From Streptomyces benahoarensis (lineage in GTDB: Bacteria; Actinomycetota; Actinomycetes; Streptomycetales; Streptomycetaceae): 53,470 bases of DNA. Position 1 is the first letter of the stretch. Every line of letters begins with the position of its first letter. Under the pieces are notes generated by a model, which had not been told where the DNA came from, ran no database searches, and was given only the letters and a program-made list of their open reading frames with translations. Where the stretch lies: the NCBI RefSeq assembly GCF_007280575.1, contig NZ_VKJP01000008.1, positions 1 to 53,470 on the forward strand. Direction: 5' to 3'. Below are positions 1-53,470 of the stretch, one piece after another. A program made the translations under genes and the position numbers.

Positions 1-35
1 CCGCCGCCCCGACCCCGCGAGGCAATCCGCAGTGA
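1..35 (+). CDS. Possible 3' end of the gene upstream of ruvB (ruvA?)
   Basis: A reading frame is open from the left edge of the window and ends at TGA 33-35, coding only for about ten residues ([10 protein letters not shown] at the end). Its stop overlaps the ruvB GTG start in a GTGA arrangement, the usual translational coupling in this genome. In Streptomyces the gene before ruvB is ruvA, so a RuvA C-terminus is the natural guess, but ten residues cannot prove it. Confidence 0.35.
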
Positions 36-1120
36 ACTGGGACGACACCGCACCGTCCGCCGCAACCGACCCGGCCCTGGTCGCCGACCGGCTGGTCGGT
101 GCCGCCGCCGACGGCGAGGACACCGCGGTCGAGGCCGCGCTGCGCCCCAAGGACCTCGGGGAGTTCGTCGGCCAGGAGCGGGTGCGCGAACAGCTCGACC
201 TGGTGCTGCGCGCCGCCCGCGCCCGCGGCGCCACCGCCGACCACGTCCTGCTCTCCGGCGCCCCCGGCCTCGGCAAGACCACCCTCTCGATGATCATCGC
301 CGCCGAGATGGGCGCCCCGATCCGCATCACCTCCGGCCCCGCCATCCAGCACGCCGGTGACCTCGCGGCGATCCTCTCCTCCCTCCAGGAGGGCGAGGTC
401 CTCTTCCTCGACGAGATCCACCGGATGTCGCGCCCCGCCGAGGAGATGCTCTACATGGCGATGGAGGACTTCCGCGTCGACGTCATCGTCGGCAAGGGCC
501 CCGGAGCCACCGCCATCCCCCTCGAACTCCCGCCGTTCACCCTGGTCGGCGCCACCACCCGGGCCGGTCTGCTGCCGCCCCCGCTCCGCGACCGCTTCGG
601 CTTCACCGGCCACATGGAGTTCTACGCCCCGTTGGAGCTGGAGCGCGTCATCCACCGCTCCGCCGGGCTCCTCGACGTCGAGATCGACGCCGAGGGCGCC
701 GCCGAGATCGCCGGCCGCTCCCGCGGCACGCCCCGTATCGCCAACCGCCTGCTGCGCCGCGTCCGCGACTACGCCCAGGTCAAGGCGGACGGCGTGATCA
801 CCCGCGACACCGCCTCGCGCGCCCTCGACGTCTACGAGGTCGACGCCCGCGGCCTGGACCGCCTCGACCGCGCCGTGCTCACCGCCCTGCTGAAGCTCTT
901 CGGTGGCGGCCCGGTCGGCCTGTCCACCCTCGCGGTCGCGGTGGGGGAGGAGCGCGAGACCGTCGAGGAGGTCGCCGAACCGTTCCTGGTCCGCGAGGGC
1001 CTGCTGGCCCGTACGCCCCGTGGCCGGATCGCGACCCCCGCGGCCTGGGCCCACCTCGGCCTGGTCCCGCCCCAGCAGCAACCGGGCGCAACGGGACAGC
1101 AGGGCCTGTTCGGGGCGTGA
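32..1120 (+). CDS. ruvB: Holliday junction branch migration DNA helicase RuvB
   Basis: RuvB is the hexameric AAA+ motor that, with RuvA, drives branch migration of Holliday junctions before RuvC cleavage. The 362-residue protein has Walker A (GAPGLGKT, 76-83), Walker B (LFLDEIH, 124-130), sensor 1 (GATTRAG, about 173-179) and the arginine finger region RDRFG (186-190). A winged-helix C-terminal domain occupies roughly 270-350. The first 35 residues are a nonconserved extension typical of actinomycetes. The GTG start at 32 has a GAGG about 9 bases upstream and overlaps the preceding stop. Identity is certain from the motifs; the start is likely. Confidence 0.97.
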
Positions 1121-1167
1121 CGGCGCGGAGAATCGCCGGGTCAGGAACTGCGGTGCGATGCTGGGCG

Positions 1168-1197
1168 TTGTTCCACTGGTGCGGACTGACTTAGACT
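1168..1197 (+). promoter_or_regulatory. Probable HrdB-type promoter of yajC-secDF
   Basis: TTGTTC at 1168-1173 and TAGACT at 1192-1197 are separated by 18 bases. This fits the housekeeping sigma consensus of Streptomyces (TTGACN, TAnnnT). It lies about 90 bases upstream of the yajC GTG, in the only sizeable gap before the Sec genes. No transcript evidence is available. Confidence 0.5.
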
Positions 1198-1286
1198 CCG
1201 CCGATGCCGTCCCGGTAGGGGCCGGCATTTCCCACCCCCGCTATACGAGACCGCGGCTCAGCGGTCGTGCGAAGGATTTCTGTCCC

Positions 1287-1811
1287 GTGAGTACCGTGAC
1301 TCTCCTCCCCTTCATCGTCCTCATCGGGGCCATGTTCCTGATGACCCGGTCCGCCAAGAAGAAGCAGCAGGCGGCCGCGCAGATGCGCAACGAAATGCAG
1401 CCGGGCACCGGTGTCCGGACGATCGGGGGCATGTACGCGACCGTCAAGGAGATCCACGACGAGACGGTCCTCCTTGAGGTCGCCCCCGGCGTGCACGCCG
1501 TGTTCGCGAAGAACGCCATCGGCGCGGTCCTTGCCGACGAGGAGTACAACCGCATCATCGACGGCGCCGACCCGGTCGTGCCCGACGACATCTCCTCGCT
1601 GACCGGCGATGACGCCACCACCGGTTCGGGTGAGAAGTCCGACAAGATCGACCTGGGCAAGGGTGACGCCGCGGCCGCCGACGAGCCCGAGGCCGACGAG
1701 AAGCCCGCCGACGAGGCCCCGGCCGCCACGTCCGAGAAGGACGCGTCCGCCGAGGAGAAGAAGTCCGGTGACGCCGAAGCGAAGAAGTCCGGCGACGCCG
1801 ACGCGAAGTAG
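1287..1811 (+). CDS. yajC: Preprotein translocase accessory subunit YajC
   Basis: YajC is the small membrane partner of SecDF in the holotranslocon. The 174-residue product starts at GTG 1287. It has one N-terminal membrane segment (about 3-19, TVTLLPFIVLIGAMFLM), then the conserved basic stretch and the family signature around MQPGTGVRTIGGMYATV. The last 70 residues are a highly charged Glu/Lys/Ala tail that includes a short direct repeat (KKSGDAE, KKSGDAD), an actinobacterial extension absent from the roughly 110-residue E. coli protein. It lies directly upstream of secD and secF, as expected. A hairpin separates it from secD, so the stoichiometry may be set by partial termination. Confidence 0.93.
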   Translation: MSTVTLLPFIVLIGAMFLMTRSAKKKQQAAAQMRNEMQPGTGVRTIGGMYATVKEIHDETVLLEVAPGVHAVFAKNAIGAVLADEEYNRIIDGADPVVPDDISSLTGDDATTGSGEKSDKIDLGKGDAAAADEPEADEKPADEAPAATSEKDASAEEKKSGDAEAKKSGDADAK

Positions 1812-1819
1812 CCCCGTCC

Positions 1820-1863
1820 CACGGAACCGCGACGCGCCCCGCTGCGGGCGCCGCGGTTCCGTG
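1820..1863 (+). terminator. Hairpin between yajC and secD
   Basis: A perfect 12-bp stem (CACGGAACCGCG, 1820-1831, paired with 1852-1863) encloses a smaller GC-rich inner hairpin. There is no U-tract, which is common in Streptomyces terminators. It sits inside an apparent operon, so it may be an attenuator or mRNA-processing structure rather than a full stop. Confidence 0.6.
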
Positions 1864-1959
1864 ACCGTCTAGGCTCCGGCGGGGGCACGTCCCCACAACA
1901 CTTCGTGGCCGCTCGGCAGACACCCCCAGCCGAGCGGTTGGACAGGGAGAAACGAGAAG

Positions 1960-3738
1960 GTGGCAGCACCGAAGAAGGGCCGCAGGACGCCGGCCGGCCA
2001 GGGCAAGCCGGGGCGCACCCTGGTCCTCATCCTGATCGCCATGGTGGCGCTGGTCGGAGGCATGTTCTACTCCGGCACGCTGACGCCCCGGCTGGGAATC
2101 GACCTGGCGGGCGGCACCAGCTTCACGCTCCAGGCCCAGAACCAGCCGGGCAAGCCCAACGCGATCAACGAGACCAACATGAAGACCGCCGCGGGCATCA
2201 TGGAGCGGCGCGTCAACGGTCTGGGCGTGACCGAGTCCGAGGTCCAGACCCAGGGCACCGACCACATCATCGTGAACATCCCCAAGGGGTCGGACGCGAA
2301 GCAGTCCCGCCAGCAGGTCGGCACCACCGCCCAGCTCGGCTTCCGCCCGGTGCTCACCACCACCGCGGGCGGCAAGACCCCCGAGCAGCCGTCCGGCACC
2401 CCCTCCGCGGGCGGCAAGACGGGTGGCAAGGACACCAGCGGCAAGGACGCGACCCCCGGCGGCAAGGCCACGGACAGCAAGCAGGGCGACGCTCCCAAGC
2501 CCGCCGCGAGCGCCACCACCCAGGGCCGCGCCGTCACGGACGCCCTGAAGAAGGACCCCACGCCCGGCGGCTCCGCCACGCAGAAGCCCCAGACGCCCGC
2601 GACGCCGCCCGCCCAGGGCGAGGCGGGCATCCCGGCGGCGCTCCAGAAGCAGCTCGCCGCCCTGGACTGCTCCACCAAGCAGAGCCGCGCACTCGCCGGT
2701 GAGAAGGCGGCCGGCGCCAAGCCCGGCGACCCCATCGTGGCCTGCAAGGACGACGGCTCGCAGAAGTACGTGCTCGGCCCGGTCGGCGTCGAGGGCACCG
2801 ACGTCAAGGACGCCAAGGCCGTCTTCGACAGCCAGACCGGCCAGGGCTGGATCGTCCAGATGGACTTCACCTCCGACGGCGGCAAGAAGTTCGCGGACAT
2901 CACCGGCCGGCTGGCCGCCAAGGCCCAGCCGCAGAACCAGTTCGCGATCGTCCTGGACGGCGCGGTCGTCTCCGACCCGCGCGTCAGCCAGCGGCTCAAC
3001 GGCGGCAGCGCCACCATCTCGGGCGGCTTCACCCAGCAGACGGCCGAGGACCTCGGCAACATGCTGTCGTACGGCGCCCTGCCGCTCTCCTTCAAGATCG
3101 CTGACGAGACGACGGTCACCGCGGCGCTCGGCGGTGAGCAGCTGCACGCCGGGCTGATCGCCGGTGCGATCGGGCTCGCCCTGGTCATCGTCTACCTCGT
3201 CGCCTACTACCGCGGCCTGGCGCTGGTCGCCCTGGCCAGCCTCGCGGTCTCGGCGGTCCTGACGTACACGATCATGACGCTGCTCGGCCCCACCATCGGG
3301 TTCGCGCTGAACCTCCCGGCGGTCTGCGGCGCCATCGTCGCCATCGGTATCACCGCCGACTCGTTCATCGTCTACTTCGAACGCATCCGGGACGAGATCC
3401 GTGAGGGCCGTTCCCTGCGACCGGCCGTCGAACGCGGCTGGCCGCGCGCCCGCCGTACGATCCTGGTCTCCGACTTCGTGTCGTTCCTGGCCGCCGCGGT
3501 GCTCTTCATCGTCACCGTCGGCAAGGTCCAGGGCTTCGCGTTCACCCTCGGTCTGACCACGCTCCTCGACGTGGTCGTGGTGTTCTTCTTCACCAAGCCG
3601 CTGATGACGCTGCTGGCCCGCCGCAAGTTCTTCGCCAACGGCCACCCCTGGTCCGGCCTCGACCCGCAGCGTCTGGGCGCCAGGCCCCCGCTGCGCCGCC
3701 GTAGCACCGCCGCCCCCACCCAGACGAAGGAGGCGTGA
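1960..3738 (+). CDS. secD: Protein translocase subunit SecD
   Basis: SecD is an RND-family membrane protein that uses the proton gradient to help release proteins from the SecYEG channel outside. The 592-residue protein starts at GTG 1960. It has an N-terminal membrane helix (about 21-38), an extracytoplasmic P1 region beginning with LGIDLAGGTSF, and a C-terminal bundle of five helices from about residue 390. Between about residues 130 and 230 there is a low-complexity insert rich in Lys, Gly, Thr, Pro and Gln that interrupts the extracytoplasmic domain. One base separates its stop from the secF start, and SecD and SecF act as one complex. Confidence 0.96.
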   Translation: MAAPKKGRRTPAGQGKPGRTLVLILIAMVALVGGMFYSGTLTPRLGIDLAGGTSFTLQAQNQPGKPNAINETNMKTAAGIMERRVNGLGVTESEVQTQGTDHIIVNIPKGSDAKQSRQQVGTTAQLGFRPVLTTTAGGKTPEQPSGTPSAGGKTGGKDTSGKDATPGGKATDSKQGDAPKPAASATTQGRAVTDALKKDPTPGGSATQKPQTPATPPAQGEAGIPAALQKQLAALDCSTKQSRALAGEKAAGAKPGDPIVACKDDGSQKYVLGPVGVEGTDVKDAKAVFDSQTGQGWIVQMDFTSDGGKKFADITGRLAAKAQPQNQFAIVLDGAVVSDPRVSQRLNGGSATISGGFTQQTAEDLGNMLSYGALPLSFKIADETTVTAALGGEQLHAGLIAGAIGLALVIVYLVAYYRGLALVALASLAVSAVLTYTIMTLLGPTIGFALNLPAVCGAIVAIGITADSFIVYFERIRDEIREGRSLRPAVERGWPRARRTILVSDFVSFLAAAVLFIVTVGKVQGFAFTLGLTTLLDVVVVFFFTKPLMTLLARRKFFANGHPWSGLDPQRLGARPPLRRRSTAAPTQTKEA

Positions 3739-3739
3739 G

Positions 3740-4870
3740 ATGTCCAAGCTCGGCAACCTCGGCGCCCGGCTCTACCGCGGTGAGGTCGGCTACGACTTCA
3801 TCGGTAAGCGGAAGATCTGGTACGGCATCTCGATCCTCATCACCATCACGGCCCTTGTCGGCCTGGCGGTGCGCGGCCTGAACATGGGCATCGAGTTCTC
3901 CGGCGGCGCGGTCCTCACCACGCCGAAGACCGCCGTCTCCTCCTCCGAGGCCCAGCACCTGGCCGAATCCGCCTCCGGCGGCCACCAAGCCGTGGTGCAG
4001 AAGCTCGGCGGCGGCGCTCTGCGCATCCAGATCAGCGGTCTGGACACCAAGCAGGCCGTCCCGGTCCAGGAGAAGCTGGCCCAGGACCTGAAGGTCCCGG
4101 TCAAGGAGATCAACACCCAGCTCGTCGGCCCGAGCTGGGGCGAGGAGATCGCCAACAAGGCATGGCTGGGCCTGGGGATCTTCATGGTCCTCGTGGTCAT
4201 CTATCTCGCCATCGCCTTCGAGTGGCGGATGGCGCTCGCCGCCCTGATCGCGCTGATCCACGACCTGACGATCACCGTCGGCGTCTACGCCCTGGTCGGC
4301 TTCGAGGTCACCCCGGGCACGGTGATCGGTCTGCTCACGATCCTCGGATACTCCCTCTACGACACGGTCGTCGTCTTCGACAGCCTCAAGGAAGCGTCCA
4401 AGGACATCACCAAGCAGACCCGCTTCACCTACAGCGAGGTCGCCAACCGCTCCATCAACGGCACGCTGGTCCGCTCCATCAACACCACGGTTGTCGCGCT
4501 GCTGCCGGTCGCCGGTCTGCTCTTCGTCGGAGGCGGTGTGCTGGGGGCCGGGATGCTCAACGACATCTCGCTGGCCCTCTTCGTCGGCCTCGCCGCCGGT
4601 GCGTACTCCTCAATCTTCATCGCGACCCCGCTGGTCGCCGACCTGAAGAACAGCGAGCCGCAGATGAAGGCGCTGGCCAAGCGGGTCAAGGCCAAGCGTG
4701 CCGCGGCCGCCGCCAAGGAGGCGGAGCACCCGGACGCCCAGGACGGCGGCGCCTCGGCCGACCCCAGGCGGGACGGCGACGAGACGGCCGCGGCCGGTCT
4801 CGTCGCCCCCCGTACACAGCCCGCCGCCCGTAACCGCGGTCGCGGTCGCCCGTCGGGCAAGCGCCGATGA
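3740..4870 (+). CDS. secF: Protein translocase subunit SecF
   Basis: SecF pairs with SecD in the RND-type SecDF complex that completes protein export. The 376-residue protein begins with a membrane helix (about 29-48) and carries the family motif MGIEFSGG right after it. Five more helices lie between about 140 and 300, including the GYSLYDTVVVFD segment conserved in SecF. The C-terminal 60 residues are a basic, Ala/Arg-rich cytoplasmic tail. Its TGA overlaps the apt ATG (ATGA), so apt is translationally coupled to the Sec genes. Confidence 0.96.
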   Translation: MSKLGNLGARLYRGEVGYDFIGKRKIWYGISILITITALVGLAVRGLNMGIEFSGGAVLTTPKTAVSSSEAQHLAESASGGHQAVVQKLGGGALRIQISGLDTKQAVPVQEKLAQDLKVPVKEINTQLVGPSWGEEIANKAWLGLGIFMVLVVIYLAIAFEWRMALAALIALIHDLTITVGVYALVGFEVTPGTVIGLLTILGYSLYDTVVVFDSLKEASKDITKQTRFTYSEVANRSINGTLVRSINTTVVALLPVAGLLFVGGGVLGAGMLNDISLALFVGLAAGAYSSIFIATPLVADLKNSEPQMKALAKRVKAKRAAAAAKEAEHPDAQDGGASADPRRDGDETAAAGLVAPRTQPAARNRGRGRPSGKRR

Positions 4871-5415
4871 CCGCCCCGGCGGCCCTGCGTGAGCTGCTGC
4901 TCAGCCGGATCACGGATGTGCCCGACTATCCGCAGCCGGGCGTGGTGTTCAAGGACATCACCCCGCTGCTGGCGGACGCGGCCGCGTTCGGGGCGCTGAC
5001 CGACGCCCTCGCCGAGCTGTGCGTACGCCACCGCGCGGACAAGATCGCCGGTCTGGAGGCGCGCGGCTTCATACTGGCCGCCCCCGCCGCCATCCGTGCC
5101 GGTGTCGGCTTCGTCCCGGTCCGCAAGGCCGGGAAGCTGCCCGGCGCCACCCTCGGCCAGACGTACGACCTGGAGTACGGCAGGGCCGAGATCGAGATCC
5201 ACGCCGATGCACTGGAGCCGGGCGACCGGGTCCTGGTCATCGACGACGTGCTCGCCACCGGCGGCACCGCCGACGCGTCGCTCCAGCTGGTGCGGCGCGC
5301 GGGTGCCGAGGTCGCGGGCCTGGCGGTCCTGCTGGAGCTGGGTTTCCTGGAGGGCCGCAAACGGCTGGAGGCCGGGTTGAAGGGCGCTCCGCTGGAGGCC
5401 CTGGTCACGGTCTGA
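4867..5415 (+). CDS. apt: Adenine phosphoribosyltransferase
   Basis: Apt salvages adenine by converting adenine and PRPP to AMP and pyrophosphate. The 182-residue cytosolic enzyme carries the PRPP-binding signature VLVIDDVLATGGTADAS (about 120-136) and the adenine-PRTase segment KIAGLEARGFI near residue 60. Length and motifs match the type I family. It follows secF with a 4-base overlap and precedes relA, the conserved actinomycete arrangement in which purine salvage sits next to the (p)ppGpp synthetase. A strong hairpin follows the gene. Confidence 0.95.
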   Translation: MTAPAALRELLLSRITDVPDYPQPGVVFKDITPLLADAAAFGALTDALAELCVRHRADKIAGLEARGFILAAPAAIRAGVGFVPVRKAGKLPGATLGQTYDLEYGRAEIEIHADALEPGDRVLVIDDVLATGGTADASLQLVRRAGAEVAGLAVLLELGFLEGRKRLEAGLKGAPLEALVTV

Positions 5416-5434
5416 GTCCGGTCCGGCACCACCA

Positions 5435-5481
5435 CGGCGCCGGGGCGTTCGGGGAGCACATCCCCGGGTGCCCCGGCGCCG
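5435..5481 (+). terminator. Terminator after apt
   Basis: A perfect 12-bp stem (CGGCGCCGGGGC, 5435-5446, paired with 5470-5481) holds an inner GGGG/CCCC hairpin. It lies 20 bases after the apt stop and ends the yajC-secDF-apt unit before relA. Confidence 0.75.
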
Positions 5482-5601
5482 CTGTCATGCCCGCGGTCAC
5501 GGTCGCAGGAGAGGACCGGCGGTGAGGCCGATACGATGGCATCCCGGCCCGGTCGTGGCGCGATCGTGGCCTTGTGGTCCGGAACCGCTTGAGGAGTGCT
5601 C

Positions 5602-8226
<2,625 letters not shown>

Positions 8227-8235
8227 GCGACGCAT

Positions 8236-8314
8236 CGGGCCGCGCCTCACGGGGCGCGGCCCGGCCCTGACACGTCAAACCCCCGCCCGGTCCCGAAGGT
8301 CCGAGCGGGGGTTT
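8236..8314. terminator. Tandem bidirectional terminator between relA and the DUF349 gene
   Basis: Two hairpins stand in series. The first has an 11-bp stem (8236-8246 with 8253-8263). The second has a 10-bp stem AAACCCCCGC (8277-8286) paired with GCGGGGGTTT (8305-8314), giving a T-run on both strands. It serves both convergent genes. Confidence 0.85.
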
Positions 8315-8328
8315 TCCGCGGTCGGGGC

Positions 8329-9558
8329 TCAGCCGCCGAACTCCTCCAGGCCCTTCAGCGCCTGGTCGAGCAGCGCCTTGCGGCCCGCCAGCTCCCGGCC
8401 GAGCTTGTCGGCCTTGGCGGTGTTACCGGCCGCGCGCGCGGTCTCGATCTGCTTCTCCAGCTTGTCGACGGCGTCCTGCAGCTGACCGGTCAGGCCCGCG
8501 GCCCGGGCCCGCGCCTCCGGGTTCGTCCGCCGCCACTCGGCCTCCTCGGCGCTCTGGATGGCGCGTTCGACGGCGTGCATCCGGCCTTCGATCTTCGGGC
8601 GGGCGTCCCGGGGGACGTGCCCGATGGCCTCCCACCGCTCGTTGACCGAGCGGAACGCGGCCCGCGCCGCCTTGAGGTCGGTGACCGGCAGCAGCTTCTC
8701 CGCCTCGGCGGCCAGCTCCTCCTTGCGGGTCAGGTTCTCCTGCTGCTCGGCGTCCCGCTCGGCGAACACCTCACCGCGCGCCTGGAAGAAGACGTCCTGT
8801 GCCCCGCGGAAGCGGTTCCACAGCTCGTCCTCGTGCTCGCGCTGGGCGCGGCCCGCGGCCTTCCAGTCCGTCATCAGCTCGCGGTACCGGGCGGCGGTCG
8901 CCCCCCAGTCCGTCGAGTTCGACAGCGCCTGCGCCTCGGCGACCAGCTTCTCCTTGACCTTGCGGGCCTCCTCGCGCTGCGCGTCCAGCGACGCGAAGTG
9001 CGCCTTGCGCCGCTTGGAGAACGCCGAGCGGGCATGCGAGAAGCGGTGCCACAGCTCGTCGTCCGTCTTGCGGTCCAGGCGCGGCAGGCCCTTCCAGGTG
9101 TCCACCAGGGCGCGCAGCCGCTCGCCCGCCGCCCGCCACTGCTCGCTGACGGCCAGCTCCTCGGCCTCGGCGACCAGCTTCTCCTTCGCCTGGCGAGCCT
9201 CGTCGCTCTGCTTCGCCTTCTGTGCCTTGCGCTCCTCGCGCCGCGCGTCGACGGTGGCGACCAGCGCGTCGAGCCGCTTCCTCAGCGTTTCCAGGTCACC
9301 CACCGCGTGGTGCTCGTCGACCTGCTGGCGCAGATGGTCGATCGCGGCCGTCGCGTCCTTCGCCGACAGGTCGGTGGTCTTGACCCGGCGCTCCAGGAGG
9401 CCGATCTCGACGACCAGGCCCTCGTACTTGCGCTCGAAGTAGGCGAGAGCCTCCTCGGGGGTTCCCGCCTGCCACGATCCGACGACCTGCTCGCCATCGG
9501 CGGTACGCACGTACACGGTCCCCGTCTCATCGACGCGGCCCCATGGGTCGCTGCTCAC
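8329..9558 (-). CDS. DUF349 domain-containing coiled-coil protein
   Basis: The 409-residue protein consists of several helical DUF349 repeats, seen as recurring W-x(5-6)-R/P-x-E/D-LW-x-RF patterns (DDELWHRFSHARSAF, DEDELWNRFRGAQDVFF). It is rich in Lys, Glu, Ala and Arg and predicted to be largely coiled coil, with no signal peptide or membrane segment. The GTG start at 9558 has GGAGGAGG just upstream. Its biochemical role is not known with confidence; related proteins are cytoplasmic and widespread in actinomycetes. It is convergent to relA and downstream of the cyclophilin gene on the same strand, with about 218 bases between them, so it may have its own promoter. Confidence 0.85.
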   Translation of the reverse strand: MSSDPWGRVDETGTVYVRTADGEQVVGSWQAGTPEEALAYFERKYEGLVVEIGLLERRVKTTDLSAKDATAAIDHLRQQVDEHHAVGDLETLRKRLDALVATVDARREERKAQKAKQSDEARQAKEKLVAEAEELAVSEQWRAAGERLRALVDTWKGLPRLDRKTDDELWHRFSHARSAFSKRRKAHFASLDAQREEARKVKEKLVAEAQALSNSTDWGATAARYRELMTDWKAAGRAQREHEDELWNRFRGAQDVFFQARGEVFAERDAEQQENLTRKEELAAEAEKLLPVTDLKAARAAFRSVNERWEAIGHVPRDARPKIEGRMHAVERAIQSAEEAEWRRTNPEARARAAGLTGQLQDAVDKLEKQIETARAAGNTAKADKLGRELAGRKALLDQALKGLEEFGG

Positions 9559-9624
9559 AGCGCCTCCTCCACATGACACCGACGAGGGCGTGCGGCCCCC
9601 CGGCATCGTCCACAGTTTCTGTCC

Positions 9625-9643
9625 GCCGGGGCTGCGCCCCGGC
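9625..9643 (-). terminator. Short GC hairpin after the cyclophilin gene
   Basis: An 8-bp perfect stem (GCCGGGGC paired with GCCCCGGC) with a 3-base loop lies in the 218-base gap between the cyclophilin and DUF349 genes. It could end the cyclophilin transcript. Nothing else in the gap is clear. Confidence 0.4.
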
Positions 9644-9776
9644 CGGTCCGACGGGCTGTCTTGCGGGAGAGGGGCCGGCCGTCGGAGCAGGCACCCTCCA
9701 CATACGCCAATCTAGGCGACCCGGCGGCCGGCTGTCCGCATCCAGCACGACCGAATTCCCTCGGCCCGCAGCTCTT

Positions 9777-10598
9777 CTAGGAGGTGGTGACCGTCGCCCG
9801 GTTGATGACGACGGTGGCGTTGGGCGCGGTGTCGCCGCTCTCCGGATCGGGCGAGGAACCGGCGTCGGTGATCTTCTTCAGCACGTCGGTGCCGCCGGTG
9901 ATCCGCCCGAACGGTGTGTAGTTGGGCGGCAGTTTGCTGTCCTGGTAGACGAGGAAGAACTGGCTGCCGCCGGTGTTGCGGGTCTTGTCGTTCTTGCCGT
10001 CGTAGCGGTTGGCCATCGCGACCGTGCCCGCCGGGTAGACGTCGCCCTTCAGCCGCGGGTCCTTCAGATTCTCGTCCGGGATCGTGTAGCCGGGGGTGCC
10101 GCGGCCGGTGCCCGTGGGGTCGCCGCACTGCAGGACGTAGATGCCGGAGTCCACGAGCCGGTGGCAGCGGCTGTGGTCGAAGTAGCCCTGCTTCGCGAGG
10201 AAGGCGAAGGAGTTCACCGTGTGCGGCGCCTTCGCGGCGTCCAGCCGCAGCTCGATCTCGCCGCAGGTGGTCCGCAGTTTCGCGGTGTACGTCGCGGAGG
10301 TGTCCACGGACATCTCCGGCTCCTTCTTCCACGTCTTCCTCGACGGCGCGCCCTTCTCGGGGCGGGCGCACGGGTCGGCCGGCTTCGTGGGGGCGGCGGC
10401 CGCCGCGTCGTCGTGGCCGCCGCCGGCCAGCCCGGCGGTGGCGTACGCGGCGGCGCCTGCGGCGACGAACACGGCCAGTACGCCCGCGATGATGACGTTG
10501 CGGCGTTTGGCCTTGTGCCGGGCCTCGGCGCGGCGCTGCTGCTGGCGCGCGTACTTCTCCCTGGCGAGCTGCCGCCGTCGCTGATCGCTGCTGACCAC
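9777..10598 (-). CDS. ppiB: Membrane-anchored cyclophilin-type peptidyl-prolyl isomerase
   Basis: The 273-residue protein is a cyclophilin that speeds cis-trans isomerisation of Xaa-Pro bonds. It has a basic N-terminus (1-33), a single membrane segment (about 34-54), a short linker and an extracytoplasmic cyclophilin domain (about 95-273). Catalytic-core patterns are present: CHRLV, LQCGDPTGTGRGTPGY, SQFFLVY and FGRI. The CHRL and LQCGDP variants are the form I recall from actinobacterial PpiB proteins. The GTG start at 10598 follows an AGGAGA. The topology suggests help with folding of exported proteins. It is divergent from the metallo-hydrolase gene. Confidence 0.9.
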   Translation of the reverse strand: MVSSDQRRRQLAREKYARQQQRRAEARHKAKRRNVIIAGVLAVFVAAGAAAYATAGLAGGGHDDAAAAAPTKPADPCARPEKGAPSRKTWKKEPEMSVDTSATYTAKLRTTCGEIELRLDAAKAPHTVNSFAFLAKQGYFDHSRCHRLVDSGIYVLQCGDPTGTGRGTPGYTIPDENLKDPRLKGDVYPAGTVAMANRYDGKNDKTRNTGGSQFFLVYQDSKLPPNYTPFGRITGGTDVLKKITDAGSSPDPESGDTAPNATVVINRATVTTS

Positions 10599-10650
10599 CG
10601 GTCGTCTCCTGTCCTGCACTACGTGCCGCGCTCGGTCGCTCGGGTGACCA

Positions 10651-10684
10651 AGGGCTGTCCCGCCAGGGATGACGGGACAGCCCT
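10651..10684. repeat. Perfect inverted repeat in the ppiB/hydrolase divergent region
   Basis: AGGGCTGTCCCG (10651-10662) pairs perfectly with 10673-10684 across a 10-base loop. It lies between two divergent start codons, where a terminator would not be expected. It begins 53 bases upstream of the ppiB start, so it would fall in the ppiB leader if that promoter is more distal. A separate 10-bp palindrome CCGTATACGG is at 10734-10743. The remainder of the 250-base gap shows only a weak TAGGCT -10 match at 10770 for the plus-strand gene. Confidence 0.6.
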
Positions 10685-10848
10685 CAGCTGGGGGCGAAGG
10701 TCTCGGAGCCCCAGGTCGTGGGCCGTGGCCGTACCGTATACGGGTTCGCCGCCGCCACAGGTGCGCCGGTAGGCTCTGGAGCTGCCGAGTTGTTCCGGGA
10801 GCGGCCGCCTGCGCGAGGCGCCCGACCCCACGACCTTTAAGGACGAAC

Positions 10849-11562
10849 GTGCTGATTGCCGGGTTCCCCGCCGGGGCCTGGGGGACCAACTGCTATCTGG
10901 TCGCCCCCGCCGCCGGCGAGGAGTGCGTGATCATCGACCCGGGCCACCGCGCCGCACAGGGCGTCGAGGAGGCGGTCGCCAAGCACCGCCTCAAGCCCGT
11001 CGCGGTCGTCCTCACCCACGGCCACATCGACCACGTCGCCTCGGTCGTCCCGGTGTGCGGTGCGCACGACGTACCCGCCTGGATCCACCCCGAGGACCGC
11101 TACATGATGAGCGACCCGGAGAAGGCCCTCGGCCGCGCCATCGGTGCCCCGCTCATGGGCGAGCTGACGGTGGGGGAGCCGGACGACGTCAAGGAGCTGA
11201 CGGACGGCGGCACCCTTGAGCTGGCCGGGATGGAGTTCTCCGTCGCGCACGCACCGGGCCATACCAAGGGGTCGGCGACCTTCCGGATGCCCGAGCAGGC
11301 CGACATCCCGCCGGTCTTCTTCTCGGGCGACCTGCTGTTCGCCGGCTCCATCGGACGCACCGATCTGCCGGGCGGCGACCACGCCGAGATCCTGCGGTCG
11401 CTGGCACGCGTGTGCCTGCCGCTGGAGGACTCGACCGTCGTCCTGTCCGGCCACGGCCCCCAGACCACCATCGGCCGCGAGCGCGCCGGCAACCCCTATC
11501 TGCGGGAGCTGGCCGCCGGCCTCGGAGAGGGCACCACCGCCCCTCCGCGACGAGGAATGTGA
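10849..11562 (+). CDS. Metallo-beta-lactamase-fold hydrolase (glyoxalase II-like)
   Basis: The 237-residue protein has the binuclear metal motif THGHIDH (H57, H59, D61, H62), then [17 protein letters not shown] and the C-terminal GHGPQTTIG. This pattern fits the glyoxalase II/YcbL type, which hydrolyses thioesters; the actual substrate is unknown, and in a mycothiol organism it need not be glutathione-linked. The GTG start at 10849 follows AAGGA; the reading frame extends further upstream but the conserved fold starts here ([17 protein letters not shown]). Its TGA overlaps a possible early hisS start, so the two genes are probably co-translated. Confidence 0.88.
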
Positions 11563-11573
11563 CGAGACCTTCC

Positions 11574-12836
11574 GTGAGCACCTTTCAGGCCCCCAAGGGC
11601 ACGTACGACCTGCTTCCCCCCCACTCCGCGACCTATCTCGCGGTCCGTGAGGCGATCTCCGCGCCGCTGCGCAACTCCGGCTACGGCTACATCGAGACGC
11701 CCGGCTTCGAGAACGTCGAGCTGTTCGCCCGCGGCGTCGGTGAGTCCACCGACATCGTGACCAAGGAGATGTACGCCTTCGAGACCAAGGGCGGCGACCG
11801 GCTGGCGCTGCGCCCCGAGGGCACCGCCTCCGTGCTGCGCGCGGCCCTGGAGGCCAACCTCCACAAGGGCGGCAACCTCCCCGTCAAGCTCTGGTACTCC
11901 GGTTCGTACTACCGCTACGAGCGTCCGCAGAAGGGCCGCTACCGTCACTTCTCGCAGGTCGGCGCGGAGGCCATCGGCGCGGAGGACCCGGCGCTCGACG
12001 CCGAGCTGATCATCCTCGCCGACCAGGCGTACCGCTCGCTGGGGCTGCGGAACTTCCGCATCCTGCTCAACTCGCTCGGCGACAAGGAGTGCCGCCCGGT
12101 CTACCGCGCCGCCCTCCAGGACTTCCTGCGCGGCCTCGACCTGGACGACGACACCCGGCGCCGCGTCGACATCAACCCGCTGCGGGTCCTCGACGACAAG
12201 CGGGAGTCCGTCCGCAAGCAGCTGACCGGCGCCCCGGCGCTCGGCGACTACCTCTGCGAGGCGTGCAAGGCGTACCACGAGCAGGTCCGCGAGCTGCTGA
12301 CCGCGGCGGGCGTCGCCTTCGAGAACGACGCCAACCTGGTGCGCGGGCTGGACTACTACACCCGCACCACCTTCGAGTTCGTCCACGACGGCCTCGGCTC
12401 GCAGTCCGCGGTGGGCGGCGGCGGCCGGTACGACGGCCTGTCCGAGATGATCGGCGGCCCGGCGCTGCCATCCGTCGGCTGGGCGCTCGGCGTCGACCGT
12501 ACGGTGCTGGCCCTGGAGGCGGAGGGCGTCACGCTCGACATCCCGGCGGCCACCGCGGTCTACGCCGTCCCGCTCGGCGAGGAGGCCCGCCGGGTGCTGT
12601 TCGCCCAGGTCACCGCGTTGCGCAAGGCCGGGATCGCGACCGACTTCGCGTTCGGCGGCAAGGGCCTGAAGAACGCCATGAAGTCGGCCAACCGCTCCGG
12701 CGCCCGGCTCGCGCTGGTCGCCGGCGAGCGTGATCTGGCCGAGGGCGTCGTCCAGCTGAAGAACCTGGAGAGCGGCGAGCAGACCGCCGTACCGCTGGAC
12801 GCGGTGGTCGACGAGGTCCGGCGCACGCTGGGCTGA
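11574..12836 (+). CDS. hisS: Histidine-tRNA ligase
   Basis: HisRS charges tRNA-His. The 420-residue class II synthetase starts [16 protein letters not shown] and contains motif 2 ([16 protein letters not shown]-type segment, seen as [14 protein letters not shown]), the histidine-binding [11 protein letters not shown] and the motif 3 region GGGGRYDGL, followed by an anticodon-binding domain. I chose GTG 11574 by family length. An in-frame GTG at 11559 would overlap the upstream stop as GTGA and add five residues (VTRPS); its GAGGA is only 3 bases away. A strong hairpin follows the gene. Confidence 0.95.
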
Positions 12837-12856
12837 CCACCCGGGACGAGACGGCC

Positions 12857-12906
12857 GACGGGGGCCGGGGCGGGCGCCTTCGGGCGGCTCGTTCCCGGCC
12901 CCCGTC
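12857..12906 (+). terminator. Terminator after hisS
   Basis: A perfect 12-bp stem GACGGGGGCCGG (12857-12868) pairs with 12895-12906. The long GC-rich loop can itself fold. It starts about 20 bases after the hisS stop. Confidence 0.75.
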
Positions 12907-13205
12907 CCGCTCCCTGGGACGGGCGCCCGCGTCAAGGCGGCGCCCGGCCGTTCACCCTCCCGGTTGGTTCGTGCGGCGCCCGCGGAGGGAAGGCGCGGCG
13001 CGAAAAGCGGCGACGGCGCTGTTCACGGCGGTGGTGCGGGCGGTGCCGGGGCCCTCACGGACGGGTCGGCCCGGCACCGGAGACGTTCCTCTTTATGCCC
13101 TTCGAACGGTGGCACGCACGGCGGGTGGGGCAGAATGTGGGCGCGGCCGCTGCCCGCGGGCCCGCTTGTCCACCCCACCCCACAAGGGATCGACGGAACC
13201 GCGAT
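12907..13205. other. Noncoding stretch before the VKOR gene
   Basis: The gap between hisS and the VKOR gene is 369 bases. Apart from the hisS terminator it holds no supported gene. The GC-rich short frames here have no recognisable product. A locally less GC-rich patch near 13085-13105 (TTCCTCTTTATGCCCTTCG) may mark a promoter, but I see no good -35/-10 pair. Confidence 0.4.
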
Positions 13206-13847
13206 ATGACGACGACAGCGCTTGACGACGTGTCCACCGAGGACGACCGCGACGGTGACCGCGCCACCATCGGCGCGGGCCGCGGATTCTCCTGGCTGCT
13301 GGTGATCACCGGTGCGCTGGGCATCCTGGCCTCGTGGGTCATCACGATCGACAAGATCGAGCTGCTGAAGGATCCCAACTTCAAGCCCGCGTGCAGCTTC
13401 AACCCGATCATCTCCTGCGGCAGCGTGATGCAGAGCGGTCAGGCCGAGGTCTTCGGATTCCCGAACCCGATGGCCGGGATGATCGCCTTCCCCGTGGTCG
13501 TCGCGATCGGCGTCGGCCTCCTGGCGGGCGCCCGCTACCGCCGCTTCTACTGGATCGGCCTCAACATCGGCACCCTGCTGGGCACGGTGTTCTGCATGTG
13601 GCTGATGACGCAGTCGCTGTACGAGATCAACGCCCTGTGCCTGTGGTGCACGCTCACCTGGTGCGCCACGCTCCTGATGTTCTGGTACACCACCGTCCAC
13701 AACATCAAGCACCGCATCATCCCGGCGCCCGCCGGACTGCGCGACGCGGTGCTGGAGTTCCACTGGGTCGTCCCGGTGCTCTGGTACGGCTCCATCGCGC
13801 TGCTGATCCTCACCCGCTGGTGGTCGTACTGGTCGTCGCTGCTCTGA
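13206..13847 (+). CDS. Vitamin K epoxide reductase (VKOR) family thiol oxidase
   Basis: Bacterial VKOR proteins take the place of DsbB: they reoxidise a periplasmic DsbA-like protein and pass electrons to quinone. The 213-residue protein has four or five membrane segments (about 28-49, 90-108, 116-136, 142-162 and 185-205). The quinone-proximal pair is C145-L-W-C148, and a second, loop cysteine pair is C63 and C71. The ATG at 13206 places the first helix normally. It is a stand-alone gene without a fused thioredoxin domain, so its DsbA partner must be elsewhere. No neighbour suggests a narrower role. Confidence 0.9.
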   Translation: MTTTALDDVSTEDDRDGDRATIGAGRGFSWLLVITGALGILASWVITIDKIELLKDPNFKPACSFNPIISCGSVMQSGQAEVFGFPNPMAGMIAFPVVVAIGVGLLAGARYRRFYWIGLNIGTLLGTVFCMWLMTQSLYEINALCLWCTLTWCATLLMFWYTTVHNIKHRIIPAPAGLRDAVLEFHWVVPVLWYGSIALLILTRWWSYWSSLL

Positions 13848-13864
13848 CGCCCCCGCGCCCGGGT

Positions 13865-13905
13865 CCGCCCGGCCGTCGGCCTCGCGCGGGCCGGCGGCCG
13901 GGCGG
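13865..13905 (+). terminator. Hairpin between the VKOR gene and rarA
   Basis: An 11-bp stem CCGCCCGGCCG (13865-13875) pairs with 13895-13905 in the 84-base gap. It is a probable terminator for the VKOR gene. Confidence 0.65.
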
Positions 13906-13931
13906 CGTTGTCAGTGGGGTGACATAAGGTC

Positions 13932-15299
13932 GTGAGCGTGGAGCCCGACCTGTTCACCGCCGCCGCCGAAGACCGTCAGGAGAAGGACCCCGCCGGGTCC
14001 CCGCTCGCCGTACGGATGCGTCCGCGCACCCTCGACGAGGTCGTGGGGCAGCAGCATCTGCTCAAGCGGGGTTCACCGCTGCGGCGGCTCGTCGGTGAGG
14101 GCCAGGGCGGCCCGGCCGGACCCTCGTCGGTCTTCCTGTGGGGCCCGCCCGGCATCGGCAAGACCACCCTCGCGTACGTCGTCAGTCAGGCGACCCACAA
14201 GCGTTTCGTGGAGCTGTCGGCGATCACCGCGGGCGTCAAGGAGGTGCGGGCGGTCATCGACGGCGCGCGCCGCGCCTCGGGCGGCTTCGGCAAGGAGACC
14301 GTCCTCTTCCTCGATGAGATCCACCGCTTCAGCAAGGCCCAGCAGGACTCCCTGCTGCCCGCGGTGGAGAACCGCTGGGTCACCCTGATCGCCGCCACCA
14401 CCGAGAACCCGTACTTCTCGGTGATCTCCCCGCTGCTCTCCCGCTCACTGCTGCTCACCCTGGAGCCGCTCACCGACGACGACCTGCGGGGGCTGCTGCG
14501 CCGGGCGCTCACCGCGGAGCGTGGTCTGGACGGTGCGGTGACGCTGCCCGAGGACACCGAGGCGCATCTGCTGCGGATCGCCGGTGGGGACGCCCGGCGC
14601 GCGCTGACGGCGCTGGAGGCGGGCGCGGGCTCGGCGCTGGCCAAGGGCGAGCAGGAGATCAGCCTGCAGACCCTGGAGGAGTCCGTCGACCGCGCCGCGG
14701 TGAAGTACGACCGGGACGGCGATCAGCACTACGACGTCGCCAGTGCGCTGATCAAGTCCATCCGGGGCTCCGACGTCGACGCCGCGCTGCACTATCTGGC
14801 GCGCATGATCGAGGCGGGGGAGGACCCCCGGTTCATCGCGCGGCGGCTGATGATCTCGGCGAGTGAGGACATCGGGCTGGCCGATCCGTCCGCGCTGCAG
14901 ACCGCGGTCGCCGCGGCCCAGGCCGTCGCCATGATCGGCTTCCCGGAGGCCCGGATCACGCTGAGCCAGGCCACCATCGCGCTCGCCCTGGCCCCCAAGT
15001 CCAACGCCGCGTACATGGCGATAGACGCGGCGCTCGCCGACGTCCGCGCGGGCCAGGCCGGACCCGTCCCGCCGTATCTGCGCGACAGCCACTACAAGGG
15101 CGCCGAGAAGCTGGGCCACGGCCAGGGCTATCAGTACCCGCATGATCTGCCCGGCGGGATCGCGGCCCAGCAGTACGCCCCGGACGCGGTGCACGGCAAG
15201 CGGTACTACACCCCGACCCGGCACGGCGCCGAGGCCCGTTACGCCGACGTCGCCGACCGGGTCCGGGCGCGGCTGCGGGGCGGCGGGACGGACGGCTGA
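13932..15299 (+). CDS. rarA: Replication-associated recombination protein A (RarA/MgsA)
   Basis: RarA is a AAA+ ATPase related to clamp loaders that acts at stalled replication forks. The 455-residue protein has Walker A (GPPGIGKT, 71-78), Walker B (VLFLDEIH, 124-131), a sensor 1 segment (AATTENP), and a C-terminal tetramerisation region with family signatures ([46 protein letters not shown]-like YQYPHD). The start is GTG 13932. It is convergent with the DUF2470 gene. Confidence 0.94.
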
Positions 15300-15347
15300 G
15301 GCCGGGCGCGAGCCGTCCGTCGGGCCCGTACGCCGGTACGCGAAGGG

Positions 15348-15377
15348 CGCGCGGGCCCGGTACGCGAGGCCCGCGCG
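15348..15377. terminator. Bidirectional hairpin between rarA and the DUF2470 gene
   Basis: A 10-bp GC stem (CGCGCGGGCC-type, 15348-15357, paired with 15368-15377) lies in the 133-base convergent gap. Several overlapping repeats (GTACGCGA, GGCCCGCG) allow alternative folds. No T-run is present. Confidence 0.5.
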
Positions 15378-15432
15378 GGCCTCGTACAGCTGGTGGTGCC
15401 GCGACGAGCCCCGGCACCCGGAGCCCCCGCCG

Positions 15433-16317
15433 TCACCCCTCCGCGGCCTCGAAGAGCGCATGCATCGCGCGCCGCAGTTCGGCCACGTCGCGGACGGGCT
15501 CGGGGAAGTCGAAGCGCGCATCGAACGGCGGCCGTCCGTCGCCGGTGAAGCGCACCCGCAGCCCGAAGCGGTCCAGAGCGACCGGCGTGGCCTCGTCGCG
15601 GGCGCCGCACACGGTGGAGCTCCGGTCCCCGAGCAGCCCGCACAACCCGCGGACCTGCGGGCCGTGGGCGGAATACAGATGCTGGAGCAGCTCGGCCTCG
15701 TGGGCGACGAGCGGATCGGGCGCGGCGGCGGCGAACTCCTCGGGCTCGGCGGTCTCGGCGCCCCACAGGTCGTCCACCGCGCATTCGCCGACCTCCAGGC
15801 GGAGCATCAGCCAGGCGGCCCGCCCGGGGATACCGGGCGCGGGCTGCGGCTGGACGGCCTCGCCGATCCCGAGGAGTCCGCCGACGGGGTGCCGCTCGGC
15901 GAGCAGCGCCGCGCAGTGGGCCCGGTCGTCGTTGCGTACGGGGGTGAGCCAGCCCGCCACCCAGGCGCGGCCGCGGACGCGATGGGGCACGGAAACGGGC
16001 GCGACATCGGTGATCTCCATCACGGCTGCCAGGTCGTCGTCCTGGGCGTATGCGGCGGCCCGGGCGGCCGCGGAGTCGCGGGGAGCCAGCAACAGCACGT
16101 CTCCCTGGGGTGTCACGGTCCGGCAGACCGGTGCCGAGAGCCCGCTCGGGTCGGGGTCCTCGACTCCGGGAATGCTCAGCGACCCCATAGCATTGGACGC
16201 GACGAGGGTGCGTACGCGCTCGGCGGCCGACGGGCGCCGGGCGTCTTCCACGGGACGCGGCTGACCCGCCTCGGTGCCCTGAGCGGCATCGGGCAGGGGG
16301 ATCCCAGGTCGAAACAT
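15433..16317 (-). CDS. DUF2470 domain-containing protein (haem/iron utilisation type)
   Basis: The 294-residue cytosolic protein looks like an FMN-binding-split-barrel/HugZ-type protein with a C-terminal DUF2470 domain (about 205-290, DPLVAHEAELLQHLYSAHG then LDRFGLRVRF). The N-terminal part (about 30-190) has the ERVRTLVASNAMGSLSIP opening typical of haem-utilisation proteins. These proteins are linked to haem binding or breakdown, but function is not proven here. The ATG at 16317 follows GAGGAG. The best support for an iron role is the iron-box-like operator 16 bases upstream of its start codon. Confidence 0.72.
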   Translation of the reverse strand: MFRPGIPLPDAAQGTEAGQPRPVEDARRPSAAERVRTLVASNAMGSLSIPGVEDPDPSGLSAPVCRTVTPQGDVLLLAPRDSAAARAAAYAQDDDLAAVMEITDVAPVSVPHRVRGRAWVAGWLTPVRNDDRAHCAALLAERHPVGGLLGIGEAVQPQPAPGIPGRAAWLMLRLEVGECAVDDLWGAETAEPEEFAAAAPDPLVAHEAELLQHLYSAHGPQVRGLCGLLGDRSSTVCGARDEATPVALDRFGLRVRFTGDGRPPFDARFDFPEPVRDVAELRRAMHALFEAAEG

Positions 16318-16332
16318 GCGTTCTCCTCACGC

Positions 16333-16351
16333 TAAGGTAAGCCTCACCTAA
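16333..16351 (-). promoter_or_regulatory. Iron-box-like operator (DmdR/IdeR type)
   Basis: Read on the minus strand the 19-mer is TTAGGTGAGGCTTACCTTA, close to the actinobacterial iron box TTAGGTTAGGCTAACCTAA with four or five differences and clear dyad symmetry. It sits upstream of the DUF2470 gene and only 22 bases before the rpsD start, so an iron-loaded DmdR1/IdeR repressor bound here could affect both directions. Confidence 0.7.
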
Positions 16352-16373
16352 CTTACACGGAGGTCCGTTCCAC

Positions 16374-16985
16374 GTGAACCAGTCGCGTCCCAAGGTCAAG
16401 AAGTCCCGCGCGCTCGGCATCGCCCTGACGCCGAAGGCCGTCAAGTACTTCGAGGCCCGCCCCTACCCGCCCGGCGAGCACGGCCGTGGCCGCAAGCAGA
16501 GCAGTGACTACAAGGTCCGGCTGCTCGAGAAGCAGCGTCTGCGTGCGCAGTACGACATCAGCGAGCGCCAGATGGCGCGTGCCTACGACCGCGCTCGGAA
16601 GGTCGAAGGCAAGACGGGCGAAGCCCTCATCATCGAGCTTGAGCGCCGTCTGGACGCGCTCGTCCTGCGTTCGGGCATCGCCCGCACGATCTACCAGGCG
16701 CGCCAGATGGTCGTCCACGGCCACATCGCCGTGAACGACCGCAAGGTCGACAAGCCCTCCTTCCGCGTCCGTCCCGGCGACGTCGTGATGGTCCGCGAGC
16801 GCAGCCGCGAGAAGCACCCCTTCCAGGTGGCGCGCGAGGGCGGCTACGCCCCCGACGGCGAGATCCCCCGCTACCTGGAGGTCAACCTCCAGGCGCTGGC
16901 GTTCCGCCTCGACCGGGACCCCAACCGCAAGGAGATCCCGGTGATCTGCGACGAGCAGCTCGTCGTCGAGTACTACGCCCGCTGA
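16374..16985 (+). CDS. rpsD: 30S ribosomal protein S4
   Basis: S4 is the primary 16S-binding protein that nucleates 30S assembly. The 203-residue protein has the N-terminal S4 domain, then the RNA-binding S4 fold ([33 protein letters not shown], about 82-120) and the conserved C-terminus ([17 protein letters not shown]). It lacks the N-terminal zinc-binding cysteines found in many bacterial S4 proteins (C-minus form). The GTG start at 16374 follows GGAGG. It is monocistronic: a strong hairpin follows. Confidence 0.97.
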
Positions 16986-17011
16986 TCCAGGCGTAGCCAC
17001 CGGCACCTTCC

Positions 17012-17058
17012 GGCCCGCCGCACCGTCCCCGCCGCTCGCGGGGACGGTGCGGCGGGCC
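17012..17058 (+). terminator. Strong terminator after rpsD
   Basis: A perfect 21-bp stem (17012-17032 with 17038-17058) has a 5-base loop. The 309-base gap between rpsD and the DUF948 gene holds this hairpin and a further GC-rich stretch; from about 17170 a region ending in GCGATAGGGTCAAGG may carry the promoter of the next gene. I see no gene in the gap. Confidence 0.88.
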
Positions 17059-17294
17059 GCTGCCGTTCCCGGAGACGGGGGCCGGTGCGCCGCCGCCCGG
17101 ACCGCGCGCGGGGCGGGCGCCGCCCGACCGTGCAATCGGCCGGCCGCCTTCCCTCCGGCCCTGCCCGCCGACCGTAAATCCGGTCGGACGTGCCGTCACG
17201 GCGCGATAGGGTCAAGGGTGCCGTTCGAGCAGGACGGGACCGGAGCGGGACAGCGCGGATGCCCCGTCGGAGAGTGTCGGAGAGTGGTGCCAGC

Positions 17295-17729
17295 GTGACC
17301 GGTGGAGAGGTGGCGGGGATCCTGGTCGCCGTCTTCTGGGCGATCCTCGTGTCGTTCCTCGCCCTCGTACTGGTGAGGCTCGCGCAGACGCTCAAGGCGA
17401 CGGCGAAGATGGTGGCCGAGGTCTCGGACCAGGCCGTTCCGCTGCTCGCCGACGCGTCCGCGACGGTCCGCTCGGCGCACACCCAGCTCGCCCGCGTCGA
17501 CGCCATCGCCTCCGACGTGCAGGAGGTCACCGCCAACGCCTCCGCGCTCTCCTCGACCGTCTCCTCCGCCTTCGGCGGACCGCTGGTCAAGGTCGCCGCC
17601 TTCGGCTACGGCGTACGCCGCGCGATCGGGAAGAAGGGTGCACCGGAGCCCGAGCGCACCGTCGTCGTCGGCCGTACCCTTCCCGGCGCCCGCCGCGGCG
17701 GGCGCCGCAACCGTCGCTCCAAGGACTGA
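17295..17729 (+). CDS. DUF948 domain-containing membrane protein
   Basis: The 144-residue protein has one N-terminal membrane helix (about 5-27) followed by a helical, coiled-coil-like segment (about 28-95, ADASATVRSAHTQLARVDAIASD pattern) and a basic Arg/Lys-rich C-terminus. This matches the DUF948 family, whose members resemble the signalling helices of chemoreceptors but have no assigned enzyme activity. I chose the GTG at 17295, which starts just before the membrane helix. It is 8 bases from the next gene and appears to form one unit with it and alaS. Confidence 0.8.
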   Translation: MTGGEVAGILVAVFWAILVSFLALVLVRLAQTLKATAKMVAEVSDQAVPLLADASATVRSAHTQLARVDAIASDVQEVTANASALSSTVSSAFGGPLVKVAAFGYGVRRAIGKKGAPEPERTVVVGRTLPGARRGGRRNRRSKD

Positions 17730-17737
17730 TCACCGCG

Positions 17738-18085
17738 ATGTTCCGCCGCGCATTCTGGTTCACCACCGGCGCCGCCGCCGGCGTCTGGGCCACCACCAAG
17801 GTCCACCGCAAGCTGCGGCGGCTGCAGCCCGACAGCCTCGCCGCGCAGGCCGCGGACAAGGCCGTCGAGACCGGCCACCGGCTGCGCCGCTTCGCGCTGG
17901 ACGTCCGCACGGGAATGGCGGACCGTGAGGAACAGTTGCACGAAGCGCTGGGTCTGACCGCGCCCGGTGACGTCCGCGAACTGCCCGCATCGCGCACCCG
18001 CGCGGTGCTCGATACGCCCCACCCCACCACGAGAGCGACCGGACCGTCCGGGATCGCCGGACCGACTGGAAATGAGGACCACTGA
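17738..18085 (+). CDS. DUF6167-type small protein
   Basis: The 115-residue protein begins [20 protein letters not shown], which reads as a weak signal-anchor or amphipathic N-terminal helix, followed by a basic and helical middle ([21 protein letters not shown]) and a Pro/Thr-rich tail. I recall this as a conserved Streptomyces family of unknown function just upstream of alaS. Its TGA shares its last base with the alaS ATG (TGATG), so the genes are coupled. The function is not known. Confidence 0.7.
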
Positions 18086-20754
18086 TGGAGTCGGCTGAAA
18101 TCCGCCGCCGCTGGCTGCGCTTCTTCGAGGAGCGCGGGCACACCGTCGTGCCGTCGGCGTCGCTCATCGCGGACGACCCGACGCTGCTGCTGGTCCCCGC
18201 GGGCATGGTGCCCTTCAAGCCGTACTTCCTCGGCGAGGTCAAGCCGCCGTGGCCGCGCGCCACCAGCGTGCAGAAGTGTGTGCGCACGCCCGACATCGAA
18301 GAGGTCGGCAAGACCACCCGGCACGGCACGTTCTTCCAGATGTGCGGCAACTTCTCCTTCGGCGACTACTTCAAGGAAGGCGCCATCAAGCACGCCTGGG
18401 AGCTGCTGACCGGCTCCCAGGAGGACGGCGGCTACGGTCTCGACCCGGAGAAGCTCTGGATCACCGTCTACCTCGACGACGACGAGGCCGAGCGCATCTG
18501 GCACGAGGTCGTCGGCGTGCCCAAGGAGCGCATCCAGCGCCTGGGCAAGAAGGAGAACTACTGGTCCATGGGCGTCCCCGGCCCCTGTGGACCGTGCTCC
18601 GAGATCAACTACGACCGCGGCCCGGAGTTCGGCGTCGAGGGAGGCCCGGCCGTCAACGACGAGCGGTACGTCGAGATCTGGAACCTCGTCTTCATGCAGT
18701 ACGAGCGGGGCGCGGGCATCGGCAAGGAGGACTTCGAGATCCTCGGCGAGCTGCCCAGCAAGAACATCGACACCGGCCTCGGCCTGGAACGCCTGGCGAT
18801 GATTCTCCAGGGCGTCCGCAACATGTACGAGACCGACACCCTGCGCGTCGTCATCGACAAGGCCACCGAGCTGACCGGCGTCCGCTACGGCGCCACCACC
18901 GACACCGATGTCTCGCTCCGCGTCGTCGCCGACCACATGCGCACCTCCACGATGCTCATCGGCGACGGCGTCACCCCGGGCAACGAGGGCCGCGGCTACG
19001 TGCTGCGCCGCATCATGCGCCGCGCCATCCGCAACATGCGGCTGCTCGGCGCCACCGGCCCGGTCGTCGCCGAGCTGCTGGACACCGTCATCAAGACGAT
19101 GGGCCAGCAGTACCCGGAGCTGCTGGAGGACCGTCGCCGCATCGAGACCGTCGCCCTCGCCGAGGAGGCCGCCTTCCTCAAGACGCTGAAGGCCGGCACC
19201 AACATCCTCGACACCGCCGTCACCGACACCAAGGCCACCGGTGGCACGGTCCTCCCCGGCGACAAGGCGTTCCTGCTCCACGACACCTGGGGCTTCCCGA
19301 TCGACCTCACCCTGGAAATGGCCGCCGAGCAGGGCCTTTCCGTGGACGAGGACGGCTTCCGCCGCCTGATGAAGGAGCAGCGGGAGCGCGCCAAGGCCGA
19401 CGCCCAGGCCAAGAAGCACGGCCACGCCGACCTCTCCGCCTACCGCGCCGTCGCCGACGCCTCCGGCGCCACCGAGTTCACCGGCTACCGCGCCACCGAG
19501 GGTGAGTCCACCGTCGTCGGCCTCCTGGTCAACGGCGTCTCGGCGCCCGCCGCCCACGAGGGTGACGAGGTCGAGATCGTCCTGGACCGCACCCCCTTCT
19601 ACGCCGAGGGCGGCGGTCAGCTCGCCGACACCGGCCGGATCAAGCTGGACTCCGGCGCCGTCGTCGAGGTCCGCGACGTCCAGAAGCCGGTCCCCGGCGT
19701 CACCGTCCACAAGGGCGTCGTCCAGGTCGGCGAGGTCGTGGTCGGCTCCGCTGCGTACGTCGCGATCGATGTGACCCGCCGCCGGGCCATCGCCCGAGCC
19801 CACAGCGCCACCCACCTCACCCACCAGGCGCTGCGCGACGCGCTCGGCCCGACCGCCGCCCAGGCCGGTTCGGAGAACTCCCCGGGCCGCTTCCGCTTCG
19901 ACTTCGGGTCCCCGGCAGCGGTGCCCGGCGCCGTCCTCACCGACGTCGAGCAGAAGATCAACGAAGTGCTCTCGCGTGAGCTGGACGTGCACGCCGAGGT
20001 CATGAGCATGGAGGACGCCAAGAAGCAGGGCGCCATCGCGGAGTTCGGCGAGAAGTACGGCGACCGCGTGCGCGTCGTCACCATCGGCGACTTCTCCAAG
20101 GAGCTGTGCGGCGGTACGCACGTCCACAACACCGCCCAGCTGGGCCTGGTGAAGCTGCTGGGCGAGTCGTCGATCGGCTCCGGCGTCCGCCGGGTCGAGG
20201 CCCTCGTCGGCGTCGACGCCTACAAGTTCCTCGCCCGGGAGCACACGGTCGTCTCGCAGCTGACGGAGCTGGTCAAGGGCCGTCCCGACGAGCTGCCCGA
20301 CAAGATCTCCGGCGTTCTCGCCAAGCTGAAGGACGCCGAGAAGGAGATCGAGAAGTACCGCGCGGAGAAGGTCCTCCAGGCCGCCGCCGGTCTCGCCGCG
20401 GACGCCAAGGACGTCCGTGGGGTGGCGCTCGCCGCCGCCCAGGTCCCCGACGGCACCTCCGCCGACGATCTGCGCAAGCTCGTCCTGGACGTCCGGGGCC
20501 GGATCCCCGGCGACCGCGCCGCCGTCGTGGCGCTGTTCTCGGTCGCCAACGGCCGCCCGGTCACGGTCATCGCCACCAACGAGGCCGCCCGCGAGCGCGG
20601 CGTCAAGGCCGGTGACCTGGTCCGTACGGCCGCCAAGACCCTCGGTGGCGGCGGTGGCGGCAAGCCGGACATCGCCCAGGGCGGTGGCCAGAACGCCGCG
20701 GCCGTGCCCGAGGCGCTGGAAGCCGTCGAGCGGCTCGTTGCCGAGGTGGCCTGA
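18085..20754 (+). CDS. alaS: Alanine-tRNA ligase
   Basis: AlaRS charges tRNA-Ala and edits mischarged Ser and Gly. The 889-residue protein has the class II catalytic domain (start [28 protein letters not shown] near 170), the tRNA-recognition region, an editing domain with the metal-binding HSATH (near 573-577) and CGGTH (near 675-679), and a C-terminal DHHA1 domain with the Gly-rich [14 protein letters not shown]. The length is normal. It follows the DUF6167 gene with a one-base overlap and is followed four bases later by ruvX. Confidence 0.97.
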
Positions 20755-20758
20755 GCAG

Positions 20759-21232
20759 GTGAGTGAGATTCGACGCGGTCGGCGCATCGCCGTGGACGTC
20801 GGGGACGCCCGCATCGGGGTCGCCTCGTGCGACCCCGACGGGGTCCTCGCCACCCCGGTCGAGACGGTCCCCGGACGGGACGTCCCGGCGGCGCACCGCC
20901 GTCTCAAGGCGATCGTCGAGGAGTACGAGCCGCTGGAGGTCGTCGTCGGGCTCCCGCGTTCCCTGAATGGGGGAGAGGGGCCCGCCGCGGCCAAGGTCCG
21001 GGCGTTCGCCCAGGTACTGGCCGGAAACATCGCCCCGATCGAGGTACGGCTGGTCGACGAGCGGATGTCGACGGTGACCGCCGCACAAGGGCTGCGGGCC
21101 TCCGGGGTGCGCAGCAAGAAGGGCCGCTCGGTCGTCGATCAGGCGGCCGCGGTGGTGATCCTGCAGAGCGCGCTGGAGACGGAACGGACCTCGGGCCGGG
21201 CTCCGGGAGAATGCATCCGAGTGGTCATCTGA
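20759..21232 (+). CDS. ruvX: Putative Holliday junction resolvase / pre-16S rRNA nuclease RuvX (YqgF)
   Basis: YqgF-family RNase H-fold nuclease, proposed to resolve Holliday junctions or to finish 16S rRNA 5' maturation. The 157-residue protein shows the conserved AVDVGDARIGVA (catalytic Asp13), VVVGLPRSLNG, VRLVDERMSTVTA and DQAAAVVILQ. The GTG at 20759 lies four bases after the alaS stop, with GAGCAGG before it. The alaS-ruvX-mltG-aroE order is conserved in actinomycetes. Confidence 0.9.
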   Translation: MSEIRRGRRIAVDVGDARIGVASCDPDGVLATPVETVPGRDVPAAHRRLKAIVEEYEPLEVVVGLPRSLNGGEGPAAAKVRAFAQVLAGNIAPIEVRLVDERMSTVTAAQGLRASGVRSKKGRSVVDQAAAVVILQSALETERTSGRAPGECIRVVI

Positions 21233-21286
21233 TGGCAGTACGGTAACGTTCCGCGATGCGAAGCGGTTTCGACAAGCCGCGCAGGT

Positions 21287-21338
21287 AGAGGCGGGTCGGT
21301 ACAGCATCCGCGCGCCGGACAGGAGCGCGCCCGCCTCT
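21287..21338 (+). repeat. Structured inverted repeat between ruvX and mltG
   Basis: AGAGGCGGG (21287-21295) pairs with CCCGCCTCT (21330-21338), and an inner GCGCGC/GCGCGC hairpin fills the loop. It lies in the 122-base gap upstream of mltG and may be a terminator or leader structure. Confidence 0.5.
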
Positions 21339-21354
21339 CGGCTCAAGGGGATCG

Positions 21355-23142
21355 ATGACCGAGTATGGCCGGGGCTACCGCTCCGAACCGTGGCATCCCG
21401 AGGACCCGCTCTATGGAGATCAGGGATCCTACGGGGGGCACGCGCAGCACTCCCCGTGGGGCGGCCGGGGCGCCGCCCCGGCCCCTCCGCGGTACGACGG
21501 CGGCTGGGACGGCGCCGCACCCGGCGGTGCGCCGTACGACCCGTACGGCACCCAGCAGCCGCACGACCCGCTGACCGGCCCCTATGTCGATCCGTACGCC
21601 GCCCCCGCCGGCTACCCGTCTCCGCAGGAGCCGCAGGGGTACGCCCAGAACCCGGGTCAGCCGTACGACCAGGGGTCGTACGAGCAGCAGTACCCCCATG
21701 ACCAGCGGTATCCGCAGGATCGGGGGTACCCGCAGGACCAGGGGTACGCCGGGCAGCCGGGGTACCCGCAGGAGCAGCAGTACCCGTACGACCCGCAGTA
21801 CCCGCACGACCCGGCGTACGGTGAGCGGCCGCAGCAGCCGTATCCGCCGCACGACCAGGGCCCGGTCCCGCAGGCGGCGCCCCGTACGGACGAGCCGGAG
21901 GACGACTGGCGGCCGGACGGCGGGCGGGAGCCCGACCCCGACCACGCGTTCTTCGCCGACGATCCGGCGGACGACCGGCCGGACGCGGACGACGAGGACG
22001 AGCGCGCGGCCGACGTCCGCTCCGGCCACGAGGGCCGCGGCAAGAAGACCAAGCGCCGGGGCGGCTGCGCCCGCTTTCTCATCGCCGTGGTGATCGCCGC
22101 CGGTGTCGGCGGGGCCGGATACGTCGGCTACCGGTTCTACGAAAGCCATATCGCCAGCCCCCCGGACTTCGCGGGCGAGGGCTCCGGCGCGCTCCAGGTC
22201 GAGATTCCGGACGGCGCACCGATCCAGCAAATGGGGCAGATCCTCAAAAAGGAAGGCGTCGTCAAGAGCGTCGACGCCTTCACTGCCGCGGCGAAGGAGA
22301 ACCCGAAGGGTTCGGGGCTCCAGCCCGGCAGTTATTCGATGCGCCTCCACATGTCGGCGGCGTCCGCCGTGGACCTGATGATGGACCCGAAGAGCCGTAA
22401 CGGCCTGACGGTTCAGGAGGGGCTGCGGGCCGGTGCGGTGTACGACCTCATAGACAAGAAACTCCGGGTGAAGTCCGGCACCACGAAGGCCGCGGCCGAG
22501 AAGAATCTCAAAACCCTCGGACTGCCGGCCTGGGCCAAGGGCTCCACGGAGATCAAGGATCCGCTGGAAGGATTCCTCTACCCCTCGACGTACAACGTGG
22601 GCGGCCAGGCCACCCCCACCGACGTGCTGAAACAGATGGTGGCACGGGCCGATCAGGAGTACGCGCGCTATGACCTGGCGGCGAATGCGAAGAAGTATCA
22701 CCTCGATTCCCCGCTCCAGTTGCTGAGCGTCGCCAGCCTGACGCAGGCGGAGGGCATAACCCACGAGGACTTCCGCAAGATGGCCGCGGTCATCTACAAC
22801 CGGCTCGATCCGGGTAACGTGGCCACCAACCACAAGATCGAATTCGACTCGACGTACAACTACGTGAAGAACCAGAGCAAGATCAATATTGGGATCGACG
22901 AGATCAGGCGTTACGACGATCCCTACAACACCTACGTCTACCAAGGTCTCCCGCCGGGACCGATCGGTAATCCGGGCGCCGATGCGCTGAAGGCGGCGGT
23001 CGATCCGGACAACTCCCAGAAGTGGCTCTTCTTCATCTCCGTCGACGGAAAGAAGACCGACTTCACCACGAATCTCACGGACCACAACAAGCTCGTGCAG
23101 CAGTTCAATGAGCGGCAGCAGGCACAGAAGCAGAATGGCTGA
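21355..23142 (+). CDS. mltG: Endolytic transglycosylase MltG
   Basis: MltG (YceG) cleaves nascent peptidoglycan strands at the outer face of the membrane. The 595-residue protein starts with an unusual, about 235-residue cytoplasmic region very rich in Tyr, Pro, Gln, Gly and Asp, containing many short YPQD/YPHD/QGY-like repeats. A basic KKTKRR stretch and a single membrane helix (about 239-257) follow, then the YceG domain, with the catalytic glutamate in LTQAEGITHEDF (Glu466), VIYNRL and PGPIGNPG. E. coli MltG lacks the long N-terminal region. The gene ends inside a possible early aroE start. Confidence 0.93.
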   Translation: MTEYGRGYRSEPWHPEDPLYGDQGSYGGHAQHSPWGGRGAAPAPPRYDGGWDGAAPGGAPYDPYGTQQPHDPLTGPYVDPYAAPAGYPSPQEPQGYAQNPGQPYDQGSYEQQYPHDQRYPQDRGYPQDQGYAGQPGYPQEQQYPYDPQYPHDPAYGERPQQPYPPHDQGPVPQAAPRTDEPEDDWRPDGGREPDPDHAFFADDPADDRPDADDEDERAADVRSGHEGRGKKTKRRGGCARFLIAVVIAAGVGGAGYVGYRFYESHIASPPDFAGEGSGALQVEIPDGAPIQQMGQILKKEGVVKSVDAFTAAAKENPKGSGLQPGSYSMRLHMSAASAVDLMMDPKSRNGLTVQEGLRAGAVYDLIDKKLRVKSGTTKAAAEKNLKTLGLPAWAKGSTEIKDPLEGFLYPSTYNVGGQATPTDVLKQMVARADQEYARYDLAANAKKYHLDSPLQLLSVASLTQAEGITHEDFRKMAAVIYNRLDPGNVATNHKIEFDSTYNYVKNQSKINIGIDEIRRYDDPYNTYVYQGLPPGPIGNPGADALKAAVDPDNSQKWLFFISVDGKKTDFTTNLTDHNKLVQQFNERQQAQKQNG

Positions 23143-23152
23143 GGGCAGGGCA

Positions 23153-23980
23153 GTGTCGGACAGCAAGCAGGCGGCGGTTCTGGGATCGCCGATCGCCCAC
23201 TCCCTCTCGCCGGTCCTGCACCGTGCCGCCTACCGCGAACTGGGCCTGGACGACTGGGAGTACGGCCGCTTCGACATCGACGAGGCGTCGCTGCCCGTCT
23301 TCATGGAGAAGCTGGACGCGAGCTGGGCCGGGCTCTCGCTGACCATGCCGCTCAAGCGCGCGGTCATCCCGCTGCTGGACGAGATCAGCGCCACCGCCGC
23401 CTGCGTCGAGGCCGTCAACACGGTCGTCCTCACCGACGACGGGCGCCGCACCGGCGACAACACCGACATCCCCGGCATGGTCGCGGCGCTGCGCGAACGC
23501 GGGGTGACCCGGGTCGAGCGGGCCGCCGTCCTCGGCGCCGGCGCCACCGCCTCCTCGGCGCTCGCCGCGCTCGCGCAGATCTGCACCGGCGAGGTCACCG
23601 CGTACGTCCGCAGCGCCCCGCGCGCCGCCGAGATGCGCGGCTGGGGCGAACGCCTGGGCGTCGCGGTCGCCACCGCGCCCTGGGATGCCGCCGCCGAGGC
23701 GTTCCACGCGCCGCTGGTCGTCGCCACCACCCCGGCAGGCACCACCGACGCCCTCGCCACCGCCGTCCCCGAGGCGCCCGGCACCCTCTTCGACGTGCTG
23801 TACGAGCCCTGGCCCACTGCGCTGGCGGCCGCCTGGTCGGCCCGCGGCGGCGCGGTCGTCGGCGGCCTCGATCTGCTGGTGCACCAGGCGGTCCTCCAGG
23901 TCGAGTCGATGACCGGGCGGGCCCCCGCTCCGCTGGCCGCGATGCGCGCGGCGGGCGAGCGGGCCCTCGCCGCCCGCTGA
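23153..23980 (+). CDS. aroE: Shikimate dehydrogenase
   Basis: AroE reduces 3-dehydroshikimate to shikimate with NADPH, the fourth step of the aromatic pathway. The 275-residue protein has the substrate motif SLSP (Ser17, Ser19), the catalytic lysine K68 (MPLKR) with Asp105 (GDNTDIPG), and a Rossmann motif GAGATASSA. The GTG at 23153 follows GAGGG; an ATG at 23135 would overlap the mltG stop and add six residues. It opens the aro block of this window. Confidence 0.93.
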   Translation: MSDSKQAAVLGSPIAHSLSPVLHRAAYRELGLDDWEYGRFDIDEASLPVFMEKLDASWAGLSLTMPLKRAVIPLLDEISATAACVEAVNTVVLTDDGRRTGDNTDIPGMVAALRERGVTRVERAAVLGAGATASSALAALAQICTGEVTAYVRSAPRAAEMRGWGERLGVAVATAPWDAAAEAFHAPLVVATTPAGTTDALATAVPEAPGTLFDVLYEPWPTALAAAWSARGGAVVGGLDLLVHQAVLQVESMTGRAPAPLAAMRAAGERALAAR

Positions 23981-24091
23981 CCGGCCGCGCCCGCCCGGTC
24001 CGCTCCCTGGACGCGGCGCGGTCCGCCCGCCGCGACGTGGGAGGATCGGGGGAGTAGACGTAGGCGCAGGAGCAGGACAAAAGGAGCACCG

Positions 24092-26915
<2,824 letters not shown>

Positions 26916-26917
26916 AC

Positions 26918-26980
26918 GAGCGAAGCGAGAGAACCATCAAGAGGTGCGCCCCTGGCGAATGCCAGGCCGAGCGAAGCGAG
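26918..26980 (+). repeat. Duplicated GAGCGAAGCGAG element flanking a hairpin
   Basis: The 12-mer GAGCGAAGCGAG occurs at 26918-26929 and again at 26969-26980. Between them is a small hairpin CCTGGC-GAAT-GCCAGG (26951-26966). The 12-mer reads the same backwards on one strand (mirror repeat). The set fills the gap between aroB and aroQ and supplies the aroQ ribosome-binding region (GAGGG). Confidence 0.7.
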
Positions 26981-26988
26981 GGATGGGC

Positions 26989-27429
26989 ATGAGCCGCCGG
27001 GTGCTGGTCCTCAACGGTCCCAACCTCGGCCGCCTGGGCTCCCGCGAGCCGGACGTCTACGGTGCCACCTCCTACGCGGGCCTGGTCGAGGAGTGCGCCC
27101 GGCTCGGCAAGGAGCTGGGGCTGGACGCCGAGGTGCGGGAGACCAACGACGAGGGCGAGATGGTCCGCTGGCTGCACGAGGCCGCGGACGGCTCGATCCC
27201 GGTGGTCATCAACCCCGGCGCGTTCACGCACTACTCGTACGCCCTGCGGGACGCGGCGGCGCAGCGCACCGCTCCGCTGGTCGAGGTGCACATCTCGAAC
27301 CCGTACGCCCGCGAGGAGTTCCGCCACAACTCGGTCATCGCGGCGGTGGCCAGCGGTACGGTCGCCGGTTTCGGCATCGGCTCCTACCGCCTGGCGCTGC
27401 GCGCGGTGGCCGAGGAACTGGCCGACTGA
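26989..27429 (+). CDS. aroQ: Type II 3-dehydroquinate dehydratase
   Basis: AroQ removes water from 3-dehydroquinate to form 3-dehydroshikimate; the type II enzyme is a dodecamer working through an enolate. The 146-residue protein has [17 protein letters not shown] with the catalytic Tyr24, NPGAFTHYS (Asn75, His81) and [15 protein letters not shown] (His101). The ATG at 26989 with GAGGG upstream gives the usual length. It follows aroB after a repeat-bearing 73-base gap. Confidence 0.95.
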
Positions 27430-27662
27430 CCGCCGCCCGGGCCGGGTCCACGCCGTCGCGGACACGCCCTGGCGAGGCACCTTCCGCCGCCCCCGGCCGT
27501 TCACACCGTGAGCGCCGGGGGCGGTACCGTTCGTCAGCAGTACCGCACGGACCCGCGGCCTCGGCGCCGCACCGGCCCGCCCGGCGGGCGCCCGGTGTGC
27601 CGGACGGCCGCCCGGCATCCGCGCACCGCACCCAGTCGATCCCACGAGACGGAGACCACCGG

Positions 27663-28604
27663 ATGCAGTACGCAGTGGGGGCTCCGCTGCCGCCCCGCCA
27701 CCAGACGCAGGAGCAGGGGGCGACCCTGAGCTGGACCCCCGGCCCCGGTCACCCCGTGCCGCCGGGCCCGCCGCCGTCCCCGTCCGTGCCGCCGAGCGGC
27801 CCGCATCCGGGCGCCGTACCTCCCGGGGCCGGACATCCGGGCGCCGGGCAGCCGGGCGCCGCGCCCCCCGGGGCCGGGCAGCCGGGCGCCGCACAGCCGG
27901 GGTGGAGCGCCCCGGCGCCGCAGTCCGCGCCGCCCGTCGTGGACACCACGGGCACCGCCGGGTCCACCGGCCACATCCAGCTGCCGCCCGGCGCCCCCGT
28001 CGCGCTGCCCAGCCCCCCGGCCGGGACCGCCGCCCCCGACGCCGCGCACACCGCCGTCGCCGTGCTGCTCATAGGCCCGGCCGGGGCGGGCAAGACGAGC
28101 GTGGCCCGCCACTGGGCCGACTGCCGCCGGGTGCCCACCGCGCACATCAGCCTCGACGACGTCCGCGAATGGGTGCGCTCCGGCTTCGCCGACCCGCAGC
28201 AGGGGTGGAACGACCACTCCGAGGCGCAGTATCGTCTCGCCCGCCGCACCTGCGGCTTCGCCGCCCGCAACTTCCTCGCCAACGGCGTCTCCTGCATCCT
28301 CGACGACGCCGTCTTCCCCGACCGCCCGGTCGTCGGCCTCGGCGGCTGGAAGCGCCATGTGGGCCCGGGGCTGCTGCCGATCGTGCTGCTGCCCGGCCTG
28401 GAGATCGTTCTGGAGCGCAACGCCCGCCGCAGCGGCAACCGTCGCCTCTCCGACGAGGAAGTGGCCCGGATACACGGCCGGATGGCGGGCTGGTACGGCT
28501 CCGGCCTGCCGATCATCGACAACTCCCAGCACGACGTCGCGACCACCGCGCGGATGCTCGACGACGTCCTCGCCCGCAGCCTCGCCTCGCCGCCCAGCTG
28601 GTGA
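27663..28604 (+). CDS. P-loop ATP-binding protein with Pro/Gly-rich N-terminus
   Basis: The 313-residue protein has a disordered N-terminus (about 20-125) rich in Pro, Gly and Ala, with repeats of the GAGQPGAAPPGAGQPGA kind. A P-loop domain of the nucleoside/polynucleotide-kinase type follows: Walker A GPAGAGKT (138-145), a LDDVREW segment, and R-rich lid-like segments (LERNARRSGNRRL). It resembles AAA_33-type kinases. The substrate is unknown. A Streptomyces-conserved gene between aroQ and the M24 peptidase is expected at this position. The 233-base gap upstream shows no clear feature. Confidence 0.72.
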   Translation: MQYAVGAPLPPRHQTQEQGATLSWTPGPGHPVPPGPPPSPSVPPSGPHPGAVPPGAGHPGAGQPGAAPPGAGQPGAAQPGWSAPAPQSAPPVVDTTGTAGSTGHIQLPPGAPVALPSPPAGTAAPDAAHTAVAVLLIGPAGAGKTSVARHWADCRRVPTAHISLDDVREWVRSGFADPQQGWNDHSEAQYRLARRTCGFAARNFLANGVSCILDDAVFPDRPVVGLGGWKRHVGPGLLPIVLLPGLEIVLERNARRSGNRRLSDEEVARIHGRMAGWYGSGLPIIDNSQHDVATTARMLDDVLARSLASPPSW

Positions 28605-28698
28605 CCGGCCGGTGGGCGGAGGTGGCGGGTCCGGGCCGGGTACCCCGCCCGGCCGCTCTCGACCGGCCCGCGGGGTGATTCGCCCGTAAGCTCGGGAT

Positions 28699-29805
28699 AT
28701 GTCCGAGCTGTACGCGGCCCGGCGCACGCGGCTGCGGGACCGCTGCGCGGCGACCGGAAGCACCGCCGCCCTGATCTCGCGCCCCGCCAACGTCCGCTAT
28801 CTCACCGGTTCCGCGCCCGCCGGCGCCGCACTCCTGCTGGGCCCGGCCGCGGACGTGCTGCTCTGCGGCGCCCCGCTGACCGGCGACCCGTCCGAGGGGC
28901 GTCCCGCCGACGACATCCGCGTCACCGTGCTGCCCGCCCGCGACGGCGATCCCGTGGTGGCCGGCGCCGATCTGGCGGCGCAGGCCGGGGCCACCACCCT
29001 CGCCGTCGAGGAACACCATCTGACCGTCGCCCGGCACCGGGCGCTCGGCCGGGTCGTGCCGCGGCTGCGCCTGGCCGATGTGGCCTGTGCCGTCGAGGCG
29101 CAGCGGCTGATCAAGGACGACGACGAGATCTCCTGTCTGCGCATCGCCGCGGAGATCACCGATCAGGCGCTCGGCGAACTCCTGGAGTCGATCCTGGTCG
29201 GCCGCACCGAGCGGCATCTCGCCCTGGAGCTGGAGCGCCGCCTCGTTGACCACGGCGCGGACGGCCCGGCGTTCGCGACCTCGGTGGCGACCGGCCCGCA
29301 CTCCGGCCGTCCGGGGCATCTGCCCACCGACCGCCGGGTCGAGGAAGGGGACTTCCTCAGCGTCGGCCTCGGCGCGAACTACCGCGGCTACCGCTGCGAG
29401 ATCGGCCGGACCTTCGTCATCGGCACCACCCCCGCGGACTGGCAGATCGAGCTGTACGACCTGGTTTTCGCAGCCCAGCGGGCCGGTCGGGAGGCCCTGG
29501 CGCCGGGTGTGGAGTGCCGTGAAGTGGACCGGGTGACCCGTCATCTGCTGGAATCCGCCGGGCACGGGGAACGGCTCGGACCGTGGACCGGACACGGCGT
29601 GGGGCTCGAAATCGATGAGGACCCTCAGCTGTCGCCTGCGGCCATGGGTAAACTGGACGCTTGCGTGCCGGTCACCGTCGAGCCAGGGGTCCACATCCCG
29701 GGCCGTGGGGGTGTCCGGATCGACGACACCCTCGTCGTCCGCCCCGAGGCGGACGGCGGACCCGAGCTACTCACGATCACTACCAAGGAGCTGCTCGCCC
29801 TGTGA
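28699..29805 (+). CDS. M24-family (aminopeptidase P-like) protein with altered metal site
   Basis: The 368-residue protein has the creatinase-type N-terminal domain (about 5-130) and a pita-bread M24 domain (about 140-365), and is usually named Xaa-Pro aminopeptidase. The five metal ligands expected of that family (Asp, Asp, His, Glu, Glu) align to Gly223 (SVGLGANY), Glu234 (RCEIGRT), His299 (TGHGVG), Glu328 (VEPG) and Asp342 (RIDD). The first ligand is lost and two are swapped, so ordinary two-metal peptidase activity is doubtful. It lies directly upstream of efp. It may have a non-peptidase role or altered chemistry. Confidence 0.82.
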   Translation: MSELYAARRTRLRDRCAATGSTAALISRPANVRYLTGSAPAGAALLLGPAADVLLCGAPLTGDPSEGRPADDIRVTVLPARDGDPVVAGADLAAQAGATTLAVEEHHLTVARHRALGRVVPRLRLADVACAVEAQRLIKDDDEISCLRIAAEITDQALGELLESILVGRTERHLALELERRLVDHGADGPAFATSVATGPHSGRPGHLPTDRRVEEGDFLSVGLGANYRGYRCEIGRTFVIGTTPADWQIELYDLVFAAQRAGREALAPGVECREVDRVTRHLLESAGHGERLGPWTGHGVGLEIDEDPQLSPAAMGKLDACVPVTVEPGVHIPGRGGVRIDDTLVVRPEADGGPELLTITTKELLAL

Positions 29806-29871
29806 GCCACCGGGCTCGCTACGGGCGGTTTCTCGGTACCCACCACCTGCAGTCCAGGAGATTCCGCAACC

Positions 29872-30438
29872 GTGGCTTCCACGAACGACCTCAAGAACGG
29901 CCTGGTGCTCAAGCTCGAAGGGGGCCAGCTCTGGTCCGTCGTCGAGTTCCAGCACGTCAAGCCCGGTAAGGGCCCGGCCTTCGTCCGCACCAAGCTCAAG
30001 AACGTGCTCTCCGGCAAGGTCGTGGACAAGACCTTCAACGCCGGCGTCAAGGTCGAGACGGCCACCGTCGACAAGCGCGGCATGCAGTTCTCGTACATGG
30101 ACGGCGAGTACTTCGTCTTCATGGACATGGACACCTACGACCAGCTCATGGTCGACCGCAAGGCCGTCGGTGACGCCGCGAACTTCCTCCTTGAGGGCTT
30201 CGAGGCCGTCGTCGCGCAGCACGAGGGCTCGGTGCTCTACGTCGAGCTGCCGGCCGCCGTCGAGCTGGTCATCCAGCACACCGAGCCCGGCGTCCAGGGC
30301 GACCGCTCCACCGGCGGCTCCAAGCCCGCCACCCTGGAGACCGGCTACGAGATCCAGGTCCCGCTCTTCATCACCGAGGGCGAGAAGATCAAGGTCGACA
30401 CCCGCTCCGGTGAGTACCTCGGCCGGGTGAACAGCTAA
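29872..30438 (+). CDS. efp: Translation elongation factor P
   Basis: EF-P binds ribosomes stalled on polyproline runs and promotes peptide-bond formation. The 188-residue protein has the three-beta-barrel layout with the loop KPGKGPAF, whose tip lysine (Lys33) is the residue modified in E. coli. The family signature ending [14 protein letters not shown] is at the C-terminus. The GTG at 29872 follows AGGAG. The proteome here is Pro-rich (SecD insert, RelA, MltG and the P-loop protein), which fits a need for EF-P. nusB starts two bases after its stop. Confidence 0.96.
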
Positions 30439-30440
30439 CC

Positions 30441-30875
30441 GTGGCCGCCCGTAACAAGGCCCGTAAGCGCGCCTTCCAGATCCTCTTCGAGGCCGATCAG
30501 CGCGGGGCCGACGTGCAGTCCGTGCTCGCGGACTGGATGCGGCACGCCCGGACCGACCCGAGGCAGCCGCCGGTCAACGAGTTCACCCTGGAGCTTGTCG
30601 AGGGGTATGCGGACCACATCGCCCGCATCGACGAACTGCTCGACACCTACTCCGTCGACTGGCCGCTGGACCGGATGCCGGTCGTCGACCGCAACATCCT
30701 CCGGCTCGCCGCGTACGAGCTGATCTGGGTGGACGCGACGCCCGACGCGGTGGCGATCGACGAAGCGGTGCAGCTGGCCAAGGAGTTCTCCACGGACGAC
30801 TCCCCGGCGTTCGTCAACGGGCTGCTGGCCCGGCTGAAGGACCTGAAGCCGACCCTGCGGCGCGAGACGCGATAG
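30441..30875 (+). CDS. nusB: Transcription antitermination protein NusB
   Basis: NusB binds boxA RNA with NusE (S10) to antiterminate rRNA transcription. The 144-residue all-helical protein has the N-terminal ARNKARKRAFQILFEAD and the C-terminal DEAVQLAKEFSTDDSPAFVNGLLARL. The GTG start at 30441 lies two bases after the efp stop, so efp and nusB form one unit. A strong terminator follows. Confidence 0.95.
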   Translation: MAARNKARKRAFQILFEADQRGADVQSVLADWMRHARTDPRQPPVNEFTLELVEGYADHIARIDELLDTYSVDWPLDRMPVVDRNILRLAAYELIWVDATPDAVAIDEAVQLAKEFSTDDSPAFVNGLLARLKDLKPTLRRETR

Positions 30876-30910
30876 CAGCACACCCGGGGCTCACCCGGTG
30901 GCACCCGTGA

Positions 30911-30949
30911 AAGGGCCCGGAGCGCGCAGCACAGGCGCTCCGGGCCCTT
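30911..30949 (+). terminator. Terminator after nusB
   Basis: A perfect 15-bp stem AAGGGCCCGGAGCGC (30911-30925) pairs with 30935-30949 across a 9-base loop and ends in CTT. It lies 36 bases past the nusB stop. Confidence 0.88.
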
Positions 30950-31032
30950 CGCGCTGCCGGGGGACGGTGAGAGCCCGTGAGGGGCCGGCCCTGGCCGCCT
31001 GGCCGCCTGGCCACGCTCTCGCCCGTACGAAC

Positions 31033-31072
31033 GACGAACCGCCGCCCCGGTACTCCGGGACGGCGGTTCGTC
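31033..31072 (-). terminator. Terminator of bldD
   Basis: A 12-bp stem GACGAACCGCCG (31033-31044) pairs with 31061-31072, with an inner CCCGG/CCGGG hairpin. It stands 21 bases past the bldD stop and can also serve nusB readthrough. Confidence 0.8.
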
Positions 31073-31093
31073 GGTTTACTGCTGCGGGACGGC

Positions 31094-31594
31094 TCAGAGG
31101 TCGTCGTGGGCGACCGCGCGGCGCGCGTCGGCGTCCAGCACACCCCAGCTGATCAGCTGCTCGGTCAGCACCGAGGGGGACTGGTCGTAGATCACCGCGA
31201 GGGTGCGCAGGTCGTCCTGGCGGATCGAGAGGACCTTGCCGTTGTAGTCGCCGCGCTGGCTCTGGATCGTGGCGGCGTAGCGCTGCAGCGGACCGGCCTT
31301 CTCCTGTGGGACGTGGGCGAGGCGCTCCAGGTCCAGCACCAGCTTCGGCGGGGGCTCGGCGGCGCCGCCGGGCGTGGTGCCGGGCAGCAGCTCCTGCACC
31401 GGCACGCCGTAGAAGTCCGCCAGCTCGGCGAGGCGCTGCACCGTCACGGCACGGTCACCGCGCTCGTACGAGCCGACGACCACGGCCTTCCAGCGGCCCT
31501 GCGACTTCTCCTCGACACCGTGGAGCGAGAGGCCCTGCTGGGTGCGGATGGCGCGGAGCTTGGCCCCGAGCTGTTTGGCGTATTCGCTGGACAT
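31094..31594 (-). CDS. bldD: Developmental master regulator BldD
   Basis: BldD represses sporulation genes in vegetative Streptomyces when dimerised by tetrameric c-di-GMP. The 166-residue protein has an N-terminal helix-turn-helix (about 7-70, LGAKLRAIRTQQGLSLHGVEEKS then GSYERGDRAV), a linker and a C-terminal signal domain with both c-di-GMP motifs intact: R114-G-D116 and R125-Q-D-D128, in the positions known from S. coelicolor. The gene is monocistronic, with its own promoter and a dyad operator overlapping it. Its presence marks the organism as a developing actinomycete. Confidence 0.96.
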   Translation of the reverse strand: MSSEYAKQLGAKLRAIRTQQGLSLHGVEEKSQGRWKAVVVGSYERGDRAVTVQRLAELADFYGVPVQELLPGTTPGGAAEPPPKLVLDLERLAHVPQEKAGPLQRYAATIQSQRGDYNGKVLSIRQDDLRTLAVIYDQSPSVLTEQLISWGVLDADARRAVAHDDL

Positions 31595-31647
31595 AAAGCT
31601 CCCCAGACACCTGAATCGAATCGATATGCGGCACGGCCGCGCGGCTG

Positions 31648-31676
31648 GTAACTCACTGTGAGGTTACGCAGCGTAA
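31648..31676. promoter_or_regulatory. Dyad operators at the bldD promoter (probable BldD autoregulation)
   Basis: GTAACTCAC-T-GTGAGGTTAC (31648-31667) is a near-perfect dyad matching the BldD-type half-sites AGTGA/TCACC. A second dyad TTACGC-A-GCGTAA (31664-31676) overlaps it. Together they cover the -10 region of bldD, which fits the known negative autoregulation of bldD. Confidence 0.65.
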
Positions 31677-31690
31677 TCCTCGTTCGTCAA
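31661..31690 (-). promoter_or_regulatory. HrdB-type promoter of bldD
   Basis: On the minus strand TTGACG (31690-31685) and TAACCT (31666-31661) are 18 bases apart, a good match to the housekeeping consensus. Transcription would begin near 31654, giving a leader of about 60 bases before the bldD ATG at 31594. Confidence 0.65.
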
Positions 31691-31785
31691 GCCGGGGGAG
31701 TCCGCGGGGGCCTCCTGGGGTCGCACGGGCGTTCCTGCGCGGCCCTGCTAGCCTGTACGGCGGTACATCCGACGTCCTTTAAGGT

Positions 31786-32465
<680 letters not shown>

Positions 32466-32563
32466 CGCAGCCGCCCCACGGACCCGGCATGCCCGGGGCC
32501 GTACCGCTGCCTGCCCTCCCGACGGACATACCCGTACGCCTTTCTCACCCACGGAGAAACCGG

Positions 32564-33547
32564 ATGAAGCGTGACCTCATCTCGGCCGCCGACCTCACGC
32601 GCGACGACGCCGTCCTGATCCTCGACACCGCCGAGGAGATGGCCCGGGTCGCCGACCGGCCGATCAAGAAACTTCCCACCCTGCGCGGCCGCACCGTCGT
32701 CAACCTCTTCTTCGAGGACTCGACCCGGACGCGGATCTCCTTCGAAGCCGCCGCCAAGCGCCTCTCCGCGGACGTCATCAACTTCTCCGCCAAGGGCTCG
32801 TCGGTCTCCAAGGGCGAATCCCTCAAGGACACCGCCCTCACCCTGGAGGCGATGGGCGCCGACGCCGTCGTCATCCGCCACCCCGACTCCGGCGCCCCGC
32901 ACCGCCTGGCCACCTCCGGCTGGATCGGCGGCTCCGTCGTCAACGCCGGTGACGGCACCCACGAGCACCCCACCCAGGCGCTGCTGGACGCGTTCACCAT
33001 GCGCCGCCGCCTCGTCGGCGTGGACGCCGGGCTCGGCAAGGACCTCGCCGGCTGCCGCATCACGATCGTCGGCGACATCCTGCACAGCCGCGTCGCCCGC
33101 TCCAACGTCCATCTGCTCACCACGCTCGGCGCCGAGGTCACCCTCGTCGCGCCGCCCACCCTGGTGCCGATCGGCGTGGAAAGCTGGCCCTGCGAGGTCT
33201 CGTACGACCTCGACGCCGTCCTCGCGACCTCCGACGCCGTGATGATGCTCCGTGTGCAGCGCGAGCGGATGAACGCCGCCTTCTTCCCGACCGAGCGCGA
33301 GTACGCCCGCCGCTACGGGCTGGACGGCGAGCGCATGGCCCGGATGCCGCAGGACGCCATCGTGATGCACCCCGGCCCGATGAACCGCGGCATGGAGATC
33401 ACCGCAGAGGTCGCCGACTCGCCGCGCTGCACCGCCGTGGAGCAGGTCACCAACGGTGTCAGCATCCGGATGGCCGTCCTCTACCTGCTCCTGGGCGGCA
33501 ACGAACCCGCCCTCACCACCCCCGCCCGCACCGAGGAGAGCAAGTAA
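32564..33547 (+). CDS. pyrB: Aspartate carbamoyltransferase catalytic subunit
   Basis: PyrB joins carbamoyl phosphate and aspartate to form carbamoyl-aspartate, the first committed step of UMP synthesis. The 327-residue protein carries the carbamoyl-phosphate motif [13 protein letters not shown] (STRTR, 53-57), HPTQALLD and a C-terminal [10 protein letters not shown]. No regulatory pyrI subunit gene is adjacent, as usual for the actinobacterial type. The ATG at 32564 follows GGAGA. pyrC begins two bases after the stop. Confidence 0.96.
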
Positions 33548-33549
33548 CC

Positions 33550-34836
33550 ATGAGCAAGACCCTGATCCGCGGGGCGAAGGTCCTCGGTGGCGAGCCGCAG
33601 GACGTGCTGATCGACGGCGAGACCATCGCCGAGGTCGGCACGGACCTCAGCGCCGAGGGCGCCCGCGTCATCGAGGCCGACGGCCAGATCCTGCTGCCGG
33701 GCCTCGTCGACCTCCACACCCATCTGCGCGAGCCGGGCCGCGAGGACTCCGAGACCGTGCTGACCGGCACCAAGGCGGCCGCCGCCGGTGGCTTCACCGC
33801 CGTCCACGCCATGGCCAACACCTTCCCCGTCGCCGACACCGCGGGCGTCGTCGAGCAGGTCTGGCGCCTCGGCCAGGAGTCCGGCTACTGCGACGTCCAG
33901 CCGGTCGGCGCCGTCACCGTCGGCCTGGAGGGCAAGAAGCTCGCCGAGCTGGGCGCGATGCACGAGTCCCGCGCCGGGGTGCGGGTCTTCTCCGACGACG
34001 GCAAGTGCGTCGACGACGCGGTCATCATGCGCCGCGCCCTGGAGTACGTGAAGGCGTTCGACGGTGTCGTCGCCCAGCACGCCCAGGAGCCCCGGCTCAC
34101 CGAGGGCGCCCAGATGAACGAGGGCCGGGTCTCCGCCGAGCTGGGCCTGGGCGGCTGGCCGGCCGTCGCAGAGGAGTCGATCATCGCCCGCGATGTGCTG
34201 CTCGCCGCGCACGTCGGCTCCCGCGTCCACATCTGCCACCTCTCCACCGCCGGTTCCGTCGAGATCGTCCGCTGGGCCAAGTCCAAGGGCTGGAACGTCA
34301 CCGCCGAGGTCACCCCGCACCACCTCCTCCTCACCGACGAGCTGGTCCGCAGCTACGACCCGGTCTACAAGGTCAACCCGCCGCTGCGCACCGAGGCCGA
34401 TGTGCTGGCGCTGCGCGAGGCGCTGGCCGACGGCACCATCGACTGCGTCGCCACCGACCACGCCCCGCACCCGCACGAGGACAAGGACTGCGAGTGGTCC
34501 GCGGCCGCCATGGGCATGGTCGGCCTGGAGACCGCGCTCTCCGTCGTCCAGCACACGATGGTCGACAACGGGCTGCTGGACTGGGCGGGCGTCGCCGACC
34601 GGATGTCGTTCCGCCCGGCGCGCATCGGCCGCCTGGAGAGCCACGGCCGCCCCGTCTCGGCCGGCGAGCCCGCCAACCTCACGCTGCACGATTCCGCTTA
34701 CCGTGGAGTGGTGGACCCCGCGGGCTTCGCCTCCCGCAGCCGCAACACCCCCTACGAGGGCCGTGAGCTGCCGGGTCGCGTCACCCACACCTTCCTGCGG
34801 GGCCGGGCAACGGTCGTCGACGGGAAGCTGGCGTGA
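33550..34836 (+). CDS. pyrC: Dihydroorotase (class I)
   Basis: PyrC closes the ring of carbamoyl-aspartate to dihydroorotate. The 428-residue amidohydrolase has the zinc motif DLHTHLREPG (His56, His58), the central IARDVLLAAHVGSRVHICHLST and the distal ATDHAPHPHEDK. These are class I features, as in Gram-positive bacteria. Its TGA is overlapped by the GTG of the next gene, tying a membrane protein into the operon. Confidence 0.96.
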   Translation: MSKTLIRGAKVLGGEPQDVLIDGETIAEVGTDLSAEGARVIEADGQILLPGLVDLHTHLREPGREDSETVLTGTKAAAAGGFTAVHAMANTFPVADTAGVVEQVWRLGQESGYCDVQPVGAVTVGLEGKKLAELGAMHESRAGVRVFSDDGKCVDDAVIMRRALEYVKAFDGVVAQHAQEPRLTEGAQMNEGRVSAELGLGGWPAVAEESIIARDVLLAAHVGSRVHICHLSTAGSVEIVRWAKSKGWNVTAEVTPHHLLLTDELVRSYDPVYKVNPPLRTEADVLALREALADGTIDCVATDHAPHPHEDKDCEWSAAAMGMVGLETALSVVQHTMVDNGLLDWAGVADRMSFRPARIGRLESHGRPVSAGEPANLTLHDSAYRGVVDPAGFASRSRNTPYEGRELPGRVTHTFLRGRATVVDGKLA

Positions 34837-35426
34837 CTCCTTACCTCCTCACCTCCGCAGCGGCACAGAAGTCCGCCGAGGTCACCGACTGGGCCGCGCG
34901 GATCGGCTGGGTCGTCGGACTCCTGCTGTTCATCGCGCTCCTCTACTGGCTGATGCGCCAGGGCTGGAAGTGGCGCGGCACGCTCCAGAATGGCCTGCCT
35001 ACACTTCCGACCAGCCCCGATGAGCTGGGCGAGGCCCTCCTCACGGCCACCGGCCGCTACCACGGCTCGACCACCGCCGGGCAGTGGCTCGACCGGATCG
35101 TCGCGCGGGACCTCGGCACCCGCAGCCGGGTCGAGCTGACCCTGACCGACCGGGGGCTGGACGTCGTCCGGCCCGGCGCCACCGACTTCTTCGTCCCGGC
35201 GGACGCCCTGCGCGGCGCCCGCCTCGACAAGGGCATCGCCGGAAAGGTCCTCCCCGAGGGCGGTCTGCTGATCGTCACCTGGACGCACGGCGGCACGGAG
35301 ATCGATTCCGGTTTCCGCTCCGACCGGGCCGCCGACCACCCCGCCTGGGTCGAAGCGGTCAACCGCCTCAGCCCCCCACACACCACCGGCACCACCGAGC
35401 ACACCGAAACGGAAGGCGCACGATGA
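34833..35426 (+). CDS. PH-like domain membrane protein inside the pyr operon
   Basis: The 197-residue protein has one membrane helix (about 24-42, [19 protein letters not shown]) near the N-terminus and a mostly beta-strand cytoplasmic part (about 50-180) resembling a PH-like fold, with a Thr/His-rich tail. It overlaps pyrC by four bases and carA by four bases (GTGA and ATGA), so translation is tightly coupled to pyrimidine enzymes. The conserved Streptomyces position between pyrC and carA is known to me, but no function is. It may anchor or monitor the pathway enzymes; that is speculation. Confidence 0.78.
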
Positions 35427-36554
35427 CGACCTCCACCAGGGGGACCAAAATCCCCGCCGTTCTCGTCCTGGAGGACGGCCGCACCTTCCGCGGGCGCGCC
35501 TACGGGGCCGTGGGGGAGACCTTCGGCGAAGCGGTGTTCTCCACCGGCATGACCGGCTACCAGGAGACGCTGACCGATCCCTCGTACCACCGCCAGGTCG
35601 TCGTCATGACCGCCCCGCACGTCGGCAACACCGGCGTCAATGACGAGGACGACGAGTCGCAGCGCATCTGGGTGGCGGGCTACGTCGTCCGCGACCCCGC
35701 CCGCACCCCGTCCAACTGGCGCGCCAAGCGCTCCCTGGACGAGCAGCTGGTCGCGCAGGGCGTTGTCGGCATCAGCGGCATCGACACCCGCGCTCTCACC
35801 CGTCACCTGCGTGAACGCGGTGCGATGCGGGTCGGCATCTTCTCCGGCGACGCGCTGCCCTACGAGGGCACCATGCTCGCCAAGGTCCGTCAGGCCCCCG
35901 AGATGGCGGGCGCCGACCTCAGCGCCCAGGTCGCCACCAAGGAGACGTACGTCGTCCCGGCGATAGGGGAGAAGCGCTTCACGGTCGCCGCCGTCGACCT
36001 CGGCATCAAGGGCATGACCCCGCAGCGGATGGCCGAGCGCGGCATCGAGGTGCACGTCCTGCCCGCCACCGCCACCGCCGAGGACGTCTACGCCGTAGGC
36101 CCCGACGGCGTGTTCTTCTCCAACGGCCCGGGCGACCCGGCCACCGCCGACGGCCCCGTCGCGGTCATGCAGGAGGTCCTGCAGCGGAAGACGCCGCTGT
36201 TCGGCATCTGCTTCGGCAACCAGATCCTCGGCCGCGCCCTCGGCTTCGGCACCTTCAAGCTGAAGTACGGCCACCGCGGCATCAACCAGCCCGTCCAGGA
36301 CCGTACGACGGGCAAGGTCGAGGTCACCGCGCACAACCACGGCTTCGCCGTCGACGCGCCGCTCGACAAGGTCTCCGACACGCCCTACGGACGCGCCGAG
36401 GTCACCCACGTCTGCCTGAACGACAACGTCGTGGAGGGCCTGCACCTCCTCGACCAGCCGGCGTTCTCCGTCCAGTACCACCCCGAAGCCGCCGCGGGCC
36501 CGCACGACGCGGCGTACCTGTTCGACCGCTTCGTCCAGCTCATGGAGGGCCAGC

Positions 36555-36562
<8 letters not shown>
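35423..36562 (+). CDS. carA: Carbamoyl-phosphate synthase small (glutamine amidotransferase) subunit
   Basis: CarA hydrolyses glutamine and channels ammonia to CarB. The 379-residue protein has the N-terminal CPSase domain ([32 protein letters not shown]) and a C-terminal class I amidotransferase with catalytic Cys263 (GICFGNQ), His353 and Glu355 (YHPEAAAGP). The ATG overlaps the previous stop and the gene overlaps the carB start by eight bases. It supplies carbamoyl phosphate for both pyrimidine and arginine synthesis. Confidence 0.96.
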
Positions 36563-39863
<3,301 letters not shown>

Positions 39864-39873
39864 CGACAGGCCC

Positions 39874-39907
39874 ACGAGGGGGACACCGCGCGCGGTGTCC
39901 CCCTCGT
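39874..39907 (+). terminator. Perfect palindromic hairpin between carB and pyrD
   Basis: The 34 bases are a perfect palindrome with 17-base arms (39874-39890, 39891-39907), starting ACGAGGGGGACACC. It lies 10 bases after the carB stop but inside the pyr operon and covers the region just before an in-frame upstream pyrD ATG (39909). It may attenuate pyrDF transcription or stabilise the upstream mRNA. Confidence 0.75.
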
Positions 39908-39947
39908 CATGAGTACCGCCGCTCCGGAGCCCGACGAGGACACCACC

Positions 39948-41050
<1,103 letters not shown>

Positions 41051-41054
<4 letters not shown>

Positions 41055-41920
41055 TGATCCAGGAAACCGCCCCGGCACCCTTCGGCGCGCGCCTGCGCCG
41101 CGCCATGGACGAGCGCGGCCCGCTCTGCGTCGGCATCGACCCGCACGCCTCCCTCCTCGCCGACTGGGGCCTGAACGACGACGTCGCCGGGCTGGCGCGG
41201 TTCACCCGTACCGTCGTCGAGGCGCTCGCCGACCGGGTCGCCGTCCTCAAGCCGCAGTCCGCGTTCTTCGAGCGCTTCGGCTCCCGCGGCCTCGCCGTCC
41301 TGGAGACCGCCGTCGTCGAGGCGCGCGAACGCGGCGCGCTCGTCCTGATGGACGCCAAGCGCGGCGACATCGGTTCCACCATGGCCGCCTACGCCGCCAC
41401 CTACCTCGACCCGGCCTCGCCGCTCTTCTCGGACGCGGTCACGGTCAGCCCGTACCTCGGCTACGGCTCGCTGCGCCCGGCCCTGGACCTGGCCGCCGCC
41501 CAGGGCTGCGGCGTCTTCGCGCTGGCGCTGACCTCCAACCCGGAGGGCGCGGAGTTCCAGCGGGCGGTACGCGAGGACGGCCGGACCGTCGCGGCCACCG
41601 TGCTGGGCCACCTCGCCGCGGAGAACGCCGCGGCCGAGGGGCTGGGCTCGTACGGCGCGGTGGTCGGCGCGACCCTCGGCGATCTCTCCGCCTTCGATCT
41701 GGCGATCAACGGTCCGCTGCTGGCCCCCGGCATCGGCGCCCAGGGCGCGACCCCCGCCGACCTGCCCACCGTCTTCGGGGACGCGGTCCGCAACGTGCTG
41801 CCGAGCGTCAGCCGGGGGGTGCTGCGGCACGGTCCGGACACCGGTGCGCTGCGGGACGCGGCGGCCCGGTGTGCCGACGAGGTGCGGGCGGCAATCGATC
41901 AGCAGGAGGCCCGACAGTAG
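41051..41920 (+). CDS. pyrF: Orotidine 5'-phosphate decarboxylase (type 2)
   Basis: PyrF decarboxylates OMP to UMP. The 289-residue protein is the long type 2 form, with GIDPH, VAVLKPQSAFFERFG, the catalytic MDAKRGDIGST (Asp101, Lys103, Asp106) and VTVSPYLGYGS. Of two adjacent ATG codons, the first at 41051 overlaps the pyrD TGA. The pyrE gene, needed for the step between PyrD and PyrF, is not in this window. A textbook terminator ends the operon. Confidence 0.95.
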
Positions 41921-41935
41921 GTTTAGTCCCGATTT

Positions 41936-41967
41936 GTCCTGGTCAGCAGAGTCTGACCAGGACTTTT
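41936..41967 (+). terminator. Rho-independent terminator of the pyr operon
   Basis: An 11-bp stem GTCCTGGTCAG (41936-41946) pairs perfectly with 41953-41963, has a 6-base loop, and is followed directly by TTTT. This is the most classical intrinsic terminator in the window. Confidence 0.93.
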
Positions 41968-41979
41968 CGTCTGTTCTCG

Positions 41980-42008
41980 CTGACTCGGGCGCCGTCGGCC
42001 GCTAGTCT
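41980..42008 (+). promoter_or_regulatory. HrdB-type promoter of the IHF gene
   Basis: CTGACT (41980-41985) and TAGTCT (42003-42008) have a 17-base spacer, matching the Streptomyces housekeeping consensus. It follows the pyr terminator and would give a leader of about 100 bases. Confidence 0.6.
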
Positions 42009-42118
42009 CCGACGAGAGCACCGCACGTAAGAGCGTTGCTCGTTGCTCCGCCCGTGCGGGGCGACTAGGTTCCACACCGGTCCGTATCCGACAGTTCTAC
42101 ATCCGAGGTGACGTAGGC

Positions 42119-42442
42119 GTGGCTCTTCCGCCCCTTACCCCTGAACAGCGCGCAGCTGCGCTTGAGAAGGCCGCCGCGGCTCGCCGGGAGCGCGCAGAGG
42201 TCAAGAATCGGCTCAAAAACTCCGGCGTCACCCTCCACGAGGTCATCGAGGCGGGCCAGGGCAACGAGGTCATCGGCAAGATGAAGGTCTCCGCGCTCCT
42301 CGAGTCGCTGCCCGGCGTGGGCAAGGTCCGCGCCAAGCAGCTCATGGAGCGCCTGGGCATCTCCGAGAGTCGCCGGGTGCGCGGTCTGGGATCCAACCAG
42401 ATCGCCGCCCTGGAGCGGGAGTTCAGCAGCTCGGCTTCCTGA
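42119..42442 (+). CDS. mihF: Actinobacterial integration host factor (sIHF/mIHF)
   Basis: sIHF/mIHF is an actinobacterial nucleoid protein unrelated in sequence to HU-type IHF; it binds DNA without strong specificity and affects supercoiling, development and antibiotic production. The 107-residue protein has a long basic N-terminal helix ([29 protein letters not shown]) and a helix-two-turn-helix core with the helix-hairpin-helix-like [19 protein letters not shown]. The GTG at 42119 fits the family start ([11 protein letters not shown]). Its position before gmk is the conserved one. Confidence 0.94.
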
Positions 42443-42480
42443 GTTTTCCGGCACAGCCCGGAAGCTGGAATAATCGCTGC

Positions 42481-43098
42481 ATGGCTGCAACATCCCGGGG
42501 GACGACCCCCGTGCCCCCGGACGCTCGTCCGCGACTGACCGTGCTCTCCGGCCCCTCGGGGGTCGGCAAGAGCACGGTCGTCGCCCATCTGCGCAAGGTG
42601 CACCCCGAGGTCTGGCTCTCGGTTTCGGCGACGACCCGTAAGCCCCGTCCCGGAGAACAGCACGGCGTTCAGTACTTCTTCGTCGACGACGAGGAATTCG
42701 ACAAGATGATCGCCAACGGTGAACTCCTGGAATGGGCGGAATTCGCGGGTAATCGCTACGGCACCCCGCGCCGCGCGGTGCTCGACCGGCTGGAGTCGGG
42801 CGAGCCCGTCCTGCTGGAAATCGATCTCCAGGGCGCCCGCCAGGTGCGCGAATCGATGGCGGAGGCACAGCTCGTCTTCCTCGCCCCGCCGAGCTGGGAC
42901 GAGCTGGTCCGCCGCCTCACCGGCCGCGGCACCGAGGCTCCCGACGTGATCGAACGCCGCCTGGAGGCCGCGCGTATCGAGCTCGCCGCGGAGAAGGAAT
43001 TCGATAAGACGCTCGTCAACACCTCCGTCGAGGGCGTCAGCCGTGAGCTGCTAGCCTTGATGCTGCGGCGTAATGGGGACGGAAAGACCGCAGGCTGA
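42481..43098 (+). CDS. gmk: Guanylate kinase
   Basis: Gmk phosphorylates GMP and dGMP to the diphosphates. The 205-residue enzyme has a P-loop [10 protein letters not shown] (about 23-32), [19 protein letters not shown] for GMP binding and the lid-region RRLTGRGTE. The ATG at 42481 begins a 22-residue N-terminal extension before the core. It lies 38 bases after the IHF gene and 74 bases before rpoZ, an order shared by most actinobacteria and linking GTP supply, RNA polymerase and (p)ppGpp physiology. Confidence 0.96.
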
Positions 43099-43172
43099 CA
43101 CCGCGGATCTCCCCGGCCCCCGCCAGAGTTTTTGCTTCACCACCGGCTTCACACCCCTTCGGAAGGCAGAGA

Positions 43173-43445
43173 GTGTCCTCTTCCATCACCGCGCCCGAGG
43201 GCATCATCAACCCGCCGATTGATGAGCTCCTTGAGGCCACCGACTCGAAGTACAGCCTCGTGATCTACGCGGCGAAGCGTGCGCGCCAGATCAACGCGTA
43301 CTACTCGCAGCTCGGCGAGGGCCTGCTCGAATACGTCGGCCCGCTCGTCGACACCCACGTCCACGAGAAGCCCCTGTCGATCGCGCTCCGCGAGATCAAC
43401 GCGGGCCTGCTGACCTCCGAGGCCATCGAGGGCCCCGCGCAGTAA
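43173..43445 (+). CDS. rpoZ: RNA polymerase omega subunit
   Basis: Omega helps fold and retain the beta-prime subunit. The 90-residue protein has the family signature [26 protein letters not shown] and the C-terminal [16 protein letters not shown]. The GTG at 43173 follows GGAAGG. A hairpin ends the unit before coaBC. Confidence 0.96.
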
Positions 43446-43462
43446 GCACCGCATCACCACCG

Positions 43463-43491
43463 AGGGCCCGGCAGCGCGACTGCCGGGCCCT
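43463..43491 (+). terminator. Terminator after rpoZ
   Basis: AGGGCCCGGCAG (43463-43474) pairs perfectly with 43480-43491 around a 5-base loop and is followed by TGG. It lies 17 bases after the rpoZ stop. Confidence 0.88.
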
Positions 43492-43583
43492 TGGTGTGTC
43501 ATAGGGGCACACCCGCCGCGGGCGTACGGCATCCGGCCGCCGCCACGGGGCGATCCGGAACTGGCTCGGGGAGCAGCGAAGCG

Positions 43584-44828
43584 ATGGACAAGCAGGAGCG
43601 TGTGACGACGCCCAAGGTCGTGCTGGGGGTCAGCGGTGGCATCGCCGCGTACAAAGCCTGTGAGCTGCTGCGGCGGCTGACCGAGTCGGGGCACGACGTC
43701 CGGGTCGTGCCGACCGCCGCCAGCCTGCACTTCGTCGGCGAGGCCACCTGGTCGGCGCTGTCCGGCAACCCGGCCACCACCGAGGTCTGGGAGTCCGTCC
43801 ACGAGGTTCCGCACGTCCGCATCGGGCAGGAGGCCGACCTCGTCGTGGTGGCGCCCGCCACCGCCGACATGCTGGCCAAGGCGGCCCACGGCATCGCCGA
43901 CGACCTGCTGACCAACACCCTGCTCACCGCGCGCTGCCCGGTGGTCTTCGCGCCCGCGATGCACACCGAGATGTGGGAGAACCCCGCGACCCGGGAGAAC
44001 GTCGCCACGCTGCGCCGCCGCGGCGCGCTCGTCATCGAGCCGGCGGTCGGCCGCCTCACCGGCGTCGACACCGGCAAGGGCCGCTTCCCCGACCCCGTCG
44101 AGATCTTCGAGCTGTGCCGCCGGGTGCTGGCCCGCGGCCCGCGCGCCCTCACCGCGGATCTGGCCGGGCGGCATGTCGTCGTCACCGCGGGCGGCACCCG
44201 CGAGCCGCTGGACCCGGTCCGCTATCTGGGCAACCGCTCCTCGGGGCGGCAGGGCTACGCGCTCGCGGCGACGGCTGCCGCGCGCGGTGCGCGGGTCACC
44301 CTCGTCGCGGGCAACACCGAGCTGCCGGACCCGGCGGGCGTGGACGTCGTCCGTGTCGGCACCGCCGTGCAGCTCCGGGAGGCGGCGCTGGCGGCGGCGG
44401 AGGACGCCGATGCGGTGGTAATGGCCGCGGCAGTGGCCGATTTCCGGCCAGCCGCCTACGCCACCGGCAAGATCAAGAAGAAGGACGGGCAGGAGCCGGA
44501 ACCGGTCACGCTGGTCCGCAATCCGGACATCCTCGCCGAGCTGTCCGCCGACCGGCCGAAGCCCGGGCAGATCGTTGTCGGGTTCGCCGCCGAGACCGAC
44601 GACGTCCTCGCCAACGGCCGCGCCAAACTCGCCCGCAAGGGCTGTGACCTGCTGGTTGTCAACGAGGTGGGGGAGCACAAGACCTTCGGTTCGGCGGAGA
44701 ACGAAGCCGTGATCCTCGCCACGGACGGTTCCGAGACACCGGTGCCGCACGGACCGAAGGAAGCGCTGGCCGACATGGTGTGGGACCTCGTCGCGGGCCG
44801 GTTCGCGGGCGCCCCCGACGGCTCCTGA
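43584..44828 (+). CDS. coaBC: Bifunctional phosphopantothenoylcysteine decarboxylase/phosphopantothenate-cysteine ligase
   Basis: CoaBC performs two steps of coenzyme A synthesis: ligation of cysteine to phosphopantothenate and FMN-dependent decarboxylation. The 414-residue protein has the CoaC domain (GVSGGIAAYKACELLRRL, catalytic His77 in VPHVRIG, PAMHTEMWENPA) and the CoaB domain (VTAGGTREPLDPVRYLGNRSSG, AAAVADFRP, KIKK). I use the ATG at 43584, with GGGGAG about ten bases upstream; a GTG at 43602 is an alternative six codons later. It yields the 4'-phosphopantetheine carried by the carrier protein of the right-hand cluster. Confidence 0.94.
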   Translation: MDKQERVTTPKVVLGVSGGIAAYKACELLRRLTESGHDVRVVPTAASLHFVGEATWSALSGNPATTEVWESVHEVPHVRIGQEADLVVVAPATADMLAKAAHGIADDLLTNTLLTARCPVVFAPAMHTEMWENPATRENVATLRRRGALVIEPAVGRLTGVDTGKGRFPDPVEIFELCRRVLARGPRALTADLAGRHVVVTAGGTREPLDPVRYLGNRSSGRQGYALAATAAARGARVTLVAGNTELPDPAGVDVVRVGTAVQLREAALAAAEDADAVVMAAAVADFRPAAYATGKIKKKDGQEPEPVTLVRNPDILAELSADRPKPGQIVVGFAAETDDVLANGRAKLARKGCDLLVVNEVGEHKTFGSAENEAVILATDGSETPVPHGPKEALADMVWDLVAGRFAGAPDGS

Positions 44829-44849
44829 GACGGCCGCCGCACCCGCCCC

Positions 44850-44880
44850 GGGGACCCGCGCCACAGCGGCGGGTCCCCTT
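44850..44880 (+). terminator. Terminator after coaBC
   Basis: GGGGACCCGC (44850-44859) pairs perfectly with 44869-44878 across a 9-base loop and is followed by TT. It isolates coaBC from metK. Confidence 0.82.
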
Positions 44881-44978
44881 GACCAGCGGGGCCGCACGGC
44901 TGATCGTCCCTCTGTGGGCCGTGGTGTGCCAGGCCGCGACGGATCCATAAATCGAGACTGAGTGTCCGAACCTCGCAC

Positions 44979-45041
44979 ATGACCGATAAACTGGCCAGCG
45001 GATCGGGCCGAGCGCAGCTCTCGAGCCCCTCCAACAAATGA
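44979..45041 (+). other. Short upstream reading frame in the metK leader
   Basis: ATG 44979 opens a 20-codon frame ([20 protein letters not shown]) that stops at 45039-45041, 34 bases before the metK start. It has no good ribosome site, and a possible -10 (TAAACT, 44987-44992) lies within it, in which case its ATG would not be transcribed from that promoter. No recognised SAM riboswitch fold was found in the 247-base gap. Confidence 0.15.
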
Positions 45042-45075
45042 TCAGCCAGCAGCCGCTGCAACCCCAGGGAGCGAT

Positions 45076-46284
45076 GTGTCCCGCCGCCTCTTCACCTCGG
45101 AGTCCGTCACCGAGGGCCACCCCGACAAGATCGCTGACCAGATCAGCGACACGATCCTCGACGCCCTCCTCAAGGAGGACCCCACCTCCCGGGTCGCCGT
45201 CGAGACGTTGATCACCACCGGCCTGGTCCATGTGGCCGGCGAGGTGACGACGAAGGCGTACGCCGACATCCCCAGCCTTGTGCGTAACAAGATCCTCGAC
45301 ATCGGCTACGACTCGTCGAAGAAGGGCTTCGACGGCGCCTCCTGCGGCGTCTCGGTCTCCATCGGCGCGCAGTCCCCGGACATCGCGCAGGGTGTCGACA
45401 CGGCGTACGAGAACCGTGTCGAGGGCGATGAGGACGAGCTGGACAAGCAGGGCGCGGGCGACCAGGGCCTGATGTTCGGCTACGCGTGCGACGAGACGCC
45501 GGAGCTGCTGCCGCTGCCGATCTTCCTCGCGCACCGGCTCTCCCGGCGCCTGTCCGAGGTCCGCAAGAACGGCACCATCCCCTACCTCCGCCCCGACGGG
45601 AAGACCCAGGTCACCATCGAGTACGACGGTCACAAGGCCGTCCGCCTCGACACCGTCGTGGTCTCCTCGCAGCACGCCAGCGACATCGACCTCGACTCGC
45701 TGCTCGCGCCCGACATCCGCGAGTTCGTCGTCGAGCACGTCCTCAAGGAGCTGGTCGAGGACGGCATCAAGCTGGACACCGACGGCTACCGCCTGCTGGT
45801 GAACCCGACCGGCCGCTTCGAGATCGGCGGCCCGATGGGCGACGCCGGTCTGACCGGCCGCAAGATCATCATCGACACCTACGGCGGCATGGCCCGGCAC
45901 GGTGGCGGCGCGTTCTCCGGCAAGGACCCGTCGAAGGTCGACCGCTCCGCCGCGTACGCCATGCGCTGGGTCGCCAAGAACGTTGTCGCGGCCGGTCTCG
46001 CGGCCCGCTGCGAGGTCCAGGTGGCGTACGCCATCGGCAAGGCCGAGCCGGTCGGTCTCTTCGTCGAGACCTTCGGCACCGCCACCGTCGACCCCGACAA
46101 GATCGAGCAGGCCATCGGCGAGGTCTTCGACCTCCGCCCGGCCGCGATCATCCGGGACCTCGACCTGCTCCGCCCGATCTACGCGGAGACCGCCGCGTAC
46201 GGCCACTTCGGCCGCGGGGACGCCGACTTCACCTGGGAGCGCACCGACCGCGTCGACGCGCTCCGCAAGGCGGCAGGTCTCTAG
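45076..46284 (+). CDS. metK: S-adenosylmethionine synthetase
   Basis: MetK makes SAM from methionine and ATP. The 402-residue protein has [16 protein letters not shown] at the start, [18 protein letters not shown], the P-loop-like [19 protein letters not shown] and the C-terminal GHFGR. The GTG at 45076 follows AGGGAG. SAM levels influence antibiotic production in Streptomyces, and the convergent cluster contains a SAM methyltransferase. From memory, priA follows metK in S. coelicolor; here a minus-strand cluster follows instead. Confidence 0.97.
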
Positions 46285-46293
46285 GACCTCTCG

Positions 46294-46368
46294 TCCGGGG
46301 GCGTCGCGGACGCCCCCGGACGCCGAACGGCCCCGCACCGGATGTTCCCGGTGCGGGGCCGTTCGGCG
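46294..46368. terminator. Double perfect hairpin terminator between metK and the cluster
   Basis: Two abutting hairpins fill the convergent gap. The first has a 12-bp stem TCCGGGGGCGTC (46294-46305 with 46309-46320) and a 3-base loop. The second has a perfect 21-bp stem (46321-46341 with 46348-46368) and a 6-base loop. Both strands are served, so metK and the cluster are insulated from each other. Confidence 0.93.
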
Positions 46369-46381
46369 TCTGCGCCGCCTC

Positions 46382-47842
46382 TCAGGTCGCGGCGGCGACC
46401 AGCTCGTGTGCGATCAGCTCCGCCCGGACGTTGATCATGTACATGGAGCCGGCGTAGAAGAGGTCGCCGGAGGTGAGGTCGCCGAGCGCGTACAGCCGTC
46501 CCGGGACCTGTCCCCGGTCCGGGCGCAGCGCGTTCGTCGCCGGGTCGATCAGCAGCCCGCCGTGCGGATTGCCGACCACCAGACCCGCGTCCGCCAAGGA
46601 GCGCAGCAGCGGCGCGGACCGCGGGCCGGTGGTGGCCAGCCCGGTGCGGGTGGCGTCCACCACGACGTCGGCGCGTCCGGCCCGCCCCTCGTGCACCACC
46701 TCGAAGCCGCCGCCCGCCCGGGCCCGGACCCCGGCCGTTCCGGCGCGTACCGTCAGCTGGCCGCTGTCCATCGCCGCCAGCAGCCGCCGGGCGGTCGGCG
46801 GCGGCATCGGGTTGTACAGCGGTTTGGCGAGCGGGTGGAAGCGCCGCAGGAACACCCGCTTCTCGTGGTCGCCCCACGCCGTCCACACGCTCTCGCGGAC
46901 GTCGCGCAGCGCCGTCGTGGCGATCGTCTGGTACGGGTTGCCGTCCAGCCGGGCCAGTTCGGAGCGGAGCCGGTCGTGCGCCGGGCGGGGCGCGGTCTCG
47001 TCGGCCAGGTCCGTGCCCGCCGCGGCCAGTTCGGCCCCGAGCAGCGCGAAGGTGTCGCGCAGCCCGAGGGAGCCGGAGCGTTCCAGATGGCGGGCTATCG
47101 CCTCCGGCGTCAGATGCGTGAGGGTGAACGGGCGGTGCCGGGCGCGGACACCGGGCAGCAGACCGTGCCGCGACGTCATCGTGATCCGGCCGCGGTGCCC
47201 CCGGTGCAGCAACCCCAGCGCGACGTCCACCCCGGACAGCCCGGTGCCGAGGACCATGACGTGCGCGTCCTCGGCGATCCGGGGCAGTACCGCGGTGAGC
47301 GGATACGGATCGGGGTGGAAGCCGGGGGCACCGGCCAGCCCGTAGGGGTCGGCCGGTGGCCCGCTGCCCGGGCAGAGCACCACCCGGTCGGCGTGGGTGA
47401 GGGAGGCGGCGCCGCGGATCATGACCTCCCCGGCGGACGCCTTGGCGACGGTGGCGAACTCCGGGACCACCGTCACCGTCCAGCCCCGCCGCCGGGCGCC
47501 CTGCAGACACGCCTCCCAGTGGTCCACCAGATACTCGCCGTAGACCCGCCGCGGAACGTACGCGTCGGGCGGCAGGGTCCCCAACGGCGTTGCCGCGTAC
47601 CGGGGTTGGCGGTGCAGCCAGCGCAGGAAGTGATCGCGCTCGGCGCTCCGCACCGACATGAATCCGGCCTCGCGGTTGACCAGTGCGCAGTCCAGGTCGG
47701 GGCGGTAGGCGCGGCCGGTGGCCAGCTGCCGCGCCCCTTCGTGGACCGTGATGTCGAACGCGGCGTCGTTCCCGGCGTGGCGCAGCATGCTGTCGAGCAG
47801 GCTGACCGCCGCGGCGCCGCCGCCTATGACCGCCAGGCGCAT
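46382..47842 (-). CDS. FAD/NAD(P)-binding oxidoreductase
   Basis: The 486-residue protein has an N-terminal FAD-binding Rossmann motif (VIGGGAAAVSLL, about 5-16), a second dinucleotide motif (VLGTGLSGVDVALGL, about 195-209) and a C-terminal ALGDLTSGDLFYAGS typical of the FAD_NAD_binding (PF13454) group, distantly related to N-hydroxylases. It could be a flavin monooxygenase or oxidase; the substrate is unknown. AGGAGG precedes the ATG at 47842. It is the last gene of the cluster operon, 24 bases after the PPC gene, and ends 13 bases before the terminator on that strand. Confidence 0.82.
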   Translation of the reverse strand: MRLAVIGGGAAAVSLLDSMLRHAGNDAAFDITVHEGARQLATGRAYRPDLDCALVNREAGFMSVRSAERDHFLRWLHRQPRYAATPLGTLPPDAYVPRRVYGEYLVDHWEACLQGARRRGWTVTVVPEFATVAKASAGEVMIRGAASLTHADRVVLCPGSGPPADPYGLAGAPGFHPDPYPLTAVLPRIAEDAHVMVLGTGLSGVDVALGLLHRGHRGRITMTSRHGLLPGVRARHRPFTLTHLTPEAIARHLERSGSLGLRDTFALLGAELAAAGTDLADETAPRPAHDRLRSELARLDGNPYQTIATTALRDVRESVWTAWGDHEKRVFLRRFHPLAKPLYNPMPPPTARRLLAAMDSGQLTVRAGTAGVRARAGGGFEVVHEGRAGRADVVVDATRTGLATTGPRSAPLLRSLADAGLVVGNPHGGLLIDPATNALRPDRGQVPGRLYALGDLTSGDLFYAGSMYMINVRAELIAHELVAAAT

Positions 47843-47866
47843 GAGCGGGCTCCTCCTGGGGCCGTG

Positions 47867-48316
47867 CTATCCGGCCGTGTCGGGTGCGATGACGGGCAGG
47901 CCCAGCGTGGTGTCGAGCCGCCGGGTGAGCGCGGTGGGGTACGCGGTGACGAACACCTCCAGGGCCGGGTGGGCGACGGCCTGTTGGAGGTGGCCGCCGA
48001 CCGTCGTGCCGTCGCGGCGGCCCAGCACGACATGGGCGTGGACGTGCGGCCTCCCGTCCTTGAGCGCGATGTTGCCGGTCAGGCCCAGCACCTCGGTGTG
48101 TTCGGTCACCGGGATCGGGACATGGGCCTTGGCGACCGGGTCGAAGAGGGACAGCGCGGCGGAGCCGAAGGCGCCGATTCCGGTGAGGGAGCCCGCGGTC
48201 ACCTGCTGTTCGGCGGCGAACTTCTCCAGTGCGGGCACCACCTCGTCGCCCGCTTCCAGAACGACGGCGAACTGGCGGGGCGCCATGGCGTCGTCGTGCA
48301 GCAGCCGGATGTGCAT
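47867..48316 (-). CDS. PPC/DUF296 domain protein
   Basis: The 149-residue protein is a single PPC (DUF296) domain: GIGAFGSAALSLFDP, GNIALKDGRPHVHAHVVLG (His91, His93, His95) and the hallmark VGGHLQ (His109), followed by LEVFVTA. Bacterial members form trimers with a His cluster that may bind metal; plant relatives are fused to AT-hooks. Inside this operon an enzymatic or substrate-binding role seems as likely as DNA binding. The ATG at 48316 lies five bases after the EamA stop, with only a weak ribosome site, so it depends on coupled translation. Confidence 0.83.
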   Translation of the reverse strand: MHIRLLHDDAMAPRQFAVVLEAGDEVVPALEKFAAEQQVTAGSLTGIGAFGSAALSLFDPVAKAHVPIPVTEHTEVLGLTGNIALKDGRPHVHAHVVLGRRDGTTVGGHLQQAVAHPALEVFVTAYPTALTRRLDTTLGLPVIAPDTAG

Positions 48317-48321
48317 CGGTG

Positions 48322-49272
48322 TCAACTCGCTTTCGTGGCATCGGCGGGCTTCTCGCCGCCGGGGACTTCGCTCGGCACGGGCCCGGGGTGCCGCAGGGCC
48401 CACCGGGCGCGCACCTTGCCGATCACATCGAACTGGTTGAGGACCAGTCCGAGGATCACCAGTGTGATGGCCGTGGCCTTCATGACACCCAGGGGCTCAC
48501 CGAGGAGCAGCATCGACGACGCCATGCCGAAGATCGGCACCAGCAGCGTCAGCGGCGCGACCCGGGAGGTGCGGTAGGTGCGCAGCAGATGGCCCCAGAG
48601 CGCGAAGCCGAAGAGGATCGTCGGGTAGACCATGTAGAGCAGCGAGCCGAGGCCGGTCCAGCCCATGGTGGTGAAGGAGTGCTCGACGGTGCCCCAGCCG
48701 CCGAGGCCCAGCGACAGCAGGAACATCGGGACCGGCGGCACCAGGCTCGCCCAGACCGTGAACGCCAGCGCGTTCTCCGGCTGGGCCTTCTTGATGATCA
48801 GGTTGGCGACGGCCCAGGACAGCGACGCGCCGACGACCATGACCGTACCGGCCGCGGTGACCGAACCGTCGGTGACCGCGGCGACCAGACCCATGCCGAC
48901 GCCCGCCACCACGAACCCCACCAGGAAGCGGGGGCTGACGCGTTCGCCCATCAGCCCCGCCGCCAGGCCGATCGTCCAGAACGCCTGGAGCTGCATGACG
49001 ACCGAGGCCAGGCCCGCCGAGAAGCCCAGGTCCATCCCGGCGAAGAGCAGCCCGAACTGGCCGATGCCGAAGAACAGCCCGTACAGCAGGAGATAACGCC
49101 ACGGTACGTTCGGCCGCTTGAAGAAGAAGACCGCGGGGACGGCCGCGAGCAGGAAGCGGAGCGACGCCAGGAGGTAGGGGTCGAACGAGCGCAGCCCGAT
49201 GTCGATGATGGCGAAGTTCACTCCCCAGATGACCATCACCAGGACGGCACCCAGGAATTTGGACAGTGGCAA
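48322..49272 (-). CDS. EamA/DMT-family membrane transporter
   Basis: The 316-residue protein has ten predicted membrane helices in two EamA repeats (about 5-130 and 140-295) and a basic cytoplasmic tail. The TTG start at 49272 follows GAGGAG and gives LPLSKFLGAVLVMVIWG as the first helix; an upstream-longer frame is unsupported. EamA proteins of the drug/metabolite superfamily export small metabolites and amino-acid derivatives. In this operon it is the best candidate for product export and self-protection. Confidence 0.9.
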   Translation of the reverse strand: MPLSKFLGAVLVMVIWGVNFAIIDIGLRSFDPYLLASLRFLLAAVPAVFFFKRPNVPWRYLLLYGLFFGIGQFGLLFAGMDLGFSAGLASVVMQLQAFWTIGLAAGLMGERVSPRFLVGFVVAGVGMGLVAAVTDGSVTAAGTVMVVGASLSWAVANLIIKKAQPENALAFTVWASLVPPVPMFLLSLGLGGWGTVEHSFTTMGWTGLGSLLYMVYPTILFGFALWGHLLRTYRTSRVAPLTLLVPIFGMASSMLLLGEPLGVMKATAITLVILGLVLNQFDVIGKVRARWALRHPGPVPSEVPGGEKPADATKAS

Positions 49273-49285
49273 GAACGCTCCTCTT

Positions 49286-50044
49286 TCAGGGGTGTGAGGG
49301 GGCCGCGGGGGCGGCCGCGTCGGTGCGGATGACCTGGAACGCCTCGGCGAGGCGGCCGGGGGCGAGCCCGCCGAGGGCCGCCTGCCCGGCCAGCTTGGCG
49401 CGCACGTCCTCGCGGAGCCGGTCGCGGTGGGCGGTCTGCGAGACATGGGCGCGCAGCGCGGTGAGCTTCTGCTCGAACGTCTCCGACACATCGACGCGGG
49501 TGTCCGGGCGCGGCCCGGTCGTCACCCAGATCTCCGGGACGCTCCAGGGGGCCAGGCCCTCCTCCAGCAGCAGCTCGGGGAAGGCCCGCGGATTGCGCGC
49601 GTCCGGGTAGAGCGCCGCCAGCGACGCCTCCCCGGCCGCGCGGTGATCGGGGTGGAGATCGGGCAGGAACGCCCAGTTGATCTCCGGGCTCTGGATCACC
49701 GCGCGGTGCGGCCGGGTCTGCCGGATCACCCGGACGATCTGCCGCCGCAGCGCCACATCGGGCCGCAGCAGCCCGTCCTGGTGGCCGAGGAACCGTACGT
49801 CCTTGACCCCGAGGACGGCGGCGGCGTCGCGCTGCTCCCGCTCCCGCCGCGCCGCGAGATCGGCGCGCGGCACGGTCGGGTCCTCGCCGCCGCCCGAACC
49901 GTCCGTCAGGACCAGATACGTCACCTCGGCGCCCGCGCCCGTCCAGGACGCGATGGTGCCGCCGGCGGTGAAGTCCGTGTCGTCGGGGTGGGCGGCGACG
50001 GCCAGCACCCGCAGCGCGCCGTCCGGGGAATCCGTACCGCTCAC
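49286..50044 (-). CDS. PIG-L/LmbE-family zinc N-deacetylase or amidase
   Basis: The 252-residue protein has the zinc motif AHPDD (His19, Asp21 as likely base, Asp22) and the second ligand motif HPDH (131-134, His134 as ligand), plus LVLTDGSGGG. This family contains MshB, the mycothiol-conjugate amidase Mca and the lincomycin enzyme LmbE. The GTG at 50044 overlaps the methyltransferase stop (GTGA). With a mycothiol-fold enzyme in the same operon, an Mca/LmbE-like amide cleavage of a mycothiol conjugate is an attractive role, but removal of an N-acyl group from the product is equally allowed by sequence. Confidence 0.86.
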   Translation of the reverse strand: MSGTDSPDGALRVLAVAAHPDDTDFTAGGTIASWTGAGAEVTYLVLTDGSGGGEDPTVPRADLAARREREQRDAAAVLGVKDVRFLGHQDGLLRPDVALRRQIVRVIRQTRPHRAVIQSPEINWAFLPDLHPDHRAAGEASLAALYPDARNPRAFPELLLEEGLAPWSVPEIWVTTGPRPDTRVDVSETFEQKLTALRAHVSQTAHRDRLREDVRAKLAGQAALGGLAPGRLAEAFQVIRTDAAAPAAPSHP

Positions 50045-50892
50045 GCCGCGAGTACCTCGGCGGTGAAGAGGAACGACCGGGGCACGCCGGTCATGGTGCG
50101 GGGCGGCACCGGGTGCGGCCAGCGCCCGAAGTCGGCGCCGTCCTCGCCCGGTTGCTTGAGGTCCGTCACGGACCAGCCGCAGTCGGGCAGGAACTCCTCG
50201 GGGGAGTCGGTGCCGAAGAGCCAGGGGTTGCCGTCCTCGGCCAGGATCTTGAGGAAGCCGCGGGCGAGCGGGTTGGTGAGGGTGGTGCGGCTCGTCATGT
50301 CGCCGAGGAGCACGGAGCCGGGCGCGGACAGCTCCCGCAGCGTGCCCAGCAGCCGCCGTACGACGTCCTCGGGGAGGAAGAAGAACAGCCCCTCGGCCAC
50401 CCACAGGGTGGGCTGCTCCGGGTCGAACCCGGCGGCGTGCAGATCGTCCTGCCACTGCTCGGCGAGGTCGACCGCGACGGCGTGGCGGCGCGGCCCGCCG
50501 ACGGTGTCGACGCGGTGCCGGGCGAGAAGTTCGGCCTTGGCGTCGAGCAGCGCCGGGCGGTCGAGTTCGTAGAGCGTGACGCCGTCGGGCCAGGTCAGCC
50601 GGGCGGCGCGCATGTCCATCCCGGCGGCGACGGAGACCACCTGACGCAGCCCGCGGTCGCGGACGGCGCGGACGAGGGCGTCGTCGAGGTAGCGGGTGCG
50701 GACCAGGACGAAGGGGGCGACGGCGGAGCCGCGGTACCGCTCCAGCAGCGCGAAGCCGGTGTCCCCGGCGACGGCGCGGGCCAGCGGGTCGTCGAAGATA
50801 CGGTCCGGGCGCTCGGACTCCAGGGCGCGCGCGGCGGCCGTCCACTGTGCCGTCCGGGACACCGGCTCCATCTGCATTTCCGCGCTCGTCAT
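50041..50892 (-). CDS. SAM-dependent methyltransferase, LCMT/TIGR00027 type
   Basis: The 283-residue protein matches the leucine-carboxyl-methyltransferase-like family: RIFDDPLARA near the start, RTRYLDDAL, the SAM motif VSVAAGMDMRAARL (about 86-99), YELDRP and VAEGLFFFLPEDVV. Bacterial members mostly methylate carboxylates or hydroxyls of small molecules; sulfur methylation cannot be excluded. The ATG at 50892 follows GAGAGGAG; in-frame ATGs six and eight codons in are alternatives. It overlaps the PIG-L gene by four bases. The SAM supplier metK lies in the convergent gene. Confidence 0.87.
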   Translation of the reverse strand: MTSAEMQMEPVSRTAQWTAAARALESERPDRIFDDPLARAVAGDTGFALLERYRGSAVAPFVLVRTRYLDDALVRAVRDRGLRQVVSVAAGMDMRAARLTWPDGVTLYELDRPALLDAKAELLARHRVDTVGGPRRHAVAVDLAEQWQDDLHAAGFDPEQPTLWVAEGLFFFLPEDVVRRLLGTLRELSAPGSVLLGDMTSRTTLTNPLARGFLKILAEDGNPWLFGTDSPEEFLPDCGWSVTDLKQPGEDGADFGRWPHPVPPRTMTGVPRSFLFTAEVLAA

Positions 50893-50959
50893 GAGCGGTT
50901 ACTCCTCTCGGGGCGACGGCTGACCGGCGCGGGGTGTCCGCCGGTGCCGGAGGTCCGGT

Positions 50960-51421
50960 TCATGTGTCCTGCCCGGCGGGTCTGCGGCGGAAGATGCTGT
51001 GCAGCACCATGCTGAAGACCACCGTGCCCTCCTCGTCGAGGAGTTCGCACCGCGGGCGCAGTATTCCGGATTGCTTGCTGTGCAGTACGGGAGCCACGCC
51101 CAGCACCGTCAGGCGCGCCCGCAGCACATCGCCGGGGCGCACCGGCCGGTGGAAGCGCATCTCGTCCACGCCCGGTGAGCCGTCACCGGCCGAGTCGGCG
51201 AGGATCTCCTCGACGTAGCGGCGCATGAAGAGCGAGGCGGTCAGCCAGCCGCTGGCGACGAGACCGCCGAAGTGCGACTCGCGGGCGCGCTCGGGGTCGG
51301 TGTGGAACACCTGCGGGTCATAGGCGCGCCCGAAGGACAGCACCTCTTCCTGTGTCACCTTCACCTCGCCGAGGTCGTAGACCTCACCGACGGGAAAGTC
51401 CTCCAAGTACCGGATGCTCAC
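50960..51421 (-). CDS. MaoC-family (R)-hydratase-like hot-dog protein
   Basis: The 153-residue protein is a single hot-dog MaoC domain with the catalytic Asp35 and His40 in GRAYDPQVFHTD, and the following GGLVASGWLTASLF. Such enzymes add water to, or remove it from, 2-enoyl thioesters on CoA or a carrier protein. In this cluster the natural substrate would be the thioester on the adjacent carrier protein. The GTG at 51421 follows GAGG and lies seven bases after the previous stop. Confidence 0.88.
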   Translation of the reverse strand: MSIRYLEDFPVGEVYDLGEVKVTQEEVLSFGRAYDPQVFHTDPERARESHFGGLVASGWLTASLFMRRYVEEILADSAGDGSPGVDEMRFHRPVRPGDVLRARLTVLGVAPVLHSKQSGILRPRCELLDEEGTVVFSMVLHSIFRRRPAGQDT

Positions 51422-51428
51422 GGCCGCC

Positions 51429-52076
51429 TCACCATTCCGCGCTGACGAGTTCTTCGGGCGTGGCGCTGGACAGCTGGTAGCGGTCCGGAGCCACCGGGCG
51501 CCCGGTGTAGAGCCGCAGCACGTCCGGGACGTCCGCGGTCAGCCGGGCCGTGGGCCGTCCGGGCAGGGCGGAGCCCAGGGTGAGCCGCCGGGTGGGCAGC
51601 TGGATCTCCACCAGGGGGGTGCGCACCACGCGTTCACAGCGGCTGAGCAGCGTGAGGGCCGCCTGGTGGCCACGGCTGTGGTACGGATCGTCCAGGCCGA
51701 TCGCCTCGCGGACATCGCCGCCGTGGATCCAGGTGCCGAGCGCCGCCAGGTCCTTGGCGCCGCCCGCCGCCCGGATCGCCGGGCCCGCGTCCGCGAGGCC
51801 CTGGTCGAACTCGTCGATGACCTGCTTGAGCGGCCAGGAGCGGCGCTCCTCGACGTCCCGTTGGTTCTGCTCGTGGCTGGCGCGGTACGCGGGGCCCGCG
51901 GCGAGGCCGGTGAGTGCGGCGCCGCAGTGCGCGACGATGTCGCGGACCGTCCAGGCGGAGCAGACCGTGGGCCGCTTCAGATCGGCCTCGGGCAGGGTGC
52001 GCAACCGCGGCACGAGGGTGTCGCGTTCGGCGCGGAGCACCACATCGGTGGCGGCGGGTATCTGCGGGCCCGTCAT
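51429..52076 (-). CDS. Maleylpyruvate-isomerase-family (DinB-fold) mycothiol-type enzyme
   Basis: The 215-residue protein has the four-helix MDMPI_N/DinB fold with the usual signatures: CSAWTVRDIVAHCG (His50), TWIHGGDVREAIG (His118, Asp121), and a C-terminal domain (about 150-210). The three-residue metal site resembles mycothiol-dependent maleylpyruvate isomerase. Family members use mycothiol as cofactor or substrate; LmbV of lincomycin has the same fold. The ATG at 52076 overlaps the carrier-protein stop (ATGA), so the two are translated together, which hints that this enzyme works on the carrier-bound intermediate. The exact reaction is unknown. Confidence 0.84.
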   Translation of the reverse strand: MTGPQIPAATDVVLRAERDTLVPRLRTLPEADLKRPTVCSAWTVRDIVAHCGAALTGLAAGPAYRASHEQNQRDVEERRSWPLKQVIDEFDQGLADAGPAIRAAGGAKDLAALGTWIHGGDVREAIGLDDPYHSRGHQAALTLLSRCERVVRTPLVEIQLPTRRLTLGSALPGRPTARLTADVPDVLRLYTGRPVAPDRYQLSSATPEELVSAEW

Positions 52077-52315
52077 CGCACCCCCGCCCCGAAGTAGCGC
52101 GCCTCGATGCGGCGCAGGGTGCGGAAGTCGTCGATGTCGATGCTCTCCATGTCGATGTCCTCACCGCTGAGGCGGGAGACCAGCACCATGAACTCGACGA
52201 ACGCGAGGGAGTCGATCAGACGGCTCTCCAGCAGGTCGAAGTCCGGCTCGATGTCGCTGACTTCGGCGTGCCGGTCGAGGATCCACTGTTTGATCTGGTC
52301 GGTGGCGGACTGCAT
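52073..52315 (-). CDS. Free-standing acyl/aminoacyl carrier protein
   Basis: The 80-residue acidic protein has the phosphopantetheine site LIDSLAFVEF (Ser36) and four-helix carrier-protein layout. AAGGAG precedes the ATG at 52315. It lies 71 bases after an aaRS-like amino acid:carrier-protein ligase and overlaps the mycothiol-type gene. The combination ligase plus small carrier is the arrangement described for bacterial amino acid:[carrier protein] ligases, so this carrier most likely holds an amino acid. A phosphopantetheinyl transferase is not seen in the window. Confidence 0.9.
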   Translation of the reverse strand: MQSATDQIKQWILDRHAEVSDIEPDFDLLESRLIDSLAFVEFMVLVSRLSGEDIDMESIDIDDFRTLRRIEARYFGAGVR

Positions 52316-52386
52316 GGCGGACTCCTTCGAGAGGGTGGGGCGGGGAGGTACGGGCAGACGCGGCGGGCGGGTGCCCGCGCGGCGGA

Positions 52387-53208
52387 TCAGGCCACGGCGG
52401 CCTTGTCGAGGGCCGTGGCGACGGCCGCCCAGTCGCCGTGCCGCTCGTGCAGCACGGCGAGCCAGCGCTCCAGGCCGAAGGCGACACAGCTGGTGAACAC
52501 CGGGCGGCCGGTGCCGGCGATGCGGATGTCGCAGCGCTCGCCGAAGAAGTTGCGGTGCTTGTTCACGGACCCGATGGCGAGGTCGCCGACGAGGAACTCG
52601 TACTTCACCGGCGACAGCATCTGGAGCTTGGCGCGCGGACCCTCGCCGTCGAAGAACGGGTCGGACGCGGGCTCCTTGCGCATCTCCAGGCCCAGCGCCT
52701 CGGCGAACGCGAGGATGCGCTGCGAGGAGCGTTCCAGATGGTCCTCGACGAACTCCTGGCTGCCCAGCGCGACGATCTCGCGCATATGGAAGCCGAGCAG
52801 GCGGCGCAGCCCCTTGTAGTGCTCCTCGCGGCGGAAGCACCGTCCGACGAGGGTGACCAGGGTGTCCCGCTCCAGCGCCGTGCCCTCCAGGCCGAGGTAG
52901 ACGGCGTAGCAGGTGGCGGGCGGCGGGGCGACCTCGGCGCCTTGGAGCTGGTCGGGCGGGAAGGCGGTGGTCGCCGTCGCCGCCTCGCCCTGCGGGCGCC
53001 GCTCCAGGTCCAGGCCGCTGACGGTCAGCGCCTGGTGCGGGAAGTTCTGGTAGTAGTCGAGCTTGGCCAGACCGGCGACGGGGAGCAGGGCCGGTCCGAC
53101 GACGGGCTCGGCGCCGCGGGCGGTGCCCCATTCGGCGAAGGTGCGGTCCAGGCGGTGGAGCGCGGCGGCTTCGTCGGCGCGCAGGAACAGCAGACCGTTG
53201 GGTTCCAC
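52387..53208 (-). CDS. Class II aaRS-like amino acid:[carrier protein] ligase
   Basis: The 273-residue protein resembles the truncated seryl-tRNA-synthetase homologues that load amino acids onto carrier proteins rather than tRNA. Visible features: motif 2 FRREEH (Arg126, Glu128), motif 3 GLERW (Glu247, Arg248) and three likely zinc ligands Cys100, Glu144 and Cys241, spaced much as in the known glycine- and alanine-specific ligases. It lacks an N-terminal tRNA-binding arm. The GTG at 53208 follows GGGAGG. It precedes the carrier-protein gene. The amino acid cannot be told from sequence alone; small ones (Gly, Ala) are known for the family. Confidence 0.86.
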   Translation of the reverse strand: MEPNGLLFLRADEAAALHRLDRTFAEWGTARGAEPVVGPALLPVAGLAKLDYYQNFPHQALTVSGLDLERRPQGEAATATTAFPPDQLQGAEVAPPPATCYAVYLGLEGTALERDTLVTLVGRCFRREEHYKGLRRLLGFHMREIVALGSQEFVEDHLERSSQRILAFAEALGLEMRKEPASDPFFDGEGPRAKLQMLSPVKYEFLVGDLAIGSVNKHRNFFGERCDIRIAGTGRPVFTSCVAFGLERWLAVLHERHGDWAAVATALDKAAVA

Positions 53209-53227
53209 GAATCGGCCTCCCGCCCGC

Positions 53228-53470
53228 TCAGATGCCGGGCAGGACGTCGTCGGCGAAGATGCCGGTCCGGCACATGAACGCCAGCGGCTTGCGCACGGCG
53301 CGGCGCTCGGCCTCCCGGCGCGAGGGCTCGGCGAGCAGCCGTTCCCGGAATCCGAGCGGGTCGGGAATGCCGGCGTCGCGGTAGATCTGCGGGTTGTAGA
53401 AGGCCCGCAGGCTGAAGGCGATGTACCGCTTGAGGTACTGCTCGATCTCCTCGCGCTGCCCGGGGGTGAG
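53228..53470 (-). CDS. Unrecognised partial gene at the right edge (C-terminal 80 residues)
   Basis: A frame open to the window edge ends at TGA (53228-53230) and encodes LTPGQREEIEQYLKRYIAFS near the edge, through FYNPQIYRDAGIPDPLGF, to a GIFADDVLPGI C-terminus. It is 19 bases from the ligase gene on the same strand, so it belongs to the same operon. The segment is mostly helical and charged. I do not recognise the family; the N-terminal part lies outside the window. Confidence 0.6.
   Translation of the reverse strand, partial: LTPGQREEIEQYLKRYIAFSLRAFYNPQIYRDAGIPDPLGFRERLLAEPSRREAERRAVRKPLAFMCRTGIFADDVLPGI

Follow-up and report, generated by a model that had tools for sequence, protein, structure and literature searches.

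A ten-gene operon at the end of the window (the whole stretch of 53,470 nucleotides that was analysed, here an entire contig) makes, in our favoured reading, a nitronate-type metabolite with mycothiol conjugation, to which we assign a probability of roughly 0.55. The operon is confirmed as a real unit of ten genes, probably self-contained and devoted to one metabolite, for which a single modified amino acid seems the likeliest product type. Its first three steps, loading by a ligase, nitronate formation by an AurF-type enzyme and O-methylation, appear probable when taken on their own. The proposal provides a concrete chemistry for an orphan operon and for the wider Streptomyces ligase family, and the encoded proteins are few and soluble, which makes in vitro reconstitution realistic.

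The ten genes lie on the minus strand from 53470 to 46382 as one unit with gaps of at most 71 bases, just as the original prediction had described (19, 71, −4, 7, 67, −4, 13, 5 and 24 bases in gene order). The 4-base overlaps that it called several do exist and number two, between the carrier and mycothiol-type genes and between the methyltransferase and PIG-L genes. Its family assignments of the named genes are borne out by Pfam and NCBIfam profile matches. Downstream, two strong hairpins in tandem (46290..46382, minus strand; z −9.2 for the pair) are a likely terminator facing the convergent metK. The end of the window cuts the first gene (53228..53470, minus strand), of which the 3′ end encoding 80 residues remains. 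This partial gene had been left without an identity; it belongs to a diiron N-oxygenase, which defines the chemistry. The fragment alone gives a weak match (E 0.1), but it is 98% identical to residues 220–299 of a Streptomyces catenulae protein (L034:9081-9980) that matches the AurF-type profile PF11583 at 6.7e-34.

The S. catenulae locus thus completes the operon: ten genes, the first AurF-type. The conservation of the neighbourhood, on which the idea of an operon depended, is evident, as all ten genes occur in the same order in five other loci (L034, L035, L036, L044 and L050), with no intergenic gap exceeding 88 bases. The flanking regions of L035, L036, L044 and L050 are unlike one another, and those of the S. 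catenulae locus (metK and priA) equal the ones inferred for the lineage of the window; in both, the operon adjoins metK. The nine genes that are complete in the window are under purifying selection, with dN/dS values of 0 to 0.26 against S. catenulae.

Of the 392 genomes sampled, 115 (counting that of the window) encode relatives of the ligase at E ≤ 1e-15. Not every ligase relative among those 115 genomes is linked to AurF. Around the ligase, 65 loci were tabulated, with a highest pairwise DNA identity of the ligase genes of at most 97.5%; short pieces (L005-L033) and flank pieces (L080-L092) were left out of this table, and L057, a duplicate of L035, was left out of the locus counts. AurF stands beside the ligase in 56 of the 65 loci and adjoins it in 27 of the 29 short pieces. 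A further group, the SAM-cycle clusters of Streptomyces (16/65 loci), shares AurF, ligase, carrier, MaoC, methyltransferase and the MDMPI-type gene with the operon, and adds a second methyltransferase, metK, a PfkB-type kinase, metH, ahcY, a Cys/Met PLP enzyme, AcpS and an MFS protein. A search of the 8 kb around the ligase in these clusters gave no relatives of the EamA, PPC and FAD proteins present in the ten-gene operon.

Which reaction would start the pathway? The ligase (52387..53208, minus strand; 273 residues, GTG start) is predicted from its family and conserved site to adenylate a small amino acid, presumably glycine, and to load it onto the holo carrier protein; the choice of glycine follows a Bradyrhizobium enzyme and the published cassette. 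It matches PF00587 at 1.4e-8, the amino acid–ACP ligase family NF005479 at 1e-31 (110 bits, below the cut-off of 357 bits) and, in a PDB sequence search, the aaCL structure 3mey at 2.7e-24. The Cys/Glu/Cys site (C100, E144, C241) is kept in all 45 aligned rows. It aligns with that of the Bradyrhizobium amino acid:[carrier protein] ligases (PDB 3mey, 4h2s), which belong to the same sequence family and likewise have a paired carrier protein, but are longer (346 residues). As far as the note added in proof of PMC2922099 goes, the neighbours of such ligases are genes for an oxidoreductase, an uncharacterised protein, a glycosidase and liposaccharides, not AurF. In the operon, the carrier protein (52073..52315, minus strand; 80 residues) scores 0.0039 against PF00550, below the cut-off, and all 38 aligned rows retain the serine of its DSL motif. 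The prediction of a dedicated aminoacyl carrier system is supported. That the operon is built around the ligase holds in so far as the ligase is central; it is not so alone, the core being a ligase–oxygenase pair.

The AurF-type enzyme would then oxidise the carrier-bound amine to a nitronate, giving nitroacetyl-carrier if the substrate is glycine. Six of its expected ligands (E120, H123, E167, H194, E198 and H201) are invariant in 38 of 38 rows, the window's 80 residues lying past them, and candidates for the first Glu ligand are E78 (38/38 rows) or E92 (37/38). One His among the conserved ligands is described as characteristic of N-oxygenases in the available part of PMC12154687. Among PDB sequences, neither the single protein nor a six-sequence profile found a chain of the AurF family, the profile giving one chance-level match.

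The nitronate is predicted to be O-methylated by the TIGR00027/LCM-family SAM methyltransferase (50041..50892, minus strand; 283 residues), which scores 210 bits against TIGR00027, above the cut-off. Its counterparts in the cassettes (six besides the window's own) are 51–74% identical to it, and four other methyltransferases from the same six genomes 33–41%. Within the 56 ligase–AurF loci, 35 have a TIGR00027 methyltransferase, 10 a nitronate monooxygenase (NMO), none both and 11 neither, a split that is no estimate of frequency because 54 of the counted loci were picked by hand down the ranking of ligase relatives. Two of the 11 (L108, L111) end at a contig border less than 400 bases from the ligase; nine do not. 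The mutual exclusivity of NMO and methyltransferase neighbours, for which a single query protein served to look for NMO and the Fisher test takes no account of shared ancestry, supports the nitronate step together with the published glycine-nitronate route. The NMO of L053 was verified by PF03060 (1e-34).

In the route of He and Ryan from 2021, carrier-bound glycine is reportedly converted to a nitronate by a diiron oxygenase, followed by O-methylation or denitrification. The NMO neighbours observed here would mirror the denitrification fate described for glycine-nitronate cassettes. For akazaoxime/A-76356, a diiron oxygenase and a nitronate O-methyltransferase acting on glycine were predicted from genome and labelling data, and the accessible text of that paper (PMC9967187) cites He & Ryan 2021 for this chemistry. 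Compared by description, the cassettes of enteromycin carboxamide and akazaoxime/A-76356 likewise combine a carrier-bound amino acid, a diiron oxygenase and a nitronate O-methyltransferase. Ligase, oxygenase, carrier and methyltransferase form a cassette that is found repeatedly in Streptomyces and is similar to this glycine-nitronate route. For akazaoxime an NRPS has been assigned, unlike the operon with its class II aaRS-like ligase and free carrier protein, and relative to the known cassettes as described, the operon adds MDMPI-type, PIG-L, MaoC, EamA, PPC and FAD genes. A profile search found no A, C, KS or AT domain among the ten operon proteins, so that the absence of NRPS and PKS genes noted for the visible part now extends to the complete operon, S. 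catenulae copy included. Where these are absent, core-domain cluster finders could overlook such loci.

The view that no described pathway has this gene set stands for all ten genes within the literature searched, which covers few subscription papers and among whose listed matches none corresponds to the whole set; it falls for the core, with its resemblance to a described glycine-nitronate cassette. In short, the first half of the operon resembles a described pathway and the second half appears unstudied.

For this second half, a MaoC-type hot-dog hydratase/dehydratase (50960..51421, minus strand; 153 residues, MaoC profile 2.2e-17) might hydrate or eliminate on the carrier-bound product, which is a guess. 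A two-domain MDMPI/DinB protein of the mycothiol-dependent isomerase/S-transferase type (51429..52076, minus strand; 215 residues) may then join an electrophile to mycothiol, and the PIG-L hydrolase (49286..50044, minus strand; 252 residues, PIG-L profile 3.8e-27), a predicted amidase of mycothiol conjugates, could cut the amide bond to glucosamine, yielding an N-acetylcysteine conjugate and serving either sulfur insertion or protection; both suggestions are weaker than those for the core. Export of the product would fall to EamA (48322..49272, minus strand; 316 residues, TTG start, EamA profile 1.8e-24), as its family suggests, and the PPC/PCC (DUF296) domain protein (47867..48316, minus strand; 149 residues, profile 1e-27) and the FAD/NAD(P)-binding oxidoreductase (46382..47842, minus strand; 486 residues, NAD_binding_9 3.8e-30) would tailor or regulate. 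An enzyme for carrier release or amide formation is not evident among the ten genes. We give about even odds to some form of mycothiol arm, which is plausible either as a biosynthetic or as a protective element. If it is biosynthetic, enzymatic nitronate chemistry would be joined to thiol transfer, offering bacteria a way to build C–S bonds next to oxidised nitrogen.

The mycothiol-type protein matches MDMPI_N at 1.6e-9, and its gene is present in 24 ligase–AurF loci, all of which also have methyltransferase and MaoC genes. Against PDB sequences the protein gave no match and its profile one chance-level match, which is why a fold search was needed. The predicted structure (pLDDT 89.9) superimposes on the mycothiol-dependent isomerase 2nsf with Z 11.1 and rmsd 4.7 over 194 residues (Foldseek 1.3e-5). 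DinB-only chains tie in score (5cof, Z 11.3; ClbS 6anr, Z 11.1), but cover 125 residues; the operon's protein has the two-domain MDMPI fold in its predicted structure. Judged by spacing, the two His of the MDMPI triad (His52/Glu144/His148) are invariant in 24 of 24 rows. Four residues ahead of the second His, where MDMPI and LmbV have Glu144, all 24 carry Gly; three residues ahead of that His, the five proteins of the ten-gene operon (type A) have Thr and the 19 others Glu. With these residues the metal site may differ, which leaves thiol-transferase activity unsure.

Leinamycin, the product of the LnmX pathway, is made by a hybrid NRPS-PKS, which the operon lacks. The PIG-L protein has LnmX (PDB 5bmo, 2.4e-33) as its best solved match, followed by diacetylchitobiose deacetylases, and its motifs AHPDD and HxDH are invariant in 12 of 12 rows. 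Against the Mca model TIGR03446 it reaches 53 bits, below the cut-off of 277, and it scores higher to bacillithiol deacetylases. On these profile scores the operon's hydrolase is a PIG-L protein and not Mca proper; the host encodes its own Mca elsewhere (502 bits), and its MshC is above cut-off. LnmX-like PIG-L genes are found in all five other operon copies, but near only 5 of the 16 SAM-cycle clusters, and in 11 of 12 extended SAM-cycle flanks PIG-L was without a match. A likeness is offered by lincosamide LmbV and LmbE, where, in the portion of PMC4351081 seen, a DinB-type protein and a PIG-L-type amidase are likewise tied to mycothiol metabolism in a cluster with a carrier protein. That same portion names no AurF and no aaRS-like ligase, and LmbV keeps the His/Glu/His zinc site, whose Glu is missing from the type A protein.

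Could this arm serve the host and not the product? With the nitronate core unchanged, MDMPI-type and PIG-L proteins would trap the nitronate or a derivative as a mercapturic acid, the product itself being sulfur-free; we hold this as a tentative possibility. Mycothiol conjugates cleaved by an amidase are subsequently exported, and the best NCBIfam score of EamA is to an O-acetylserine/cysteine exporter, below its cut-off. ClbS, a protein of colibactin resistance, has the DinB fold as well (Z 11.1 over residues 5–130), and 11 of 16 SAM-cycle clusters have no PIG-L nearby. In the passages available, mycothiol is the main Streptomyces route for removing toxic compounds (PMC10616846), and amidase cleavage of its conjugates is described (PMC4351081). 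Against protection, the MDMPI-type gene always accompanies MaoC (24/24), and 11 of 35 methyltransferase cassettes are without a mycothiol arm (8 without MaoC, 3 with it); as such cassettes are common, O-methyl nitronates alone seem not to need one.

Somewhat doubtful is a different substrate or oxidation depth, with alanine, serine or a non-protein amino acid being loaded, or with AurF stopping at a hydroxylamine or oxime to give an O-methyl oxime. Akazaoxime carries an aldoxime, which PMC9967187 attributes to the action of a diiron oxygenase on glycine, and PMC12154687 credits AurF-family diiron N-oxygenases with nitroso, nitro, nitronate, azoxy and diazo products. The 10 of 56 loci in which AurF and ligase have an NMO neighbour argue instead for a nitronate in that part of the family. 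We think it unlikely that the MDMPI-type protein acts on the carrier-bound product as a thiol-dependent isomerase or thiol-independent hydrolase and that PIG-L is an ordinary deacetylase, with mycothiol no building block. The sole near-full-length fold match being an isomerase, the metal ligand unlike that of MDMPI and LmbV, and the bacillithiol-leaning PIG-L scores would fit; the pairing of DinB/MDMPI and PIG-L proteins as LmbV and LmbE in the lincomycin cluster, as reported in the part of PMC4351081 available, speaks against it.

Distinctly improbable is a bacterial counterpart of the plant glucosinolate core, in which oxidation of a carrier-bound amino acid to the nitronate, O-methylation and loss of methanol, perhaps with MaoC, would yield a nitrile-oxide-like electrophile trapped by mycothiol instead of glutathione. 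PIG-L would trim the adduct to a cysteine conjugate, which type A would export, and in SAM-cycle clusters the Cys/Met-type PLP enzyme would cleave it to a thiohydroximate, which would undergo methylation next. That the genes are chance neighbours without a common pathway is extremely improbable, disfavoured as it is by the conserved gene order in five other loci, four with unrelated flanks, and by purifying selection.

Other product classes were also considered. For a copper-binding product, five copper-type queries match near L049 and L060 and at none other of 46 loci (L034-L079), and these genes were taken as incidental because they lie near two of 46. For azoxy or hydrazone routes no partner genes were noticed; Dob-type clusters use a MetRS/cupin fusion according to the portion of PMC12154687 seen. 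The gene sets of lipothrenin (PMC10616846) and of class I aaRS systems (PMC2922099), as far as given in the text available, differ from that of the operon. The FAD protein has a poor AlphaFold model (pLDDT 50), and its sequence finds weak reductase matches at most. At nine loci of its relatives none of the other operon genes was found within 1.5 kb on each side; such relatives, at 33–42% identity, occur in 49 of 384 sampled Streptomyces genomes besides the three type A ones.

The window is one whole contig of 53,470 bases. The operon at its right end comprises ten minus-strand genes that run from the contig edge down to 46382, with intergenic gaps in gene order of 19, 71, -4, 7, 67, -4, 13, 5 and 24 bases, and is closed by a pair of very strong hairpins (z -9.2) facing the convergent metK. 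Family profile matches bear out the families that the original prediction had named for its genes. The first gene is truncated by the contig end, and its remaining 80 residues match AurF, a diiron N-oxygenase, weakly (E 0.1). With the window's amino acid:carrier-protein ligase as query, a search of public genomes led to S. catenulae NRRL B-2342, whose ligase is 96% identical and which carries the operon in full. The gene order there is AurF-type (299 aa, PF11583 at 6.7e-34), ligase, carrier, MDMPI-type (a two-domain MDMPI/DinB protein), MaoC, methyltransferase, PIG-L, EamA, PPC and FAD; between the two genomes, dN/dS ranges from 0 to 0.26 for the nine genes that lie entirely within the window. 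The same ten genes follow each other in S. rhizoryzae (L035), Streptantibioticus rubrisoli (L036), Streptomyces sp. MspMP-M5 (L044) and a further locus, L050, with per-protein identities of 63–84%. The neighbourhood comparison around the ligase, proposed with the original prediction, thus finds the gene order kept in other loci, and since the flanking genes of these four copies differ mutually and from those of the window, the conserved block begins and ends with the ten genes.

In S. catenulae the operon lies between metK and priA in opposite orientation, and the window has the same metK side. Among 11 other coaBC-metK loci of the genus, priA directly follows metK in seven; in another it lies roughly 1 kb farther on, and in three, one of which ends at its contig edge, it is not seen. 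Because priA usually adjoins metK, the operon looks inserted between the two in the lineage of the window and S. catenulae. Just 5' of metK, both loci carry an Rfam Streptomyces-metK RNA (RF03063; in the window 99.2 bits, 44952–45071, plus strand).

At E <= 1e-15, 115 of the 392 genomes sampled from the genus, counting that of the window, encode a relative of the ligase. AurF relatives (E <= 1e-25) turned up in just three genomes of a sample of 396 spread over the phylum; all three are Streptomyces, and one is the window's genome. We tabulated 65 loci, 11 named and 54 hand-picked from the ranking of ligase relatives; AurF stands beside the ligase in 56 and is absent there in nine. In 35 of these 56 a TIGR00027 methyltransferase lies within 6 kb; ten (L053, L093–L096, L099, L100, L102, L106, L107) carry a nitronate monooxygenase (NMO) no more than 3 kb away, Pfam-checked in L053 (1e-34) and elsewhere recognized by matches to the L053 protein. 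No locus has both (Fisher p 1e-5, uncorrected for ancestry) and 11 have neither, two of them ending at a contig edge less than 400 bases from the ligase. The cassette-linked methyltransferases of six genomes are 51–74% identical to that of the window, as against 33–41% for four copies encoded elsewhere in these genomes.

The most likely reading is that the ligase would charge the carrier with a small amino acid, glycine being the best candidate, that AurF would oxidize the amine to a nitronate, and that the methyltransferase would O-methylate the latter. These steps coincide with the route to enteromycin-class compounds as outlined in PMC9967187, which cites He & Ryan, Nat. Chem. The split between methyltransferase and NMO neighbours is what a bifurcation of that route between O-methylation and denitrification would leave in genomes.

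Catalytic residues were compared over loci L034–L079 except L057, with L093–L112 left out of the alignment. The ligase keeps C100, E144 and C241 (45/45 rows, paired with the 3mey alignment by eye), which we take to be zinc ligands. Also kept are the DSL serine of the carrier (38/38), the Asp and His of the MaoC hydratase motif (27/27), and AHPDD and HxDH of PIG-L (12/12). In AurF, E120, H123, E167, H194, E198 and H201 are invariant (38/38), and the first Glu ligand has two candidates, E78 (38/38) and E92 (37/38). The spacing of E167-H194-E198-H201 fits E198-H225-E229-H232 of Dob3, whose H225 is called characteristic of N-oxygenases in PMC12154687.

Other surroundings of the ligase were also observed. 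Large PKS-like genes, judged by eye, stand on both sides of the NMO cassette in L053, and in L075 the AurF-ligase-methyltransferase cassette is near aminochorismate synthase-like, FAD halogenase-like and 5-aminolevulinate-synthase-type genes (by eye, from sequence starts). L037 and L038 hold ligase and carrier without AurF next to KASIII-like genes, one in L038 Pfam-confirmed, with a DAO-family FAD enzyme also in L038: a putative further use of the ligase.

The MDMPI-type gene occurs in 24 loci, always with methyltransferase and MaoC. The 35 methyltransferase loci divide into five type A loci, which have the ten-gene operon, 16 type B clusters, which have a SAM cycle, three reduced type B clusters without metK and ahcY, and 11 loci without an MDMPI-type gene. 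The SAM-cycle clusters, recurrent in Streptomyces (L045–L048, L051, L060–L070), add metK, a PfkB-type kinase, metH, ahcY, a Cys/Met PLP enzyme, a second methyltransferase, AcpS and MFS to the ligase-AurF-methyltransferase core. The pairing of metK with the PfkB-type kinase, joined in L150 by metH, also occurs as a module in L150 and L151, where a stretch of some 4 kb contains neither ligase nor AurF. Among the 65 loci the EamA/PPC/FAD tail is confined to type A; EamA is the likely exporter.

The structure model of the MDMPI-type protein (pLDDT 89.9) aligns with mycothiol-dependent maleylpyruvate isomerase over 194 residues (Z 11.1, rmsd 4.7), a modest Z for a mostly helical protein. DinB-only chains equal it (5cof, Z 11.3; ClbS, Z 11.1) but cover only residues 5–130; the assignment is carried by whole-length fold coverage together with Pfam and NCBIfam matches. 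Two His are kept in 24/24 rows; the Glu144 position, assigned by spacing, is Gly in all 24, followed by Glu in 19 and by Thr in the five type A rows. The protein is accompanied by a PIG-L hydrolase, for which LnmX is the closest relative of known structure (2.4e-33). Together the two suggest, less surely than for the nitronate steps, formation of a mycothiol conjugate that would then be cleaved to an N-acetylcysteine one; this arm could either build the product or protect the cell. The nearest parallel is LmbV/LmbE of the lincomycin cluster.

PIG-L is present in 5/5 type A, 3/3 reduced and 5/16 full type B clusters, and was missing from 11 of 12 extended flanks in which it was sought. This weakens the idea of a mycothiol arm without being fatal to it, since an lmbE mutant retained trace lincomycin production, for which the authors of PMC4351081 deem partial replacement by another host gene more probable, and the window's host encodes Mca outside the operon.

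The core, a predicted ligase-AurF-methyltransferase nitronate cassette, is of an already known kind. As far as the literature was searched, three features are new: a ten-gene set that stands alone, the association of this cassette with mycothiol-type enzymes (24 loci) and the tail of EamA, PPC and FAD genes. A bolder reading of the gene content, a mycothiol-based thiohydroximate pathway parallel in bacteria to the plant glucosinolate core, seems improbable. The matches listed by a literature search on such pathways make no reference to mycothiol.

The window's host encodes MshC, scoring over its cut-off. Beside the ligase-AurF cluster of L049, an MshC paralog (2355–3617) reaches 385 bits against TIGR03447 (cut-off 485) and is possibly a second mycothiol-type ligase.
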